64,000 nt of DNA from Actinomycetota bacterium (lineage in GTDB: Bacteria > Actinomycetota > Nitriliruptoria > Nitriliruptorales > Nitriliruptoraceae): positions 186,001-250,000 of the forward strand of contig JAHWKY010000001.1 of NCBI GenBank assembly GCA_019347575.1, written 5' to 3'. Under the pieces are notes generated by a model. The model was not told where the DNA came from and made no database searches. It was given only the letters and a program-made list of their open reading frames with translations. Numbering within the stretch: position 1 is the first letter of the stretch; each line of letters starts with the position of its first letter. The translations under genes and the position numbers were made by a program. This document shows positions 1 to 64,000 of this stretch, piece by piece.

Positions 1-29
1 GCAGATCGAGCAGGAGGGTGCGCTCGACG

Positions 30-530
30 GTGAGTCCGTCCTCGATCAGGGCGGCGACGCCGGCTGACCTGCCGGCGGTCGCGGCCATCCTCGCGCACTA
101 CGTCCGCACCGCTCACGTCACGTTCGACACCGAGCCCCGGTCGGTCGCGGCCTGGGGCGAGTGGTACGACCAGCACGTCGTCGGAGGGCCCTACCACCTC
201 CTCGTGGCCGATGTCGACGGGACCGTCCTGGGCTACGCCACCTCCGGGCCGCTGCGACCCAAGTCCGGCTACCGCTCTTCCGCAGAGGTGAGCGTGTACC
301 TGCACCCCGACGCGATCGGGCGGGGCGCGGGGCGAGCGCTCTACGACGTGCTCCTGACCGTGCTGAGCGAGGACGGCTTCCACCGCGCCTACGCGGGGAT
401 CGCGCTGCCCAACGCCGCATCGATCGCGCTGCACGAGAGGGTCGGCTTCCACCACATCGGCACGTTCCACGAAGTGGGGTTCAAGCACGGCCGCTGGATC
501 GACGTCGCCTGGTACGAACGCCCCCTCTGA
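30..530 (+). CDS. GNAT N-acetyltransferase, phosphinothricin-acetyltransferase-like
   Basis: A 166-residue single-domain acetyltransferase expected to move an acetyl group from acetyl-CoA to a small amine. The N terminus SSIRAATPADLPAVAAI is the usual beta1-alpha1 of the family. The acetyl-CoA loop is seen as HPDAIGRGAGRALYDVL, and the C-terminal part (ALPNAASIALHERVGFHHIGT) matches the PAT/Bar-like group, where N-S-x-H-E-x-x-G-F is typical. An AGGAGG at 12-17 touches a GTG at 18 but lies 12 nt before the GTG at 30. I chose the latter because it leaves room for ribosome binding and fits the family N terminus; the start is not certain. The substrate cannot be told from sequence. The gene reads toward serA and the upstream neighbour is outside the window. 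Confidence 0.85.
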   Translation: MSPSSIRAATPADLPAVAAILAHYVRTAHVTFDTEPRSVAAWGEWYDQHVVGGPYHLLVADVDGTVLGYATSGPLRPKSGYRSSAEVSVYLHPDAIGRGAGRALYDVLLTVLSEDGFHRAYAGIALPNAASIALHERVGFHHIGTFHEVGFKHGRWIDVAWYERPL

Positions 531-548
531 GGCTCCGCGCCGGGAACG

Positions 549-626
549 CCCGTATCCGGTGGTTCTCGCCGGCGAGGGTGGCTGGCCGGGCCGGCCTCGC
601 CCCGGAAACCCCCGTATCCGGTGGTT
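549..626. repeat. Pair of 16-bp direct repeats upstream of serA
   Basis: The 16-mer CCCGTATCCGGTGGTT occurs at 549-564 and again at 611-626, 62 bp apart, in the gap between the acetyltransferase and serA. The bases before each copy are also similar (cgccgggaacg and cgccccggaaacc), so about 25 bp is duplicated imperfectly. The second copy ends 67 bp before the serA start. The pair could be two sites for a regulator of serA or a small local duplication; the sequence does not decide. Confidence 0.5.
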
Positions 627-693
627 GCGGTGGGTCCGGGCCGCCGGCCGTAGCATGGGGCATCCGTCCGGCCGCCGTCCCGAAGGTCCCGTC

Positions 694-2280
694 GTGAAGG
701 TGCTCGTCGCCGACCCCCTCGCCGAGTCGGGGATCGCCGCGCTGGCTGAGGGCGGGCACGAGGTCGACGTGAAGACCGAGCTCAGCAAGGAGGAGCTGCT
801 CGCCGTCGTCCCGGCGTACCACGCCATCGTGGTGCGGAGTCAGACGACGATCGACGCCGACGTGATCGCGGCCGCCGCCAACCTCGAGGTGGTCGCGCGG
901 GCGGGCGTCGGACTCGACAACATCGACGTCGAGGCCGCCACGCGGGCGGGGGTGATCGTCTGCAACGCCCCGCAGTCCAACATCGTGTCCGCCGCCGAGC
1001 ACACGGTCGGGATGATCCTCGCGATGGCTCGCAACATCCCGCAGGCCGACGCGGCGCTGCGTCGCGGCTCCTGGGAACGGTCGCGCTGGAGCGGCACGGA
1101 GCTGCACAGCAAGGTCCTCGGCGTGCTCGGCCTCGGACGCATCGGGGTGCTCGTCGCCCAGCGCTGCAACGCGTTCGGCATGAAGCTGAGGGCCTACGAC
1201 CCGTTCGTGACCCCCGAACGCGCCGCGCGGATGGGCGTGGAGCTGGTCGACGACCTCGACGAGCTCCTGGCTCAGGCCGACATCGTGACCGTGCACCTGC
1301 CCAAGACCGCCGAGACCGTCGGCCTGATCGACGCGGAGCGACTGCGACGGATGAAGCCGACAGCGCGGCTCGTGAACGTCGCTCGGGGCGGCATCGTGGA
1401 CGAGGCGGACCTCGCGGACGCGCTTCGGGAGGGGGTCATCGCCGGCGCTGCGCTCGACGTGTTCGCCTCCGAGCCGACCACCGACAGCCCGCTGTTCGAG
1501 CTGCCCAACGTCGTGGTCACCCCGCACCTCGGCGCCTCGACAGCCGAGGCACAGGACAAGGCTGGCACCCAGGTCGCCGACGCGGTCCTGCTGGCGCTCG
1601 CGGGCGAGTTCGTCCCCACCGCCGTGAACGTCCAGGGCGGCCAGGTCGACGACGTGGTTCGTCCGTTCCTTCCGCTGGGCGAGAAGCTGGGCCACCTCCT
1701 CACCGCCCTCGCAGAGGGCGGGTTCGGTGGCGAGATCACCATCGAGTTCGTCGGTGAACTCGCCACTTCCGACTGCCGGGTGCTGGGGTTGTCGGTCCTC
1801 AAGGGCATGCTCGCCCCGACGATCAGCGAGCCGGTCACCTTCGTCAACGCCCCGCTGCTCGCGGAGGACCGCGGCATCCGCCTCCGCGAGGTCAGCGAGA
1901 CCCACAGCGAGGACTACGTCTCGCTGCTGCGCGTCTCGGGTGTCGGTCGCGATGGCTCGGTGATCCGGGTCGCGGCGACCATGCTGCAGCCGGCGGGGCG
2001 TGAGCGCATCGTCGAGGTGTGGGACACGCCGGTCGACGTCGAGCCGACCGCCCACATGGCGTTCTTCCGGTACGAGGACCGCCCCGGCATCATCGGGGCG
2101 ATCGGGACCATCCTCGGCGAAGCAGGGGTGAACATCGCCAGCGCCCAGGTGGGCCGGGCCGAGGTCGGCGGCGAGGCCATCATGGCGTTGTCGCTCGACG
2201 ACGCCGTACCGCGCGACGTGCTCACCGACATCATCGAGCGCATCGGGGCGACCGAGGGTCGCGCCATCGCCCTGCGATGA
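694..2280 (+). CDS. serA: D-3-phosphoglycerate dehydrogenase
   Basis: Catalyses the NAD-dependent oxidation of 3-phosphoglycerate to 3-phosphohydroxypyruvate, the first step of serine synthesis in the cytosol. The 528-residue product is the long type. It has a catalytic/NAD part with GLGRIG as dinucleotide motif, RGGIVDE with the catalytic arginine region, and TPHLGAS with the catalytic histidine. An intervening domain (about 320-450) follows, then a C-terminal ACT domain (RYEDRPGIIGAIGTILGEAGVNIA) that in this family binds serine for feedback inhibition. The GTG at 694 gives MKVLVADPL, the normal N terminus; the open frame upstream to 559 is low-complexity and was not used. Serine feedback is known for the family and inferred here from the ACT domain. 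Confidence 0.96.
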   Translation: MKVLVADPLAESGIAALAEGGHEVDVKTELSKEELLAVVPAYHAIVVRSQTTIDADVIAAAANLEVVARAGVGLDNIDVEAATRAGVIVCNAPQSNIVSAAEHTVGMILAMARNIPQADAALRRGSWERSRWSGTELHSKVLGVLGLGRIGVLVAQRCNAFGMKLRAYDPFVTPERAARMGVELVDDLDELLAQADIVTVHLPKTAETVGLIDAERLRRMKPTARLVNVARGGIVDEADLADALREGVIAGAALDVFASEPTTDSPLFELPNVVVTPHLGASTAEAQDKAGTQVADAVLLALAGEFVPTAVNVQGGQVDDVVRPFLPLGEKLGHLLTALAEGGFGGEITIEFVGELATSDCRVLGLSVLKGMLAPTISEPVTFVNAPLLAEDRGIRLREVSETHSEDYVSLLRVSGVGRDGSVIRVAATMLQPAGRERIVEVWDTPVDVEPTAHMAFFRYEDRPGIIGAIGTILGEAGVNIASAQVGRAEVGGEAIMALSLDDAVPRDVLTDIIERIGATEGRAIALR

Positions 2281-2306
2281 AACACATCCCCGAGAGGAGA
2301 TCGGGC

Positions 2307-2882
2307 ATGCGGCGACGCGTCTGGCTGACCGTCCTCGGCATCGTCCTCGCGCTCGTCGCGTCCGGGTGTGGGGGCGACGACGACCCTGTCATCGAGGCGC
2401 CCGCCACGGACGCGGCGGCAGCGGCTCACGGTGCGCGAGCCGCGACCGACGGTCCGAACGATGGCATGACGCACAGCATCATGGGCATGGACGCGATGGG
2501 CTCCACCCCTGTGGGGGAGCCCGCGGAGCCCTCGGAGGCGGAGCGGACGATCGAGGTCACCGTCGACAACTCGTTCGCGTTCATGCCAGACGCGTTCGAG
2601 GTTTCGGCCGGTGAGGTCGTCACGTTCGAGATCGCCAACACCGGGGACATCGAGCACGAGTTCGTCATCGGTGACGAGCAGATGCAGGCAGCGATGGCCG
2701 ACGAGATGGCGTCCGGTGACGGCCACGCCCACGCTGGTGCGATGAGCAACGCCGTCACGATCCACGCCGGCGAGACCGCGACGCTGACCTGGCGGTTCAC
2801 CGAGCCAGGCGAGGTCCTGGTCGGTTGTCACGAGCCCGGCCACTACGAGGGCGGGATGCGCGCGACCATCACAGTCTCCTAG
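2307..2882 (+). CDS. Cupredoxin-like copper lipoprotein
   Basis: A 191-residue exported lipoprotein: a short hydrophobic signal ends in the lipobox LVASGC, giving lipidation at Cys21. A Met/His-rich linker (residues 45-65) follows, then a single cupredoxin domain. Type-1 copper ligands are visible as His117 and the cluster C174-x4-H179-x4-M184. The likely role is copper binding or electron transfer on the outside of the membrane; the partner is unknown. The start is fixed by AGGAG at 2295-2299, seven bases before ATG 2307. The gene lies 26 nt downstream of serA, but no functional link to serine is evident, so they may be separately expressed. Confidence 0.88.
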   Translation: MRRRVWLTVLGIVLALVASGCGGDDDPVIEAPATDAAAAAHGARAATDGPNDGMTHSIMGMDAMGSTPVGEPAEPSEAERTIEVTVDNSFAFMPDAFEVSAGEVVTFEIANTGDIEHEFVIGDEQMQAAMADEMASGDGHAHAGAMSNAVTIHAGETATLTWRFTEPGEVLVGCHEPGHYEGGMRATITVS

Positions 2883-2906
2883 TTCACGGGCCGCGCCTCA
2901 CTGGGG

Positions 2907-2943
2907 CTGGTACATCGCAACGCTGGAGGGTGCGATGTACCAG
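2907..2943. terminator. 13-bp inverted repeat after the cupredoxin gene (dispersed element, copy A)
   Basis: CTGGTACATCGCA (2907-2919) and TGCGATGTACCAG (2931-2943) form a perfect 13-bp stem with an 11-nt loop, 24 nt after the stop at 2882. No T-run follows, as is common in high-GC bacteria, so it may act as an intrinsic terminator. A closely related sequence of about 55 bp starts at 43363 after the esterase gene. This is therefore one copy of a dispersed element and not a unique terminator. Confidence 0.6.
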
Positions 2944-2991
2944 CAGCGATGGGCTAGACAGTAGGCACTGGGCCCGACGGGCCGCGCATCC

Positions 2992-3369
2992 TCATGTCGC
3001 GTCCTCGGGGAGCAGGGTGAACGTGCCTCCGTCGAGCGGCTCGACCGCGCGGAAGCAGCGGTGGTCGAAGGTGGCGATCGTCCGCGTCCGGTGTCGGTGG
3101 GCCACTACCACGATGGCGGCATCCGAGAGTCCCATATCCAGGTCCGCGTAGCGGCGGTCGACCGTCGCCGCCGCGGCGTCCTCGGCGGCGGACAGGCAGG
3201 CCACCTCCAGCGCGCCTCGTCCGAGGTCCTCGACGAACGCGAGCCGCGCCCCACGGCCGGCCCGACGCCCGATGAGGTAGTCGGCCTCGGCGGTCACCGG
3301 TGCGGGTACGACGAGCCGGCCGCGGTGGGTGCGGAGCGTGGCCGCAGCCACCTCGTGGAGCGGATCGCG
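2992..3369 (-). pseudogene. N-terminally truncated PIN-domain (VapC-like) gene
   Basis: The minus strand encodes a PIN-domain body: RDPLHEVAAA, then LVVPAPVTAEADYLI (second acidic residue), DLDMGLSDAAI (third) and IATFDHRCF (fourth). VapC-type toxins are small metal-dependent RNases that begin with a short strand carrying the first catalytic Asp (VDTS-like). That first 15 or so residues is absent. The homology begins immediately after the kynureninase TGA (3370-3372) in the same frame, and no other frame supplies the missing part. A GTG at 3351 could still start a 119-residue product, but it would lack an active-site Asp. No VapB-like antitoxin gene is visible. I read this as a remnant cut off when sequence now ending kynU was joined here. 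Confidence 0.7.
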
Positions 3370-4596
3370 TCAAGGGACGCCTGGCTGGGACCGGTGGTCG
3401 CCCCGCCACGCCCCGCCTTCCAGCACCTGGCGCAGCGTCTCGACCGCGTCCCACACGTCGACGTACCGCGTGGTGAGCGGGGCGAACCCGAACCGCAGCA
3501 GGTCGGGTGGGCGGAAGTCGCCGATCACGCCCCGCCCGATCAGGGCACGCATGACCGGGTAGCCGCCGTCGTGCCGCAGCGACACGTGCGCCCCGCGGGC
3601 CTCGGGGTCGCGGGGCGTGACGACCGCTGCCCCGAGCGGGGCGAGGTGGTCGTCGGCCAGCTCGATGAAGCGTCCGGTCAGCGCGCGCGCCTTGTGGTGC
3701 ACCGCGTCGAGCGGGACGCCCTCCCACACCTCCAACGCAGCCTCCAGCGCGAGCGTCGACAGGATCGGCGGCGTCCCGGCCAGGAAACGCTGCGCCGTCC
3801 CGGCGGCCGCGTACCGGTCGTCGAACGCGAACGGCTCTGCGTGGCCGAACCAGCCCGCGATAGGCGAGAGCGCACCCGCATCGAGCAGTCGCCGTGACAC
3901 GTACAGGTACGCGGGGCTCCCGGGACCACCGTTGAGGTACTTGTAGGTGCAACCGACGGCGAGGTCCGCGCGCCAGGAGTGCAGGTCGACGGGGGCTGCG
4001 CCGGTCGAGTGAGACAGGTCCCAGACCAGCAACGCACCCGAGCGTTCGGCCGTGGCGGTGAGCGCCGCCGCGTCGTGGCGGTACCCGGAGCGGTAGTCCA
4101 CGTGGCTGGCGACGACCGCGGCGACGTCGTCGTCGATGGCCGCGCCGAGGTCGGCCCGTGTGACGTTGCGCACCTGGAGCCCGAGCAGGTCCGCGACGCC
4201 GTCGACGACGTAACGGTCGGTGGGGAAATCGTCCTCAACGGTGACGATCGCGGGTCGGTCGGGGCGCAGTCGCGCCGCCGCCACGACCAGCTTGAACAGG
4301 TCGACCGTCGTGCTGTCGCACACGGCCACCTCGTCCGCATCCGCGCCGATGAGCGGCGCGATCCGAGCGGCGACCCGCTGTGGCGCCCCGACCCAGTCGG
4401 CGTCGTTCCAGCTGCGGATGAGCCCCCGGCCCCACTCGTCGCGGATCGTCCGGCTCAGCCGCTGCACGACCAGGGAGGGCAGTGCCCCGAGGGAGTTCCC
4501 GTCCAGGTAGACGATGTCGGGCGGGAGGAGGAATCGCTCACGGACGGGGCGCAGCGGATCGTCCCGATCGAGCGTCTCGAACGCGGCACGGTCCAC
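3370..4596 (-). CDS. kynU: Kynureninase
   Basis: A 408-residue PLP enzyme of the fold-type I aminotransferase class that cleaves kynurenine or 3-hydroxykynurenine to anthranilate or 3-hydroxyanthranilate plus alanine in tryptophan breakdown. Diagnostic segments are IVYLDGNSLGALP near the N terminus, VVASHVDYRSGYRHD, VWDLSHSTGAAPVDL, and AVGCTYKYLNGGPGSPAYLYV, where the lysine of CTYKYLNGG is the PLP Schiff-base residue. GTG 4596 was chosen because AGGAG lies seven bases upstream and the product length is normal. An upstream ATG at 4680 would add 28 poorly conserved residues. No other kynurenine-pathway gene is in the window. Confidence 0.94.
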   Translation of the reverse strand: MDRAAFETLDRDDPLRPVRERFLLPPDIVYLDGNSLGALPSLVVQRLSRTIRDEWGRGLIRSWNDADWVGAPQRVAARIAPLIGADADEVAVCDSTTVDLFKLVVAAARLRPDRPAIVTVEDDFPTDRYVVDGVADLLGLQVRNVTRADLGAAIDDDVAAVVASHVDYRSGYRHDAAALTATAERSGALLVWDLSHSTGAAPVDLHSWRADLAVGCTYKYLNGGPGSPAYLYVSRRLLDAGALSPIAGWFGHAEPFAFDDRYAAAGTAQRFLAGTPPILSTLALEAALEVWEGVPLDAVHHKARALTGRFIELADDHLAPLGAAVVTPRDPEARGAHVSLRHDGGYPVMRALIGRGVIGDFRPPDLLRFGFAPLTTRYVDVWDAVETLRQVLEGGAWRGDHRSQPGVP

Positions 4597-4783
4597 CGGG
4601 CAGCTCCTGTCGAGGGCGGTGTAGGCGAGGGAGCGGCGGGGCGCAACGATCCCGGATGCAGGCAGGAGGACGGACCTCATCGAAGGGGGCCTGGGCGAAC
4701 CTACGTGAGGGGAACCTCCATGCACGGGGGGACCCGGGCAGGAAGTCAACGCCCGCCTGTCGAATCCGCGTCGGTGAACAAAG

Positions 4784-4975
4784 GTGGCAGCACTCGACAA
4801 CGTGTACGAGTTCACGATGGAGGTGCCCGAAGAACTCGACGGGGTCGAGGTCACCGACCTGACCTTCGAACACGCCTTCCGCGGCGTCCACGTCGTCACG
4901 AACGGTTGGGTCAACGGCAACGACGGCTCGTTCTTCGACCTGCCCTACTACCAAGAGGTCGACGCCACAGCTTGA
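4784..4975 (+). CDS. Small acidic hypothetical protein (63 aa)
   Basis: Codon use is strongly that of a real gene (nearly every third base is G or C). The product MAALDNVYEFTMEV...LPYYQEVDATA is acidic, soluble, and has no signal or membrane segment. I do not recognise the family. It is transcribed divergently from kynU, whose start lies about 190 bp upstream. The GTG at 4784 overlaps a weak AAAGG, so the message may be leaderless or the start may be misplaced by a few codons. Nothing in the neighbourhood assigns a function. Confidence 0.6.
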   Translation: MAALDNVYEFTMEVPEELDGVEVTDLTFEHAFRGVHVVTNGWVNGNDGSFFDLPYYQEVDATA

Positions 4976-5441
4976 TCGGACAGCACGGATCTAGACACGA
5001 GACCGTTCACTTCAGGGACTCGGCCTCGTACACGCGTCATCGCGATCATGACCGTTGCCGTCACCGTCGCTCGACGGTCTCCGGCGGAGAACCGGCGCCG
5101 TACTGACCATCCGGCGACGGTGACCCGTCCTCGACGACGGCGGCTCTCTGACTGCACGTGGTCCGAGACCGGCGTGCCGTCCCATCGGACCCGGCGACCA
5201 TGAGTCCGGTCCGCTACGGTTCGTCACGCGACGGGTCCCAGGGTCGTCACCGCCCCGCCCGTTCCACGCCCGCCACCTCATCGGTGGCAGCGACGACCGG
5301 TCTCGCGGTCACCGTGGCGACCCCACGGGCACGTCGAGCACCTGCGTCGCGATGCCCTACGCGGCACAGGGAGCCGCAGCAGGGAGCCGTCCACGGCACC
5401 CACGGAGGACCTCGTGGTGGCCTGACGAGAGGAGCTTGTCC
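4976..5441. other. 466-bp intergenic stretch before the oxoacid dehydrogenase operon
   Basis: I find no convincing gene here. Open frames are arginine-rich shadows without ribosome sites. The stretch probably holds the promoter of the downstream operon, but I see no clear -35/-10 pair. GAGAGGAG at 5427-5434, just before the stretch ends, is the ribosome site of the first gene. Confidence 0.5.
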
Positions 5442-6545
5442 GTGGTCGACATCCACGACGCAGCCTCGCTGCTGCCCCCCGAGGATCCCGTCCACCTGCT
5501 CGACCCGGACGGCACGTTCCACGAGCACGGCGACTACCCGCTGGATCTGAAGGACCAGGACTTCCTCGACCTGCACCGCTACATGGTCGTGACCCGCAAG
5601 GTCGACCGCGAGGCCATCAACCTGCAGCGTCAGGGCCAGCTCGGGGTGTACGCGTCGTGCCTCGGTCAGGAAGCGGCACAGGTCGGCGGGGCGTACGCGC
5701 TCGGCGAGAACGATTGGGTCTTCCCCAGCTACCGCGAGATGGGCGCCGCCGTCGTACGCCACGTCGACACCGCCGCGCTGCTGCACCTCTACCGCGGCAC
5801 GTGGCTGAGCGACCACGACCCCTACGAGCACAACTTCGCGCTGATGGCGATCCCGATCGGGACCCAGGCGCTGCACGCCGCCGGGTTCGCGATGGGCGCC
5901 CGGTTCGATGACAACCCCATCGTCGTGATGGGCTACTTCGGCGACGGGGCCACCTCCGAGGGCGACCCCCACGAGGCGATGAACTTCGCGGCCGTGTTCC
6001 AGGCGCCGTGCGTGTTCTTCGTGCAGAACAACCAGTACGCCATCTCGGTGCCACTGGAGCGCCAGACCGCCGCCCCGACCCTCGCCCACAAGGCCGTGGG
6101 GTACGGCATGCCAGGCTTGCGTTGCGACGGCAACGACGTCCTCGCGACGTACGCGGTCACCAAGCGCGCGGTCGAACGGGCACGACAGGGCGATGGACCA
6201 GCCATGATCGAGGCGCTCACCTACCGCATGGAGGCGCACACCACCTCCGACGACCCGACCCGCTACCGCACCGAGGACGAGCTGGAGTACGCCCGCACCT
6301 TCGACCCGATCGTGCGGATGGAGGCGTTCCTCAAGCAGCGCGACCTGTGGAGCGAGGAGTTCAAGGCCGAGGTCGACGAGCTCGCGCAGTCGGAGGCGCA
6401 GAGGATGCGCGACGGCATCTACGACGCGCCTCACGGCGATCCGCTGGAGCTGTTCGATCACGTCTACGTCGATCCGCCGCGCGATTACGCGGCGCAACGC
6501 GCGTTCCTGCGTGCCGAGCTCGACGCCGCTGGGGGTGACGCCTGA
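5442..6545 (+). CDS. pdhA: 2-oxoacid dehydrogenase E1 component, alpha subunit
   Basis: Thiamine-diphosphate-dependent alpha subunit (367 aa) of a pyruvate or branched-chain 2-oxoacid dehydrogenase; with the beta subunit it decarboxylates the oxoacid and reductively acylates the lipoyl group of E2. The ThDP motif is seen as GYFGDGATSEGDPHEAMNF...NNQYAISVP, and TTSDDPTRYR is the conserved loop near the alpha-beta interface that carries regulatory serines in eukaryotic homologues. GTG 5442 is preceded by GAGAGGAG and gives MVDIHDAASLL; an upstream ATG at 5352 has no ribosome site. The gene overlaps the next by one base. Pyruvate versus branched-chain specificity cannot be settled from sequence alone, and actinobacterial members of this group have been assigned to both. 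Confidence 0.93.
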   Translation: MVDIHDAASLLPPEDPVHLLDPDGTFHEHGDYPLDLKDQDFLDLHRYMVVTRKVDREAINLQRQGQLGVYASCLGQEAAQVGGAYALGENDWVFPSYREMGAAVVRHVDTAALLHLYRGTWLSDHDPYEHNFALMAIPIGTQALHAAGFAMGARFDDNPIVVMGYFGDGATSEGDPHEAMNFAAVFQAPCVFFVQNNQYAISVPLERQTAAPTLAHKAVGYGMPGLRCDGNDVLATYAVTKRAVERARQGDGPAMIEALTYRMEAHTTSDDPTRYRTEDELEYARTFDPIVRMEAFLKQRDLWSEEFKAEVDELAQSEAQRMRDGIYDAPHGDPLELFDHVYVDPPRDYAAQRAFLRAELDAAGGDA

Positions 6546-7516
6546 TGGCGGTGACGATGGCGCAGGCGCTGAACAAGGCGCTGCACGACGCGATGGAGGA
6601 CGACGATCGCATCCTCGTGTTCGGCGAGGACGTCGGCAAGCTCGGTGGCGTGTTCCGCATCACCGACGCGCTGCAGAACAAGTACGGCGAGGAGCGCGTC
6701 TTCGACACGCCGCTCGCGGAGTCGGCGATCATCGGGACCGCGATCGGGCTGGCGATGTACGGCTACCGCCCGGTCCCCGAGATCCAGTTCGACGGCTTCA
6801 GCTACCCCGCGTTCGAGCAGATCGTCAGCCACCTCGCCAAGCTCCGCAACCGCTCGCGCGGAACGCTCAAGCTGCCGGTCACGGTCCGGATCCCGTTCGG
6901 GGGAGGCATCGGGGCGGTCGAGCACCACTCCGAGTCGCCCGAGACCTACTGGGTCCACACCGCGGGCCTGAAGGTCGTCGCTCCGGGCAACCCCGGCGAT
7001 GCCTACTCGATGATGCGCGAGGCCATCGCCTCCGACGACCCCGTCATCTTCCTCGAGCCCAAGCGGCGCTACTGGATGAAGGAGGAGGTGGAGCTGCCGG
7101 TCGAGCGCGCCCCGATGGACCGCGCCGTCATCGCCCACGAGGGCACCGACGTGACCGTCGTGGCGTACGGGCCGATGGTGAAGACCGCGCTCGAGGCCGC
7201 CGAGGCAGCGGCGGACGAGGACTGGTCGCTCGAGGTCGTCGACATGCGCTCGCTGAGTCCGATGGACACCGTCACGATCGTCGAGAGCGTGAAGAAGACG
7301 GGGCGCTGCATCGTCGTGCACGAGGCGGGGCGCACCCTCGGGGTCGGCGCCGAGGTCGCGGCGCGGGTGCAGGAGCAGGCCTTCTACCACCTCGAGGCAC
7401 CCATCTTCCGCGCCACCGGGTTCGATACGCCCTACCCGCCCGCGAAGCTCGAGGAGTACTGGCTGCCGAACGCCGACCGCATCCTCGACTTCGTCGAGAA
7501 GAGCTTCGAGTACTGA
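6545..7516 (+). CDS. pdhB: 2-oxoacid dehydrogenase E1 component, beta subunit
   Basis: The 323-residue transketolase-like beta subunit completes the E1 active site. Typical segments are VFGEDVGKLGGVFRIT, FDTPLAESAIIGTAIGLAMYG (with the glutamate that activates ThDP) and RIPFGGGIGAVEHHSES. The C-terminal transketolase domain contains VDMRSLSPMD and HEAGRTLGVGAEVAA. The ATG shares its A with the TGA of the alpha-subunit gene, so the two are translationally coupled, as expected for an equimolar heterotetramer. Length and ends are normal for the family. Confidence 0.95.
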   Translation: MAVTMAQALNKALHDAMEDDDRILVFGEDVGKLGGVFRITDALQNKYGEERVFDTPLAESAIIGTAIGLAMYGYRPVPEIQFDGFSYPAFEQIVSHLAKLRNRSRGTLKLPVTVRIPFGGGIGAVEHHSESPETYWVHTAGLKVVAPGNPGDAYSMMREAIASDDPVIFLEPKRRYWMKEEVELPVERAPMDRAVIAHEGTDVTVVAYGPMVKTALEAAEAAADEDWSLEVVDMRSLSPMDTVTIVESVKKTGRCIVVHEAGRTLGVGAEVAARVQEQAFYHLEAPIFRATGFDTPYPPAKLEEYWLPNADRILDFVEKSFEY

Positions 7517-7556
7517 TCGCTTACCCCGCCCGCGAGGGTGGACGAGGAGGACCACC

Positions 7557-9071
7557 GTGGCCCAGGTCCGCGACTTCCTGCTGCCCGATCTCGGTGAGGG
7601 CCTCGAGGAGGGCGAGATCCTCGAGTGGCTCGTCGAGGTCGGCGAGACCATCGAGCTGAACCAGAACCTCGCCGTCATCGAGACCGCCAAGGCCGCCGTC
7701 GAGGTGCCCTCGCCGTTCGCAGGGAAGGTCGTCGAGCGTTTGGGGGAGCCCGGTGACACGCTGCAGGTCGGCGAGCCGATGGTGCGCATCGAGGTCACCG
7801 ACGTCGCCGGCGACGTGGACCTCGCTGATGTGGCGGCGGCGCCGGCCGAGGGTCTGGCGTCGGCCGAGGCCGCCGCGGTCGACGGGGGAGGGACGGGTGA
7901 CGAGGCGCCGGGTGGTGTCCACGGCGAGGTCGTTGACCGGTCCATCCTCGACGCCGACGAGGAGCCCCAGCCGCTGGTCGGCTACGGGCAGGGCAAGGGT
8001 GGCGCCACGCGTCGCCGTCGGCGGGGTGGCAAGCAGGGCGCCGGCGGCAACGGCCAGGCCTCGGACCAGGTCTCCCGTCAGACGCAGCTCGAGATCCCCG
8101 AGGGGAAGCCGCTGGCGAAGCCGCCCGTGCGCAAGCTCGCCAAGGACCTCGGCGTCGACCTCTACGACGTGTTCCCGGGGTCGGGACCGGACGGGATCAT
8201 CACGCGCGACGACGTGCACGCCGCTGCCTCCGCAGGTCCCGCCGCCCGGGAGGAAGCTCGTCCGGCCGAGGCCCGACCAGCCGCTCCCGCCGCTCCTGCC
8301 GCCCCGACCCCCGTGTTCCACGGGACCGCCGGCGAGAAGCCTGTGCCCGGCTTCCGCGGCCGCCAGCCGGGAGAGGTCGAGCCGATCCGCGGCATCCGCA
8401 AGCGCATCGTCGAGAAGATGGAGCTGTCCCGCCGCGACATCCCTGAGGCGACGACCTCACGCACCGCCGACGTGACGCGGCTGTGGGAGCTGCGCAAGGA
8501 GCTGACCGAGCAGGCCCGCGACGAGGGCTTCGACGTCAAGATCACCCCGTTCGCGCTCGTGATGCGCGCCGCGATCCTCGCGCTGCGTCGCTTCCCGACG
8601 TTGAACGCTCGCATCGACCGCGAGGCGGGCGAGATCGCCCTGCTCGAGCACATCAACCTCGGGGTCGCGGTCGACACCGACGCGGGGCTACTGGTCCCCA
8701 ACGTCAAGGACGCGCACACCAAGTCGACGCTGCAGCTCGCGCTCGAGCTACACGAACTCGCGGCCACCGCGCGTGCGGGCAAGCTCACCCCGGCTCAGCT
8801 CACCGGTGGCACGTTCACGGTGAACAACTACGGCGCGTTCGGCAACGACTTCGGCGACCCCATCATCAACCACCCGGAGGCGGGGATCCTGGGGGTCGGG
8901 GCGATGCGCGAGCGTCCGTGGGTCGTCGACGGTGAACTGGCGGTCCGGCGCGTGTGCACGTTCACGCTCGCGTTCGACCACCGCGTCTGCGACGGCGGTG
9001 AGGCGGGGCGGTTCGTCACCTACGTCGGTGACCTGTGCGAGAACCCCTCCCGCCTGCTGCTGCACACGTAG
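7557..9071 (+). CDS. pdhC: 2-oxoacid dehydrogenase E2 component, dihydrolipoyl acyltransferase
   Basis: Core acyltransferase (504 aa) of the complex. One N-terminal lipoyl domain (1-80) carries the modified lysine in IETAKAAVEVPSPFAG (Lys45). A charged linker follows, then the E1/E3-binding domain (KPPVRKLAKDLGVDLYDV, about 181-217) and an Ala/Pro-rich linker. The catalytic domain has TFTVNNYGAFG and the active-site DHRVCDGG (HxxxDG) near the C terminus. Downstream of E1 beta by 40 nt, it starts at a GTG with GAGGAGG-like bases in front. It transfers the acyl group from lipoamide to CoA. A single lipoyl domain is normal for this operon type. Confidence 0.95.
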   Translation: MAQVRDFLLPDLGEGLEEGEILEWLVEVGETIELNQNLAVIETAKAAVEVPSPFAGKVVERLGEPGDTLQVGEPMVRIEVTDVAGDVDLADVAAAPAEGLASAEAAAVDGGGTGDEAPGGVHGEVVDRSILDADEEPQPLVGYGQGKGGATRRRRRGGKQGAGGNGQASDQVSRQTQLEIPEGKPLAKPPVRKLAKDLGVDLYDVFPGSGPDGIITRDDVHAAASAGPAAREEARPAEARPAAPAAPAAPTPVFHGTAGEKPVPGFRGRQPGEVEPIRGIRKRIVEKMELSRRDIPEATTSRTADVTRLWELRKELTEQARDEGFDVKITPFALVMRAAILALRRFPTLNARIDREAGEIALLEHINLGVAVDTDAGLLVPNVKDAHTKSTLQLALELHELAATARAGKLTPAQLTGGTFTVNNYGAFGNDFGDPIINHPEAGILGVGAMRERPWVVDGELAVRRVCTFTLAFDHRVCDGGEAGRFVTYVGDLCENPSRLLLHT

Positions 9072-9104
9072 GCGGCCACCTCACCGGACCCGGAAGGATC
9101 ACCC

Positions 9105-10505
9105 GTGGCTCACGATGTGGTCGTCGTCGGCGGCGGACCCGGCGGGTACGCGGTCGCGTTCCGCGCCGCCGCCCGCGGGCTCGACGTCGCGCTGATCGAA
9201 TCCGCCAAGGTCGGCGGCACCTGCCTGCACCGCGGGTGCATCCCCTCCAAGGCGATCCTGCACGTCGCGGAGGTCATGGACGAGGTCAACCGCGCCGCGA
9301 CGCTCGGACTCGACCTGACCTTCAACGGCCTGAACGGCGAGGCGCTCGACCGCTTCCGCGGCGACGTCGTGTCCCAGATGCACCGCGGGCTGGAGGCCCT
9401 GGTGAAGCAGCGCTGCTCGGCTCTCCACGAGGGCCGGGGGCGGCTGGTCTCCGCGGGGGTCGTCGAGGTGACCGCGTCCGACGGGTCGGTCAGCCAGGTC
9501 GAGGGGCGCAACGTGGTGCTCGCCACCGGTTCGGTGCCGCGCTCGTTGCCGGGGATCGACATCGACGGCGAGGTCGTGCTGACCTCCGACCAGGCGCTGT
9601 GGTTCCTCGAGGCGCCCCAGCGCGCGGTGATCGTCGGGGCCGGGGCGATCGGGATGGAGTTCGCCTCGATGTGGCACCCCTTCGGTGCCGAGGTGACGGT
9701 CGTCGAGGCGCTCGACCGGGCGCTACCGCTCGAGGACGTCGACTCCTCCAAGGCGGTGCAGCGCGCGTTCAAGAAGAAGGGCATCGAGGTCCTGACCTCG
9801 GCGATGGTCGACAAGGTCGCGGTGGGTCAGACCGCGAGCGGGGCCGAGGCGACCGTCGAGGTGTCACTCGACGGCGGCTCACGCTCGATCGAGGCCGACG
9901 TCGTCCTCGTCGCCATCGGGCGCGCCCCGAACACCGCCGACACCGGGGCGGCCGAGCTCGGCATCCTCGACGACCGCGGCTTCGCCGTCACCGACGAGTA
10001 CGGGCGTACCTCCGTCGACGGCGTCTGGGCCGTCGGCGACGTGCTGCCGACGCTGGCGCTGGCCCACGCGGCGTTCAGCGAGGGCTTCGTCGTCGCCGAC
10101 GTCATCGCCGGCGAGCGGATCCAGCCGGTCGACTACGACCTGGTCCCGCGCGTCACCTACTGCCACCCCGAGGTCGCCTCGGTCGGGCTGACCGAGGAGG
10201 CAGCGCGGGAGCGGTTCGGGGACGAGGTCGAGACCACGACCTACAACCTCCGCGCCAACGCGCGCGCGATGATCGCCGGGGTCGACGGCCACGTGAAGCT
10301 CGTGACCCGGCGGGGCGGCGAGACCCTCGGGGTGCACATCGTCGGGCCCCACGCCACCGACCTCATCGCCGAGGCGACGATGGCGACGTACTGGGAGGCA
10401 CTCCCGGCCGAGGTCGCCGCCATCACCCACGCCCACCCCACCCTCTACGAGGCCATCGGCGAGGCCTTCCTGGCCGCGAGCGGCACCCCCTTCCACGGCC
10501 ATTGA
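9105..10505 (+). CDS. lpdA: Dihydrolipoyl dehydrogenase (E3)
   Basis: FAD- and NAD-dependent oxidoreductase (466 aa) that reoxidises dihydrolipoamide on E2. The FAD motif VVVGGGPGGYAVAF is at the N terminus and the redox disulfide is Cys40-Cys45 in GGTCLHRGCIPSK. The NAD motif is VIVGAGAIGMEFASMW, and the C-terminal acid-base pair sits in THAHPTLYEAIGEAF. It lies 33 nt after E2 and completes a full E1-E2-E3 operon. With its own lpd, the complex need not share E3 with other dehydrogenases. Confidence 0.96.
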   Translation: MAHDVVVVGGGPGGYAVAFRAAARGLDVALIESAKVGGTCLHRGCIPSKAILHVAEVMDEVNRAATLGLDLTFNGLNGEALDRFRGDVVSQMHRGLEALVKQRCSALHEGRGRLVSAGVVEVTASDGSVSQVEGRNVVLATGSVPRSLPGIDIDGEVVLTSDQALWFLEAPQRAVIVGAGAIGMEFASMWHPFGAEVTVVEALDRALPLEDVDSSKAVQRAFKKKGIEVLTSAMVDKVAVGQTASGAEATVEVSLDGGSRSIEADVVLVAIGRAPNTADTGAAELGILDDRGFAVTDEYGRTSVDGVWAVGDVLPTLALAHAAFSEGFVVADVIAGERIQPVDYDLVPRVTYCHPEVASVGLTEEAARERFGDEVETTTYNLRANARAMIAGVDGHVKLVTRRGGETLGVHIVGPHATDLIAEATMATYWEALPAEVAAITHAHPTLYEAIGEAFLAASGTPFHGH

Positions 10506-10564
10506 TGCCTGCTCGACCGATCGCGCGGTTCCGTCTCCCCGCGCGCCCGGAGAAGGTTGAATGC

Positions 10565-10587
10565 TTGAACCGGATGCTCCGGTTCAA
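10565..10587. terminator. 10-bp perfect hairpin after the E3 gene
   Basis: TTGAACCGGA (10565-10574) and TCCGGTTCAA (10578-10587) pair perfectly around a 3-nt TGC loop, 60 nt after the E3 stop and 25 nt before the next gene. It may end transcription of the dehydrogenase operon. It also sits close to the ribosome site of the following lipoprotein gene, so an operator or translational role is possible. No T-run follows. Confidence 0.5.
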
Positions 10588-10611
10588 CGGTTCGACCTAG
10601 GAGGGCACAGG

Positions 10612-11967
10612 GTGGCATGGCGTCTCGGCGCGATCTTGTCGGCGCTGGCGCTACTGGCCACGGGGTGCGGAGGCACCGGGGAGCCGGCCGACGCGAAGGA
10701 CGCGCTAATCGCCGCCCTCGAGGCGACGCTCAAGGACTCGTTCGCCTTCGAGGTCAGCGGCGAGCTGAGCCCGGCGTTCCGCGACGTCATCATCCGCGAC
10801 GACCCATCGGCTGGCGCGGGGCTCGCGATGGTCACCAGCGCGACGCTCACGGGACGCAGCGACGGCGAGGACGGGACGGTGGCGCTCGAGGCGCTCGGCA
10901 CGCGCCTCGGGGAACTGCGGTCGATCGGGGACGCCGACCTGTACCTGCAGGTCGACACGCAGACCATCGCCGGGATCAGCCAGGGCGGTTTCGACCCTGA
11001 CCACGCCGTCACCTCGATCGCCGAGTTGGCGCTGCCCCCCGACATCACCGCGTTCCTCGAAGCGGGAGTGCGGGGCGGTTGGATCGGGGTGCTCGGGATC
11101 GGCGACCTCGACCTCGCCGATATCGGAGCCGAGGGACTTGGGTTCCCGGTGGAGAGCTTCGGCGGAGACCTCGACCAGATCGACGAGGCCATCGAACGCA
11201 CCCGTGAACGCTTCTCCGACCCCGCTGTCGTGATCGGCGAGTTCACCACCGTGACCGTGACCGAGAGCGACGGGGCGGAGGTCTACGAGGTCGCCATCGA
11301 AGTGCACGCGCTGATCCGCGAGGCTGCCGAGATCGTCGGCGACCTCGCGGGCGACCCCGTCCCCGAGGAGGATGTGCAGCAGACAGTGGACCAGGCACCC
11401 GAACGGATCGAGGGCCTCGTCATCACGACCCGGGAGTCGCGCATCACTGGGGTGAGCTTCGACGTAGGCCGCGCCGCCACGGCGTTCCCTGACGCGCCGC
11501 CCGAGCTGCAGCCAGGAGCTGTCGTGATCGAGGTCGCGCTCGCCGACCACGGGGCAGCTGAGCCCGTCGACGCCCCGGATGACGCGGTCACCATCACCGC
11601 CGAGCAGCTCGTGGAGGTGTTCCTCAGCCTGTTCGGCGGGATGCTCGGACCGGAGCTGGGTGACGATCCGAGCGGTGCGCCCCCGGGACAGGCGGCGGTG
11701 GCGTCGGACGCGCGCAACCTCGCCATCGCGATGGAGACCTACTACACCGACCTCCAGACCTACACCGACGACCTCGACGCCCTCGTCGGGCAGGGAGCCG
11801 TGGTCGCTCCCGGGCACGCCGTGGCGATCTGCCTCTACGAGGACGGGCAGGCCTACGTGCTGTACGTCACCGATGGGCTGGGCAACGACATGTACTACGA
11901 CTCCGGCCAAGGTGGCATCATCGAGGGAACGGCCCCGACCGACCTGGGCTGCGAACCGACCCTCTAG
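10612..11967 (+). CDS. Lipoprotein with pilin-like C-terminal domain
   Basis: A 451-residue exported lipoprotein of unrecognised family. The lipobox LLATGC follows a short hydrophobic signal. Residues 25-340 form a beta-rich region that resembles the general layout of actinobacterial LppX/LprG-like lipoproteins (an N-terminal helix, then repeated strands ending in GLVITTRESRITGV), but I see no decisive motif. The last 90 residues (ARNLAIAMETYYTDLQTYTDDLDAL...MYYDSGQGGIIEG) strongly resemble the periplasmic half of type II/IV pseudopilins (helix end, Y-T-D, final YYDS-GG). GTG 10612 is chosen because AGGAGG lies eight bases upstream; an ATG at 10561 would fall in the hairpin and spoil the signal peptide. 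Function unknown. Confidence 0.75.
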   Translation: MAWRLGAILSALALLATGCGGTGEPADAKDALIAALEATLKDSFAFEVSGELSPAFRDVIIRDDPSAGAGLAMVTSATLTGRSDGEDGTVALEALGTRLGELRSIGDADLYLQVDTQTIAGISQGGFDPDHAVTSIAELALPPDITAFLEAGVRGGWIGVLGIGDLDLADIGAEGLGFPVESFGGDLDQIDEAIERTRERFSDPAVVIGEFTTVTVTESDGAEVYEVAIEVHALIREAAEIVGDLAGDPVPEEDVQQTVDQAPERIEGLVITTRESRITGVSFDVGRAATAFPDAPPELQPGAVVIEVALADHGAAEPVDAPDDAVTITAEQLVEVFLSLFGGMLGPELGDDPSGAPPGQAAVASDARNLAIAMETYYTDLQTYTDDLDALVGQGAVVAPGHAVAICLYEDGQAYVLYVTDGLGNDMYYDSGQGGIIEGTAPTDLGCEPTL

Positions 11968-11971
11968 ATCA

Positions 11972-13120
11972 CTAGCTCGGCAGCCCGAGGAGCCAGCGGA
12001 CGTTGCCGCCGTAGAGCTGCTCGCGGGCGCGCCCCGCGATGCCCGGGTTCGCCGCCTCGTAGGTCCCGAGTGGGTCGGCGATGCCCTCGGCGTGGGGCCA
12101 GTCGGAGCCGAACATGAACGTGTCGTCGCCCACGTCGGAGATGAGCCGCGCCGGCTGCTCGTAGGCGAGCGCCCCGACCCTCACCTGGCGCCGGAAGTAG
12201 TCCGAGTACGCGTGCGGCAGTTCGACAGGGGGCCGGCCCATCAGGGCGTTGAAGAAGCCCATGCCTCCATCGAGCATCAGCAGCCACTGCGGGACCCAGT
12301 GAGCGGTGAGCTCGATGACCGCGATCCGCAGGGACGGGTGCCGCTCGAGCACGCCGTAGACGATCAGGTCGGTGAGGGCGGCCGCAGGCGCGACCCACAG
12401 GAGCACGGTGTCGAGCAGGGAGTTCACCGGGTCGGTGTCGTCGCGGTACCACACCGGGTCCAGCGGCCGGCGGTGCGCCCCGACGTGGAACGTGACCGCG
12501 ACGTCGTGTTCCGCGAACGCGGCCCACACCGGGTCGAGCGAGGCGTCGTGCAGCGGCACGTCGTCGACGGGCGACGGGGCGACCATGGCCATCTTGATGC
12601 CCGCGTCGCCGAGCCGCTTCAGCTCGTCGATCACCCAGTCGCGGTCGCGGAGGGTGAGGTGCGCGACCGGGAACAGCCGCCCGGCGCCTTCCTGCGCGAC
12701 CTCCGTGGCCCAGCGGTTGTACGCGGTGAGGTTGGCGGTCAGCGCCGGGACGTCGGCGTTCAGCGTGCCCTCCCACAGCAGGCCGTGGTTGGGGAACAGC
12801 ACGCTGCCGTCGAGACCGTGCTCGTCCAGCCAGCCGACCCGTGCGCTGGGGTCGGTGTAGGCGGCGGGGAGCAGCTCGTCGTAACGGGCTTCGGCGGGTT
12901 CCCCCGCGCGTTGGCGGTTGCGCTGCTCGCCGAGCTCGGCGATCCGCCCGGGGTGCTGCACCTCGGCGAGGTGGATGCGCTCGCCGCGCCACGTGATCCA
13001 CGCGTAGCCCAGCTCGTCGTCCTCGATGGCGACCGCGTCGGAACGCGAGGCGGGGTCGATGCGGTCGGACCAGCAGTCCCGCGGCTCGTAGAGGTGGCTG
13101 TCGGCGTCGATGATGTCCAT
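11972..13120 (-). CDS. Amidohydrolase family protein (amidohydrolase_2)
   Basis: A 382-residue TIM-barrel metal hydrolase or decarboxylase. The first metal motif appears as IDADSHLYEP near the N terminus, a histidine in VTFHVGAHRRP in the middle, and the final metal-ligand/acid region in MFGSDWPHAEG. This arrangement matches the 2-amino-3-carboxymuconate decarboxylase-like/amidohydrolase_2 group, which hydrolyses or decarboxylates ring-derived acids. The substrate is not inferable. It is convergent with the lipoprotein gene with only 4 bp between stops. The ATG at 13120 is the only sensible start. Confidence 0.88.
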   Translation of the reverse strand: MDIIDADSHLYEPRDCWSDRIDPASRSDAVAIEDDELGYAWITWRGERIHLAEVQHPGRIAELGEQRNRQRAGEPAEARYDELLPAAYTDPSARVGWLDEHGLDGSVLFPNHGLLWEGTLNADVPALTANLTAYNRWATEVAQEGAGRLFPVAHLTLRDRDWVIDELKRLGDAGIKMAMVAPSPVDDVPLHDASLDPVWAAFAEHDVAVTFHVGAHRRPLDPVWYRDDTDPVNSLLDTVLLWVAPAAALTDLIVYGVLERHPSLRIAVIELTAHWVPQWLLMLDGGMGFFNALMGRPPVELPHAYSDYFRRQVRVGALAYEQPARLISDVGDDTFMFGSDWPHAEGIADPLGTYEAANPGIAGRAREQLYGGNVRWLLGLPS

Positions 13121-13151
13121 GACCGCCGAGCGTAGAGCCCCGTGCGGTCGG

Positions 13152-13310
13152 TCAGACGACGAGCTCGGGATGATCCTGGTCGTCGCCCTTACCGTACGCG
13201 GCGAAGGTCGCGGCCACGTGGGGGAGGCAGTCGGGGCAACAGAAGACGTGGACGCTGCGCTCCACGAGTTGATCGCCAGCGTCCTCGCCAGCGCAGATGG
13301 GGCAGGTCAC
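13152..13310 (-). CDS. Small zinc-ribbon protein (52 aa)
   Basis: A short gene that a length cutoff would miss. Reading from GTG 13310 the product starts MTCPICAGEDAGDQLV and contains VHVFCCPDCLPHV, giving a CPxC...CCPxC four-cysteine zinc ribbon, followed by an acidic tail ending DHPELVV. A GAGG lies six bases before this GTG; a TTG at 13325 would add five residues (MNEEA) but abuts its ribosome site. The third codon position is mostly G or C. It lies between the amidohydrolase (same strand) and the divergent polymerase gene. The fold suggests a zinc-binding or nucleic-acid/protein-binding accessory, but no function can be assigned. Confidence 0.65.
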   Translation of the reverse strand: MTCPICAGEDAGDQLVERSVHVFCCPDCLPHVAATFAAYGKGDDQDHPELVV

Positions 13311-13338
13311 AGCTTCCTCGTTCAACTCCTACACAGAA

Positions 13339-13352
13339 GGTACGTCGGTACC
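13339..13352. promoter_or_regulatory. Short palindrome in the divergent gap
   Basis: GGTAC-GTCG-GTACC at 13339-13352, with a further GTACGTAC 24 nt away, lies upstream of the zinc-ribbon gene and the divergent polymerase gene. Paired GTAC-containing palindromes in such a gap could be an operator. There is no other support. Confidence 0.25.
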
Positions 13353-13458
13353 CCACCACCTCGAAGTACGTACGACCCGCCTGCTTGGACACCGTTCGCG
13401 CCCTGACTGGCCCCACGGACGGGGCGCGGTAGCGTGGCGCCGGTCACGAGGAGGGTCC

Positions 13459-14466
13459 GTGTCGGGCTCCGAGGCGGTCGAGGTCGAGGTCGGTGCGCGC
13501 TCGGTGCGCATCTCGAGCCCCGACAAGCCCTACTTCCCCGAGGTCGGGGTCACCAAGCTCGACCTCGTCACCTACTACCTCGAGGTCGCGGAGGCACTGC
13601 TGCCCCACTGCCGCGATCGGCCGCTGAACCTCGAGCGCTACCCCAACGGTGTCGGTGGCAGCCAGTTCATGCAGAAGCGCATCCCCGACAACGCCCCGCC
13701 GTGGCTGCAGACGGTCGAGGTCACGTTCGGGTCGGGGCGCACCGCACGGGAGCTGTGCCCGGCCGGGATGGCGGAGGTCGTGTGGGCCACCAACCTCGGG
13801 GCGCTGAGCGTGCACCCGTGGGCTGTGAGACGCCCCGATCTCGCCCACCCGGACGAGCTACGGATCGACCTCGACCCCATGGAAGGGGTGGCGTTCGACG
13901 CGGTGCGACAGGCTGCGCTCGTGGTGAAGGAGGCGCTGGAGGACCACGGGCTCCGCGGGTTCCCCAAGACCTCGGGCTCACGGGGCATCCACGTGCTCGT
14001 CCGCGTCGCCCCGACCGACTTCGTGACGCTGCGTCGGGCCGCGGTCGCGCTGGCCCGCGACTGCGAGCGCCGCGCCCCGGACCTCGTCACCGCGTCGTGG
14101 TGGAAGGAGGAGCGCGGGCAGCGCGTCTTCCTCGACTACAACCAGAACCTGTGGGACCGCACGATGGCGTGCGCCTACTCGGTGCGCCCCGTACCCGAGG
14201 GCCGGGTCTCGATGCCAGTGGACTGGAGCGAGGTCGGGGCGGTGGAGCCCGACGCGTACACGGTCCTGACGGCGACGGAGGTCCTGGCGGAGCGGGGCGA
14301 TCCGATGGCCGAGCTCGATGCGAGCCTCTCGCCGCTCGACGGGCTGCTCGCGCTGGCCCAGGAGCACGAGGACGCCGGCATACCTGACGCCCCGTGGCCC
14401 CCCCACTTCCCCAAGGGCGCCCGCGAGCCCAAGCGTGTCCAACCGAGCCGCGCCGCGGACGACTGA
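13459..14466 (+). CDS. LigD-type DNA polymerase/primase domain protein
   Basis: A 335-residue stand-alone polymerase of the archaeo-eukaryotic primase fold, homologous to the polymerase domain of LigD and to the mycobacterial PolD proteins. The early strand (ISSPDKPYFPEVGVTKLDLVTYY) is diagnostic. The two metal aspartates are in LRIDLDPMEG, and the nucleotide-binding SGSRGIHVLV carries the SxGxH motif. Such enzymes add nucleotides or ribonucleotides at gaps and ends in non-homologous end joining or base-excision repair. GTG 13459 follows GAGGAGGG by five bases; the longer upstream frame is low-complexity. It faces the ligase gene 14844-15893 across a small reductase gene, a layout recalling the mycobacterial polD/ligC neighbourhood. 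No Ku gene is in the window. Confidence 0.9.
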   Translation: MSGSEAVEVEVGARSVRISSPDKPYFPEVGVTKLDLVTYYLEVAEALLPHCRDRPLNLERYPNGVGGSQFMQKRIPDNAPPWLQTVEVTFGSGRTARELCPAGMAEVVWATNLGALSVHPWAVRRPDLAHPDELRIDLDPMEGVAFDAVRQAALVVKEALEDHGLRGFPKTSGSRGIHVLVRVAPTDFVTLRRAAVALARDCERRAPDLVTASWWKEERGQRVFLDYNQNLWDRTMACAYSVRPVPEGRVSMPVDWSEVGAVEPDAYTVLTATEVLAERGDPMAELDASLSPLDGLLALAQEHEDAGIPDAPWPPHFPKGAREPKRVQPSRAADD

Positions 14467-14478
14467 CCCGGAGAGACG

Positions 14479-14847
14479 TCAGGGGCGGTCGAGGTCGATG
14501 GCGACGGGGAGGGCGTGGTCGCGCCAGTGGTCGAGGTCGCCGTCCTGGCGCGGGGCGTACTTGGCGTGGACGAGGTTGCGGGCGAGCACGTCCTCCCGCT
14601 CCCGCTCGACCACCCGGGCACGCCCGCGGTAAGCGACCTCGCCGATGCGGATGGTGACCTCGGCGTGAGTGATGAGGTTGCGGACCCAGTCGCTGTCCTC
14701 GCCTCCTCCGGACAGCAGGTAGACCGTCATCCCGCGCAGGGCGAACCAGATCTCGATCGTGTGCGGGACGCCGGTCACCCGCCCCGCGGTGGTCAGGTAC
14801 GCGAACGGCTCCTCCGCCCGCGCCGCCAGCTCGCTCTCCGCGCTCAT
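14479..14847 (-). CDS. F420-dependent nitroreductase/quinone-reductase-like (DDN family)
   Basis: A 122-residue split beta-barrel protein. The segment TTAGRVTGVPHTIEIWFALRGMTVYLLSG...DWVRNLITHAEVTIRIGE is characteristic of deazaflavin-dependent nitroreductases, in which the R-x-S/T-G-x-P loop binds F420. The enzyme probably reduces quinones or other electrophiles with reduced F420; the substrate is unknown. Its ATG overlaps the ligase TGA by four bases (ATGA), so it is cotranslated with the ligase. Whether that reflects a shared role or just dense packing is unclear. Confidence 0.8.
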   Translation of the reverse strand: MSAESELAARAEEPFAYLTTAGRVTGVPHTIEIWFALRGMTVYLLSGGGEDSDWVRNLITHAEVTIRIGEVAYRGRARVVEREREDVLARNLVHAKYAPRQDGDLDHWRDHALPVAIDLDRP

Positions 14848-15893
14848 GAGCCGAACACCGTCGCGATGACCTCCGGCGTCGGCACCTCGAGCTGGTCGTA
14901 GGTGCAGTGCTCGGGATCCTTGTCGACGCGGAAGCGCAGCAGCCGCGCGGTGTGCCGGAAGCGGTCGTTCTCGAGCTTCTCGTAGGCGACCTCGGCGACG
15001 AGTTCGGGGCGCAGCGCCTCCCAGCTGGTGTCCTTGGCGGCGTTCCAGCGGTTGCCGCCGCGGGGCGTGATGTCGGTGCCGTCCTGGAAGATCCAGGGGT
15101 GGTCCTCCTCGGCGTCCTCGCGGTACGGGGCGACGACGTCGACCAGCTCCCGGCGGAGGTCGGCCTTGAAGCTCGAGGCGACGCCGACGTGACGGAGGTA
15201 GCCGTCGTCGGCGTAGAGGCCGAGCATCAGCGACCCGATGCCGTCGCCGTCCTTGTGGAAGCGGAACCCCCCGACCACGCAGTCCGCGGTGCGCTGGTGC
15301 TTGACCTTGAACTGCGTGCGCTTCCCCGGCTCGTAGATCCCTGTGAGCGGCTTCGCGATCACGCCGTCGAGACCGGCGCCCTCGAACTCGCTGAACCAGC
15401 GCTGACCCTCGTCGGGGTCCAAGGTGGCCGGTGTGAGGTGCACGGGGCGGCTCGCGCTCGACACCGCGTCCTCGAGCAGGGCGCGCCGCTCGCGCATCGG
15501 GGCGCCGAGGAGGGGTCGATCGTCCAGGGCGAGCAGATCGAACGCGACGAAGCTCGCCGGGGTCTGCTCGGCCAGCATCGCGACCCGCGACTCGGCCGGG
15601 TGGATGCGTTGCTGGAGCGCGTCGAAGTCCAGCGCCCCGCCCGTCGCCACGACCACCTCACCGTCCACGACGACCCGCTCGGGCAGGTTCGCGGCGAGCG
15701 GCGCCTCCAGCTCGGGGAAGTAGCGCAGCAACGGCCGCTGGTTGCGCGACTGCAGGTACACGTCGTCGCCGTCGCGGAACACGATGCAGCGGAAGCCGTC
15801 CCACTTGGGCTCGTAGAGCAGCTCCCCGGTCGGGAAGGAGCGCACGAGCTTGGCCAGCATCGGCTCGATCGGTGGCGTGACGGGCAGGTCCAT
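14844..15893 (-). CDS. ligC: ATP-dependent DNA ligase, LigC type
   Basis: A 349-residue ligase that seals nicks using ATP. Motif I is EPKWDGFR with adenylated Lys30, followed by VVDGEVVV (motif III region), LDGVIAKPL (motif IV) and TQFKVKHQRTADCVVGG (motif V). A C-terminal OB domain spans about 215-349. The size and absence of polymerase or nuclease domains fit the LigC class, the backup ligase that in mycobacteria supports Ku-dependent joining and excision repair. The ATG at 15893 is followed by the normal short N terminus (PIEPMLAKLV). It is read toward the polymerase gene, with which it probably acts. Confidence 0.95.
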   Translation of the reverse strand: MDLPVTPPIEPMLAKLVRSFPTGELLYEPKWDGFRCIVFRDGDDVYLQSRNQRPLLRYFPELEAPLAANLPERVVVDGEVVVATGGALDFDALQQRIHPAESRVAMLAEQTPASFVAFDLLALDDRPLLGAPMRERRALLEDAVSSASRPVHLTPATLDPDEGQRWFSEFEGAGLDGVIAKPLTGIYEPGKRTQFKVKHQRTADCVVGGFRFHKDGDGIGSLMLGLYADDGYLRHVGVASSFKADLRRELVDVVAPYREDAEEDHPWIFQDGTDITPRGGNRWNAAKDTSWEALRPELVAEVAYEKLENDRFRHTARLLRFRVDKDPEHCTYDQLEVPTPEVIATVFGS

Positions 15894-15904
15894 GGCTCGC
15901 CAGG

Positions 15905-17014
15905 CTACGCGCGGAGCACCTCGCGCCCCGTCTCGATCTCAGCGAGCACGTCGGGGAGCGGGGCGACACCGATCCCCGCACCATCGGGCACTAAGAGGTG
16001 TCCGCCCCGGAGGACGAACGGCTCGGTGAGGTCGGTGGCCCAGTAGCGGTCGCTCGCGGACGTGTCTCCGGGGAGCGTCACCCCTGCCAGCGCGGCGAGG
16101 GCGACGTTGGCGGCGCGGCCGATCCCGGTCTCGAGCATCCCACCGACCCACGCGGGTACGCCCCGCTCGACGCAGACGTCGTGGGTGGCCACCGCGGCCA
16201 GGAAGCCGCCGAGGCGACCGATCTTGAGGTTGGCGATCTCGCAGGCCCCAGCGGTGATCGCGTCGGCGGTCGCGGTCGGGGAGACCAGCGACTCGTCGAG
16301 GCAGATGGGCGTGGTCAGCACGTCGGCGAGACGCGCGTGGTCCATCAGGTGGTCGGGTGGGAAGGGCTGCTCGACGTAGGAGAGCTCGAACGCGTCGAGC
16401 TGCACCAGCTGCGGGGTGTCGTCGAGCCGGTAGGCCGTGTTGGCGTCGACCGAGAGCGCGACCGTCTCGCCGAACCGCTCGCGCACCGCTGCGACGGGTT
16501 CGAGGTCGAAGCCCGGCTCGATCTTCAGCTTCACCCGCAGGTAGCCCTCGTCGAGGTGACCAGCGACGACGTCGAGCAGCTCCGGGACGCCGCCCTCGGG
16601 GATGCCGACGGAGACGCCGGCGGGGACGCGGTCCCGCACCGCCCCGAAACTGGCGGCAAGGTCGCTGCCGGCGGCTCGCAGCTCCGCGTCCAGCAAAGCC
16701 AGCTCCAGCGCGGCCTTCGCCATCCGGTGCCCGCGCACCGATCCCAGGACCGACCCGACCTCCGGCGCTGCGACCTCTCCCGCGGCGAGCAGCCGTGGCA
16801 CGAGGTGGTCACGGAGCACCGCCGCCGCGCCGTCGGTGTACTCCGACGAGTAGATCGGTGCGTCAGGCGTGGTGCACTCGCCCCAGCCCTCGGCGTCGTC
16901 GCCGACCACGCGCACGAGCAGCACATCGCGGGAGTGCTGGACCCCGAACGAGGTCCGGAAGGGGGCGACGAGAGGCATCGCGACACGGACCAGCTCGACC
17001 GTCTCGATCCTCAC
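15905..17014 (-). CDS. menC: Enolase-superfamily NSAR/OSBS (N-succinylamino-acid racemase or o-succinylbenzoate synthase)
   Basis: A 369-residue muconate-lactonising-enzyme-type barrel. Catalytic Lys-x-Lys is seen in LRVKLKIEPG, the metal residues lie in ALSVDANTAYR, YVEQPFPPDH and CLDESLVSP, and the second-side lysine is in ANLKIGRLGG. This is the NSAR/OSBS subgroup, whose members make o-succinylbenzoate for menaquinone, racemise N-succinyl amino acids, or do both. The next gene upstream (4-bp overlap) is a GNAT acyltransferase of the type that accompanies racemases. No other menaquinone gene is nearby, so an amino-acid racemase role is at least as likely as OSBS. The symbol reflects homology only. 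Confidence 0.88.
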   Translation of the reverse strand: MRIETVELVRVAMPLVAPFRTSFGVQHSRDVLLVRVVGDDAEGWGECTTPDAPIYSSEYTDGAAAVLRDHLVPRLLAAGEVAAPEVGSVLGSVRGHRMAKAALELALLDAELRAAGSDLAASFGAVRDRVPAGVSVGIPEGGVPELLDVVAGHLDEGYLRVKLKIEPGFDLEPVAAVRERFGETVALSVDANTAYRLDDTPQLVQLDAFELSYVEQPFPPDHLMDHARLADVLTTPICLDESLVSPTATADAITAGACEIANLKIGRLGGFLAAVATHDVCVERGVPAWVGGMLETGIGRAANVALAALAGVTLPGDTSASDRYWATDLTEPFVLRGGHLLVPDGAGIGVAPLPDVLAEIETGREVLRA

Positions 17015-17880
17015 GGGCGCAGCTCCTCGAGCCCCCGCTGCGTGAGCACGTACCAGCCGTCGCGGCAGAAGCCCGCGACCCGGTAGCCGGAACCGAGCGC
17101 CTCACCCAGCACGCCGCGCAACGCCATGCGCCAGCGCGTCGCCAGCTCGGGGTCGTCCTGGCGCATGGTCTCGATGTCCTCCGGAACCTGTACCAGCAGC
17201 GGGTCGGACCCCGGCTCGTCACGGAGGGGTTCCTGGCCGTCACCGACCTGCAGCACGGCCGTGGCACCCGCCGTCAGCAGCGCGTCGATGCGCGGTTCGC
17301 TGGCGTGTCCGGAGACGGCACGGATGGCACGTGGGTCGTCCAGGCGCCACGTCACGGCGCCCCGGTCCGTCGGCTGACCGCGGTTGAGCTCGTCGTCCAG
17401 GCGACCGTAGAAGTCCAGGTGGTAGCCCACCAGGTGCGCCCCGAGCTTGACCAGGTTGAAGTACGCGTTGCGACGGATGAGCGGGTCGAAGGTCCACACG
17501 ATCCGGTCGATGCCGCGCTCGAGCGCCCACGCGCGCTGGTGCAGCTTGAGCGCGAAGCCCACCCCGCGCCCCGTCCCGGTCGTGCCGGTGATGTGGCTGT
17601 GCAGGTGCAGGTGGCCGTCCTCGTCGATGCCCGAGAACGCGACCGTCGCCCCGACGAGGCGGTCGCCGTCGAACGCCCCGCTCACCTGGTTCCCGGCGTG
17701 GTCGAGGGCGCGGATGACCTCGGTGGGGAGGACGGGGACGTCACGGCCCCACACCTCGTCGAACAGGCGCGAGGCCGCCCGGTGCTCGGACACGTCGTGC
17801 AGGTCGCGGATGGTGACGTGGGCTCGTTCGGCGGCCTCGTCGGCGACCGTCCGGGCAGCGGCGACACCTTCGGGATCCAT
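17011..17880 (-). CDS. GNAT-family acyltransferase (COG3375-like)
   Basis: A 289-residue protein with one N-terminal GNAT domain. The acyl-CoA pyrophosphate loop region reads LHSHITGTTGTGRGVGFALKLHQRAWA, followed by IVWTFDPLIRRNAYFNLVKLGAHLVGYHLDFYG, which is very characteristic of this family. In characterised gene clusters such proteins succinylate D-amino acids for an NSAR racemase. Its 3' end overlaps the racemase start by four bases, supporting one pathway. ATG 17880 gives MDPEGVAAART; a TTG four codons earlier overlaps the preceding stop and is possible. The specific acyl donor and amino acid are inferred from family context, not shown by sequence. Confidence 0.82.
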   Translation of the reverse strand: MDPEGVAAARTVADEAAERAHVTIRDLHDVSEHRAASRLFDEVWGRDVPVLPTEVIRALDHAGNQVSGAFDGDRLVGATVAFSGIDEDGHLHLHSHITGTTGTGRGVGFALKLHQRAWALERGIDRIVWTFDPLIRRNAYFNLVKLGAHLVGYHLDFYGRLDDELNRGQPTDRGAVTWRLDDPRAIRAVSGHASEPRIDALLTAGATAVLQVGDGQEPLRDEPGSDPLLVQVPEDIETMRQDDPELATRWRMALRGVLGEALGSGYRVAGFCRDGWYVLTQRGLEELRP

Positions 17881-17888
17881 GGGGACAG

Positions 17889-18851
17889 TCAAGCGCCGCG
17901 TTCACTGGCCAGCAGTTCCCTCCCGGCCCGTGACCGGATGGCCCCGAACACCCCGCCGATCGTCAGCAGGCCGCCGAGGAGGTGGCGGGCGCTCATGGGC
18001 TCGTGGAGGAACAGCCACGCCAGGCCGCCCGCGAGGAACGGCGTCGCCAGGCGGAACACCGGCGGCACGTTGGCCGGTACGTAGGCCAGCGGCCACGTCA
18101 TGACGAAGTGACCGATGAAGCCGGGTCCGATGGCGGTCGCGGCGGCGAGGACGAGGTCGGTGCGCGTGACCGTGCCGATCGCGGCGTCGGTCGCGGAGAC
18201 GTACGTGCTGACGGTCACCGCCCCGACCAGCATCACGATCGCGAGGAACGGCAGCACGTCGATGGCCGCTCGATGTCGCTTCGACAGCAGGAAGAAGTAG
18301 GCGAACAGCGCGACGTTGAGCAGCGCCAGGGTCAACCCGACCGCGTCGGCATCGCCCGAGAGCCCGGCGGCTCCGACCACCGTGCCGGCACCGACCATCG
18401 CGAGGACGGACCACGCCCAGAACCCGCGGGCGGGGCGCTCGGCGAACATCGGCAGCGCGATCGCCCCGGTGACGATGGGGGACAGGGTCGCGATGAGCGT
18501 CACGTCCGCGACCGAGGTCAGCTTGATCGCGGTGAAGAACGCCAGCTGGTGCAGGCCGAACACGACTCCCGCGCCCGCGGCCGCCCGCACCGCGACGGGA
18601 TCGAGGCGCCGACCGCTGGCGCGTACGTGGATCGTCGCCGCGACCGCCAGGACCGCAACCCCGATCCAGAGACGCCAGAACGAGAACACCGGACCTGACA
18701 CCGACGAGCCGCGCACCATCACCGGTCCGGTCGCGTAGAGGACCGTCCCCACAGCGATCAGCGCGAGCGGGCGCCGCGACGCGACACGTCGGACCGGACG
18801 CGCGTGGGTGCGCAGCCGGTCGCCGAGGGGGGTCTCGCGGAAGCGGGTCAC
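17889..18851 (-). CDS. EamA/DMT-family membrane transporter
   Basis: A 320-residue integral membrane protein with about ten hydrophobic helices in two EamA repeats (roughly 30-160 and 170-305). GVVFGLHQLAFFTAIKLTSVADVTLIATLSPIVTGAI is the typical end of the first repeat, and LAWLFLHEPMSARHLLGGLLTIGGVFGAI ends the second. DMT proteins export or import small metabolites such as amino acids or nucleotides. It stands upstream of the acyltransferase and racemase genes on the same strand with 8 bp to the next start. It may therefore move an amino acid handled by that pair; this is inference from position. Confidence 0.88.
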   Translation of the reverse strand: MTRFRETPLGDRLRTHARPVRRVASRRPLALIAVGTVLYATGPVMVRGSSVSGPVFSFWRLWIGVAVLAVAATIHVRASGRRLDPVAVRAAAGAGVVFGLHQLAFFTAIKLTSVADVTLIATLSPIVTGAIALPMFAERPARGFWAWSVLAMVGAGTVVGAAGLSGDADAVGLTLALLNVALFAYFFLLSKRHRAAIDVLPFLAIVMLVGAVTVSTYVSATDAAIGTVTRTDLVLAAATAIGPGFIGHFVMTWPLAYVPANVPPVFRLATPFLAGGLAWLFLHEPMSARHLLGGLLTIGGVFGAIRSRAGRELLASERGA

Positions 18852-18934
18852 GGGCCGAAGCTACCCCGGCACCGGTACGCCCTCCCAGCCGGCGCCCCCA
18901 GCTACCGTTCACCTCGGGGCGAGGGGGTTCGAAG

Positions 18935-21900
18935 GTGTCGGTTCCGCAGGTGCACACCGCGACGTCGGATGTCACCGACTTGAGCGTCTACGTGCCGCGC
19001 CTGTCCCTGCACTGGGAGACGGTCGCGGGAGAAGATCCACGGCATACGGCCCTCGACGCCTCGATGGTGTTCGTCGACATCTCCGGCTTCACGGCACTGT
19101 CGGAGCGTCTCGCGTCGTTCGGCCGTGTCGGGGCCGAGGAGATCACCGACCTGCTCCAGCACGTCTTCACGCGCCTGCTCGCGGTCGCCTACGAGAACGA
19201 CGGCAGCCTGCTGAAGTTCGGTGGTGACGCGCTTCTGCTGCTGTTCGTCGGGGACAACCACGAGCTCCGTGCGGCTCACTCCGCAGCCGGCATGCGCCGC
19301 AAGCTCCGCGAGCTCGGCGAGCTCGACTCCATGGCGGGCAAGGTCCGGCTCGGGATGACCGTCGGGGCGCACAGCGGCCGCTTCGACTTCTTCCTCGTCG
19401 GGGACTCGCACCTAGAGCTGGTCGTCGCGGGACCCGCCTCTAGCCGTGTGGTCGAGCTCGAGGGCGCGGCCGAGCAGGGCGAGGTGATGGTCTCCCCCGA
19501 GACCGCAGCGCACCTCGGAACCGATCTGCTCGTCCCTGGCCGCGCCGGGGGGTCGCTGCTGACCGAGATGCCAACGCCGCCCCGCGTCCCCCACGACGTG
19601 TTCGCCCCCAAGGCCGCGGCTGACGCCGCATCGATCCTGCTGCCGACGGGGTTGCGTCGCTTCCTCGAGGCCGGCGGAGGGGGCGCTGAGCATCGTCAGG
19701 CGGTGGTCGCCTTCCTCGCGTTCAAGGGCACCGACGACCTCATCACCACCGAGGGGCCAGCGGCGTGCGCGGAAGTTCTCGACGACCTCGTGCGACGCAC
19801 CGCCGCTGCCTGCGATGAGCACGACATCACCTTCCTCGGCTCGGATGTCGCGGAGGGTGGGGGCAAGCTGATCCTCGTCGCCGGCGCCCCCGTCGGCCAC
19901 GACGACGATGACGAGCGCATCCTCCGCGCCGCACGCCAGATCGTGTCGAGTCCCAGTCGGCTCGCCGTCCGCATCGGCGTCAACCCCGGCCCACTGTTCG
20001 CCGGCGTCGTCGGGCCGCCCTACCGCCTGACCTACACCGTCATGGGCGACACCGTGAACCTCGCCGCGCGGCTCGCCTACGCCGTCGATCCCGGCCACGT
20101 CATCACGACCGCCTCCACGCTGGAGTCGACCCGCTCCCGGTTCGCCTCCACACCGGTCCCGGCGTTCCACGTCAAGGGCAAGACCGATCCCATCGAGGCT
20201 GTGATCGTCGGCGAGCCGCGGGGCCAGCGCATCGAGCAGACCCACCGCGTTCCGCTCATCGGTCGTGGTCGCGAGATCGCCAGGCTCGACGAGCACATCG
20301 CGGCGACCGCCGACGGGGGACGGGTGGTCGAGCTGGTCGGACCGCCCGGCATCGGCAAGTCGCGGATGCTGGGGGAGCTGCGTGACCGCCACCCGGAGCT
20401 TCGCCTGCGGTACGGGCACTGCGCCAGCTACGAGTCCAACACGCCGTACTTCGCGTTCAGGGGCCTGGTCCGCTTCGTCCTCGAGCTCTCGGACGACGCC
20501 GGCGGCGACGAACTCACGCGGCGTCTCGAGACCCTGACCCCGGACCTGGTCCCGTGGGCAGCGCTCGTCGGCAGCGTCGTCGACATCGCGGTCGACGAGG
20601 GTCCCGAGGTCGCCGCCCTCGACCCGCAGTTCCGCGCGACACGGTTGCGGTCGGTCATCGGCGAGCTGCTGACGACCGTGCTCCCCGAACGCAGCATCGT
20701 CCGGATCGAGGACGTGCACTGGATCGACGACGCCTCCCGCCAGCTGCTCGAGCACCTCATCCGCGCCGTTATCCCCGAGACCGACTGGCTGCTGGTCGTG
20801 ACCTCGCGCGAGGTGACCTTCGACGAGCTGGTCGACGAGGTGATCGAGCTGCAACCTCTCGGTGAGGAGGCGGTCGAGGAGTTCGCTCACGAAGCCGCTG
20901 CGCGGGGACTGGTCACGCTCGACGCCGCCCGCCAGCTCGCGAGTAGAGCCGGCGGCAACCCCCTGTTCCTGCAGGAGCTGCTGGCCTTCGAGGGCACCGG
21001 CGACGACGTCCCCGACACCGTCGAACGGCTGATCGCCGCCCGCATCGACCAGCTCGCGCCGGGACACCGCGAGCTGCTGCGGCACGCCGCGCTGCTAGGT
21101 GGGGCGTTCGACCTGTCGTTGCTGCGGTCGGTGACCGGCGCGGAGGTCAGCGACGCGGACCTCGATGAGTTGGAGCGCTTCGTTCGCCGTGACGCCCCGG
21201 GGGAGTACACCTTCGAGCACGACCTGTACCGTGAGGTCGCCTACGCGGGCCTGCCCTACCGGCGTCGGCGCGAGCTGCACGACCGTGCGGGGCGCGTCAT
21301 CGAGACCCGCCACCTCGACGCACCCGAGGAGGTCGCCGAGAGCCTCGCTCTGCACTACCACCGGGCGGGGCGCCACGAGAAGTCGTGGCAGTACAACCGC
21401 GTGGCCGCCCAGCGTGCACGCGCCCGCTACGCCCCGGCGGAGGCGGCCCGACTGCTGCGGTGGGCGTTGGAGTCGAGCGGTCGTGTACCCGACCTCGACC
21501 CGGACGAGGTCGCCGATGCGTGGCAGGAACTTGGTGACCTGATGGAGCTGCTTGGCTCCTACGGGCGCGCTGAGGAGGCCTACCGACGAGCCCGCCGGAT
21601 GGCTGCACCCGATCGACGCCCGGCGCTGTGGCACCGCTCGGGGATCGTGCGTGAGCGCGAAGGTCGCCTCGAGCAGGCGCTGCGCTGGTACACGCGGGCC
21701 GAGCGGGCCCTCGAGGGCCGGGTCGATCCCGAGTCGCGCCGACTGTCTGCACGCGTCAGGCTGCGCAAGGCCGAGGTGCGCATAATCCAGGGACGCAAGC
21801 GGGAGGTCCAGCAACGGGTCCGCGAGCTCCTACCGGAGGCCGAGGACCTCGGCTCGCCGGAGCTGCTCGCCCGGGTCCACTTCGTCCTCGCGTGGGTCCT

Positions 21901-22747
21901 TCAGGGCGAACCCGAGGCCGCGGAGCACCAGCGATCGGCTCTCTCCCTCTACCGCGACGTAGAAGATCTCGTCGGGCAGGCCAACGTCCACCTCGACATC
22001 GGGATAGCGGCCTACCACGACGGTGACTGGGCGAGCGCCCGCGATCAGTGGACGCGTGCTCAGGAGCTCAAGCTCGCTGCGGGCAACGAGGTGGGTGCGG
22101 GCATCGCGATCTCGAACGTCGGCGAGATCCTGTCCGACCAGGGACGGTTCGACGAGGCCGAGGACGCGTTCCACTACGCCCTCCGCCTGCACCGAGCGGC
22201 CGGCTTCCAACTCGGGATCGGCATGTCGTTGGGCAACCTCGGTCGTCTAGCGAGTCGGCGGGGCGAGTACGACGTCGCCCGCACGACTCTCGAGGAGGCC
22301 CATCGCGTCCTCGGGGCAGCGAGGCTCGAGAAACCGGCGCGTGAGATGCGCGCGCGCCTGGCCGAAGCAGCTGGCTTCGGAGGCGACGTGGAGGGCGCCC
22401 GCGAACACGCGCTGTACGTCCTGGAGGCGGTCGGCAACGACGCGAACCCTGAGTCGGTGGTAGCGAGCCGGGCGCTGGTCCTCGCGAGCGCGTGGGAGGA
22501 ACGAGCCCCGGCGAGCACCGAGCTCAGGGCGGTCCGCGACCGCGCCGTCTCGGCCGAGTCGACCCACGAGCTGCTGTTGGCCGACGTCCTGCTTGCGTGG
22601 TGCCTGGGGGGCCAGGACGATGAGGCGTCAGCCCGCTTCCGTGCTGCCGCCACCGAGCGTGCGGAGATGCTCGGACTCGTCATCGATCCGCTCGTCCTCG
22701 CGGTCGGGCCCGACCTCGCTCAGGCGGGCAACCGGAACCACGCGTAA
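18935..22747 (+). CDS. Class III nucleotidyl cyclase-AAA ATPase-TPR regulator
   Basis: A 1,270-residue cytosolic multidomain protein. Residues 45-190 are a cyclase homology domain with metal Asp48 (FVDISGFT) and LLKFGGDALLLLF. A second cyclase domain (about 245-425) keeps YTVMGDTVNLAARLAYA but has phenylalanine-lysine (FLAFKGTDD) where the first metal Asp would be, so it is probably a partner or degenerate half. An AAA/STAND ATPase follows with Walker A VGPPGIGKSRML near 470 and Walker B-like VRIEDVHWIDDAS near 590. A helical TPR region runs from about 810 to 1200. Actinobacterial proteins with this layout are thought to couple ligand sensing to cAMP or scaffold signalling. The start is GTG 18935 after GAGGGGG. 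Its 3' end overlaps the convergent giant gene by 28 bp. Confidence 0.9.
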   Translation: MSVPQVHTATSDVTDLSVYVPRLSLHWETVAGEDPRHTALDASMVFVDISGFTALSERLASFGRVGAEEITDLLQHVFTRLLAVAYENDGSLLKFGGDALLLLFVGDNHELRAAHSAAGMRRKLRELGELDSMAGKVRLGMTVGAHSGRFDFFLVGDSHLELVVAGPASSRVVELEGAAEQGEVMVSPETAAHLGTDLLVPGRAGGSLLTEMPTPPRVPHDVFAPKAAADAASILLPTGLRRFLEAGGGGAEHRQAVVAFLAFKGTDDLITTEGPAACAEVLDDLVRRTAAACDEHDITFLGSDVAEGGGKLILVAGAPVGHDDDDERILRAARQIVSSPSRLAVRIGVNPGPLFAGVVGPPYRLTYTVMGDTVNLAARLAYAVDPGHVITTASTLESTRSRFASTPVPAFHVKGKTDPIEAVIVGEPRGQRIEQTHRVPLIGRGREIARLDEHIAATADGGRVVELVGPPGIGKSRMLGELRDRHPELRLRYGHCASYESNTPYFAFRGLVRFVLELSDDAGGDELTRRLETLTPDLVPWAALVGSVVDIAVDEGPEVAALDPQFRATRLRSVIGELLTTVLPERSIVRIEDVHWIDDASRQLLEHLIRAVIPETDWLLVVTSREVTFDELVDEVIELQPLGEEAVEEFAHEAAARGLVTLDAARQLASRAGGNPLFLQELLAFEGTGDDVPDTVERLIAARIDQLAPGHRELLRHAALLGGAFDLSLLRSVTGAEVSDADLDELERFVRRDAPGEYTFEHDLYREVAYAGLPYRRRRELHDRAGRVIETRHLDAPEEVAESLALHYHRAGRHEKSWQYNRVAAQRARARYAPAEAARLLRWALESSGRVPDLDPDEVADAWQELGDLMELLGSYGRAEEAYRRARRMAAPDRRPALWHRSGIVREREGRLEQALRWYTRAERALEGRVDPESRRLSARVRLRKAEVRIIQGRKREVQQRVRELLPEAEDLGSPELLARVHFVLAWVLQGEPEAAEHQRSALSLYRDVEDLVGQANVHLDIGIAAYHDGDWASARDQWTRAQELKLAAGNEVGAGIAISNVGEILSDQGRFDEAEDAFHYALRLHRAAGFQLGIGMSLGNLGRLASRRGEYDVARTTLEEAHRVLGAARLEKPAREMRARLAEAAGFGGDVEGAREHALYVLEAVGNDANPESVVASRALVLASAWEERAPASTELRAVRDRAVSAESTHELLLADVLLAWCLGGQDDEASARFRAAATERAEMLGLVIDPLVLAVGPDLAQAGNRNHA

Positions 22748-25700
22748 CGAGTCGAGCCGTCGTCGAGTCCGAGTTCGAAGCGCCAACAGGTCCCCGCGTC
22801 CACGGACGGCACGATCGCGTCGAACTGCATCCGACGGCCGGTGATGTAGACATCCTGGTTGTTCTTCGACGCCGCGGGTTGTGGTGAACCGAGGGAGGAT
22901 GCGTCTGCAACCGCTGTCGTACAGGTGACCTGCTGCCAGTCGGTGCGCACCACGATGCCGGTGTCCTCTTGGAGCACACCCTCGAGGTAGACGCGCCACT
23001 TCATCGGCTCGGCCGATCCCGCGGTCGTGTCGTTCCACACGTCGTTCACGATGGGCGAGTAGAAGCCGTCGAACTCGTAGGGAGGGGGCAGCACCGTGAA
23101 GGTGGCGCTGGTGGTTGTCACGTTGCCCGCTCCGTCCGTCGCGGTCACCGTGAACGTGTGCGTCCCGGGCGGCAGGTCGAGCACCGCCCCGATGGGGTGG
23201 TCGCCGGTGCACGAGCCCTCACCCGAGGGTCCGAAGCTCGAGCACGTGAACGCCACCTCGATCCTGGCGTCGTGGGCGTACGTGGCCCCGTCGGCGGGGG
23301 ACTCGATTGACACGGACGGTCCCGTCGCGTCGATGGGGATCGTCACATCGTCCGCCAACGCGCCCTCCGAGCTGCGGATGTCGAGCACGTGGACGCCGTC
23401 CCCGTCGACCACGAAGGAGGTGCCCTCGATCGGCACCCAGGTGTCGGACCCCGCGTCCCGCCGCTCGTAGACAGCACCGTCGAGCGGTGGGAGCTCCACG
23501 GTGACGGCCGAGATGAACCACCCGTTGGCCCCCGGAGTACCGGCGAGGTTGAACGCCAGTTCGCCCGGTTCGGTCAACGGGACGAGGTCGCCCTTGTTCC
23601 GCCAGAACGAGACGTCGCCCCGTGCGTTGACCGCTTGGCCGAGCACCTCGATGGGCCGGGTGTCGGCGCCGGGAAGCGGGCTCCGGCCGGTCCACGTCGT
23701 CCCGCCGTCGTTCGCGGACAGGTCGACGTGGTGCCAGTCGCCGAACTGGTCCCGCAGCAGCGCCGAGAACGCGACCGTCGACGCGCTGCCGGTGTCCACG
23801 GTGGCGGTCACGACCGCGTCGCCTCCGTCGCGATCGACGACGACCTGCTGGATCGTGCTCGGCTGGTTGGTGGTGGCGTCGGACAGCAGCAGCCGGATGC
23901 GCAGGTGCGTGTCGAGACGGAGGTCACCCACGATCTCGCCGTTCTCGACGCCGGTCGAGCGGAACGTCCACGGCAGCACGGTGAGGACCTGGTGCTCACC
24001 GAACGCTGAGTCGATCGTGGTGATGGTCAACGGCCGCGTCGGGTAGATGGTCCCGAGCGCCTCCGGCTCGGGCTCGATGTCCGCACTGGACAGGATCGCG
24101 CGAGCGAACGCGGGGTCGTTGGACAGGTCCTGCGACTCAAGCGCGGTGAGCACCGCGCCGTGTACCCGGCGCCCCGCAGGATCGATGCCGGTCACGTCGA
24201 GGATGGCTCGCGCGCCCGTGGGTCTTCCCGTGACGGCGATCGGGGCGTAGCCGTGCGGTCCGATGACCTCGAAGTGCACACCGTTGTCACCGTTCACGAG
24301 CAGGAGGCAGTCCTCCCCGGCTGCGCAGTCGCCCGGTGCGTCCACGAGACGCAGATCGAGCGTGAGCTCCGCCGTGCCGAGGCCCGTTGCCGGGTCGTCG
24401 GCGACCGGCGTCGTCGTGGCCGGTGGGGCGATGGGGTTGGCGGTCAGCGCCTGACCCGGATCGGTGCCATCCCCGTCGCCAGACGTCGTCTCCGTTCCCG
24501 CGATCCGGTACATCGGCAGGCCGAACAGCAGCATGCCCTGCATCGCCTTGTACGCCTCGGCGGCGTGTCCACCTTCGCGGGCGTACACCTGCGCGGAGGT
24601 GAACGCTCGCGCCTGGCCCACCGTCATGGAGCCGTCGAGGTTCCGAGCGAGGAGCACGCTGTACAGCTCGCCGGCGGCGATCGTGTCGGTGTCGCCGTAG
24701 TTGAAGCCGCTGTTGGCGATCACGATCCCTCGACGTGCCGCGACAGCATCGGCCCAGTCACGTACGTTCCCCGCCTGGGTCGGTAGGTCGTAGCCGAAGT
24801 GGCACCCCATCGAGGTGACGATGCTGCCGGGGGGCAACGCGGCGAGGTCGTCGGTGAAGAACGTGTCGGTGTAGTCGTGCGTCACGCTGCCGTGGGCGGC
24901 CAGGAACCGGCGGTGGTCCGAGTGCCCGTTCAGCGAGGCGACGACATCCTCAGCGCCAGCGGGGACGTCGAGCGCGGTACGGAGATCGTCCGCCGTCCAG
25001 GTGTCGGACAGTAGTCGATCGCCGACGATCCCCAGAGCGGCATCGAGGTCGTCCGCGGTCTGTGTCCCACCATCGAGCAGGTGTTGGTAACCCGTCGTCA
25101 CGGCGTGCGTCGGAGTGAGCACATCGGGGTCGACCTGACCCTCGCTGCCCTCGAACTGTCCCAGAGCGGCGACGGTGGAGACGGGGTCGCCCGGCAGTCG
25201 CCCGAGCCCCATCGCAGGGACCCAGGCCGCCTGGTCCAGCCACGGCTTGGCCTGGGGGCTCACGATGGGGTCGTCACTCAGGAACATCCCCGCCTGGAGC
25301 GCCACCGTGAGGGGTGTCCCGTTCGCCGGCTGCCAGCCGTTGCTGGGGTCCCCGTCGACGTCGGCGATGCCGACGTCGGCGACGATGGACGACAGGAAGG
25401 CGCGCTCGTTGCCCAGCCCAGCGCCATCCCGGATGCGGGTGTAGGGGATCTGGTCGTCGTCGCCGATCACCACGACGTGTTCGATCGGCAGCTGTGAGGC
25501 GTAGTCGAGGACGACGTCCCGGATAGTGCCGGCGACCGCGTTCGCCGCCAGTGGGTCGCAGCGGTTCGCATCCCACGCCGTGTACGCCGCAGCGACCTCA
25601 GGGTCGCCCTCCACGGGGACGATGGCCCCGCGCACGCCGAGATCGTGCCGCCCCGCAACGGAGGTCGCTGCGGACAGGATCGCGTCACGGTCGACGATCC

Positions 25701-28700
25701 CCCAGTGGTCGGTGAGACGCTGGCGGTTGACCAGGAACAGCGTGTTGGTCGCGGGATCGAGGTCCGCGACGGCGGGCAGACTCCCCTCGTGCCCGGTGCT
25801 GGTCACGAACGGCGGGATCTGGCACTCGCCCAGACCGATGATCTTGGCGCTGCGGACGTGGTAACGGAGCACGTAGGGCAGTGGCGACGAGGCGCCGTTG
25901 TAGCCCGAGACCTGCAGCGTGTAGAAGCCGCTCTCGCCCGAGGTGGCGGTGATGTGGATGGATTCGGATCCGTCGCCGCGTCCTGTGCTGACCGCCCGGA
26001 TGCCCTGCTGCTCGAACGGCGCGGAGTCGGTGGGGACGTCCTGCAGCGTCTCGGGGTCCGTCAGGTCGTCCGAACTGGTCGACTCGGGGATCACGTCGTT
26101 GTCGTTGTAGGGGTTGTCGTTGTAGGGGTTGTGGTTGTAGGGGTTGTGGTTGTAGGGGTTGTCGTTGTAGGGGTTGTGCTCAAGAGCGGTCTCACTCGCC
26201 CCGCTCAGCACGAGGTCGTAGTCACCCGGCAGGTGGCTCAGCACAATCCGCAGCTCCGACCCGGCGGCCGGCACGGGGATCAGCCAGGTGTCGAGTTCGT
26301 GTGGCTGCGCGATGTGACTGAAGCTGAGCGCGTCGGGCGTCAGGGTCGTCCACGTCGACGGGTCACCATCGGGCGCGTTGGGCTCGAACCGCTCCGTCAC
26401 CGTGACCGGAGCCGACTCGGCCGTGTTCGCCGTGTAGGCGTTCCCCAGCGCATCGGTCCCGGCGACCTCCGCGGCCGCCGTGCCGGTCTCGAGCACGTGT
26501 CCGGGGTTGGCCTGCAGCGTCAGCGTGACGCTGTCGCCGGCCGCGACGTACAGGTCGGTCGTGAAGGTCAGCAGCTGCCGCGTCCCGCCCACACGGGGCG
26601 GGTCGACCGGTTCGGTGAGGCGCGCCGCACCGTCCGCGGTCACCAGGGCCGCGGAGCCGGGCACGAACGCGAAGCCGCGCGGTAGCGTCACGGCGAGCTG
26701 GGGGTCGACCAGGGAGGAACCTGTCGTGGAGGGCGTGGTCGTCAGTGAGTAGGTGACGAAGGGCCCGTCCTGCGCGTAGCTCGACAGCAGCAGCGAGCCG
26801 AGATCGGCGTTCTCGAAGGGGAGCGCGTCGAGGTCGTGGGTCGTGCCGCGCAGGGCGTCGTGGACGGTCGCGCGGGCGCGTTCCGCGGCAGGCAGCGCGG
26901 CGAGCAGATCCGCGAACGTGGTACCCGCCACGAACGCATCCGCTTCCGCGACCTGCCCGAGCGTGCCGCAAGCGGTGCACGACACCAGCGCGGCGAGCTC
27001 GCCCGCGACGGGAGTGGACGCCCACGGTGTCAGGCGCGGGTCGAAGCCGGGGAACGGCGCGGCGATCTGCATCGACACGGCGCCCAGGGGCGAGGCGGGC
27101 GCAAGTTCGATGCGGTCGAACGTCAGCGCATCCCAGGGGATGGCGGTCATGTCGAGCCCGAGCAGGTTGACGGTCACCAGGGTCGAGGTGTTGGGGTCCA
27201 GGCCGTGTTCAGCGCAGCTGACCCCGTTCGTCGCCAGTAACGTGCACCACGCCTCGTCGCCGGGCAGGCGCAGGTTCGCGAGCGGTGTGCTGCCGAGCGC
27301 TGCGGCGCCGCCGGTCACGACCCCGAGCGGGCTGGCATCGACATCGATGTCCAGGTGGGTGATCGGGGGCGACGGGGGCGGGGCGAGGCGCATGATGTCG
27401 AGCAGCGTCAGGTCCTGGATGGCGACACCACTCAGCGATGGGCTGGCGGCGGGGTCGGAGAAGGCGGCCTCGGTGTGGTCGTCGATCACCGCCTGCCACC
27501 CCCCGGGCCGGACCATGCCGACGCTGGTGAGCGGCGTGGTCGCGAGGACCGAGATCGGGGCGCCGAACAGGAACGAGCTCGCGTTCGCAGGATCGTCGTG
27601 GTAGGTCCGCGACGCGTCGACCGGGGAGGTGTTGAGCGTTCCTGCGAGCAGCGGGTTGCGGTCCGTGTAGGGGTTGTCGTTGTAGGGGTTGTCGTTGTAG
27701 GGGTTGTCGTTGTAGGGGTTGTCGTTGTAGGGGTTGTCGTTGTAGGGGTTGTCGTTGTAGGGGGATGCGGCCAGATCGCCTCCCGAGAAGGACAGCTCGG
27801 CGATCGGCAGGGACTCGATCGGGATGCTGCCGACACCGGCGGGCACCTCGTTCCGGTCCGCGGTGAGACCCACCGAGGCGATCTCGACGGGGTCGCACGA
27901 GGTCAGGACGGTCTCGACGGACGCGGTGTTGTTGGTCTCGTCCTCCTCGACCACCACGTCGTCGGCGTCGACCGTCAGCTGGAGCTGCGCGCGGCCATCG
28001 TGCCCGTCGAGCGCAGCCGCCGGGATGGCGAGGTCGACCTGCTGCCGCACCTGTTGTCCGGGGCCGAGGTGGCCCAAAGCGATGCGGGCGAGCGGCTCGG
28101 TTGCAGGCCCCGCCACCAGCGTCACCGTGAAGTGGGAGGGTCGGATCTCGGAGCCGCCGCTGTCGGTTATCGCGTTCGTGATGGTCACGTCCGCGGAGAA
28201 CGTCCGGTCGGGACAGATGTGGCGGGGGGCAGCTTCGATGGAGCCGGTCAGGTCCGCGGTGGATGGCGTGAGCGTGCGGAAGCCGAAGTCGGCGTTCTCC
28301 CCGAACGCCCCGTCTGCCGCGACGCCAGCCGCGTAGAGGTCCGGCGAACCGGCCGGGCACTCGTTGCTCAGCAGCCCCGGCGAGCAGGTCATGCGCCAGG
28401 CCAGGATGAAGGGGGAGTCCGCGATCGGCCCGAGGACCTCGAGCACGTACTCCTGGCCCGCGTTCGCGGCGACCGCCGCGGGCAGGCCGACGGTGACGAA
28501 GCGGGTGCCGGCGGTCGTGCTGCCCTCCGTGCGGCCCTGCTCGACGAGTCCGCCGCTGCCGTCCGGCTCGTAGAACACGACGGTGAAGGTGCCGTCGAAG
28601 TTGGCGGTCAGGCACAGCTGCACGTGCGACAGCGCGCCCCGCGACGGCACGAACGACTGCCGTTGCTCCGCCCCGAGCAGCGAGCGCGTTCCCGGGAAGT

Positions 28701-28908
28701 CGGTGGCCGTGCACTCGGGGTCGTGGAGGGGGTTGTTCTCGGCGAGGTGCATGCCGATGAACTGGTCGCGGTAGGGACCCCCTGCCGGCGGCGGCGTGTG
28801 GTCGGCGACCGCCGCTGGCACACCGGTGGCGACCACCGCCCCGAGCGCCATGACCACGGTCGCGAGCATCGCGACGCTGCGTCGAAGAGCCGTTCCCCGC
28901 TTGCCCAT
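22720..28908 (-). CDS. Giant secreted gingipain-like (C25) protein with NPYND repeats
   Basis: A 2,062-residue exported protein. The Sec signal peptide is MGKRGTALRRSVAMLATVVM...AVADH. Segments in order: an N-terminal beta domain; a CARDB-like domain near 235-350 (ADLTGSIEA...EDETNNTASV); seven NPYND-type pentapeptides (382-416); DUF11-like beta domains; a second NPYND/NPYNH block (912-936); and a C25 cysteine-peptidase domain (about 1020-1460). Catalytic His1329 lies in SLNGHSDHRR and Cys1369 in TSMGCHFGYD, as in gingipains. The C-terminal part has bacterial Ig-like (PKD/Big) and PxKF-like domains. ATG 28908 has AAGGGGA upstream; the longer frame to 29394 is arginine-rich and non-coding in character. 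No sortase motif or C-terminal membrane anchor is seen, so it is probably released or wall-associated. Confidence 0.88.
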   Translation of the reverse strand: MGKRGTALRRSVAMLATVVMALGAVVATGVPAAVADHTPPPAGGPYRDQFIGMHLAENNPLHDPECTATDFPGTRSLLGAEQRQSFVPSRGALSHVQLCLTANFDGTFTVVFYEPDGSGGLVEQGRTEGSTTAGTRFVTVGLPAAVAANAGQEYVLEVLGPIADSPFILAWRMTCSPGLLSNECPAGSPDLYAAGVAADGAFGENADFGFRTLTPSTADLTGSIEAAPRHICPDRTFSADVTITNAITDSGGSEIRPSHFTVTLVAGPATEPLARIALGHLGPGQQVRQQVDLAIPAAALDGHDGRAQLQLTVDADDVVVEEDETNNTASVETVLTSCDPVEIASVGLTADRNEVPAGVGSIPIESLPIAELSFSGGDLAASPYNDNPYNDNPYNDNPYNDNPYNDNPYNDNPYTDRNPLLAGTLNTSPVDASRTYHDDPANASSFLFGAPISVLATTPLTSVGMVRPGGWQAVIDDHTEAAFSDPAASPSLSGVAIQDLTLLDIMRLAPPPSPPITHLDIDVDASPLGVVTGGAAALGSTPLANLRLPGDEAWCTLLATNGVSCAEHGLDPNTSTLVTVNLLGLDMTAIPWDALTFDRIELAPASPLGAVSMQIAAPFPGFDPRLTPWASTPVAGELAALVSCTACGTLGQVAEADAFVAGTTFADLLAALPAAERARATVHDALRGTTHDLDALPFENADLGSLLLSSYAQDGPFVTYSLTTTPSTTGSSLVDPQLAVTLPRGFAFVPGSAALVTADGAARLTEPVDPPRVGGTRQLLTFTTDLYVAAGDSVTLTLQANPGHVLETGTAAAEVAGTDALGNAYTANTAESAPVTVTERFEPNAPDGDPSTWTTLTPDALSFSHIAQPHELDTWLIPVPAAGSELRIVLSHLPGDYDLVLSGASETALEHNPYNDNPYNHNPYNHNPYNDNPYNDNDVIPESTSSDDLTDPETLQDVPTDSAPFEQQGIRAVSTGRGDGSESIHITATSGESGFYTLQVSGYNGASSPLPYVLRYHVRSAKIIGLGECQIPPFVTSTGHEGSLPAVADLDPATNTLFLVNRQRLTDHWGIVDRDAILSAATSVAGRHDLGVRGAIVPVEGDPEVAAAYTAWDANRCDPLAANAVAGTIRDVVLDYASQLPIEHVVVIGDDDQIPYTRIRDGAGLGNERAFLSSIVADVGIADVDGDPSNGWQPANGTPLTVALQAGMFLSDDPIVSPQAKPWLDQAAWVPAMGLGRLPGDPVSTVAALGQFEGSEGQVDPDVLTPTHAVTTGYQHLLDGGTQTADDLDAALGIVGDRLLSDTWTADDLRTALDVPAGAEDVVASLNGHSDHRRFLAAHGSVTHDYTDTFFTDDLAALPPGSIVTSMGCHFGYDLPTQAGNVRDWADAVAARRGIVIANSGFNYGDTDTIAAGELYSVLLARNLDGSMTVGQARAFTSAQVYAREGGHAAEAYKAMQGMLLFGLPMYRIAGTETTSGDGDGTDPGQALTANPIAPPATTTPVADDPATGLGTAELTLDLRLVDAPGDCAAGEDCLLLVNGDNGVHFEVIGPHGYAPIAVTGRPTGARAILDVTGIDPAGRRVHGAVLTALESQDLSNDPAFARAILSSADIEPEPEALGTIYPTRPLTITTIDSAFGEHQVLTVLPWTFRSTGVENGEIVGDLRLDTHLRIRLLLSDATTNQPSTIQQVVVDRDGGDAVVTATVDTGSASTVAFSALLRDQFGDWHHVDLSANDGGTTWTGRSPLPGADTRPIEVLGQAVNARGDVSFWRNKGDLVPLTEPGELAFNLAGTPGANGWFISAVTVELPPLDGAVYERRDAGSDTWVPIEGTSFVVDGDGVHVLDIRSSEGALADDVTIPIDATGPSVSIESPADGATYAHDARIEVAFTCSSFGPSGEGSCTGDHPIGAVLDLPPGTHTFTVTATDGAGNVTTTSATFTVLPPPYEFDGFYSPIVNDVWNDTTAGSAEPMKWRVYLEGVLQEDTGIVVRTDWQQVTCTTAVADASSLGSPQPAASKNNQDVYITGRRMQFDAIVPSVDAGTCWRFELGLDDGSTRYAWFRLPA
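26101..26175 (-). repeat. 15-bp tandem repeat, five units (NPYND/NPYNH)
   Basis: Five consecutive 15-bp units, AACCCCTACAACGAC on the coding strand, encode NPYND, NPYNH, NPYNH, NPYND, NPYND. The block lies just before the peptidase domain of the giant protein. Variation between units is limited to the last codon (GAC or CAC). Confidence 0.95.
27661..27765 (-). repeat. 15-bp tandem repeat, seven units (NPYND)
   Basis: Seven consecutive 15-bp units encode SPYND, five identical NPYND, then NPYTD, between the CARDB-like domain and later beta domains. The inner units are identical at DNA level, which points to recent expansion by slippage or unequal exchange, so copy number is likely to differ between strains. 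Confidence 0.95.
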
Positions 28909-29242
28909 CGTCGTTCCCCTTCTTGCGGCACGGCCTCGCACCGGATCCAGGAAGGGCGAAGAGACGTCAGACACAGCCGTCCCCCAACGACTGTGCGACT
29001 TCCCCCCGCGCGATCCCCCACTGCTCCGGGGTTGACTCGCCCCCCCGGATGGACTAGCCCGCAGCGTACCGCCGGTAAGCTCGCAGGCGGTAGCGGAACC
29101 GCTGGGAACGTTTCCACTCGGGCTACATCGCGCGGTGCGCGCCCGAAGGTCGTGCGACCACTGCACGGGACCGCGCGTTGGGTGCGGCAGATGGACCGGG
29201 ACCTTGCACCTCGCCGCGGTCCCTCCCACACTGCGCCCCGCC
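28909..29242. other. 334-bp divergent intergenic region before the leu leader
   Basis: The stretch separates the giant secreted-protein gene (minus) from the leucine leader (plus) and must hold promoters for both. A TTGACT at 29032-29037 is the best -35-like hexamer but has no good partner. AGGCGGTAGCGGAACCGCTG near 29086 contains AGCGG/CCGCT arms. I see no protein-coding gene in it. Confidence 0.4.
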
Positions 29243-29338
29243 ATGGACGCACACCGCACGCTCCGTTCCGCCCGGGTTCGCCGGGTCCGTGCGCGTGTCT
29301 CCAGCCTCGTCCTGGGGCTGTTCCTCCTCATCCTTTGA
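29243..29338 (+). CDS. Leucine-rich leader peptide of leuA (31 aa)
   Basis: A 32-codon frame starting at ATG 29243 and stopping at 29338 encodes a basic N-terminal half and ends SSLVLGLFLLIL. Six of the last ten residues are leucine, read by CTC, CTG and CTT codons. It stands 110 nt before leuA, the committed enzyme of leucine synthesis, and fits an attenuation leader in which ribosomes stall when charged tRNA-Leu is scarce. The stretch CCTCCTC (29323-29329) inside the Leu codons is an exact complement of the leuA ribosome site GAGGAGG (29433-29439). No ribosome site precedes the ATG, so the message may be leaderless. Leader-peptide control of leuA is established in Actinobacteria; this instance is inferred. 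Confidence 0.75.
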   Translation: MDAHRTLRSARVRRVRARVSSLVLGLFLLIL

Positions 29339-29439
29339 CGCCGCGGCGCCGTCCCACCGAGCACTGACGGCGACCGCGGAGGCCTCTCCCGCACGCGGGA
29401 TCCACGTCATCGACCGCATCCCCAGGCCATCCGAGGAGG
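29323..29439 (+). promoter_or_regulatory. Putative translational attenuator of leuA
   Basis: Three elements in order: CCTCCTC (29323-29329) in the leader codons, GGCCTCTCC near 29382-29390, and the leuA ribosome site GAGGAGG (29433-29439). The first can pair with the third over seven bases and the second can pair with part of it, giving mutually exclusive structures. A small hairpin, TCCCG-CACG-CGGGA at 29388-29401, lies between. A ribosome stalled at the Leu codons would cover the first element and free the ribosome site. There is no T-run, so control of translation is more likely than termination. Confidence 0.5.
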
Positions 29440-29448
29440 CACCACCCC

Positions 29449-31059
29449 ATGGGCACCCCCACCGACGTCGCCGCGGCAGAGCGCTTCGGCCCCGACGTCA
29501 CCATCTTCGACACCACCCTGCGCGACGGCGAGCAGTCGCCCGGCATCTCGCTGGACGCCCGCGAGAAGGTCGAGATCGCCGAGCAGCTCGCGCGGCTGAA
29601 CGTCGACGTCATCGAGGCTGGCTTCCCTGCCGCCTCCGCCGGTGACTTCGACGCCGTGAAGGCGGTCGCCGAGGTCGTCGGCAACGACGACCACCGCGGC
29701 GCCCCGCCCGTCATCGCCGGGCTCGCCCGCTGCGTCGACGGCGACATCGAGGCCGCGGGCAAGGCCCTCGCACCCGCCGCGCGGCACCGCATCCACGTCT
29801 TCATCAGCTCCAGCGACATCCAGCGGACGGTGATGCTGAAGGCCTCCCAGGAGGAGGTCATGGCGCAGGCGGTCCGCGGCGTCGAGCTCGCCAAGAGCTA
29901 CACCGAGGACGTCGAGTTCAGTCCCCAGGACGCCACCCGCACCGACTTCGAGTTCCTGGTCGAGCTGTGTGCCGCCGCGGTCGAGGCGGGCGCGACAACC
30001 ATCAACATCCCCGACACGGTCGGCTACGCGCTGCCCCACGACTTCGGGCGCTGGATCGCCCAGCTCCACGAGCGCATCCCGGCCATCGGGGAGCGCGGCG
30101 TCATCGTCAGCGTGCACTGCCACAACGACCTCGGCCTGGCGGTTGCGAACTCGCTGGAGGCCGTGCGCAACGGGGCGCGGCAGGTCGAGGTCGCGGTCAA
30201 CGGGATCGGCGAGCGCGCGGGGAACTGCTCGCTCGAGGAGATCGTGATGGCCATCCGTACCCGTGCCGACCTGATGGGCGTCGACCACCAGCTGCACACC
30301 CCCGAGCTGCTGAAGACCTCCCGGCTCGTCAGCCGTCTCACCGGCTACCACGTGCAGCGCAACAAGGCGGTGGTGGGGGCCAACGCGTTCGCGCACGAGT
30401 CCGGCATCCACCAGCACGGCGTGCTGCAGGACCGCCAGACCTACGAGATCATGCGGACCGAGGACGTGGGTGCCGAGGGCAGCCAGATCGTCCTGGGCAA
30501 GCACTCCGGACGCCACGCGTTCAAGCAGGCGCTCGACGAGCTGCAGATCGAGCTTTCGGCCGACGAGGTCCAGGCCGCGTTCGAGCGCTTCAAGGAGCTG
30601 GCGGACAAGAAGGGCGAGGTGACCACCAAGGAGCTCGAGGCGATCGTGCTCGCCGAGACCAAGGTGCGAGCCGACGACGCCTACGAGCTGGTGGCCTTCG
30701 AGGTGTCCAGCGGGACCCAGCGGGTCCCGCACGCCCGGGTCGAGATCCGGCTCGTGGACGAGAACCGCGTTTCGGTCGGCGAGGCCGACGGGGACGGCAT
30801 GGTCGATGCGTCTTGTCGCGCGATCCGCGACGCCATCGGTCGCAACGGGGTCACGCTCGTCAGCTTCGACGTCTCGGCGGTGACCGAGGGCGTCGACGCG
30901 CTCGGCGACGTGACCGTGGTGGTGCAGGCGGACGACGGCACCCGTTACACGGGGCGCGGCGTCAGCACCGACATCGTCGAGGCGAGCGCCCGCGCCTACC
31001 TCGACGCGCTCAACCGAGTCCAACGCATCGTCCCCCGTACGCAGGAGTTCCGACCGTGA
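29449..31059 (+). CDS. leuA: 2-isopropylmalate synthase
   Basis: Condenses acetyl-CoA with 2-oxoisovalerate to start leucine synthesis. The 536-residue product has the HMGL-type TIM barrel with IFDTTLRDGEQSPG (metal Asp and catalytic Arg), SVHCHNDLGLAVANS (metal histidines) and GNCSLEEIVMAI. A linker with FAHESGIHQHGVL follows, then the C-terminal LeuA dimer domain (about 400-530) that in this family binds leucine for feedback inhibition. ATG 29449 has GAGGAGG nine bases upstream. It heads a group continuing with a small gene, leuC and leuD, and is probably controlled by the leader peptide just before it. Confidence 0.97.
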   Translation: MGTPTDVAAAERFGPDVTIFDTTLRDGEQSPGISLDAREKVEIAEQLARLNVDVIEAGFPAASAGDFDAVKAVAEVVGNDDHRGAPPVIAGLARCVDGDIEAAGKALAPAARHRIHVFISSSDIQRTVMLKASQEEVMAQAVRGVELAKSYTEDVEFSPQDATRTDFEFLVELCAAAVEAGATTINIPDTVGYALPHDFGRWIAQLHERIPAIGERGVIVSVHCHNDLGLAVANSLEAVRNGARQVEVAVNGIGERAGNCSLEEIVMAIRTRADLMGVDHQLHTPELLKTSRLVSRLTGYHVQRNKAVVGANAFAHESGIHQHGVLQDRQTYEIMRTEDVGAEGSQIVLGKHSGRHAFKQALDELQIELSADEVQAAFERFKELADKKGEVTTKELEAIVLAETKVRADDAYELVAFEVSSGTQRVPHARVEIRLVDENRVSVGEADGDGMVDASCRAIRDAIGRNGVTLVSFDVSAVTEGVDALGDVTVVVQADDGTRYTGRGVSTDIVEASARAYLDALNRVQRIVPRTQEFRP

Positions 31060-31100
31060 CACGCGCAGGGAGTACCTTCGAGGCCTGGAGGAGTCAGGGC

Positions 31101-31292
31101 ATGGCCAAGATCAAGCTGAACGTCCCCCCGGACCAGACACCGGAGGAGGAAGCGGCGCTGGTGGCGCAGGTCGCCGCCGCGATCTCCGAGACGACCGGGG
31201 AGGAGCACATCGAGTTCGAGCTGAACAAGCCCGAAGAGGTCGACTACCAGGCGGTCAGTCACCGCACCGAGGCGTCGAAGCGCTGGTCTTGA
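31101..31292 (+). CDS. Small hypothetical protein between leuA and leuC (63 aa)
   Basis: ATG 31101 has GGAGGAG ten bases before it. The product [12 protein letters not shown]...EASKRWS is a soluble, charged 63-residue protein with one Ala/Glu-rich helix ([21 protein letters not shown]) and an acidic middle. Third codon positions are nearly all G or C. It ends one base before the leuC GTG and so belongs to the leu operon. I do not recognise the family; a helper of the isopropylmalate isomerase or simply an operon passenger are both possible. Confidence 0.65.
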
Positions 31293-31293
31293 G

Positions 31294-32739
31294 GTGAACG
31301 ACGCACCCAGGACCCTGGTCGACAAGATCTGGGACAGCCACGTCGTGCGGACGGCGGAGGGCGAGCCGGACCTGCTCTACGTCGACCTGCACCTCGTGCA
31401 CGAGGTCACCTCGCCCCAGGCGTTCGAGGGGCTGCGGCAGGCCGGCAGACCGGTCCGGCGGCCCGACCTGACCGTCGCCACGATGGATCACAACGTGCCG
31501 ACCGACCCGGCGCAGGTGCGGGGTGAGGAGCCGCTCGAGGACGAGCTGTCCGCGGCGCAGATGGAGGCGCTGGCTCGCAACTGCGAGGAGTTCGGCGTCA
31601 CGCTCTACCCCATGGGTGTGCGCAACCAGGGCATCGTCCACGTCATCGGACCCGAGCTCGGGCTGACCCAGCCGGGACTGGTGATCGTGTGCGGCGACAG
31701 CCACACCGCCACCCACGGGGCGTTCGGGGCGCTCGCGTTCGGCATCGGCACCAGCGAGGTCGAGCACGTCCTGGCGACCCAGACGCTGCCGCAGCGCCGG
31801 CCCAGGACGATGGCGGTCGAGGTACGAGGAGACGAGCTGCCCTACGGCGTCACGGCCAAGGACCTCATCCTCGGGATCATCGCGAAGATCGGGGTGGCCG
31901 GAGGGATCGGCCACGTCATCGAGTACCGCGGACCGATCGTCTCGAGCCTCTCGATGGAGGAACGGATGACGGTCTGCAACATGTCGATCGAGGGCGGGGC
32001 GCGGGCCGGGCTCATCGCTCCCGACGAGACCACCTTCGCCTACCTCAAGGACCGCAGGCACGCCCCGCAGGGACCGGCTTGGGAGGACGTGCTCACGTGG
32101 TGGCGCACCTTGCAGACCGACGATGAGGCCACGTTCGACACGGTCGTCGAGATCGACGCTGTTGCACTCGAGCCGACCGTCACCTGGGGGACCAACCCGG
32201 CGCAATCGGTCCCGATCTCGGGCTCCGTCCCTAACGTCGACGAGGCACCCGACGAGCAGACCGCCGACCAGTGGCGGCGCGCGCTGGCCTACATGGGTCT
32301 CGACGGGGGCGAGGCCATCACCGACCTGACCGTGGACCGCGTCTTCATCGGCTCGTGCACGAACTCGCGCATCGAGGACCTGCGCCGGGTCGCTCGCTAC
32401 GTCGAGGGAAGGCAGGTCGCCGGCTCGGTCCGCGCCATGGTGGTGCCCGGGTCGGGACTGGTGAAGGCCGCGGCCGAGAACGAGGGGCTGCACGAGGTGT
32501 TCACCGCGGCCGGGTTCGAGTGGCGCGAGCCGGGGTGCTCGATGTGCCTGGGGATGAACCCGGATGTGCTCGCCCCGGGGGAGCGCTGCGCGTCCACCTC
32601 CAACCGCAACTTCGAGGGGCGGCAGGGCGCGGGCGGCCGCACCCACCTGGTGTCGCCCGAGATGGCCGCCGCCGCGGCGGTGCACGGCCGGTTCGTCGAC
32701 GTTCGCGAGGTAGCACAGAGAGAGGAGGGCGGGGCGTGA
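31294..32739 (+). CDS. leuC: 3-isopropylmalate dehydratase, large subunit
   Basis: Large subunit (481 aa) of the [4Fe-4S] isomerase that converts 2- to 3-isopropylmalate. The aconitase-type motifs are clear: ATMDHNVPT near the N terminus, [32 protein letters not shown], and the cluster cysteines in [13 protein letters not shown] and [10 protein letters not shown]. The C-terminal [11 protein letters not shown] is also diagnostic. GTG 31294 starts one base after the stop of the preceding small gene, implying translational coupling. Its TGA overlaps the leuD GTG. Confidence 0.97.
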
Positions 32740-33341
32740 AGGCCGTGAAGCGGGTCGTGGGTACCGTCTGCCCGCTCGACCGGGCCGACGTGGACACCGA
32801 CCAGATCATCCCCAAGCAGTTCCTTAAGCGGATCGAGCGCACCGGGTTCGGCCCGTTCGCGTTCAACGACTGGCGCTACGACGAGGCCGGCCGTCCCCGC
32901 GACGACTTCCCCATGAACAAGCCCGAGCACGAGGGCGCGTCGATCCTGCTGACCGGTCCCAACTTCGGCTGCGGCTCGTCACGCGAGCACGCCCCGTGGG
33001 CCCTCCAGGATGCGGGGTTCGAGGCCATCATCGCTCCGAGCTTCGCGGACATCTTCCGCAGCAACTGCGGCAAGATCGGGCTGCTCGCGGCGGAGCTGCC
33101 CGGTGACGACGTGCGGCGCCTGTTCGACCTCGTGGCCGCAGACCCCACCGCCGAGGTCACCGTCGACCTGCCGTCGCAGACCGTGTCGGCCCCGGACTTC
33201 GAGGCGAGCTTCGACATCGACGCGCACACCAAGCACTGCCTGATCCAGGGTCTGGACGAGATCGGGTTGACCCTGGAGCACGACGACGCCATCGCCGCGT
33301 TCGAGGCGGGGCGCCCGGGGTGGCTGCCGACGGCGTCGTGA
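32736..33341 (+). CDS. leuD: 3-isopropylmalate dehydratase, small subunit
   Basis: Small swivel subunit (201 aa) of the isomerase. Diagnostic stretches are [43 protein letters not shown] and [19 protein letters not shown]. The GTG at 32736 overlaps the leuC stop as GTGA and has AGGAGG ten bases upstream; a second GTG three codons later is possible. Length is normal. Just after the stop lies a repeat element and then decayed sequence, so the leu operon ends here; leuB is 7 kb downstream. Confidence 0.97.
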
Positions 33342-33343
33342 CG

Positions 33344-33383
33344 AGCGCGTGCATCTGGACCCGGTAGGCGGGTCGATCTGCAC
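33344..33383. repeat. Dispersed hairpin element, copy C
   Basis: An imperfect hairpin after leuD, with outer arms GTGCA (33349-33353) and TGCAC (33379-33383) and inner arms GACCCG/CGGGTC. The first 28 bp differ at only three positions from 53898-53925, where an equivalent hairpin follows another gene. It probably works as a terminator but clearly belongs to a repeated family. The decayed gene downstream begins at its right edge. Confidence 0.55.
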
Positions 33384-34598
33384 CCACTGGTCTCGTGGCA
33401 GCCGCCCACGAGCCTCGAAGGCAGCACCGTGACGGGCTACCGCGTCCGCCTCGACCCCGCCGGCGAGGTCGTCGAGTTCGGCGCGGACGTCCGCGAGGCG
33501 ACCTTCTCCGATCTGCTCCAGGGCGGCATCCACCGCGTCCACGTCGCCGCCCTCACGAGCACCGGTGACAGCTGCGCGGCGACGCGGACCGTGCTCGTCG
33601 TCGGACCCCCGAGCGCTCCAAGCGACCTCGTGGCCAGCGCATCCGAACGACGCGTCGAACTGACCTGGTCGCCTCCTGCCGACGACGGAGGCGCACCGAT
33701 CGAGGGCCACCGGGTCGAACTCGCTGGGAGCGACGGCACGACGCGGCAACGTGACGTGTCGGCTGCGACGTTGTCGCACGAGTTCACCGACCTCGTCAAC
33801 GGCGTCACGTACGAGGCCGAGGTCGCGTCTCGGAACGAGGCCGGGTTCGGCCCAGCCGCGGTCGCTGCACCCGTGGCTCCGCTCGCGACGCCTGAGGATG
33901 CGGCACCGCCGGAGCCCCAGGCCCCGGCCACACCGGGCGGGCTCACGGCGGAGCCGCTCAACGGCGCCGCCGACCTCGCCTGGGACGACGTCGACGGCGC
34001 GACCGACTACGTCGTTGCCGCGAGCCCTGGCGACCACGAGATCGTCGTCACCGGGACGAGCACGCGCCTGCGGTGGTCTACATGGCGACGGGGACCGCCT
34101 TCCCGGACGCGCTCGCCCTGAGTTCGCTTGCCGGTACCGAGCCGGGCCCGCTGCTGCTCGTGCGCTCCGACAACGTCCCGGAGGCGATGCGAACCGAGCT
34201 GCAGCGGCTCGCGCCCGAGCGAATCGTCCTCGCCGGTGGGACAGGAGCGGTATCGGAGGTGGCGCTGACACCTTGGCGCGGGCGACCGGTGCGGAGGTCG
34301 TACGGATCGAGGGATCGGACCGCTACGCGACCGCAGCCGCGCTGAGCGCGGCGTCGTCGGCACCCCATCCGGCGACCGCCTACCTGGCGACGGGCGTGAC
34401 TTCCCCGACGCGATCGCTGCTGGTGCGGCGTCCGCGGCGACCGGGGCACCCCTCCTCCTCGTGCCGTCCGACGGTTCCGTGCCGACCTCGGTCTCAGCGG
34501 AACTCTCGCGTCTGCGCCCGACGAGTCTCACCGTCGTCGGCGGTCCCGCTGCGATCGGCGAGCTGGTCGTCGCACTGGCGACGGGTGCCGCCTCCTGA
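33384..34598 (+). pseudogene. Decayed surface protein with fibronectin III and cell-wall-binding repeats
   Basis: Homology to a secreted wall protein is spread over three frames in series. Frame 1 (to about 34070) begins inside a domain (LVSWQPPTSLEG) and holds parts of three fibronectin type III domains. Frame 2 (34073 to about 34265) gives VYMATGTAFPDALALSSLAG...IVLAGGTGAVSE, a cell-wall-binding repeat 2 (CWB2). Frame 3 (to about 34396) gives ATGAEVVRIEGSDRYATAAAL. Back in frame 1, FPDAIAAGAASAATGAPLLLVPSDGSVPT...VVGGPAAIGELV runs to a TGA at 34596-34598. The start, the signal peptide and about 20-30 residues between the third FnIII domain and the first CWB2 repeat are missing. Each shift equals loss of one base. 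Either a true pseudogene or, less likely, several sequencing errors. Confidence 0.8.
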
Positions 34599-34681
34599 CC
34601 AGCCGGCCGAGGCCGCTTACAGGAGTTGCCGGGCCCGGTGTCGAACACCCTGGGTACCCCCCAACGTCCCGAGGTAGGCCC

Positions 34682-36331
34682 ATGGCACCCTCCCGCCTGC
34701 GCACGTTCGCAGCCTTCACGGCTCTCGCCGCACTCGCCACCACCACGATCGCCGCCCACGACGCCGAGCCGCCCAGCTGCTCGGGTGATCAGGTCATCGA
34801 GAACCTGACGCTGGAGACCTCCGGCGAGGCGCCCATCACGCTCGCCTACACCGTCATCCGGCCCGCCGAGGCCAGCGAGACCTTCCAGGTCCCGGTGATC
34901 CTGCACAGCCACGGCTGGGGCGGCAGGCGCTCGACCGGCGGGTTCAGCGCCTGGACCGAGGCCTGCATGGCGGTCGTCAGCTTCGACCAGCGCGGCTTCG
35001 GCGCCTCCGGCGGCGAGGCCAACGTGCAGGATCCGCGGTTCGAGGCCCAGGACGTCAAGAGCCTCATCGACTGGATCGCGGAGCAGCCGTGGGTGCTGCA
35101 CGACCAGGTCGCTGATGGCGAGGGTGGCCTCGTCGACGATCCGACCGACCCGCTGCTCGGCGCCATCGGCGGGTCCTACGGCGGCGGGTACCAGTGGATC
35201 ACCGCGCTGACCGAGACCCGCGAGTCCGGCAGCACCCGCTTCAACGCGATCGCGCCCGAGATCTCCTGGTACGACCTGCCCGAGTCGCTGGCCCCCCAGA
35301 CCGTGGTCCGCACGGTGTGGGTGAGCGCGCTCTACGCGGCGGGGGCGAGCGCCGTGCCGCAGTACATCCACGAGGCGTTCGCCTACGGCGCCGCCACCGG
35401 GCAGTGGCCCGACGGCGAGTTCCAGCCCGGCCAGGGACTGGCGGACCCCGGCGTCGAACCGGACATCGACGCCGTGTTCCACGCGCACAGCCCGGTGTCG
35501 TTCGTCGAGGACAGCGTGCAGCTCGACGTCCCCGCGCTGATCCTGCAGGGCACGACCGACAACCTGTTCAACCTCAACCAGGGCGTGCACAACTTCCTCG
35601 ACACGCTCACACCGGAGGCTCGCTCGCGGTCGAGCTTCGTCGCTTACAACGGCGGACACGCGCTACCGAGCGCGGTGCCGTTGGGCAGCGCCTCGGGCGG
35701 CAACGAGTGCGCCAGCCAGGCCGGCGGATGGGACGGCGTGCGGATCACCTACTACCAGCGCGCGTTCGGGTTCGACCACGGCTCCACCGCGGACCTGTTC
35801 GGCACCGGGACCCAGGCGGTAGGCACGACCGCGGATGGCGAGTGCATCGCCATCGAGTCGCTCGAGATCGGCGGTGGACCGGATGTGTCCGCGAACGTCG
35901 ACGTGACCCTCGAGGACGGCTACATCGCGATCACCGGCGCCGGCGCTCCGATCAACCTGCCGCTGCTGACCGCGTCCGAGCCGATGACGCTCGCCGGCGT
36001 CCCGACGCTCGACTACGAGGCGTTCAACGTCGGTGTCGACTCGCGCGTGTTCTTCGCCCTGTCGAAGGGCACCAACCAGGCCGACGCGACCATCATCCAG
36101 AACAACACGATGCCGCTGTACCTGCCCGCCCCGACGCAGCCCGCCGCCGGTGTCCCCGACACCTACGACGGCACGATCGAGCTGCCGGGTGTAGTCGTCG
36201 AGCTCGACGCAGGCGAGTCGCTGTTCCTCACCGTCTCCGGCACCGCCGACATGTACGCCGGCCACGGCTCCATCCGGACCCCCGGCGTGGTCATCTTCGA
36301 CGACCTCGCCGTCTCCCTACCCCTCGACTAG
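34682..36331 (+). CDS. Secreted CocE/NonD-type (S15-like) alpha/beta hydrolase
   Basis: A 549-residue exported hydrolase. The signal peptide runs MAPSRLRTFAAFTALAALATTTIAA. The catalytic domain has an oxyanion strand VILHSHGWGG, nucleophile elbow GGSYGGG (Ser165), acid in GTTDNLFNL (Asp293) and His326 in YNGGHALP. A C-terminal beta domain of roughly 150 residues resembles the jelly-roll of X-Pro dipeptidyl-peptidases and acyl-esterases. It would cleave an ester or peptide substrate outside the cell; the exact substrate is unknown. ATG 34682 has GAGGTAGG just upstream. Codon use is normal, unlike the decayed gene before it. Confidence 0.88.
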   Translation: MAPSRLRTFAAFTALAALATTTIAAHDAEPPSCSGDQVIENLTLETSGEAPITLAYTVIRPAEASETFQVPVILHSHGWGGRRSTGGFSAWTEACMAVVSFDQRGFGASGGEANVQDPRFEAQDVKSLIDWIAEQPWVLHDQVADGEGGLVDDPTDPLLGAIGGSYGGGYQWITALTETRESGSTRFNAIAPEISWYDLPESLAPQTVVRTVWVSALYAAGASAVPQYIHEAFAYGAATGQWPDGEFQPGQGLADPGVEPDIDAVFHAHSPVSFVEDSVQLDVPALILQGTTDNLFNLNQGVHNFLDTLTPEARSRSSFVAYNGGHALPSAVPLGSASGGNECASQAGGWDGVRITYYQRAFGFDHGSTADLFGTGTQAVGTTADGECIAIESLEIGGGPDVSANVDVTLEDGYIAITGAGAPINLPLLTASEPMTLAGVPTLDYEAFNVGVDSRVFFALSKGTNQADATIIQNNTMPLYLPAPTQPAAGVPDTYDGTIELPGVVVELDAGESLFLTVSGTADMYAGHGSIRTPGVVIFDDLAVSLPLD

Positions 36332-36385
36332 TACGAGCGACGCTGCATCCGCATCGTCGATGGGGCGGTCGAAAGGGGTCCGCGA

Positions 36386-36403
36386 CCGAGAGCGCGGTCT
36401 CGG
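36386..36403. terminator. Short hairpin between convergent genes
   Basis: CCGAGA (36386-36391) and TCTCGG (36398-36403) form a six-base stem with a GCGCGG loop, in the 109-bp gap where the secreted hydrolase gene and the phosphodiesterase gene meet tail to tail. A bidirectional terminator is plausible; the stem is short and lacks a T-run. Confidence 0.35.
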
Positions 36404-36440
36404 CCGCTCGGGCTGCAAGGGGCCCCGGACCGGTCCACCG

Positions 36441-37703
36441 CTACTCCGCGCTGGTGAAGGTCGCGAGCGGGACGTCGACCTCCTCGGGGGTGAGCGCCCC
36501 GTGCATCCCGGGCAGGCGGCCACCGAAGGGATCCCAGCGACGGTGCACGAGGGCCGCGTCGCCGTGGGCGACGGCGATCACGTCGCCGATCCGGAGCACC
36601 GCCTCCGGGCGGGGCTCCGGTCCGAACCAGCCCGCCGCGACCGCGTCCTCGCGCGTCACGACCGCGAAGCGGTCGGACAGCTGCTCCCTCCAGGCCGTGA
36701 GGACGTCGGCTTGTGCGCCGGGGACGACGTGCAGCTGACGGACCCGAGCCTCTCCGGCGATCACGCGGACGCCGGCCTCGAGATCGGGCTCGTCGTCGAG
36801 TTCGATCCAGTCGGTCTCGTCGATGGCGAGCATCCCGTGATCGGCGGTCACGACCAGCAGCGTGCGCTCCGGCAGCGACCCAGCTGCGCGTTCGACCGCG
36901 TGATCGGTCGCCCTCAGCGCCGACAGCCACGCGTCGCTGCCGGGGCCGTGGAGGTGCCCGACGGTGTCCACCGCACCGTGATGCGCGTACACCAGTGCAC
37001 GAGATGACCGTCCGGCCGCGTCAAGGGCGTGGCGGAGGGTGATGTCGGGACCGTCGGCGCCGACGAACGACCCGCCGCGAAGGGCGGCTCGCGTCAGGCC
37101 CGAAGCCACGAACTCGCCGAGCGACACGACGGTCGCGTCGATGTCCGCCGCGGTCGCCGTCTCGAAGATGGTCGGTAGCGGCTGGAACCTCTCCGGGATG
37201 ACCTCGGCCCGGGCATCCTCGGCCTCCGTCGGCGGACCCCACTGCCACGTCAGCAGGTTGAGCGGGCGGTCGGAACGAGGCAGCCCGACGGTGTACCCGA
37301 GCAGCCCGTGACGCCCCGGCGGCTCCGCGGTCGCCAGCGAGGTGAGCGCGGTCGCGGTCGTGGACGGGAACACCGAAGTCAGCGCCCGCTCGCTGTGTGC
37401 CGCGAGGAACGCAGCGGCGTCACGGTGGGCGTGCAGCTGCGCCGCACCGACACCGTCGAGGACGAGCACGATCACGCGGTCTGCGGCAGGCAGCCGTAGC
37501 GGGTCGTCTCCGCGGTGGACCCCGACCGCGTGCAGGAGCGCGCGTCCCAGATCCGCCAGCGACGCGCTGCCGTACGCCGGCAGGCGGGGCGCAGCAGGAG
37601 AGACCGCGGTCTCAAGTAGCCCGGAGGGCGGGAGACCAACAGACTCGGTCTCAAGTAGCCCGGAGGGCGGTAGACCAACAGACTCGGTCTGGGGTTCCAA
37701 CAT
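36441..37703 (-). CDS. Alkaline phosphatase/nucleotide pyrophosphatase superfamily protein
   Basis: A 420-residue metal-dependent phosphodiesterase or phosphatase. Metal and nucleophile motifs are VLVLDGVGAAQL (Asp), SVFPSTTATALTSLATAEPPG (Thr nucleophile region), YAHHGAVDTVGHLHG (Asp/His), VVTADHGM (Asp-His) and GMHGAL (His). Proteins of this set lack a signal peptide and their substrate is not known. The N terminus is odd: after MLEP come two copies of a 13-residue unit (TESVGLPPSGLLE) encoded by the hairpin repeats at 37608-37676. The family sequence PRLPAYGSASLADLG resumes after that. The repeats therefore appear to have been inserted in frame. The gene diverges from murI. Confidence 0.85.
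   Translation of the reverse strand: MLEPQTESVGLPPSGLLETESVGLPPSGLLETAVSPAAPRLPAYGSASLADLGRALLHAVGVHRGDDPLRLPAADRVIVLVLDGVGAAQLHAHRDAAAFLAAHSERALTSVFPSTTATALTSLATAEPPGRHGLLGYTVGLPRSDRPLNLLTWQWGPPTEAEDARAEVIPERFQPLPTIFETATAADIDATVVSLGEFVASGLTRAALRGGSFVGADGPDITLRHALDAAGRSSRALVYAHHGAVDTVGHLHGPGSDAWLSALRATDHAVERAAGSLPERTLLVVTADHGMLAIDETDWIELDDEPDLEAGVRVIAGEARVRQLHVVPGAQADVLTAWREQLSDRFAVVTREDAVAAGWFGPEPRPEAVLRIGDVIAVAHGDAALVHRRWDPFGGRLPGMHGALTPEEVDVPLATFTSAE
37608..37687 (-). repeat. Hairpin repeat family, locus 1: two 39-bp units inside a coding region
   Basis: Two 39-bp units (37610-37648 and 37649-37687) differing by one base. Each holds a 30-bp core: outer stem GGTCT/AGACC, spacer CAAGTA, inner stem GCCC/GGGC around a GGA loop, spacer GGG or GGT. 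Cores at 37608-37637 and 37647-37676. The layout matches the elements near 41342, 45396 and 48133, but both stems differ with pairing kept. Confidence 0.85.
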
Positions 37704-37826
37704 GGTCCTGGTGGCGACGGGGCCGCATGCAAGCAGAGGTAGCCTCCGTCACGTCGTCGACCTCCAGGAGGGACCACTTAGCGTGACGCGCGCGACGGTC
37801 GGGTACGGCGCTCCCGGGCACCTGCA

Positions 37827-38654
37827 GTGAACGAGCGACCCATCGGGGTCTTCGACAGCGGACTCGGCGGCCTGACGGTGCTGCAGGCGCTGGCGGACCT
37901 GCTGCCCACCGAGCGGCTCATCTACTTCGGTGACACCGCGCGCTACCCCTACGGGTCCAAGCCGCGCGACGTCCTGCGCCGCTACTCGACCCAGATCGCC
38001 GACGCACTGCTCGAGCGTGACGTGAAGATGATCATCGTCGCATGCAACTCAGCGTCCGCTGCGGCGCTCGACCTGCTGCGCGAACGCCACCCGAAGGTCC
38101 CCATCATCGGCGTCGTCGAGCCCGGCGTCCGCGCCGCGGTCAGGGCGACGCGGTCGGGGCGCGTGGGGGTCATCGGCACCCGCATGACCGCCGACTCCAA
38201 GATCTACGAGCTCACGGCGCAGCAGCTGCACGCCGAGCTCGACCTCGAGGTCGTGGCGTGCCCCGGGTTCGTCGAGCTCGTCGAGAGCGGCGACACGGAC
38301 TCCGATCACGCCCGCAGGATCGTCGCCGCCGGCCTGGCGCCCCTCCGCGATGCCGCGATCGACACACTGGTTCTCGGCTGCACGCACTACCCCCTGCTGG
38401 CCCGGACCATCAAGGAGACGGTGGGCCGGGGCGTGGTCCTGGTCTCGTCCGCAGACGAGACCGCGTTCGAGGTCCGCGACATCCTGGGGCGGACCGGCTG
38501 GGCGCGGGGCGGGCTGGCCGGGCCCGGTTGGCGCCGTTTCCTCACCTCCGGCGATCCGCCCACGTTCCGCAGGCTAGGGCGCCGTTTCCTCGGGGCCGAC
38601 CTCGGTCGCGTCCAGGCCTGGAACTGGGAACTCGCGGCGGAGACGGAGGGTTGA
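37827..38654 (+). CDS. murI: Glutamate racemase
   Basis: Interconverts L- and D-glutamate for peptidoglycan in the cytosol. The 275-residue product starts with PIGVFDSGLGGLTVL; the two catalytic cysteines are Cys73 in VACNSASAAA and Cys185 in LVLGCTHYPLL, and IYFGDTARYPYG is the usual substrate loop. GTG 37827 gives MNERPIGVFD; there is no good ribosome site, so the message may be leaderless. It is followed after one base by the thioredoxin-fold lipoprotein gene and then the HAD gene, in one probable operon. Confidence 0.96.
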   Translation: MNERPIGVFDSGLGGLTVLQALADLLPTERLIYFGDTARYPYGSKPRDVLRRYSTQIADALLERDVKMIIVACNSASAAALDLLRERHPKVPIIGVVEPGVRAAVRATRSGRVGVIGTRMTADSKIYELTAQQLHAELDLEVVACPGFVELVESGDTDSDHARRIVAAGLAPLRDAAIDTLVLGCTHYPLLARTIKETVGRGVVLVSSADETAFEVRDILGRTGWARGGLAGPGWRRFLTSGDPPTFRRLGRRFLGADLGRVQAWNWELAAETEG

Positions 38655-38655
38655 G

Positions 38656-39294
38656 GTGAGGGCCGGAACAGGGAGCGACGTGGCGGGGACTCGCACCGCG
38701 GTGCGCACCATCGTGGCGCTCGCCGCCGTCCTGGCCACCGCGTGCAGTGGGGGCGGGGACGCGATCGTCGAGACGACCGCGACCGCTTCCGATGTAGCGG
38801 GTGGGACCGCGCCGCCGGCGACCATCGCCCCGACCGGAACCACGCCCCCCGCGACCCCGACGGCCACCGATGCACCCGCGGCAGCGGTACCGGAGGCGCT
38901 CGACTTCACCGCCCCGGCCGTCGCCGGCGGTCAGGTGGTCGGGGCGGAGTTCGTCGGTGAGGCGGTGGCGCTGTGGTTCTGGGCGCCCTGGTGACCTACG
39001 TGCAACCGGGAGGCTCCCGAGATCGCGCAGTTGGCGCGACGCTACGACGGAGAGGTGACCTTCATCGGGGTCGCCGGGCACGACACCATCGGTCGGATGA
39101 AGGAGTTCGTGGAGCGCCACGATGTCGGCCACTTCCCCCACGCGGCGACCGAGGATGGCTCGCTGTGGGCGAGGTGGGAGGTCGCCTACCAGCCTGCGTT
39201 CGTCCTCATCGACCCTGAGGGCGAGATCGTGTTCAAGGGCGTCCGCCCTGACCTCGCCGACCTCGAGGCCGAGCTCGGAGCGCTCGCGTCGTGA
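38656..39294 (+). CDS. Thioredoxin-fold lipoprotein, probable selenoprotein (UxxC)
   Basis: One frame is open from GTG 38656 to 39294 apart from a single TGA at 38992-38994. The 212-residue product has a lipoprotein signal (LAAVLATAC), a Thr/Pro/Ala-rich linker, and a TlpA/DsbE-like thioredoxin domain from about residue 85. The active site reads [20 protein letters not shown]. The TGA (residue 113) stands where the nucleophilic cysteine of CxxC belongs and Cys116 is the partner. Downstream is complete, with the cis-proline in YQPAFVLID and an intact end. Reading TGA as selenocysteine gives UPTC. A hairpin fitting a bacterial SECIS follows at 39007-39019. It would be an extracytoplasmic thiol-disulfide oxidoreductase. 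Alternatives are a nonsense mutation or a sequencing error of TGC. It lies 1 bp after murI and overlaps the HAD gene by 4 bp. Confidence 0.85.
38992..39019 (+). promoter_or_regulatory. In-frame TGA with putative bacterial SECIS hairpin
   Basis: TGA at 38992-38994, then CGGGA (39007-39011), loop GGC (39012-39014), TCCCG (39015-39019). This gives a five-base stem with a three-base apical loop whose first base is G, 17 nt after the TGA. Known bacterial SECIS elements are small hairpins just downstream of the UGA with a G in the first positions of the loop, recognised by SelB. The match is by eye, without a folding calculation. Confidence 0.65.
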
Positions 39295-39884
39295 GCATCC
39301 GGGTGGTGCTGTTCGACGTGATGGACACGCTCGTCCGCGACCCCTTCCGCGAGGCGCTCGAGGCTGCGACCGGCCGTCCGGTGCGCGAGATCCTGGCGGC
39401 CCGCGATCCGCGGGCGTACCCGCGCTTCGAACGCGGCGAGATCACCGAGGCCGAGTACTGGGCCCACTACACCGACGCGGGGTTCGTCGTGGACGTGGCG
39501 GCCTTCCACAACGCCCGTCGCTCCGGCTACCGCTGGATCGAGGGGATGCGCGAGCTGCTCGACGACCTCGCCGGCGTGGTCCGCCGCATCGGCGCCACCA
39601 ACTACCCGGACTGGGTGAACGAGCTCACCGACGGGATGCTCGCCGGCTTCCTCGACCAGGTCGTGGCTTCGTACGAGGTCGGGGCGCGCAAGCCCGACCC
39701 GGAGTTCTACCTCCGCGTGCTCGACGTGGTCGGGGCGGAGCCACACGAGACCTACCTCGTGGACGACCGCGAGGTCAACGTCGAAGGCGCGCTCGAGGCC
39801 GGTCTCGCCGCGCACCACTTCACCGACGTGGCTGCGCTCCGGGCCGCCCTCGGTCAGCACGTAGAGGCAGTTCGAGGCGACTGA
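39291..39884 (+). CDS. HAD-superfamily hydrolase
   Basis: A 197-residue haloacid-dehalogenase-type phosphatase. Motif I is [11 protein letters not shown] with nucleophile Asp9, motif II lies in [10 protein letters not shown], motif III is the lysine in [14 protein letters not shown], and motif IV is [15 protein letters not shown] small alpha-helical cap (about 15-80) is inserted after motif I. It probably dephosphorylates a small sugar or nucleotide phosphate. The GTG overlaps the stop of the thioredoxin-fold gene as GTGA, so the two are coupled, yet no functional link is known. Its last 65 bp overlap the opposite-strand gene ending at 39820. Confidence 0.9.
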
Positions 39885-40230
39885 GCAGCGCCGGATCCAG
39901 TCGCGCCTCCCCGGTCGCGACCCACCACAGCCGGGCTACGTCGTCGGCCTCCTCCGGCAAGCGGGCCAGCCACTCGAGCGCCGCCTCACCGTCCGCGTGG
40001 TGTCCGTCGCACCACGCGCTGAGTCCGATCTCGGTCGCGCAGTCGCGGCCGAGCGCCCGCCACGGCACCGGCCCGCACGTCGCGACGAGGCGGGCCTCGT
40101 CACCACAACGGTCGCACTCACCCGCCTCCACGCTGCGCGGACCGACCTCGGTGGCGTCGAGCCACGCGTACGCCGCAAGGAGCGCGCGCCGGAGCGCGGC
40201 GCGGTCGAAGGTGGGCTGCTCAGGGGGCAC
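39820..40230 (-). CDS. Hypothetical protein with Cys/His cluster (136 aa)
   Basis: The minus-strand frame from GTG 40230 has [30 protein letters not shown], then a cysteine/histidine region ([18 protein letters not shown]...[21 protein letters not shown]) that could bind zinc, then a helical C terminus. Codon use supports a real gene. I do not recognise a family; a ribbon-type zinc site is suggested only by the CxxC and the later Cys-x2-H. There is no clear ribosome site. It overlaps the end of the HAD gene by 65 bp tail to tail and diverges from leuB across a 52-bp gap. Confidence 0.6.
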
Positions 40231-40239
40231 GGCGGGAGC

Positions 40240-40253
40240 GTACGGTCCCGTAC
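40240..40253. promoter_or_regulatory. Palindrome in the divergent leuB promoter region
   Basis: GTACGG-TC-CCGTAC at 40240-40253 is a perfect six-base inverted repeat in the 52-bp gap between the divergent zinc-site gene and leuB. Its size and position fit an operator or the core of overlapping promoters. No further evidence. Confidence 0.35.
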
Positions 40254-40282
40254 CATCGCCAGCCCCGCCCCGGAGACCGCAC

Positions 40283-41338
40283 GTGGCCCACCGCATCGCC
40301 GTGCTCGGCGGTGATGGCATCGGCCCGGAGGTGGTCGCGCAGGGCCTGAAGGTGCTCGACGCGCTCGAGGACGTGGCGACCGAGCGGGTGGAGTACGACC
40401 TCGGTGGGCAGCGCTACCTGCGCACCGGGGAGGTGCTGGACGACGACACCACCGAGGAGCTGCGAGCCTTCGACGCGATCTACCTCGGGGCGATCGGCAC
40501 CCCCGGCGTCCCGCCTGGGATCATCGAGCGCGGCCTGCTGCTCAAGCTCCGGTTCGCGTTCGATCTCTACGTCAACCTGCGGCCGATCAAGCTCTACCCC
40601 GGCGTCACCTCGCCCATCGCGCGGCTCACCCCCGAGCAGTGCGACCTCGTCGTGGTGCGAGAGAACACCGAGTCGGTCTACGCGGGTGCGGGCGGGGCGC
40701 TCTACGTCGGGACGCCCGCCGAGGTCGCGACGCAGGAGTCGGTCAACACCCGTCACGGCGTCGAGCGTGCCGTCCGCTACGCGTTCGAGCTCGCGAGTCG
40801 GCGGCGCGGCCACCTGACCTTGGTGCACAAGACGAACGTGCTGAGTCACGCGGGGGACCTCTGGATGCGCACGTTCACCGAGGTCGGTGACACCGACTTC
40901 CCCGAGGTCGAACGCGACTACGTCCACGTGGATGCCGCGTGCCTCTACCTCGTCACCCAGCCGCAGCGGTTCGACGTCGTGGTGACCGAGAACCTGTTCG
41001 GCGACATCATCACCGACCTCGGGGCGGCGGTGCAGGGCGGCATGGGTCTGGCCGCCTCGGCCAACCTCGACCCGACACGGCGCTCGCCGTCGGTGTTCGA
41101 GCCCGTCCACGGCTCCGCCCCGGACATCGCTGGGACGGGAACGGCCGACCCCACCGCTGCGGTCATGAGCGTGGGGATGCTCCTCGACTTCCTCGGCGAG
41201 GCGCAGGCAGCCGCGCACGTCGAACGTGCCGTCGCGACGTGGCTGGCTTCGCGAGGAGGCACCGGCGACGACGGTGCGCGATACTCCACCAACGAGGTCG
41301 GGGACCGGCTCGCGGAGCTGGTCGCCCACGAGGCCTAG
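40283..41338 (+). CDS. leuB: 3-isopropylmalate dehydrogenase
   Basis: NAD-dependent oxidative decarboxylation of 3-isopropylmalate to 2-oxoisocaproate, third step of leucine synthesis. The 351-residue product has the N-terminal [17 protein letters not shown], substrate region [34 protein letters not shown]-type lysine region LVHKTNVL, metal-binding [14 protein letters not shown] and the NAD loop [20 protein letters not shown]. Tartrate or isocitrate dehydrogenase homologues are related, but the actinobacterial LeuB form and nearby leu genes favour this call. GTG 40283 gives [10 protein letters not shown]. It is separated from leuACD by about 7 kb and lies directly upstream of ilvE. Confidence 0.92.
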
Positions 41339-41341
41339 TGC

Positions 41342-41449
41342 AACGTGATAGTGCTCAAGCAGCGAAAGCGGTAGCACAACCTGATAGTGCTCAAGCAGCG
41401 AAAGCGGTAGCACAACCTGATAGTGCTCAAGCAGCGAAAGCGGTAGCAC
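41342..41449 (+). repeat. Hairpin repeat family, locus 2: three 36-bp tandem units before ilvE
   Basis: Units 41342-41377, 41378-41413 and 41414-41449. The second and third are identical and the first differs by one base. Each contains a 27-bp core with outer stem GTGCT/AGCAC, spacer CAAGCA, inner stem GC/GC around a GAAA loop, and spacer GGT, joined by AACCTGATA. The array fills the leuB-ilvE gap and ends 19 nt before the ilvE ATG, which keeps its own AGGAG. Confidence 0.9.
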
Positions 41450-41468
41450 CACTCGATAGGAGCACGAC

Positions 41469-42401
41469 ATGCCCTTCCCGAAGGCGGACAAGATCTGGAT
41501 GGACGGTGAGTTCGTCGACTGGGACGACGCGACCGTCCACATCCTCACCCCGACGATCCACTACGGGTGGGGCGTCTTCGAGGGCATCCGCGCCTACGCC
41601 ACGGACCGCGGCCCCGCCGTCTTCCAGCTCGAGCCCCACGTCGACCGCCTCTTCCGCTCAGCCCGCATCTACCCGCCGCTCGACGAGATCCCCTTCACCC
41701 CTGAGCAGGTCGCCGACGCCATCCTCGAGACCATCCGCGTCAACCGGCACGGTGCCTGCTACATCCGGCCCGTCATCTACCTCGGGTACGGCGAGATGGG
41801 CCTCAACCCGCTGCCCTCGACGCCCCGCATCGCGATCGCGACGTGGGAGTGGGGCACCTACCTCGGCGAAGAGGCGCTCGAGAAGGGTGTCAAGGTGATG
41901 GTCAGCTCGTACCGGCGCATCGGCAAGAACACCATCCCGCCGGCGAGCAAGACCAACGGTCAGTACATCAACTCGTCGCTCGCCAAGGTCGAGGCGCTCC
42001 GGGCGGGCTACGACGAGTCCATCATGCTGTCCGAGGACGGCTTCGTCGCCGAGGGCACGGGCGAGAACATCTTCGTGATCCGCGACGGCGTGGTAACCAC
42101 ACCGCCGCTCTCCGACGGTCCCCTCGGCGGCATCACCCGCAGCTCGTGCCTGCGCATCCTGCGCGATCTCGGCCACGAGGTCCGCGAGGACCACGTCGTG
42201 CGCACCGACCTGTTCCTCGCCGACGAGATCTTCCTCACCGGCACGGCGGCCGAGATCACTCCCGTCCGCGAGGTCGAGGGCCGTCAGGTGGGCAGCGGCA
42301 CGCGTGGCCCCGTCACCACCGAGGTGCAGTCGACCTTCATGGACGCCGTCAGCGGCAAGCTGGACCAGTTCAAGGACTGGCTCAGCTACGTCAACGACTG
42401 A
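41469..42401 (+). CDS. ilvE: Branched-chain amino-acid aminotransferase
   Basis: PLP-dependent transaminase (fold type IV, 310 aa) that makes leucine, isoleucine and valine from their 2-oxoacids with glutamate as donor. It starts PFPKADKIWMDGEFVDWDDATVHILTPTIHYG. ARG-type substrate residues are in YIRPVIYLGYGEMGLNP, the catalytic lysine is in SKTNGQYINSSLAKVEA (family position before N-x-Q/Y), and GTGENIFVI and LTGTAAEITPVREV are diagnostic. The ATG has AGGAG eight bases upstream. Three hairpin repeats fill the spacer to leuB, so the two genes may be differently regulated although adjacent. Confidence 0.95.
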   Translation: MPFPKADKIWMDGEFVDWDDATVHILTPTIHYGWGVFEGIRAYATDRGPAVFQLEPHVDRLFRSARIYPPLDEIPFTPEQVADAILETIRVNRHGACYIRPVIYLGYGEMGLNPLPSTPRIAIATWEWGTYLGEEALEKGVKVMVSSYRRIGKNTIPPASKTNGQYINSSLAKVEALRAGYDESIMLSEDGFVAEGTGENIFVIRDGVVTTPPLSDGPLGGITRSSCLRILRDLGHEVREDHVVRTDLFLADEIFLTGTAAEITPVREVEGRQVGSGTRGPVTTEVQSTFMDAVSGKLDQFKDWLSYVND

Positions 42402-42408
42402 GCGGCGC

Positions 42409-43383
42409 GTGCCGAGTCTGAGTTCACGCCTCCTCCGGGCGAGCCTCGTGCGCGCCCTGACCCTGTTGCGCGTCGGCGACATCTCGCCCGACGCCGCGAT
42501 CGGCGACATCGACATCCAGGCGTACCGCGAGCGCATCGAGCGTCTCGCCGCCCGTGCGCGCTTGCCGGAGCGGGTCACGATCGCCGTCGAGAACGACGCT
42601 CGCGTCCCGGGTGAGTGGGTCGTGGATCGCAGCGCCGAACCCGACCGCGTCGTGCTGTGGGTCCATGGCGGGGCGCACTGCATGTGCTCGCCTCGCACCC
42701 ACCGCGGCCTCGGCTACGCGCTGTCGCGCGGCGGACGTGCCAGGGTCTTCGTCCCCGAGTACCGGCTCGCCCCTGAGGACCCGTTCCCGGCGGGGCGCGA
42801 CGACCTCGTCGAGGCGTACCGCTGGCTGCTCGAGGACCGTCGCATCGACCCGGCACGGCTGGTCGTCGGAGGCGATTCGTCCGGTGGCGGCTTGGCGCTG
42901 TCGCTGCTCGTGCACCTGAAGGACCTGGGCCTGCCGCAGCCCGTCTGCACCGTGCTGCTGTCACCGTGGGTCGACCTGACCCTGAGCATGGAGTCGTGGC
43001 AGCCGGGCGTCATCGACGACCCGTGGTTGCCGGCCGAACTGGGCCACCTGGCCGCCGACGCCTACCGCGGCGATCTGCCGGCCGACGATCCCGGCGTGTC
43101 GCCGCTGTTCGCCGACCTGAAGGGCCTACCGCCGATGCTCGTGCACGTGGGCAGCGACGAGCTGCTGATCGATGAGGGCAAGGATCTGATCCGCCGCGCT
43201 CGGGAGGCGGGTGTCCAGGCGGACGTCGGCGTGTTCCACGGCATGTGGCACGTCTTCCACGCCTTCCCCGGCATGCCGGAGAGTCGGCGCGCGCTGCGCG
43301 AGGTCGGGGGGTTCATCCGCCGACACACGAGCCCCTGGGAGGCACCAGCCCGCCCCGTCCGCGCTGGTACTCCGCAACCGTAG
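42409..43383 (+). CDS. Alpha/beta hydrolase, hormone-sensitive-lipase-like esterase
   Basis: A 324-residue serine esterase. The oxyanion motif is LWVHGGAHCMCSP (HGG), the nucleophile lies in GGDSSGGGLALSL, the acid in HVGSDELLIDEG and the histidine in FHGMWHVFHAFPGMP. This is the alpha/beta-hydrolase-3 family that cleaves short- to medium-chain esters. There is no signal peptide. The GTG at 42409 is seven bases after the ilvE stop without a ribosome site, so translation may depend on ilvE; other starts would truncate the N-terminal cap helices. The last bases lie inside the dispersed repeat at 43363. Confidence 0.88.
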   Translation: MPSLSSRLLRASLVRALTLLRVGDISPDAAIGDIDIQAYRERIERLAARARLPERVTIAVENDARVPGEWVVDRSAEPDRVVLWVHGGAHCMCSPRTHRGLGYALSRGGRARVFVPEYRLAPEDPFPAGRDDLVEAYRWLLEDRRIDPARLVVGGDSSGGGLALSLLVHLKDLGLPQPVCTVLLSPWVDLTLSMESWQPGVIDDPWLPAELGHLAADAYRGDLPADDPGVSPLFADLKGLPPMLVHVGSDELLIDEGKDLIRRAREAGVQADVGVFHGMWHVFHAFPGMPESRRALREVGGFIRRHTSPWEAPARPVRAGTPQP

Positions 43384-43425
43384 AGGGTGCGATGTAGCAG
43401 CATCGATGCGACTAGATACTGGGAG
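43363..43425. repeat. Dispersed element, copy B, over the esterase stop codon
   Basis: About 55 bp from 43363 matches the element at 2905-2960 with roughly four bases in five shared, including CTGGTAC, CGCAAC, GAGGGTGCGATGTA and CAGC. Here the left arm has changed, so the 13-bp stem seen in copy A is imperfect. The element covers the esterase stop (43381-43383) and reaches to the dodecin leader. Confidence 0.6.
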
Positions 43426-43457
43426 TACCCATGCAACAGCGACCTGGAGAGCAGGGC

Positions 43458-43679
43458 ATGAGCTTCGTCTACAAGAAGATCGAACTCGTCGGCTCGAGCC
43501 GCGAGGGGATCGACGACGCGATCCGCGGCGCCGTGATCCGTGCGTCCGAGACGATGCGCAACCTCGACTGGTTCGAGGTCAAGGAGATCCGCGGCTGGAT
43601 CAAGGACGGCGAGCCCCAGCACTTCCAGGTGGTGCTCCAGGTCGGCTTCCGTCTCGACGAGGGCCAGCAGATCGACTGA
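43458..43679 (+). CDS. Dodecin, flavin-binding protein
   Basis: A 73-residue dodecin: SFVYKKIELVGSSREGIDDAIRGAVIRASETMRNLDWFEVKEIRGWI is the whole fold (beta strand, long helix, two strands), with the tryptophan of NLDWFEV that stacks on flavin in this family and Q-x-x-L-Q-V-G-F-R-L at the end. Dodecins form hollow dodecamers that store FMN, riboflavin or CoA-related ligands. ATG 43458 is chosen because homologues start here; an ATG nine codons upstream is possible. It is the first gene after the esterase and stands alone before cimA. Confidence 0.92.
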   Translation: MSFVYKKIELVGSSREGIDDAIRGAVIRASETMRNLDWFEVKEIRGWIKDGEPQHFQVVLQVGFRLDEGQQID

Positions 43680-43766
43680 TCCGTCTCGGAGAGTGCGCCG
43701 CGGTTGGGCACCGACCTCCCCGGTCGTGCATCCTCATCCTCGCCGCCGATACCGACAGGACGAGTC

Positions 43767-45386
43767 ATGGGCGATGCGCCCCTGCCGACCGGGGCAGGAC
43801 CCGGGCTGGCGCTGTACGACACGACCCTGCGCGACGGCACCCAGCGCGAGGGCATCAACCTCAGCGTCGAGGACAAGCTGCGCGTCGCAGCGCGGATGGA
43901 CGCGCTCGGCGTGCACTACATCGAGGGAGGCTGGCCCGGCGCCAACCCGAAGGACACCGAGTTCTTCGCCCGCGCCGCCGACGGCCAACTGCCACTCGAC
44001 AACGCCACGCTGACCGCGTTCGGCATGACCCGGATGGCGAACAACACGGTCGAGGACGACCCGCTGCTGGAGGCGCTGGCCGGATCGGGCGCCGACGTGA
44101 TCTGCCTGGTGGGCAAGTCGTGGGGTTACCACGTGGACGAGGCGCTGGGCGTGCCGCGCGAGGTCAACCTCGCGATGGTGTCCGACTCCATCGCCTACCT
44201 GATCTCGCTCGGCCGGCGGGTGTTCTTCGACGCCGAGCACTTCTTCGACGGCTACCGCCGCGACGAGGCCTACGCCCGCGAGGTCGTGACCGCAGCGGCC
44301 GTGGCCGGAGCCGAGTGCGTGGTGCTCTGCGACACCAACGGCGGCACGATGCCGTGGGAGGTCGACGCGATCGTGGCTGACCTGGTCGGGGCGCTGCCGT
44401 GCGACGTCGGGTTGCACTTCCACGACGACGGTGGCTGCGCCGTCGCGAACTCGCTCGTCGGGATCCACGCCGGGGCGGTGCACGTTCAGGGCACCGCGAA
44501 CGGCCTGGGGGAGCGCTGTGGCAACGCCAACCTCTTCACCGTCATCGCCGACCTGCAACTCAAGCGGGGCCTGGCGCTGGTGCCGCCGGACCGGCTCGAG
44601 CGCATGACCGAGATCGCGCACGCCGTGGCCGAGCTGTGCAACCAGACGCCGCCGTCGAACCAGCCCTACGTCGGCCACACCGCGTTCAGCCACAAGGGCG
44701 GTCTGCACGCCTCGGCCATGGCCAAGGCCCCGGACATGTACCAGCACATCGATCCGGGCGCGGTCGGCAACAACATGCGGCTGGTGGTCAGCGACCTCGC
44801 GGGGCGTTCGAACGTGCTCCTCAAGGCCCGCGAGTTCGGTCTCGACATCACCAACGAGCAGGCCGCCGCGGTCCTCGACGAGGTGAAGCGGCGCGAGAAG
44901 GAGGGATGGACCTACGAGGCAGCGGATGCCTCCTTCGAGCTGCTCCTGCGCCGCACGACCGGTCTGCTGCTGCCGGAGGACGAGCCGTTCCAGACCCAGC
45001 ACTACCGGGTCACCGTCGGGGGCGGTTCGGACTCCCCCAGCGCGGAAGGCCCTGCCGAGGCGATCCTGTCGGTGCTCATCGGGCACGAGCGTCGCCTCGG
45101 GGCGGGTGAGGGTAACGGACCCGTCGACGCGCTCGACCACGCCTTCCGCAGCGCGGTCAACGGCACCTGGCCCCAGCTCGATCGCATCCATCTCGCCGAC
45201 TACAAGGTCCGGATCCTCGAGGCATCCCAGGGCACCGACGCGGTGACGCGCGTGCTGGTCACCAGCACGGACGGCAGCGACTACTGGGATACGGTCGGGG
45301 TCCACCCCAACATCGTCGAGGCGTCGTGGAAGGCGCTGTCGGACGCGTACACGCACGCGATCCTGCGGGACAACTGGGTGTCTTGA
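43767..45386 (+). CDS. cimA: (R)-citramalate synthase
   Basis: Condenses acetyl-CoA with pyruvate to citramalate, entering isoleucine synthesis without threonine. The 539-residue product is LeuA-like. The barrel begins LYDTTLRDGTQREGINLS, with VHYIEGGWPGANPKD and CVVLCDTNGGTMPWE (CimA-type in place of the LeuA pattern), HFHDDGGCAVANSL for the metal histidines, and GGLHASAMAKAPDMYQHIDP. A C-terminal LeuA dimer domain occupies about 400-535. Homocitrate synthase homologues are similar, but the sequence after TLRDG and the setting beside ilvE and leu genes favour citramalate. Its 2-oxobutyrate product can pass through isopropylmalate isomerase and dehydrogenase (leuCD, leuB). ATG 43767 has ACAGGA seven bases upstream. 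Confidence 0.93.
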   Translation: MGDAPLPTGAGPGLALYDTTLRDGTQREGINLSVEDKLRVAARMDALGVHYIEGGWPGANPKDTEFFARAADGQLPLDNATLTAFGMTRMANNTVEDDPLLEALAGSGADVICLVGKSWGYHVDEALGVPREVNLAMVSDSIAYLISLGRRVFFDAEHFFDGYRRDEAYAREVVTAAAVAGAECVVLCDTNGGTMPWEVDAIVADLVGALPCDVGLHFHDDGGCAVANSLVGIHAGAVHVQGTANGLGERCGNANLFTVIADLQLKRGLALVPPDRLERMTEIAHAVAELCNQTPPSNQPYVGHTAFSHKGGLHASAMAKAPDMYQHIDPGAVGNNMRLVVSDLAGRSNVLLKAREFGLDITNEQAAAVLDEVKRREKEGWTYEAADASFELLLRRTTGLLLPEDEPFQTQHYRVTVGGGSDSPSAEGPAEAILSVLIGHERRLGAGEGNGPVDALDHAFRSAVNGTWPQLDRIHLADYKVRILEASQGTDAVTRVLVTSTDGSDYWDTVGVHPNIVEASWKALSDAYTHAILRDNWVS

Positions 45387-45395
45387 TGGCGCGAA

Positions 45396-45455
45396 GTGCT
45401 CAAGTAGCGCAGCGGTAGCACGATGAGGCGTGCTCAAGTAGCGGAGCGGTAGCAC
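45396..45455 (+). repeat. Hairpin repeat family, locus 3: two copies touching the FAH-family start codon
   Basis: Cores at 45396-45421 and 45430-45455, each 26 bp: GTGCT-CAAGTA-GC-GCA or GGA-GC-GGT-AGCAC. The second ends at 45455 and the ATG of the next gene is 45456. The usual ribosome-site position is therefore inside the hairpin and no AGGAGG-like sequence is present. Confidence 0.9.
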
Positions 45456-46259
45456 ATGCGTATCGTCCGGTTCGCGCACACCGAGGGGCCCGCCTACGGC
45501 ATCGTCGAGGAGGGCGGAGTCGCGGTCATCGAGCCGCACCCGTTCACGCCACACGCCCCGACGGGTGAGGTCGTGGCGCTGGAGGGGCTGCGACTGCTCG
45601 CACCCGTGGTGCCGTCGAAGATCGTCTGCGTCGGACGCAACTACCGCGATCACGCTGCGGAGCTCGGCGGTGACGTGCCCCCCGAGCCGCTGCTGTTCCT
45701 CAAGCCCTCCACCGCCGTCATCGGACCGGGCGAGCCCATCCGCTACCCGACCGGCGCCACCCGGGAGGTACACCACGAGGCCGAGCTCGCGGTGGTCATC
45801 GGTGGGCTGCTACGCGATGCGACGACGGAGCAGGCGGCGGGAGGGATCTACGGGTTCACGGGCGCCAACGACGTGACCGCCCGGGATCTGCAGCGCAGCG
45901 ACGGCCAGTGGACCCGCGCGAAGGGCTTCGACAGCTTCTGCCCCCTGGGGCCGGCGATCAGCACCGAGATCGATCCCACCGATACCGGCATCCGCTGCTA
46001 CGTCGACGACGAGCTGCGCCAGGACGGGACGACCGCAGACATGGTCTTCGACGTACCGACCCTGGTCGGGTACATCTCCCGCATCATGACCTTGTTGCCG
46101 GGCGACGTCGTGCTGACAGGGACCCCCGCGGGCGTCGGCCCGATCGAGCCCGGTGAGATCGTGCGCGTCGAGATCGACGGCATCGGGCGGCTGGAGAACC
46201 CGGTGATCCACCGCACCGCCGTCCGACCGGGCAACGGCGAGGTCAGCGACGACGCCTGA
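45456..46259 (+). CDS. Fumarylacetoacetate hydrolase family protein
   Basis: A 267-residue FAH-fold enzyme. It starts MRIVRFAHTEGPAYGIVEEG, with KIVCVGRNYRDHAAELG, FLKPSTAVIGPGEPI, VHHEAELAVVIGG (metal glutamates), NDVTARDLQRSDGQWTRAKGFDSFCPLGP and VLTGTPAGVGPIEPGE. The family hydrolyses or decarboxylates 2,4-dioxo acids (fumarylpyruvate, oxaloacetate enol forms, HpcE-like substrates); the actual substrate cannot be told. The start codon directly abuts a hairpin repeat, and there is no normal ribosome site. No aromatic-degradation genes are adjacent, so it may be a housekeeping oxaloacetate tautomerase/decarboxylase type. Confidence 0.9.
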   Translation: MRIVRFAHTEGPAYGIVEEGGVAVIEPHPFTPHAPTGEVVALEGLRLLAPVVPSKIVCVGRNYRDHAAELGGDVPPEPLLFLKPSTAVIGPGEPIRYPTGATREVHHEAELAVVIGGLLRDATTEQAAGGIYGFTGANDVTARDLQRSDGQWTRAKGFDSFCPLGPAISTEIDPTDTGIRCYVDDELRQDGTTADMVFDVPTLVGYISRIMTLLPGDVVLTGTPAGVGPIEPGEIVRVEIDGIGRLENPVIHRTAVRPGNGEVSDDA

Positions 46260-46303
46260 CGGCCCTATCCTGCGAAGTGTCCCCTCGTTGCGGGAGCGAC
46301 ACC

Positions 46304-46657
46304 GTGGAGATCTGGCACAACCCTCGCTGCACCAAGAGCCGGCAGACGCTCGGCCTGCTCGAGGACGCCGGCGTCGAGCCGGAGGTGCGCCTGTACCTGC
46401 ACGAGCCGCCCAGCGCTGGTGAGCTACGCGGGGTGCTCGACCGCCTCGGGATGCAGCCGTGGGAGCTTGTGCGGACCAAGGAGCCGGTGGCGGACGAGCT
46501 GGGCCTCGCCGACTGGCCGCGGGACGAGGAGCACCGCGATCGCTGGATCGACGCGATGGTCGCCAACCCGATCCTGATCGAGCGCCCCGTGGTCCTGACC
46601 GACGATGGCCGTGCGGTCCTCGGGCGACCACCCGAGAACGTGGAGGCGCTGCTCTGA
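46304..46657 (+). CDS. arsC: ArsC/Spx-family thioredoxin-fold protein, arsenate-reductase-like
   Basis: A 117-residue protein of the glutaredoxin-dependent arsenate reductase family. It begins MEIWHNPRCTKSRQTLGLLEDAG with the catalytic Cys9 and has YLHEPPSAGELRGVLDRLG, ELVRTKEP and NPILIERPVV, the last containing the conserved arginine/proline pair of the family. A GTG at 46277 would add nine residues; GTG 46304 is preferred because GGGAG lies nine bases upstream and the length is typical. No other arsenic genes are present, so arsenate reduction is not assured. The 3' end overlaps the purB start. Confidence 0.85.
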   Translation: MEIWHNPRCTKSRQTLGLLEDAGVEPEVRLYLHEPPSAGELRGVLDRLGMQPWELVRTKEPVADELGLADWPRDEEHRDRWIDAMVANPILIERPVVLTDDGRAVLGRPPENVEALL

Positions 46658-48102
46658 CCACCGACCAGGCACGCGACCGCCCCGACGTCCCCAACGTCCT
46701 CGCGACCCGTTACGCGAGCGATGCGATGGTCGCCATCTGGTCCCCGCACGAGCGCATCGTCCTCGAACGACGGCTGTGGCTCGCGGTGCTGCGGGCTCAG
46801 CGCGACCTCGGCGTCGACGTGAGTGACGACGTGATCGCCGACTACGACGCCGTGGTGGAGCAGGTCGACCTCGACTCGATCGCCGCGCGGGAACGCGTCA
46901 CCCGCCACGACGTCAAGGCGCGCATCGAGGAGTTCTGTGCTCTCGCCGGTCACGAGCACATCCACAAGGGCATGACCTCGCGCGACCTCACTGAGAACGT
47001 CGAGCAGATGCAGGTCCGACGCGCGCTGGAGCTGGTACGTGACCGCGTCGTCGCGGTGCTGGCCCGACTCGCCGAGGCAGCCGCGGAGCACGCCGATGTC
47101 GTGATCACCGGTCGTTCCCACAACGTGCCGGCGCAGGCGACCACGCTCGGGAAGCGCTTCGCCAACGCGGGCGAGGAGCTGCTGGTCGCGTACCGGCGGC
47201 TGGAGGAGCTGATCGCGCGCTACCCCCTTCGAGGACTGAAGGGGCCGGTCGGCACCCAGCAGGACCAGCTCGACCTCCTCGGAGGCGACACCGACGCGCT
47301 GGCGCGGCTCGAGCGGGCGGTCGCGTCCCACCTCGGTTTCGACCTGACCCTCACCAACGTCGGCCAGGTCTATCCGCGGTCGCTCGACCTCGACGTCGTG
47401 TCGTGCCTGGTCCAGCTCGCCTCCGGCCCCGCGAACCTCGCCAGGACCATCCGCCTTATGGCCGGCCAGGAGCTGGTCACCGAGGGCTTCCAGCCGGGAC
47501 AGGTCGGCTCGTCGGCGATGCCTCACAAGATGAACACCCGGTCGTGCGAGCGCATCGGGGCGCTGACCTCGGTCCTCAAGGGTCACCTCACGATGACCGC
47601 GGAGCTCGTCGGCGACCAGTGGAACGAGGGCGACGTGTCGTGCTCGGTGGTCCGCCGCGTCGCGCTCCCCGACTCCTTCTACGCCTTCGATGGCCTGGTC
47701 GAGACGCTGCTGACCGTGATGGCGGAGTTCGGGACGTACCCCGCCGTCATCGAGCGCGAGCTGCGCCGGTACCTGCCGTTCCTCGCCACGACCCGCGTGC
47801 TCAGCGCCGCGGTGCGGGCGGGGGCGGGGCGCGAGCAGGCGCACGCAGCCATCAAGGAGCACGCCGTGGCGGTCGCGCTCGAGATGCGCGAGAAGGCGGT
47901 CGAGACCAACGACCTGCTCGACCGGCTCGCGGCTGACGAGCGCATCCCACTCGACCGCGCCGCGCTCGACGGGCTGGTCGCCGAGCCGGGCTCGTTCGCG
48001 GGCGCCGCTGCCCGCCAGGTGCGGGGTTTCGTCGAGGCGGTCGGCACCATCGTCGCCCGCCACCCCGACGCTGCGGCGTACGAGCCCGCCCCCATCCTCT
48101 GA
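46654..48102 (+). CDS. purB: Adenylosuccinate lyase (CTG start)
   Basis: Cleaves SAICAR and adenylosuccinate in purine synthesis; homotetramer in the cytosol. The 482-residue product has DVPNVLATRYASDAMVAIWSP, HIHKGMTSRDLTENVEQ, TVITGRSHNVPAQATTLGKRF-like residues and the fumarase/lyase signature GSSAMPHKMNTRSCE. The conserved N terminus lies upstream of the first in-frame ATG, and no GTG or TTG exists there. The best start is CTG 46654-46656, seven bases after GGAGG (46642-46646) and overlapping the TGA of the previous gene as CTGA. This implies translational coupling and a rare initiator. The downstream ATG (46727 region) would delete conserved residues. Confidence 0.93.
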   Translation: MTTDQARDRPDVPNVLATRYASDAMVAIWSPHERIVLERRLWLAVLRAQRDLGVDVSDDVIADYDAVVEQVDLDSIAARERVTRHDVKARIEEFCALAGHEHIHKGMTSRDLTENVEQMQVRRALELVRDRVVAVLARLAEAAAEHADVVITGRSHNVPAQATTLGKRFANAGEELLVAYRRLEELIARYPLRGLKGPVGTQQDQLDLLGGDTDALARLERAVASHLGFDLTLTNVGQVYPRSLDLDVVSCLVQLASGPANLARTIRLMAGQELVTEGFQPGQVGSSAMPHKMNTRSCERIGALTSVLKGHLTMTAELVGDQWNEGDVSCSVVRRVALPDSFYAFDGLVETLLTVMAEFGTYPAVIERELRRYLPFLATTRVLSAAVRAGAGREQAHAAIKEHAVAVALEMREKAVETNDLLDRLAADERIPLDRAALDGLVAEPGSFAGAAARQVRGFVEAVGTIVARHPDAAAYEPAPIL

Positions 48103-48132
48103 CGCCCCGCCGACCGGAGCCCGACATGTCGC

Positions 48133-48191
48133 GTGCTACCGCTTCGCTACTTGAGCACTCAGGTTGTGCTATCGCTTCGCTACTTGAGCAC
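48133..48191 (-). repeat. Hairpin repeat family, locus 4: two copies ahead of gltX, inverted
   Basis: Cores at 48133-48158 and 48166-48191, in the opposite orientation to locus 3 relative to the downstream gene: GTGCT, ACC or ATC, GC, TTC, GC, TACTTG, AGCAC. The second ends two bases before the GTG of gltX, so again the ribosome-site window is filled by the element. Confidence 0.9.
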
Positions 48192-48193
48192 CT

Positions 48194-49714
48194 GTGAGCC
48201 CGACCCCGCGCGTCCGCATGGCCCCCGCCCCGTCCGGGTGGCTCCACGTCGGCAGCGTCCGTACCGCCCTCTACAACTGGCTGTACGCGCGCAAGCACGG
48301 CGGCGCGTTCGTCCTGCGCATCGAGGACACCGACAAGGAGCGCGCCACCGACGAGTCCATGCGTTCCATGCTCGAGGGCTTCCGACTGCTGGGGCTCGAC
48401 TGGGACGAGGGTCCGGAGGTCGGCGGGGCGCATGGCCCCTACCGCCAGTCGGAGCGTATCGAGCTGTTCCGTGTGGTCGCGCGCCACCTCGACGACGCCG
48501 GGCACACCTGGCGCGACCAGCGCACCCCGGACGAGCTCGAGGCGTGGCGGACCGAGCGACGCTCGCTGGGCCTGGCCCCGACCATCAAGGCCTCGAACTC
48601 GGACGCGCCCGAGGACCCGTTGGACGAGCGACCCTACGTCCTCCGTCTGCGTCTGCCCGACGAGGGCGAGCTCGTCGTGGACGACCTCGTGCGGGGCGAG
48701 GTGCGCTGGGACTGGGCGAACGTCGCCGACCCCGTGCTCGTGCGCTCCGACGGCTCGGCGACCTACCCGCTGGCCAACACGACCGACGACCTCGCTCAAG
48801 GCATGACGCTGATCTGTCGGGGCGAGGACCTGCTGTCCGCGACGCCGTTCCAGGTCCACCTCCACCGGGTCCTACGCGGGGACGGCCTCATCGATGCCGC
48901 CCTCGAGGAGGTCGGCTTCCCCGCGCGTGAGCCGGACTGGGAGCCGCCTTCCGCGTTCGCGCACCTGTCGATGATCGTCGGGCCCGACCGCAAGAAGCTG
49001 TCGAAGCGCCACGGATCGGTCGCGGTCCAGGAACTGATCGCCAAGGGCTACCTGCCGGAGACCCTCGTCAACTACCTCGCACTGCTTGGCTGGGCTCCTG
49101 GCGACGGCCGCGAACGGCTCGAGCTCGACGAGATGATCGCGGCGTTCGACTTCGACCGGGTCAGCAAGCCCGCGGCGATGTTCGACGAGGACAAGCTCAC
49201 GGCGTTCAACGGCGAGCGCATCCGCGACCTCCCGGCGGATGAGCTCTCCCGCCGTCTGATGCCCTACCTGGATGGCACCTACGGCGAACCGCTGATCCGC
49301 TCGGAGGCGGCCACCGAGGACCGCGAGATCGTGCGTGGCCTCGTGCCGCTGGTGCAGGAGCGGATGCAGCGCCTCGACGAAGTCCAGCGCTACGCGCCCG
49401 CGTTCCTGGCGGAGGAGCTCGACCACGACCAGGACAGCGTGGAGAAGTTCCTCCGGACGGAGGACGCTGGTCGGGTTCTCGCCGCCGCCGAGGACGTGCT
49501 CGTGGAAGTCCAGGCGTGGACCGCAACGGCGATCGAGGAGGCTCTCCGCGCCTTGCCGGAACGGCTGGGACTCGGGGCGCGCAAGGTGTTCCAGCCCATC
49601 CGCGTCGCGGCCACGGGCTCGTCGGTCAGTCCGCCGCTGTTCGAGTCCCTCGAGCTGATCGGACGTGACCGCGCGCTCCGACGGCTCGCGCACGCGCGAG
49701 CTACGTTCGTCTGA
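48194..49714 (+). CDS. gltX: Glutamyl-tRNA synthetase
   Basis: Charges tRNA-Glu, and in most Actinobacteria also mischarges tRNA-Gln for later amidation. The 506-residue class I enzyme has RMAPAPSGWLHVGSVRTALYNWLYAR (HIGH variant), FVLRIEDTDKERAT, DDLAQGMTLICRGEDLLSATPFQ and the KMSKS loop as GPDRKKLSKRHGS. A helical anticodon-binding region covers about 330-500. GTG 48194 gives MSPTPRVRMAPAPSG, the normal N terminus, but no AGGAGG is present because a hairpin repeat ends at 48191. tRNA-Gln and tRNA-Glu genes follow within 1.5 kb downstream, all on the same strand. Confidence 0.96.
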   Translation: MSPTPRVRMAPAPSGWLHVGSVRTALYNWLYARKHGGAFVLRIEDTDKERATDESMRSMLEGFRLLGLDWDEGPEVGGAHGPYRQSERIELFRVVARHLDDAGHTWRDQRTPDELEAWRTERRSLGLAPTIKASNSDAPEDPLDERPYVLRLRLPDEGELVVDDLVRGEVRWDWANVADPVLVRSDGSATYPLANTTDDLAQGMTLICRGEDLLSATPFQVHLHRVLRGDGLIDAALEEVGFPAREPDWEPPSAFAHLSMIVGPDRKKLSKRHGSVAVQELIAKGYLPETLVNYLALLGWAPGDGRERLELDEMIAAFDFDRVSKPAAMFDEDKLTAFNGERIRDLPADELSRRLMPYLDGTYGEPLIRSEAATEDREIVRGLVPLVQERMQRLDEVQRYAPAFLAEELDHDQDSVEKFLRTEDAGRVLAAAEDVLVEVQAWTATAIEEALRALPERLGLGARKVFQPIRVAATGSSVSPPLFESLELIGRDRALRRLAHARATFV

Positions 49715-49730
49715 GAGAGGGGGCCTGTAG

Positions 49731-51071
49731 GTGCGTCGCGTTGTCACGCTCGTCGCCATCGTGGTCCTGTCCAGCGCGTTCGGCGGCGCGAACGCCAGGG
49801 CCCAGGAGGCCCCCCCGGACCGCGTCCCGGTCGCGGACTTCGAGCCACTGCCACCGTCCTCGCCCTCGGCGGCGGCGGTCGCTGCGCGCAACGAGTTGCT
49901 CGGCCCGGGCTGGGACGATCGGGGCGCGGTCACGCTGTACTGGTACGGGGTGTCCTCGTTCATCGTGAGCCTGGGTGGGCACGTGTTCCTGTTCGACGCC
50001 TGGGAGATCATCGGTCTCCACGCCGACTACTCGCCGGTTGGACGGGAGGACCTCGCCGCGATCGAACCCGAGGCCATCCTCATCGGGCACGGCCACTTCG
50101 ACCACGCCGCCGATGCCGGGTACGTCGCGGGGCGCACCGGGGCGGTCGTCGTCGGCAGTGAGGAGATCTGCGACACCGCCAAGGAGGATGCCGCGCGGGA
50201 CGGCAACGAGGACGCGTTCACCTGTGTCATCACCGGGACCATGGACGAGCCACCCCCGGGGACGACACAGGAGCTGCGCCTGTTCTCCGACCTCGCGCCG
50301 GTCACCGTGCTGCAGCACCTCCACTCCGCGGCGACGCCGCCCGGTGAGGACAACGAGCCCGACCCGTTCCTCCCGGTGGGTGATCCGGCGCCCTACATCG
50401 AGCAGCTCAACGACGACCCCGAGGCGTTGCTGCGCTTCCTCGAGACCCTCGGCGACGAGCAGGGCGGGACCTGGGCGTACCACTTCCGCGTCGGCGAGCA
50501 CTTCACGCTCTACCTCGGCGACTCCGCCGGTCCCATCTTCACCTCGACCGAGGTCCAGGAGGCGCTCGACTCCTTCCCCGGCTGCATCGACGTGATGGCC
50601 AACGCCATCCTCGGGTTCGACCAGCCGGTGTCGGGCCTTCAGGATCCGCGCCTGTACGTCGAACACGGCCACCCCAAGGTCTTCATCCCCACCCACGCCG
50701 ACGCGTGGGCGCCCGTCATCTCGGCCGGCCAGGCGTCCTACGTCGACGAGTTCGAGGCGCAGATGGCCCTGCTCGAGCACCCACCGGAGGTGCTCTGGCT
50801 GTTCGATCCCGAGGACTACCTCGAAGCGGTCCGCTTCGAACTCGACGACCCCCGCTGGGTGGCGGCGATGCCGGGGTCGAGTTGCGTCGCAGCCGCTGGT
50901 GGCGGCGGCTCCGCCAACGGCTCCACCGGGCCGGGGCCGGGTTCGGATGGGGGCGGCGGCACGTCGACGCCGGTGACCGGTGGCGTCGTCGTCGCGCTGG
51001 CACTCGGGGCGCTGGTGCTGGCTTTGACGCTGGCCACGGGAGCGGGGGGCGCGGGGCGCGCGGGAAGCTAG
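49731..51071 (+). CDS. Secreted metallo-beta-lactamase-fold protein with C-terminal membrane anchor
   Basis: A 446-residue exported protein. The signal peptide is MRRVVTLVAIVVLSSAFGGANARA. The metallo-beta-lactamase fold is recognised from VTLYWYGVSSFIVSLGGHVFLFDAW and the metal motif LIGHGHFDHAADAGYV (HxHxDH); later ligands include HFTLYLGDSAG and PTHADAWAP. It resembles the UlaG-like lactonase/hydrolase branch. The C terminus is a Gly/Ser-rich linker followed by a hydrophobic helix (TGGVVVALALGALVLALTLA), so the enzyme is probably tethered outside the membrane. Substrate unknown. The GTG start is 16 nt after gltX and preceded by GAGAGGGGG. Confidence 0.85.
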   Translation: MRRVVTLVAIVVLSSAFGGANARAQEAPPDRVPVADFEPLPPSSPSAAAVAARNELLGPGWDDRGAVTLYWYGVSSFIVSLGGHVFLFDAWEIIGLHADYSPVGREDLAAIEPEAILIGHGHFDHAADAGYVAGRTGAVVVGSEEICDTAKEDAARDGNEDAFTCVITGTMDEPPPGTTQELRLFSDLAPVTVLQHLHSAATPPGEDNEPDPFLPVGDPAPYIEQLNDDPEALLRFLETLGDEQGGTWAYHFRVGEHFTLYLGDSAGPIFTSTEVQEALDSFPGCIDVMANAILGFDQPVSGLQDPRLYVEHGHPKVFIPTHADAWAPVISAGQASYVDEFEAQMALLEHPPEVLWLFDPEDYLEAVRFELDDPRWVAAMPGSSCVAAAGGGGSANGSTGPGPGSDGGGGTSTPVTGGVVVALALGALVLALTLATGAGGAGRAGS

Positions 51072-51087
51072 CCGCCTGGCTGCGCGG

Positions 51088-51117
51088 TTGGTGGGGTCTC
51101 AGGCAGGTTGTTACCCT
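51088..51117 (+). promoter_or_regulatory. Probable promoter of tRNA-Gln
   Basis: TTGGTG (51088-51093), an 18-nt spacer and TACCCT (51112-51117) place a transcription start about five bases before the mature tRNA at 51129. The match to a housekeeping actinobacterial promoter is fair; position supports it. Confidence 0.4.
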
Positions 51118-51128
51118 CTGCGAGCCCT

Positions 51129-51200
51129 TCGGGGGTGGTGTAATCGGTAACACGACTGGTTCTGGTCCAGTTATTGAGGGTTCGAGTCCTTCCCCCCGAG
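51129..51200 (+). tRNA. tRNA-Gln (anticodon CUG)
   Basis: A 72-nt cloverleaf: acceptor TCGGGGG (51129-51135) pairs with CCCCCGA (51193-51199), discriminator G. The D-arm is GTG/CAC, and the anticodon stem ACTGG/CCAGT has loop TTCTGGT with anticodon CTG at 51162-51164. The T-arm GAGGG/CCTTC encloses TTCGAGT. The 3' CCA is not encoded. Decodes CAG. Confidence 0.95.
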
Positions 51201-51267
51201 CTCCGGCGGTGGTCCCGGTGCCGAGCGAGGCCTGAGTCTCCCCCGGTGGACAACTGAATAACCATAC

Positions 51268-51341
51268 GGCCCCGTCGTCTAGCTGGCCCAGGACGCCGCC
51301 CTCTCAAGGCGGAAACGGGCGTTCAAATCGCCTCGGGGCTA
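51268..51341 (+). tRNA. tRNA-Glu (anticodon CUC)
   Basis: A 74-nt cloverleaf: acceptor GGCCCCG (51268-51274) pairs with CGGGGCT (51334-51340, one G-U), discriminator A. The anticodon stem CCGCC/GGCGG has loop CTCTCAA with anticodon CTC at 51303-51305. The T-arm GGGCG/CGCCT encloses TTCAAAT. CCA is not encoded. Decodes GAG; it lies 67 bp after tRNA-Gln and downstream of gltX. Confidence 0.95.
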
Positions 51342-51409
51342 CCGTATCTAGCCGTTCTGCGGCATCTGACTTCCCGAACCAGAGGACGTCGTCTTAGGCG
51401 ACGCCCGCC

Positions 51410-52222
51410 TCAGTTGCATGAGTATGCATGCCCCGGGTAGCGCCGGAGGATCTCCACGGCGTAGGCGACCTTGTCCTCGATCCGCTGGCCCTTCGGCTGG
51501 TAGGTCGACCACAGCTCCAGGTTCTCGATGCGGTTGTCGAGCTTGTCGCCGTTGCGGTGGTGGACGACCTCGTCGGGGGCGAGCGGTCGTCCGAGGTACG
51601 CGGCCATGTTCAAGCGGTGCTCCGGGTACGAGGTTTCGCCGTTCGAGAGGTGGCGCAGCTCCGCTGGTACCGGAACGATGAAGTAGCCGTGGTTCACGTA
51701 TCCATCACCTGTGGGTGTGACGATGGGCAAGTGGGCGAGCGGGTCGCCGTGCTTGCGCTCACGAGCTCGGTGGGTCGTGCACAGACCCCTGCTGGAAGTC
51801 GGCCGTTCGCAATCGTCGATCGTGCAGATCTCGGGCTGTCGCCGTCGGCCCAGAGGCACGTCAGCTTCGACGTCGCCGGTGCGCAGCAGGCGCTGGAGGT
51901 GGCCGTGGCAGAGGCCGCGGCCGTCGACGGGCAGATCACAGCCGTCGACGGTGCACGCGGTGGGGCGGTCGTCGCCGTGGAGGGGATCGCCGGTGCGTTG
52001 CCAGCGCTTATAGTGCTTCTCGCACCAGCCGCGTGACTGGCGTGGGCGATCGCAGTTCTCGACGCCGCATACCGGCGGAGCCCCGCGCGGCCGATCGAGT
52101 GGCACTTCGGGCTTCGCATCGCCCCACCGCTTCCAGCGGGAGTAGTGGGCGTGGCACCAGCCGCGGGCGATCGAGGGGTTCGTGCAGTCGGGTACGGAGC
52201 AGGTGCGAACGGGCGCGGGCAC
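51410..52222 (-). CDS. HNH endonuclease with four zinc-finger repeats
   Basis: A 270-residue protein. Residues 8-175 hold four similar units with pattern C-x4-C-x9-C-x2-H (first unit Cys8, Cys13, Cys23, His26), each followed by a basic stretch such as RWKRWGD or RWQRTGDP; these should bind zinc and contact nucleic acid. The C-terminal part is an HNH nuclease: PEHRLNMAAYLGRPLAPDEVVHHRNGDKLDNRIENLELW. Such proteins are often homing-type or phage-derived nucleases. It sits 68 bp after the 3' end of tRNA-Glu, in opposite orientation, a common place for mobile genes, though no integrase or repeat of the tRNA end is visible. GTG 52222 is the start. Confidence 0.85.
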   Translation of the reverse strand: MPAPVRTCSVPDCTNPSIARGWCHAHYSRWKRWGDAKPEVPLDRPRGAPPVCGVENCDRPRQSRGWCEKHYKRWQRTGDPLHGDDRPTACTVDGCDLPVDGRGLCHGHLQRLLRTGDVEADVPLGRRRQPEICTIDDCERPTSSRGLCTTHRARERKHGDPLAHLPIVTPTGDGYVNHGYFIVPVPAELRHLSNGETSYPEHRLNMAAYLGRPLAPDEVVHHRNGDKLDNRIENLELWSTYQPKGQRIEDKVAYAVEILRRYPGHAYSCN

Positions 52223-52301
52223 GGCGACCTCCCGGCCGCCCCCGGCTCGGTCGTCGTGACGCTAGCGGTGGGGTGCGACATCTCGGCCGTCCGACGCCAG
52301 G

Positions 52302-52943
52302 TCAGCGCCCCGCCCGCTCCTCGGAGTCGGCGGGCTCGGGACTCCGATCGGCGGTCGCCGCCGTGATGCCGAGACGGTGGTGTTCGCGGCAGAGCACCTC
52401 GTAGGCAACTGCGTCGTCGTCGACGTCGTCGACGACGACCTGCTCGCCCTCGCGCACGATGTCGCCCCGTACCGTGCGGGCGTTGAGCACGCCCGGCGCC
52501 CCGCACCAGCACTGCGCCTGGACCTGAAGCTCGCAGCGCTCGTCGGCGATCTCGAGCAGCCGCTTGGAGGCGGGGAACAGGTTGGTCGTGAAGTCCGAGA
52601 GCAGGCCGAAGGCGAACACCTCGATGTCGAGGTCGTCGACGAGCCGGGCGAGCTGCTCGATCTGCGCCGGCGTGTAGAACTGCACCTCGTCGGCCACGAT
52701 GTAGTCGACCGGGTCGCCGCCCCGCAGCGCATCGCGCACGAGCGCCTCGATGTCGGTGTGCGGGGTGAGGTCGATCGCGTCCCGGGCGAGGCCGATGCGG
52801 GACGTGATGCGGCCGCGCTCACGCTCGTGCATCGTCATCCGCAGCCCACGGTGCCCCGCGCCGGAGCGGTTGTGGTCGATCTGCAGCGCGAGGGTGCTCT
52901 TGCCGCGGTTCATGGTGCCGTAGAAGAAGCGCAGCCTGGCCAC
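52302..52943 (-). CDS. tdk: Thymidine kinase
   Basis: A 213-residue type II thymidine kinase that phosphorylates thymidine for salvage. Walker A is FFYGTMNRGKSTLALQ, DYIVADEVQFYTPAQIEQLA contains the catalytic glutamate region, and VFAFGLLSDFTTNLFPAS forms the following strand. The zinc-binding lasso has CELQVQAQCWCGAPGVLNAR and CREHHRLG. GTG 52943 is preceded by GGAGG at a normal distance. It is read away from the divergent LLM gene at 53042. Confidence 0.95.
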   Translation of the reverse strand: MARLRFFYGTMNRGKSTLALQIDHNRSGAGHRGLRMTMHERERGRITSRIGLARDAIDLTPHTDIEALVRDALRGGDPVDYIVADEVQFYTPAQIEQLARLVDDLDIEVFAFGLLSDFTTNLFPASKRLLEIADERCELQVQAQCWCGAPGVLNARTVRGDIVREGEQVVVDDVDDDAVAYEVLCREHHRLGITAATADRSPEPADSEERAGR

Positions 52944-53041
52944 GTGCCACCTCCTCGACCGACGTCGTAGCCGACGCCCGCCACGCTGCCGATGATGCGG
53001 GGCGCTCGACCGGACGGTCGCTCGGGTAGCGTCGCGTCCCG

Positions 53042-53899
53042 ATGCACCGGGAGGGCGTTCGACTGCACATCGCCATCACGCTCGGGCGCCTCAACCCCGT
53101 GGTCTGGGTGGACGCGGTGACGGCGGCGGACGAGCTGGGCTACGAGTCGGTGTGGCTCCCCGAGCACCTCGTCCTCCCGCTCGACATCCAAGGACAGCTC
53201 GTGCCGGGGGAGGAGCACCCGCCGGTGCCTCCCACGACCCCGGTGTACGACGCCCCGGCGTACCTCAGCTACCTCGCCGGCATCACGTCGCGGATCCGGC
53301 TCGGCACGTTCGTCTACCTGCTGGGACTGCGCCACCCCTTCGTGTCCGCGCGAGGCTTCGCGACCCTGGACGTGGTGTCGGGCGGCCGTGCCGAGGTGGG
53401 GGTCGGGGCGGGATGGCTCGAGACCGAGTGGGAGGCGGTCGGACTCGATCCCTCGACGCGGGGTCGGAGGCTCGACGAGGCCATCGACGTGTGCAAGCGG
53501 CTCTGGACCGAGCCAGAGATCGAGTACCACGGCGAGTTCTTCGACTTCCTGCCGGTCGCGTTCGAGCCCAAGCCGGTGCAGCACCCGCACCCGCCGATCG
53601 TCATCGGAGGGGAGTCCGACCGCGCGCTGCGGCGCGTGGCGGAGCGGGGCGACGGTTGGATCGGGATGGCCCACACCCCCGGGTCGGTCGCGCCCCGCGT
53701 GGAGCGACTCGCCGAGCTGCTGGAGGCGGCGGGGCGCGACCGACGTGGGGTCACCGTCACGGTGATGGGTGAGGTCAGCTCGGGCGACGCTCTCGACGCC
53801 TACGCCGCCGCCGGGGTCGACCGGCTCATCGTCGTGCCGTGGCAGCGGTCCTCCGAGGCGGTCAGCGCGCTGGAGACGTTCGCTGCCCGCCACCTCTGA
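53042..53899 (+). CDS. LLM-class F420-dependent oxidoreductase
   Basis: A 285-residue luciferase-like TIM-barrel enzyme. LHIAITLGRLNPVVWVDAVTAADELGYESVWLPEHLVLP is the first strand/helix, with RIRLGTFVYLLGLRHPFVSARGFATLDVVSGGRAEVGVGAGWLETEWEAVG in the centre and PPIVIGGESDRALRRVAERGDGWIG near the C terminus. The pattern fits the F420-using branch (TIGR03619-like), which oxidises or reduces unidentified small molecules. ATG 53042 has no ribosome site, so a leaderless message is likely. A perfect 13-bp hairpin overlaps its stop. Confidence 0.88.
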   Translation: MHREGVRLHIAITLGRLNPVVWVDAVTAADELGYESVWLPEHLVLPLDIQGQLVPGEEHPPVPPTTPVYDAPAYLSYLAGITSRIRLGTFVYLLGLRHPFVSARGFATLDVVSGGRAEVGVGAGWLETEWEAVGLDPSTRGRRLDEAIDVCKRLWTEPEIEYHGEFFDFLPVAFEPKPVQHPHPPIVIGGESDRALRRVAERGDGWIGMAHTPGSVAPRVERLAELLEAAGRDRRGVTVTVMGEVSSGDALDAYAAAGVDRLIVVPWQRSSEAVSALETFAARHL

Positions 53900-53944
53900 G
53901 CGTGTGCATCGGGACCCGGTGGGCGTGCCTGGATGCACACGCTC
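53898..53944. terminator. 13-bp hairpin overlapping the LLM stop (dispersed element, copy D)
   Basis: GAGCGTGTGCATC (53898-53910) and GATGCACACGCTC (53932-53944) form a perfect 13-bp stem with a 21-nt loop, followed by GGTTTA. The left half and loop match the element after leuD (33344) with three differences in 28 bp. It overlaps the LLM stop codon by two bases. Confidence 0.65.
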
Positions 53945-53976
53945 GGTTTAGGACAGGGCTGAGTAGGCTCGCCCCG

Positions 53977-54621
53977 ATGCCTCCTTCGCTCGCTGACCTC
54001 GTCGACCCCGCCCACACCGTGGTGGTCACGCAGGAGTGCCAGCGGGGCGTGCTCGGTGAGCCCGCGATCTTCCCGGAGCTGGCTACCGCTGCGCGCGAGG
54101 CTGGGCTCGTCGAGGCCGTAGCGCGTCTCGTCGAGGCGGCGCGCGCGGTCGACGTCGCGGTCGTGCACTGCGTCGCCGCGCGACGCGAGGACGGTCGCGG
54201 CTCCAACGACAACGCCTTGCTCTTCGACGCGGCCACGCGTGCGGACGTGAAGCTGCTGCCCGGCTCGCCCGCCGTCGAGGTGCTCCCCGAGCTCGGACCC
54301 GCCCCGACCGATCTCGTGCTCACCCGGTTGCACGGCCTCGGCCCGATGGGCGGGACCGACCTCGACCCGGTACTACGCAACCTCGGGGCGCGCACGATCG
54401 TCGCGGTCGGTGTGTCGATCAACGTCGGCATGACCGACCTCGTCTTCGATGCGGTCAATGGCGGGTACCGCGTCGTGCTGCCCCGTGACGGCATCGCGGG
54501 CATCCCACAGGAGTACGCCGACGCCGTCATCGAGCACACCCTGCGCCTCCTGGCGACCCTCACCACCGTCGACGAGATCGTCGCCAATTGGACCTCCGGC
54601 CCTGGAGACCCGCGAGGTTGA
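53977..54621 (+). CDS. Isochorismatase-like hydrolase lacking the catalytic cysteine
   Basis: A 214-residue protein of the isochorismatase/cysteine-hydrolase fold. Family landmarks are present: the first strand HTVVVTQECQRGVLGEP, ALLFDAATRADVKLLPGSPA, LTRLHGLGPMGGTDLDPVLRNLGARTIVAVGVSINVGMTDLVFDAVNGGYRVVLPRDGIAG. The usual catalytic triad is Asp in the first strand, a Lys in the middle and Cys in the G-V-x-T-N-x-C motif. Here the first is in a TQE context, the lysine position is Arg (LTRLHG) and the cysteine position is Gly (SINVGMT). It may be a non-catalytic or differently catalytic subfamily. ATG 53977 is the start. Confidence 0.82.
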   Translation: MPPSLADLVDPAHTVVVTQECQRGVLGEPAIFPELATAAREAGLVEAVARLVEAARAVDVAVVHCVAARREDGRGSNDNALLFDAATRADVKLLPGSPAVEVLPELGPAPTDLVLTRLHGLGPMGGTDLDPVLRNLGARTIVAVGVSINVGMTDLVFDAVNGGYRVVLPRDGIAGIPQEYADAVIEHTLRLLATLTTVDEIVANWTSGPGDPRG

Positions 54622-54710
54622 AGCGCTGGGTGCGCCGAGGCGTACTCAACTCTTCAGCGTCGGCGCGATCGCCGACCTGACGGGGCGTTAGGTCGGAGTA
54701 GGCTGGCGAT

Positions 54711-55379
54711 GTGACACACCGTCAGGAACCGTCCGAGACCATCCGCGCCGCCGACGGGCGGGTGCCGGGACGGCGCGGGCGCGCGACCCGGGAACGACTG
54801 CTCGACGCCACCGCGGGCATGCTCGAGACGACCTCGTGGCGTGACCTCAAGGTGGTCGACATCGCGCGGGAAGCCGGCACCTCGCCGGCGACCTTCTACC
54901 AGTACTTCCCCGAGGTCGAGACCGCGATCCTGGTCCTCGCGGAACGAGCCGCCGACGAGGGGCATGTGCTCGCCGAGGCCGTGCTCGACGGGCGTTGGTC
55001 GGGACGCGCCGGGTTCGGCCGGGCCACGGCGATGGTCGACGCGTTCCTGGGGTTCTGGGACGACCACACCGCGCTGATCCGGCTCATCGACCTCAACATC
55101 GCCGAGGGCGATCCGCGCTTCCGCGAGATCCGCAACGACCTGCTGGGTCCCGTCACCGAGGCGCTGGGAGATCTCATCGGCGAGCTGAAGGCCGACGGCC
55201 GTCATCCCGACGACGTCCAACCGGTGGCGCAGGCAGCAGCGCTCGTGTCGATGCTGGCCCACGTCGCTGAGCACCACGCGGGCCTCGAGACCTGGGGGGT
55301 GGAGCACGACGCGCTGCGGGTGAGCCTGGCGCGGTTGGTGTTCACCGGCGTCACCGGACGTCGACCCCCGGACGCCTGA
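54711..55379 (+). CDS. TetR-family transcriptional regulator
   Basis: A 222-residue repressor-type protein. The N-terminal helix-turn-helix is RATRERLLDATAGMLETTSWRDLKVVDIAREAGTSPATFYQYFPEVETAILVLAERAADEG, with the recognition helix in TSPATFYQYF. Residues 70-215 form the alpha-helical ligand and dimer domain, without a recognised ligand. GTG 54711 is the start. It is followed after six bases by an acyl-CoA synthetase gene, and TetR proteins next to such genes commonly respond to acyl-CoA or fatty-acid ligands. Regulation of that gene is inferred. Confidence 0.9.
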   Translation: MTHRQEPSETIRAADGRVPGRRGRATRERLLDATAGMLETTSWRDLKVVDIAREAGTSPATFYQYFPEVETAILVLAERAADEGHVLAEAVLDGRWSGRAGFGRATAMVDAFLGFWDDHTALIRLIDLNIAEGDPRFREIRNDLLGPVTEALGDLIGELKADGRHPDDVQPVAQAAALVSMLAHVAEHHAGLETWGVEHDALRVSLARLVFTGVTGRRPPDA

Positions 55380-55385
55380 GCGAAC

Positions 55386-56843
55386 GTGCTGCCCACGGTC
55401 GTCCGTGATGCCGCCGCTCGCTTCGGCGACCGCCCCGCCTACCTCGCCTCCGCGGGCTGGCCGCTGACCTACACCGACCTCGACCGGCTGTCGGACGAGG
55501 TCGCGGTCGGCTTGGCCCGCCGGGGCGTCGCTGCCGGCGACCTCGTCGCGCTCGCGCTGCCGTCGAGCCCGGAGTTCGTCGTCGCCTACGTCGCGCTCGC
55601 GAAGCTCGGGGCGGTCACCACCGGGATCAACCCGCGCTTCACCGCGACCGAGCGGCGCGCGGTCCTCGACCAGCTCAGGCCCTCCTGGCTCCTCGCGACC
55701 ACCGACCTCACGGACGGCGCCCCGCACGACCTCGACATCGTCGAGGTCGTGCTCGCCCCCGCCGCCGCGGACGTGCTGACCCCGCTGCGCGTCGCCGACG
55801 CCACCTCACCGCAGCTGGACGACGATCCGGACCGCGAGGTCGCGGTCGTGCTCACCTCCGGCACGACCGGTACGCCGCGGGGCGCGGTGTTCACGAACCG
55901 CCAGCTCGCCGCCATCGCCGACATCGAGGCCGGTGACCGGCGCGAGGGCGGCGAGCCGGTCCTCGGCTCCACCGAGCTGGTCCACATCGGGGCGATGACC
56001 AAGCTCGCGTGGCAGCTGCGCGTCGGGATGACCACCCACCTGATGGATCGCTGGCGTGCGGAGACGGCGCTGCGGCTGGTCGCCGAGCACCGCATCCGCT
56101 TCCTGGGGGGCATCCCGGCCCAGCTCGCGTTGATGCTGCGCCACCCGCTCGTCGACGAGCTCGACCTCGACTGCGTCGGGTTCGTCGTCAGCGGGGGAGG
56201 ACCCGCCCCGCCCGCGCTGGTGCGGGCGGCGATGGCCCGGTTCGAGGCACCGTTCGGCATCCGCTACTCGTCCACCGAGACCGGCGGCCTGGGTTGCGCC
56301 ATCGACCTGGCCGACCCCGACGACGACGGCGTGCACACCGTCGGGCGACCGCGCCACGGCATCGAACTCGACGTCCGCGACGGCGAGGTGTGGCTGCGCT
56401 CGCCAGCGGCGATGACGCGCTACCTGCACGATCCCGAGGCCACCGCCGCGACGTTGGTCGACGGCTGGGTTCGCACCGGCGACGTCGGTGCGCTGGACGA
56501 CCGGGGACGGCTGGTGCTGGCCGGGCGCGAGCGCGAGATGTACGTCCGCGGTGGCTACAACGTGCACCCCCAGGAGGTCGAGGCGGTGCTCGCGGCGCAC
56601 CCGCTGGTGGCGGAGGTGGCGATCGCCCCGCGCCCCGACGAGGTGATGGGCGCCGTCGGCGTGGCCGTCGTGGTCCCCGTCGACCCGGCGCGCCCGCCGA
56701 CCCTCGACGAGCTACGAGCGCACGCGGCCGCGCGTTTGGCGCGCTACAAGCTCCCCGAGGACGGCGTCACCGTTGCGGCGCTGCCACTTACCGCGATGCA
56801 CAAGCTCGATCGTCGCGCCCTGGCACGGCTCGTGGGCAGCTGA
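55386..56843 (+). CDS. AMP-forming acyl-CoA synthetase/ligase
   Basis: A 485-residue adenylate-forming enzyme that activates a carboxylic acid with ATP and joins it to CoA. The ATP motif is VVLTSGTTGTPRGAVFTNRQ, followed by FGIRYSSTETGGLGCA, VRTGDVGALDDRGRLVLAGREREMYVRGGYNVHPQEVE and the C-terminal catalytic lysine in AMHKLDRRALARL. The protein is somewhat short, with a compact N-terminal domain. The usual PRTPSGKIDR ending is changed to TAMHKLDR, but the lysine is kept. Substrate unknown. Coupled with the TetR gene just upstream. Confidence 0.9.
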   Translation: MLPTVVRDAAARFGDRPAYLASAGWPLTYTDLDRLSDEVAVGLARRGVAAGDLVALALPSSPEFVVAYVALAKLGAVTTGINPRFTATERRAVLDQLRPSWLLATTDLTDGAPHDLDIVEVVLAPAAADVLTPLRVADATSPQLDDDPDREVAVVLTSGTTGTPRGAVFTNRQLAAIADIEAGDRREGGEPVLGSTELVHIGAMTKLAWQLRVGMTTHLMDRWRAETALRLVAEHRIRFLGGIPAQLALMLRHPLVDELDLDCVGFVVSGGGPAPPALVRAAMARFEAPFGIRYSSTETGGLGCAIDLADPDDDGVHTVGRPRHGIELDVRDGEVWLRSPAAMTRYLHDPEATAATLVDGWVRTGDVGALDDRGRLVLAGREREMYVRGGYNVHPQEVEAVLAAHPLVAEVAIAPRPDEVMGAVGVAVVVPVDPARPPTLDELRAHAAARLARYKLPEDGVTVAALPLTAMHKLDRRALARLVGS

Positions 56844-56945
56844 CGAGGCGGACGCCTGGGCAGGGCGGTCAGAAGCGGACGATCCCGGCGGAACGGACGC
56901 GTAGCGGGGCGTGCAGAGGGGTACCGCCGCGTCTGCGGGAGGAGA

Positions 56946-56990
56946 GGATCCGGGGGGTCGGGACCCCTCCAGGCCCGACCCCCCGGATCC
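56946..56990. terminator. 17-bp perfect hairpin between convergent genes
   Basis: GGATCCGGGGGGTCGGG (56946-56962) and CCCGACCCCCCGGATCC (56974-56990) form a perfect 17-bp GC-rich stem with an 11-nt loop. It lies in the gap between the acyl-CoA synthetase gene and the convergent cupredoxin/propeller gene that ends at 57001. A strong bidirectional terminator is the natural reading. Confidence 0.85.
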
Positions 56991-57000
56991 GTCTAGGGGA

Positions 57001-58458
57001 TCAGATCGCTCGCAGGAGCAGGATCTGTCCCAGTGCGAAGTCTGCCACGTACAGGTCGGTGGCGTTGAACGCCACGTCGATCGGCGCCGGGAGGTTGACG
57101 ATCGTCTCCGGCTCGCCGGCGTCGCCATCGTCGTCGATCGGGATGCGGACGACGTCGCGACCGACCGGCTCGTCGCCGAAGAAGTTGCCGAAGCGCGCGG
57201 CGACGAGGTCGCCATCGGGTCCGAACGCCAGGCCGGTGGCGGCGACGTGCAGCCCGAGCAGCTGCTCGGGCGCGGTGTGCTCGCCGCACTCCTCCTCGAC
57301 CGCTGGGTTCTGGGCGACGTCCCACCCGTCCTCGAGATCGGCGTAGACACACTCCGGGAAACCGAAGTGGGTCGGCGGGTCGTGGATCTGGTCCACGTCG
57401 CGGACCGCGACGAGGGTGTCCTCGCCGTAGGGATCCTGCTCGTCGAGGCCGTTGACGGTCATCCACGCCTCGGGCGTGCCGGGGCGGAACGCGACGTCGA
57501 AGTTGTTGCGCATCCCCGTCGCTTCGACGAACAGCTCCGGCAGGGGCTGCTCCGGATCCTCCAGCTCGAACACCGCGTCCTCGGGACCGAGGTCGCGGGC
57601 TCCGAGCCGCACCGACAGCAACGTGCCGCTCAGCGGGGTCTCGGGGTCGCCACCGGTCGCACCGTCGTCGGTGGAGTTGCCGTTGGTGATGTAGAGGCGG
57701 TCACCACGGATGGCGAGCCCGTTGGTGTTGTGACGGCCGTTGGGCAGTTCGTCGACCACGATCTGTCCGACCTCGGCGGCGTCACCGCCACCCGCGGGGA
57801 TGGCCCACACGCGCCCCGCCGTCGTCCGGCCCGAGGTGGAGGACCCGTGCGAGTCGGCGACGTACAGCCACTCGGCGTTGTCGTCGACGACGATCCCGAG
57901 CGGGTTGTTGAACCCGCTGGCGTACGTCTCACCCGGGCCCAGGACTCCACCGGCCAGGATCGGGAACATCTCGACCGTGCCCTGGGCCCAGCTCGCCGCC
58001 AGCACGTTGTTGCCCACGACCGCGATGCTCGTCGGGGTCGCCACGGCTGCCACCGAGGGCAGCGGCGGCACGGGGACGGGCAACGGCGGGCTCGTCCGTG
58101 GCAGCACGTGGAGGGTGCCGGTCATCTCCGGGTGGGTGGTGCAGAAGAAGCCGTAGTCGCCGGGCCCGAGCGCCTCGACCCCTTCCACCGGGGCGGACTG
58201 GCCCTGGGCGATGATCCGGCTCGAGAAGAGGGGATCGCCCCACACGTCCTCGTCGACCGAGTGGACGTCGTGGACGGCGAGGTCGGCGTTGACGTAGGTC
58301 AGCGCGTCGCCCGACTCGATCAGCAGCTGTGGCGGCACGTACTGGAAGTTCACCGTCGTGATGTAGTGCTCGGAGGGCGCCGCACCGACGGTCGTCGGCG
58401 CCACCCCGAGGAGCAGCGCCGAGACCGTCAGGAGGACGAGCGCGGTCCGGATGTGCAC
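57001..58458 (-). CDS. Secreted cupredoxin/beta-propeller protein (paralogue 1)
   Basis: A 485-residue exported protein with a signal peptide (MHIRTALVLLTVSALLLGVAPTTVGA). Residues 30-118 are a cupredoxin domain with copper ligands His63 or His66 and Cys106, His109, Met112 (FFCTTHPEMTG). Residues 135-485 form a sugar-dehydrogenase/sorbosone-dehydrogenase-like beta-propeller (NNPLGIVVDDNAEWLYVADSHG, NGRHNTNGLAIRGDRLYITNG, GMRNNFDVAFRPG, HVAATGLAFGPDGDLVAARFGNFFG). The fusion suggests an extracellular oxidase whose electrons pass to or from bound copper; the substrate is unknown. It is the last gene of a same-strand group with DUF1501 and DUF1800 genes and a paralogue at 61345. Confidence 0.85.
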   Translation of the reverse strand: MHIRTALVLLTVSALLLGVAPTTVGAAPSEHYITTVNFQYVPPQLLIESGDALTYVNADLAVHDVHSVDEDVWGDPLFSSRIIAQGQSAPVEGVEALGPGDYGFFCTTHPEMTGTLHVLPRTSPPLPVPVPPLPSVAAVATPTSIAVVGNNVLAASWAQGTVEMFPILAGGVLGPGETYASGFNNPLGIVVDDNAEWLYVADSHGSSTSGRTTAGRVWAIPAGGGDAAEVGQIVVDELPNGRHNTNGLAIRGDRLYITNGNSTDDGATGGDPETPLSGTLLSVRLGARDLGPEDAVFELEDPEQPLPELFVEATGMRNNFDVAFRPGTPEAWMTVNGLDEQDPYGEDTLVAVRDVDQIHDPPTHFGFPECVYADLEDGWDVAQNPAVEEECGEHTAPEQLLGLHVAATGLAFGPDGDLVAARFGNFFGDEPVGRDVVRIPIDDDGDAGEPETIVNLPAPIDVAFNATDLYVADFALGQILLLRAI

Positions 58459-58459
58459 A

Positions 58460-59767
58460 TCAGCCTCCGAAGAGTGCGGGCAGAGGGTCGAGCCCGCTGC
58501 CGTAGTAGGGCTCGGGGTTCCCGAGCCAGGACGTCAGCACCGACTGGTAGACCCGCCGCATGTCCTGGGTCATGGCGAGGTTGTCGGCGGGGGCCAGGGG
58601 CGTACCCATGGGCGGGTGGTCGCCGTACAGCCCGGGGGTCAGCGTCTCGGGACCGGCCGACGACTCCGGCGGCGGCCCGATGAGGAGGACCGGGGCGGCG
58701 GCGCCGTGGTCGGTGCCCGCCGCGGCGCCCGAGCCGTTCTCGCCGATGCGCCGCCCGAACTCGCTCGTGATGATGAAGAGCGTGCGGTCGGCCAGCTCCG
58801 TCGGCATCGGGCCGGTGTTGCCGGTGCCCTCGTAGAAGATCCGGATGCCCTCGGACAGGTCCGAGTACAGATCCTGGTGCCGGCTCGCCTGGCCGTTGTG
58901 GGTGTCGTAGCCGCTCTGGCGCAGGTAGACCACCTCGCAGCCGTAGTCACCCTCGAGGAGCTTGCGCGCCGTCAGCAGCCGGACCGCGAGGGCGTTGCCG
59001 TTGACGTTGGGGGGAGCGGTCGCCTGCGACAGCTCGCCCACCACGCTCATCGAGGAGCTGAGGCGACGGCCGTACGCTCGCCGTAGGCGCTCGGCGGGGT
59101 CGTGCATCGCGTAGCGCTGCACGGTCTCGTAGCGCTGCTCGGCGCCGCCGATCGATCCGTCCGCGAGCGTGAACGGCAACCGGGCGATGCCGATGCCGCT
59201 CTGACGCTCGCCCTGGAGGATGAACGGCAGCTCGGGCACGATGCCCACGCCCCGTATCTCGCCCTCGCCGATGCCGACGCGGTCGAGGTGACGACCGAGC
59301 CAGCCGGTGTTGAGCTCCTGGTCGTTGGGAGGCGAGCCGGACTCCCACGCCTCGGTCCCGGTCTGGTGCGAGAAGCTGTGGTTGGGGTAGTCCACGCCCT
59401 GCACGATCGAGATGCGGCCGGCCTGGTACAGCCCGTGCAGGTAGGTCAACGCCGGGTGGAAGCCGAGCTGCTGGTCGGCGTCGTCGAACTGGTCGAGCCG
59501 TAGCAGCTGCTCGCGCGGGATCTGGATGGACGGACGCACCTTCTCGTAGACGGTGCGCCGAGCTGCGCCGGGCACGTCCTCGAGCGGCACCACCATGTTG
59601 AGCGCATCGTTGCCTCCGTCGAGCACGAGCACGACGAGACGGGGACGCAGGCGCGTGGCTGGATCGACCTCGGCGAACGCGACGCCCTCGCCGACCCGCG
59701 CGATGAGCGGGAGGCTGGCGGCGACGGTGCCGGACGTCTGGATGAACTGACGGCGGGTGAGTGGCAT
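58460..59767 (-). CDS. DUF1501-family exported protein with Tat signal
   Basis: A 435-residue protein of the DUF1501 family, related in fold to the sulfatase/alkaline-phosphatase group. The N terminus [23 protein letters not shown] is a twin-arginine signal (RRQF). Diagnostic segments are [91 protein letters not shown] and [33 protein letters not shown]. No enzymatic function is established for the family. The ATG shares one base with the TGA of the DUF1800 gene, and these two families typically occur together. The stop is one base before the next gene. Confidence 0.9.
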
Positions 59768-61197
59768 CACACGACCTCCCATTCCGGCGCGGACAGGACC
59801 AGCATCAGGACACCCTCCTGGAGGACCGACTCCGATCGGCCGGCCTGGCTCTCCAAGTAGTCCTTGATGGCTGCGCTGGTGTTGACCGAGAACCCCGCGA
59901 GGCCGAACTTGGCGGCCCACCCGTCGAGGTCGTTGGAGACGGGAAGATCGGCGTGTGTGCCGAAGCCCACGAAGGGTCGCGTCGCTCCGATCACCGCGTA
60001 GCCCAGTAGGTAGCGGTGGGCCACGGCGGTGGTGCCGAGCCAGTGCTCGCTGTCGGGCCAGCCGAACACCGACGGCGGGTACATCGGCACTTGCCCCATC
60101 TGCTCGAGGTAGTCGTCAGCGCCGCCGATGAAGCTGCCGTTGATGAACGGCAGATCGTCGGCGAAGGTCAGGTCGAGGACCTTCGCGGCGTGCACGACGA
60201 GGTCGGCGGGGGGACGGACGAGCTGCTGGCCGTTGGCACGATCGGTGTAGCGGAAGCCGTCGGAGAGCAGCAGCGCGCGGATCGCGGGGCGCAGGTCCCA
60301 GTCGTTGGCGACCAGCGCCGCGGCGACCTCCTCGATCAGCGGTTCACCGAAGACGCTGCCGACGTCGGGCGTGTACGCCAGCGCCCGGATCATCCGGTAG
60401 GCGATCCACCGCGAGGCGCTCGGTTGCGCCAGGAGGTGGTCGATCAGGTCGAGGTACTCATCGATCCCGCGGGACCTGAACGCGCGGCCGAGGACGACCT
60501 TGTCGCCGTCGTCGTGGTCGTCGGGCCAGAACTGGGCGTCGTCGCGCGTCTGCGGCCCGCCGAAGAACGGGGCGTCGGCCCTCAGGAGCTTGTCGATCGC
60601 GTCGGCGGGGCGCCAGCCGGTGAGCATGCGCGCAGCCTCGCGCACGTCCTCCTCGGTGTAGACCTGGGGGAGCTTGCCGAGCGTGAACAGCTCCATGAGC
60701 TCGCGGGCGTAGTTCTCGTTCGGCTTGACCTTGGTGTTGGTGTCGCCGTCGAGCCAGTACAGCATCGCCGGGTCGATGGTGATGGCGGCTATCAGGTCGC
60801 GGAAGTTGCCCAGCGCATGCGTGCGGATGCGGACGATCTGCGCGGCGACGTGCTGGATGCTGGGGGCGGAGCCCTCGGGAGCGGTCGCCAGATGATCGTG
60901 GAGGAAGAAGGTGAACCGCTCCTCCAACGGGTACGGCGTCGTACGCATCACCTCGAGCCAGTGGCTGACCGGGTCATCGCCAGTGAGGTTGATGAACGTG
61001 TCGATGCCGTCGGCTCGGTGCAGCACCTCGCCAGCGGTCGGTTGGCGTAGGGCGGGTTCGGTCGGGACGTCGAGCAGGTGCTCGACGAGGTCGGCGTACG
61101 GCTGCCCGCTCCACTTGTCGAGGTCGGCTTCGGTGGCGCCGAAGGCGACGCGGTTGATCAGTCGCGAGACGTCCTCGCGCGTGGCGAGCTCGGACAC
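59767..61197 (-). CDS. DUF1800-family protein
   Basis: A 476-residue protein of the DUF1800 family. It starts MSELATREDVSRLINRVAFGATEADLDKW, with ERFTFFLHDHLATAPEG, IVRIRTHALGNFRDLIAAITIDPAMLYWLDGDTNTKVKPNENYARELMELFTLG (the conserved N-E-N-Y-A-R-E-L-x-E-L-F-T-L-G core) and PPSVFGWPDSEHWLGTTAVAHRYLLG. GTG 61197 is chosen for the AGGGGAGA just before it; the frame extends upstream to 61281 without sequence typical of the family. The function of DUF1800 is not known. It is almost always next to a DUF1501 gene, as here, and the pair is probably secreted or membrane-associated. Confidence 0.9.
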   Translation of the reverse strand: MSELATREDVSRLINRVAFGATEADLDKWSGQPYADLVEHLLDVPTEPALRQPTAGEVLHRADGIDTFINLTGDDPVSHWLEVMRTTPYPLEERFTFFLHDHLATAPEGSAPSIQHVAAQIVRIRTHALGNFRDLIAAITIDPAMLYWLDGDTNTKVKPNENYARELMELFTLGKLPQVYTEEDVREAARMLTGWRPADAIDKLLRADAPFFGGPQTRDDAQFWPDDHDDGDKVVLGRAFRSRGIDEYLDLIDHLLAQPSASRWIAYRMIRALAYTPDVGSVFGEPLIEEVAAALVANDWDLRPAIRALLLSDGFRYTDRANGQQLVRPPADLVVHAAKVLDLTFADDLPFINGSFIGGADDYLEQMGQVPMYPPSVFGWPDSEHWLGTTAVAHRYLLGYAVIGATRPFVGFGTHADLPVSNDLDGWAAKFGLAGFSVNTSAAIKDYLESQAGRSESVLQEGVLMLVLSAPEWEVV

Positions 61198-61344
61198 GGT
61201 TCTCCCCTCCAGGAACGTCGTGCTCCGAGGACGCTGTCCGAGCCCTCTCGTTAACCGCGCGGATGGCTCCTCAGCCGCCAACTTCGACGGCGGTTGCCCG
61301 TTCTCCTGCCCGTCCAGGCGTCCCTGCGGCCACCGTACAGGAGG

Positions 61345-62859
61345 TCAGGAACCCGCGATGAGCAGGATCTGACCGAGGGCGAAGTCGGCGGCGTAGAGGT
61401 TGTCGCCGTCGTAGGTGACGTCGAGCGGGGCCGGGAGCACCGCGATCGTCTCGGGCTCGCCCGCTGATGCGTCAGGGCCGATGTCGAGCCGCACGATGTC
61501 GCGGCCGCGAGGGGTCGTGCCGAAGAAGTTGCCGAAGCGCCCGAGGACGAGGTCGCCGTCGGGCCCGAAGGCGAGGCCGGTGGCGGCGACGTGCAGGCCG
61601 AGGAGCTGCTCAGGAGGGGTGTGCTCCCCACACGTCGTCGCCACCGCCTCGTTCTGGGTGACGTCCCACTCACCATCGAGGTTCGCGTAGACGCACTCGG
61701 GGAAGCCGAAGTGCGTCGGGGCGTCGTGCACGAACGTCACGTCGGGCACCGCGACCAGCGTGTCCTCGCCGTAGGGGTCGAGCTGGTCGGGGCCGTTGAC
61801 CGTCATCCACGCCTCGGTCGTGCCGGGTCGGAACGCGACGTCGAAGTTGTTGCGCATCCCCGTGGCCTCGACGAGCAGGTCGGGCAGGACGAGCTCCTCG
61901 CCCTCGTCGGGCTCGGGGATCTCGCCGAAGACCGCATCGTCCGGCGTGAGCTCACGCGCCCCGATGCGGATCGAGATGAGCGTGCCGCTGAGGGGTTCCT
62001 CCGGCAGGCCTCCGGAGACGCCGTCGTCGGTCGAGTTGCCGTTGGTCACGTACAGCCGGTCCCCCCGGATCGCCATCCCGTTGGTGTTGTGCCGACCGTT
62101 CGGCAGCTCGTCCACGACCACCTCACCGACCTCGGCAGCGTCACCTCCTCCCGGAGGGATGGCCCACACCCGCCCCGCCGTATCGCGGTCGTCGCGCGCC
62201 GAGGGGTGCGAGTCCGCGACGTAGAGCCAGCCGTCGTCGTCGAAGACGATCCCGAGCGGGTTTCTGAACCCGGTCGCGTAGGACTCCGCCGGCCCCAGCA
62301 AGCCGGCCTCGAGGATCGGCAGCGCCTCGACCGTGCCCTGCGACCAGCTCGCCGCGTACATCGTGTCGTCTCGCACCGTGATGCTGGTCGGCGTGGCGAC
62401 CGCACCCGCGGACGGCACCGGTGCGGAGTCGGGCACCGGCACCGGCGACTCCGGCGTCACGCGCTCGATCACCTCGAGCGTGCCGGTCGTCGTGGTCGGG
62501 TGCACGGTGCAGTAGAAGTCGTAGGTGCCGGGCGCGAGCTGCGACGTCCCGGTGACGTCCGCCTGTTGACCCGCGGCGATCGTGTCGCTGGCGAACAGCG
62601 GTCCGCCGTCCTCGCCGTACTCGCGGGCGGTGACGTTGTGGGGTGCGGGCAGGTCGGCGTTCGTCAGCGTCAGGCTGGCCCCCTCCTCGATCGTCACCTC
62701 TTCGGGCACGTACGTGAGCGCGATCACGGTGATGTGCTGACCGGGCGGGGCGGGGGCCGTCGGGGCCGTGGTGGCATCGAGCGCGGACGGTAGGGGCGGG
62801 GCGGCCGCGACGATCAGCGCTGCGACCGCAGCGAGCGCGAACAGGTTCCGGGATCGCAT
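61345..62859 (-). CDS. Secreted cupredoxin/beta-propeller protein (paralogue 2)
   Basis: A 504-residue paralogue of the protein at 57001-58458, with the same order: signal peptide (MRSRNLFALAAVAALIVAAA), cupredoxin domain (about 40-133) and beta-propeller (150-504). The two are very alike through the propeller (NGRHNTNGMAIRGDRLYVTNGNSTDDG, GMRNNFDVAFRPGTTEAWMTVNG, PTHFGFPECVYANL). The copper site differs: Cys117 and His120 remain, but the Met position is Thr123 (YCTVHPTTTTG), and a single His74 stands in the first ligand region. A type-1 site without axial methionine would have altered properties or bind no copper. First gene of the minus-strand group; its ATG has AAGGGGAG upstream. Confidence 0.85.
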   Translation of the reverse strand: MRSRNLFALAAVAALIVAAAPPLPSALDATTAPTAPAPPGQHITVIALTYVPEEVTIEEGASLTLTNADLPAPHNVTAREYGEDGGPLFASDTIAAGQQADVTGTSQLAPGTYDFYCTVHPTTTTGTLEVIERVTPESPVPVPDSAPVPSAGAVATPTSITVRDDTMYAASWSQGTVEALPILEAGLLGPAESYATGFRNPLGIVFDDDGWLYVADSHPSARDDRDTAGRVWAIPPGGGDAAEVGEVVVDELPNGRHNTNGMAIRGDRLYVTNGNSTDDGVSGGLPEEPLSGTLISIRIGARELTPDDAVFGEIPEPDEGEELVLPDLLVEATGMRNNFDVAFRPGTTEAWMTVNGPDQLDPYGEDTLVAVPDVTFVHDAPTHFGFPECVYANLDGEWDVTQNEAVATTCGEHTPPEQLLGLHVAATGLAFGPDGDLVLGRFGNFFGTTPRGRDIVRLDIGPDASAGEPETIAVLPAPLDVTYDGDNLYAADFALGQILLIAGS

Positions 62860-63013
62860 GGCTCCCCTTCCAGCGATCGACTTGCTGGGACCTTCGACCC
62901 CCGCCGCCCGTGTTCCTGCCCTCGGGTGTGGCGGAGCCTCCCATCCTCCTCACCGTGCTCTACGCACACGGGGCGCGCTCGGTTCACCCGGGCTCGGTGA
63001 CGTCTGCCTGCGG

Positions 63014-63083
63014 TTGACACCGCGTGAGGTTGCGACGTACGGTTCTGTTCGCCAAGTCGACCACTTGTTCGCTATCACGAACA
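63014..63083 (+). promoter_or_regulatory. Promoter and two inverted repeats before the second LLM gene
   Basis: TTGACA (63014-63019), an 18-nt spacer and TACGGT (63038-63043) make a good promoter. Just downstream are two overlapping inverted repeats: CAAGT-CGACC-ACTTG (63053-63067) and TGTTCG-CTATCA-CGAACA (63066-63083). They lie between the likely start site and the gene at 63100, where a repressor could block transcription. The regulator is unknown. Confidence 0.5.
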
Positions 63084-63099
63084 CCTCGCGAGGGAAGCC

Positions 63100-64000
63100 A
63101 TGAAGCTCGACCTGCTGTACGAGATCGACGTGCCCAAGCCCTGGGGCCCCGAGCCGTGGCCGCAGAACCAGCGCAAGCGGGAGCAGCGCGCCTACAGGGA
63201 GGCGCTGGAGCAGATCGCGCTGGCGGACAAGCTGGGGTTCAACACCGTGTGGATGGTGGAGCACCACTTCCGCGAGGGCCGGTCGCACTCCTCGTGCCCC
63301 GAGGCCACCCTCGGCGCGCTGAGCCAGATCACCGAGAACATCAGGCTCGGCTTCGGGGTCGCGTTGATGCCCCACGAGTTCACGCCACCGATCCGCGTCG
63401 CCGAGAAGGTCGCGACCGTCGACGTCCTGTCCAACGGTCGGGTCGAGTGGGGGACGGGGCGCTCGACGCCGATGGAGCAGACCGCGTTCGGGGTCGACCG
63501 CGAGGCGTCACGTGACAAGTGGCGTGCGGCGATCGAGACCGTCGTCGGCATGTGGGAGACCCAGTACTACGAGGAGGACTCGGAGTACTTCACCTTCCCC
63601 AAGCGCAACGTCACGCCCAAGCCGGTGCAGGACCCGCACCCGCCGTGCTGGGTCGCGGCGACGTCACCCTCGTCGGCCGAGGTCGCCGGCGAGGCTGGGC
63701 TCGGCCTGCTGAGCTTCGCGATCATGCAACCCATCCAGGTGATGGCCGATGTCATCAAGCGCTACCGCGCGGCCTGCGAGCGCATGGAGGAGCCGCTCAC
63801 GCGCGTGGTCAACAACCGCGCCGCGGCGTACACGCTGGTGCACTGCGCCGACTCGATGGACGAGGCCGAGACCAACGGGGTCTGGGACGCGGTGTGGTGG
63901 TGGTACCAGCACCTCGCCGAGTTCATGCTCGAGTGGGAGTTCCCCCACTTCCCTCAGGAGGAGAAGGACAAGCTCTTCCCCCTGATGAAGAAGCACGCCG
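63100..64000 (+). CDS. LLM-class flavin-dependent oxidoreductase (3' end outside window)
   Basis: The frame from ATG 63100 stays open to the window edge (300 codons), so the gene is cut only by the window. The start has GAGGGAAG just upstream. The product begins MKLDLLYEIDVPKPWGPEPWP, with ALADKLGFNTVWMVEHHFREGRSHSSCPEATLGALSQIT, RLGFGVALMPHEFTPPIRVAEKVATVDVLSNGRVEWGTGRST and PPCWVAATSPSSAEVAGEAGLGLLSF. This is the bacterial-luciferase-like monooxygenase group, probably using FMN, with an unidentified substrate. It differs from the smaller LLM protein at 53042. A promoter with operator-like repeats lies just upstream. Confidence 0.88.
   Translation, partial: MKLDLLYEIDVPKPWGPEPWPQNQRKREQRAYREALEQIALADKLGFNTVWMVEHHFREGRSHSSCPEATLGALSQITENIRLGFGVALMPHEFTPPIRVAEKVATVDVLSNGRVEWGTGRSTPMEQTAFGVDREASRDKWRAAIETVVGMWETQYYEEDSEYFTFPKRNVTPKPVQDPHPPCWVAATSPSSAEVAGEAGLGLLSFAIMQPIQVMADVIKRYRAACERMEEPLTRVVNNRAAAYTLVHCADSMDEAETNGVWDAVWWWYQHLAEFMLEWEFPHFPQEEKDKLFPLMKKHA

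Follow-up and report, generated by a model that had tools for sequence, protein, structure and literature searches.

The window, by which we mean the whole 64,000-nucleotide stretch of DNA analysed, contains a reading frame that starts with a GTG codon at 38656 (an alternative GTG lies at 38680) and is open to its terminal stop TGA at 39292-39294, except for a single in-frame TGA at residue 113 (Table 1). In the read-through translation the active site reads WFWAPW-U-PTC. Translation thereby confirmed the first-pass annotation, which had described a frame with one TGA at the first Cys of a CxxC motif. Its proposal of one TlpA/DsbE-like protein extending across the TGA was also borne out, as the read-through translation matched PF00578 (AhpC-TSA/TlpA-type domain) above the cut-off (54.2 bits, 1.8e-14) and contained the cis-Pro motif YQP. 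The gene is coupled to both neighbours, as had been noted: it starts 2 nt after the stop of the racemase gene and shares a 4-nt overlap with the HAD gene.

Table 1. Features at and around the interrupted reading frame (window coordinates).
Feature	Position	Strand	Remarks or basis
Putative selenoprotein gene, TlpA/DsbF-like UxxC thioredoxin-fold lipoprotein	38656-39294	+	212 aa including Sec113
In-frame TGA, predicted Sec113, residue 1 of UxxC	38992-38994	+	Translation and homologue alignment
Predicted resolving Cys116 of UxxC, codon TGC	39001-39003	+	Translation; invariant in homologues
cis-Pro180 codon (YQP)	39193-39195	+	Invariant in homologues
N-terminal signal/lipobox region, Cys30 last	38656-38745	+	Signal peptide by inspection; Cys30 conservation
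Upstream neighbour, Asp/Glu racemase (murI-like; glutamate racemase)	37827-38654	+	Homologue near TGA homologue in three same-family genomes
Downstream neighbour, HAD-like hydrolase	39291-39884	+	Adjoins TGA homologue in four same-family genomes
Predicted bacterial SECIS, stem TCGCGC/GCGCGA, loop AGTTG	39023-39039	+	Published model; covariation
Hairpin of the first-pass annotation, CGGGA-GGC-TCCCG	39007-39019	+	Weak; conserved REAP codons overlap it; unlikely to be the main SECIS

Across the homologues with a TGA, the gene neighbours vary by lineage (murI/HAD, CrcB/ABC1 or PFK). Since they differ between lineages, the gene context points to no pathway, and a conserved operon partner was rejected. 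In eight same-class genomes (G047, G055, G042, G048, G051, G037, G060 and G050), the TGA gene and selA share a contig, 22-65 kb apart; we dropped proximity to selA/selB as evidence, this linkage being too loose.

Two kinds of repeats were seen elsewhere in the window. Short palindrome-like repeats of the form CTCAAGYAGC...GCGGKAG lie in or adjoining intergenic gaps at 37607-37690, 41341-41449, 45399-45452 and 48129-48191, in tandem runs of two or three with a period of 34-39 nt. Eight copies occur in the window as compared with none expected by chance, and the repeats were also found at two other loci of the same genome (L012 and L015). Near-perfect 15-nt tandem repeats, GTTGTCGTTGTAGGG, occur at 26098-26177 and 27666-27763 in five to six copies each, and likely encode a repetitive segment.

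Conservation of the TGA codon and the selenocysteine machinery

A first search of 120 relatives led to 26 fetched loci holding a homologue with exactly one TGA. In all 26 the TGA fell at residue 113 of the alignment and the second Cys was retained, while the 84 non-TGA homologues, many of them from a scan with Cys-favouring patterns, all had TGC or TGT at this codon. A broader set, 396 genomes from the phylum, gave 77 with a match at 1e-15 or better, and 43 of these 77 had a single TGA; the five new loci checked from this sample again carried it at the residue-113 codon. Overall, 31 of 31 TGA loci examined base by base had exactly one TGA, at this codon, and 94 other aligned homologues had TGC or TGT, in agreement with the alternation between Cys and TGA that the first-pass annotation had proposed to look for. 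Internal stops among the listed homologues were always one TGA (29 genomes in the first search, 43 in the wider one, about 50 in all), no TAA or TAG was found inside any listed homologue, and the further frame disruptions that the annotation had named as evidence against its reading were not seen. In the tree, the TGA homologues did not form one clade and the label required at least 4-5 changes, a scatter suggesting that Sec and Cys have been swapped repeatedly. dN was lower than dS 3' of the TGA in eight of eight pairs tested: purifying selection acts on this part of the gene. As a separate observation, one locus (L158; G208:C154:60406-61671) carries Cys-type and Sec-type copies in tandem, forming a natural Sec/Cys pair.

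Profile searches of the organism's own assembly (G000; 4.89 Mb, 120 contigs, 98.8% complete) detected SelA (396 bits) and SelB (277.6 bits in all), and the genome also has a tRNA-Sec (selC) scoring 76.8 bits as compared with a gathering score of 47. Of the sel genes for which the first-pass annotation had suggested a search, selA, selB and selC were thus present, but SelD gave no match over the cut-off in this 120-contig draft. All but one of the 25 other TGA genomes have selD (nine of those 24 selD genes having a TGA of their own), and we take its absence here to be a probable assembly gap. We found a second predicted selenoprotein, FdhA, encoded at G000:C26 (L128:3249-6548, - strand) beside selA/selB, which a formate dehydrogenase beta subunit also adjoins. 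Its in-frame TGA at residue 191 (ARI-U-HSS, U191) is followed by a canonical SECIS hairpin, GGTGCCC-GGTCT-GGGCACC, whose loop, GGUCU, matches the E. coli fdhF SECIS. The presence of the Sec machinery, together with FdhA and its SECIS, indicates that the organism very probably decodes Sec. Among the 26 TGA genomes first checked, SelA fell below the cut-off in three and SelB in three, and each genome has at least one Sec-specific component. In one genome (G050:C20:345545-346607), the SelA match is in two abutting pieces, neither SelB nor tRNA-Sec was found over the cut-off, and the homologue has a TGA; this pattern may stem from a frame error or from decay of the Sec system.

A covarying hairpin 3' of the UGA

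A published model of the bacterial SECIS specifies a loop of 3-9 nt with G in the first two positions, a stem of 4-16 bp, a spacing of 16-37 nt and an energy of at most -7.5 kcal/mol (PMC13188914). The hairpin at 39023-39039 satisfies this model, with 6 bp, its loop 34 nt after the UGA, and an energy of -9.2 kcal/mol. When pairs are numbered as bases after the TGA, pairs 30-44, 32-42, 33-41 and 34-40 covary across the 31 TGA loci, with compensatory changes from C-G to U-A at 30-44, from C-G to G-C and A-U at 32-42, from G-C to A-U and U-A at 33-41, and from C-G to G-C at 34-40. Pair 32-42 is canonical in 25 of the 31 loci as compared with 17.7 expected, and canonical pairing exceeded that of shuffles at all four pairs, an excess that was not found at these pairs in the 94 Cys loci. 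The wobble positions track their pairing partners, as where GTT GCA replaces GTC GCG. With relatedness ignored, a Mann-Whitney test gave p 1e-14 for the best GU-loop hairpin score in TGA loci (15.2) against that in Cys loci (4.3). In a synonymous-codon shuffle (300 shuffles, relatedness likewise ignored), the window hairpin gave p 0.003, and the median p was 0.013 among TGA loci as against 0.98 among Cys loci. An Rfam scan of the window returned two tRNAs and no SECIS family. The first-pass annotation had also suggested folding the region with RNAfold; the stability of 38986-39040 as a whole was not above expectation (z -0.13), so that single-sequence folding is no proof of a SECIS.

The +35 hairpin is missing from nine TGA loci (families f1 and f27), where a 4-bp hairpin with a GGTC loop at +27 (CCGC-GGTC-GCGG or CCTC-GGTC-GAGG) is all that is seen; singly, this hairpin is no better than shuffles. 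One locus (L044) has a 7-bp AGTTG hairpin at +17. These varied places suggest that the SECIS may have moved along the coding sequence between lineages.

The first-pass annotation had proposed a different hairpin, at 39007-39019. This hairpin does exist 12 nt after the TGA, but did not hold up as the best SECIS candidate. That it is the working SECIS of the selenoprotein, alone or jointly with 39023-39039, seems unlikely to us, even though its G-first loop lies 17 nt after the UGA and hence inside the 16-37 nt range, TGA loci form stronger hairpins at this position than Cys loci do (p 1e-9), and two distant homologues (L044 and L047) have a 7-bp hairpin there. Its core is dictated by conserved Arg-Glu-Ala-Pro codons, its pairs 13-25 to 17-21 show no covariation, its energy of -5.5 to -7.0 kcal/mol misses the -7.5 threshold, and the competing hairpin covaries; in the synonymous-codon shuffle it gave p 0.085. 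We regard the 39023-39039 hairpin as the most likely working SECIS.

Three other accounts of the TGA were weighed. It might act mainly as a selenium-dependent switch, such that a shortage of Se would give a truncated product and downstream effects, rather than having been selected for a catalytic gain. The 4-nt overlap with the HAD gene could tie downstream translation to read-through, and Cys homologues perform the same job elsewhere; however, this coupling is unconserved, most TGA homologues having other neighbours, and the TGA is found solely at the nucleophile position, which makes the switch very improbable. We give hardly any credence to a sequencing error, or to the idea that a chance TGC-to-TGA nonsense change has made a pseudogene out of a gene for a Cys-type TlpA/DsbF protein. 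A TGA is one base from TGC, Cys homologues are common and intact ones are also present elsewhere in the same genome, but a chance change does not fit the occurrence of TGA, never TAA or TAG, once and at the same codon at 31 loci in different genomes, nor the purifying selection 3' of it and the covarying SECIS confined to TGA loci. That the UGA is decoded as Cys or Trp, through natural suppression or an altered genetic code, is just as hard to credit: any sense reading would leave the frame open, but both murI and the gene itself terminate at TGA, the genome has tRNA-Sec, SelA and SelB, and a SECIS-like hairpin lies 3' of the UGA. On the basis of codon conservation and machinery, we consider it highly likely that 38656-39294 encodes a selenoprotein in which the UGA at 38992 is read as Sec. 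What speaks against this reading is the missing selD, the lack of SelA or SelB over the cut-off in some TGA genomes, the TGA loci without the +35 hairpin and the scatter of TGA in the tree.

Predicted protein and its likely function

In the predicted protein, an N-terminal hydrophobic stretch leads to Cys30 and is followed by a linker rich in Thr, Ala and Pro; the thioredoxin-fold domain that comes next has the [U/C]xxC motif at a helix start and a cis-Pro. Cys30, Gly91, Trp112, U113, Cys116, Glu119, Pro121, Gln179 and cis-Pro180 are invariant in 24 TGA homologues, a set that appears to comprise the lipid-anchor Cys and a complete thioredoxin active site. The protein's lipobox, LATAC, departs from the ideal form in having Ala at -3, and a hydrophobic stretch precedes Cys30. 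The earlier claim of an exported UxxC selenoprotein lipoprotein is thus supported by the machinery, the TGA/Cys exchange, purifying selection, the invariant Cys at the lipobox position and the covarying SECIS. An AlphaFold2 model was confident over the domain, with a pLDDT of 90 or more for 133 residues. Its top solved match was M. tuberculosis DsbF (3ios; Z 23.5, rmsd 1.3 A over 133 residues, 41% identity), followed by M. tuberculosis DsbE (Z 22.0, 38% identity), both ranking above ResA, and a sequence search agreed (DsbF 3e-31, DsbE 1e-26). The protein is most likely a UxxC extracytoplasmic thiol oxidoreductase.

VKOR had no match over the cut-off in six TGA genomes and was not found in the organism's own genome, in which three DsbD_TM proteins are present. 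In G019, the closest TGA homologue, a weak DsbD_TM frame lies immediately upstream. Because of these three observations we favour a CcdA/DsbD-like protein as the most likely membrane partner, as a best guess. In the mechanism that we propose, SelB with Sec-tRNA-Sec would bind the SECIS hairpin inside the coding sequence, and the ribosome, as conservation and machinery suggest, would insert Sec at the UGA rather than terminate. The product would be exported and probably lipid-anchored via Cys30. In its TlpA/DsbF-type thioredoxin domain, with the active site U113-P-T-C116, Sec113 would attack and Cys116 would resolve, in thiol/disulfide exchange with extracytoplasmic proteins. More tentatively, and with somewhat less than even confidence, we propose that DsbF-type lipoproteins containing Sec form a family spanning the actinobacteria, in which Sec and Cys would have been exchanged repeatedly, the SECIS would have moved (loop near +17, +27 or +35), and Sec would serve extracytoplasmic disulfide exchange in organisms lacking VKOR.

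Such a gene would be cut in two at the TGA by gene finders, and NCBIfam lacks a model for the present family, so that misannotation of a widespread extracytoplasmic actinobacterial selenoenzyme is probable. Since Sec and Cys versions both occur naturally (the tandem pair at L158, and DsbE/DsbF), the added value of Sec can be tested directly, and the TGA loci offer a natural series for the shift of a coding-region SECIS under a constant protein.

Relation to known systems

M. tuberculosis DsbF (Rv1677, 3ios) and DsbE/MPT53 (Rv2878c, 1lu4) share with the present protein the fold, the domain limits and an actinobacterial, extracytoplasmic TlpA-type thioredoxin domain, whereas their nucleophile is Cys and that of the present protein is predicted to be Sec. 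Both M. tuberculosis proteins act as oxidases on substrates in vitro, and a DsbD-like partner has been proposed (PMC3853704). The ResA, CcmG (DsbE) and TlpA reductases resemble the present protein in fold, CxxC position, probable membrane-anchored extracytoplasmic location and likely CcdA/DsbD partner, but have about 20-26% identity to it and use Cys as the nucleophile. The genes adjoining the putative selenoprotein gene include none for cytochrome c maturation. ResA and CcmG reduce their substrates, and for the present protein we regard oxidation, as by M. tuberculosis DsbE/DsbF in vitro, and reduction, as by ResA/CcmG, as about equally probable.

Among selenoproteins, the UGC-containing TlpA selenoprotein (NCBIfam NF041054, WAxxUGC_long) is likewise a TlpA/ResA-like Sec protein. 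It has a UGC motif and a longer profile, whereas the present protein has UxxC (UPTC) and scored 19.9 bits, below the cut-off of 300; 11 of 24 members gave a weak match. A thiol-disulfide isomerase-like selenoprotein (cd02966, UxxC) was first seen in Sargasso Sea data, as four marine metagenome sequences (PMC1088965), and is also listed in Table 1 of PMC13188914; MGB1650493.1 is a listed protein of this type. The present protein has in common with it the TlpA-like domain family, the UxxC motif and a bacterial SECIS, but differs, when compared by description, in being a predicted actinobacterial lipoprotein near DsbF. In the part of the literature covered, we found no paper naming a TlpA selenoprotein family in actinobacteria. 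Since UxxC TlpA-like selenoproteins are already listed, the present family would be an uncurated, lineage-specific addition to a known class, one that appears from its sequences to recur across many actinobacteria with an unusually clear SECIS signal.
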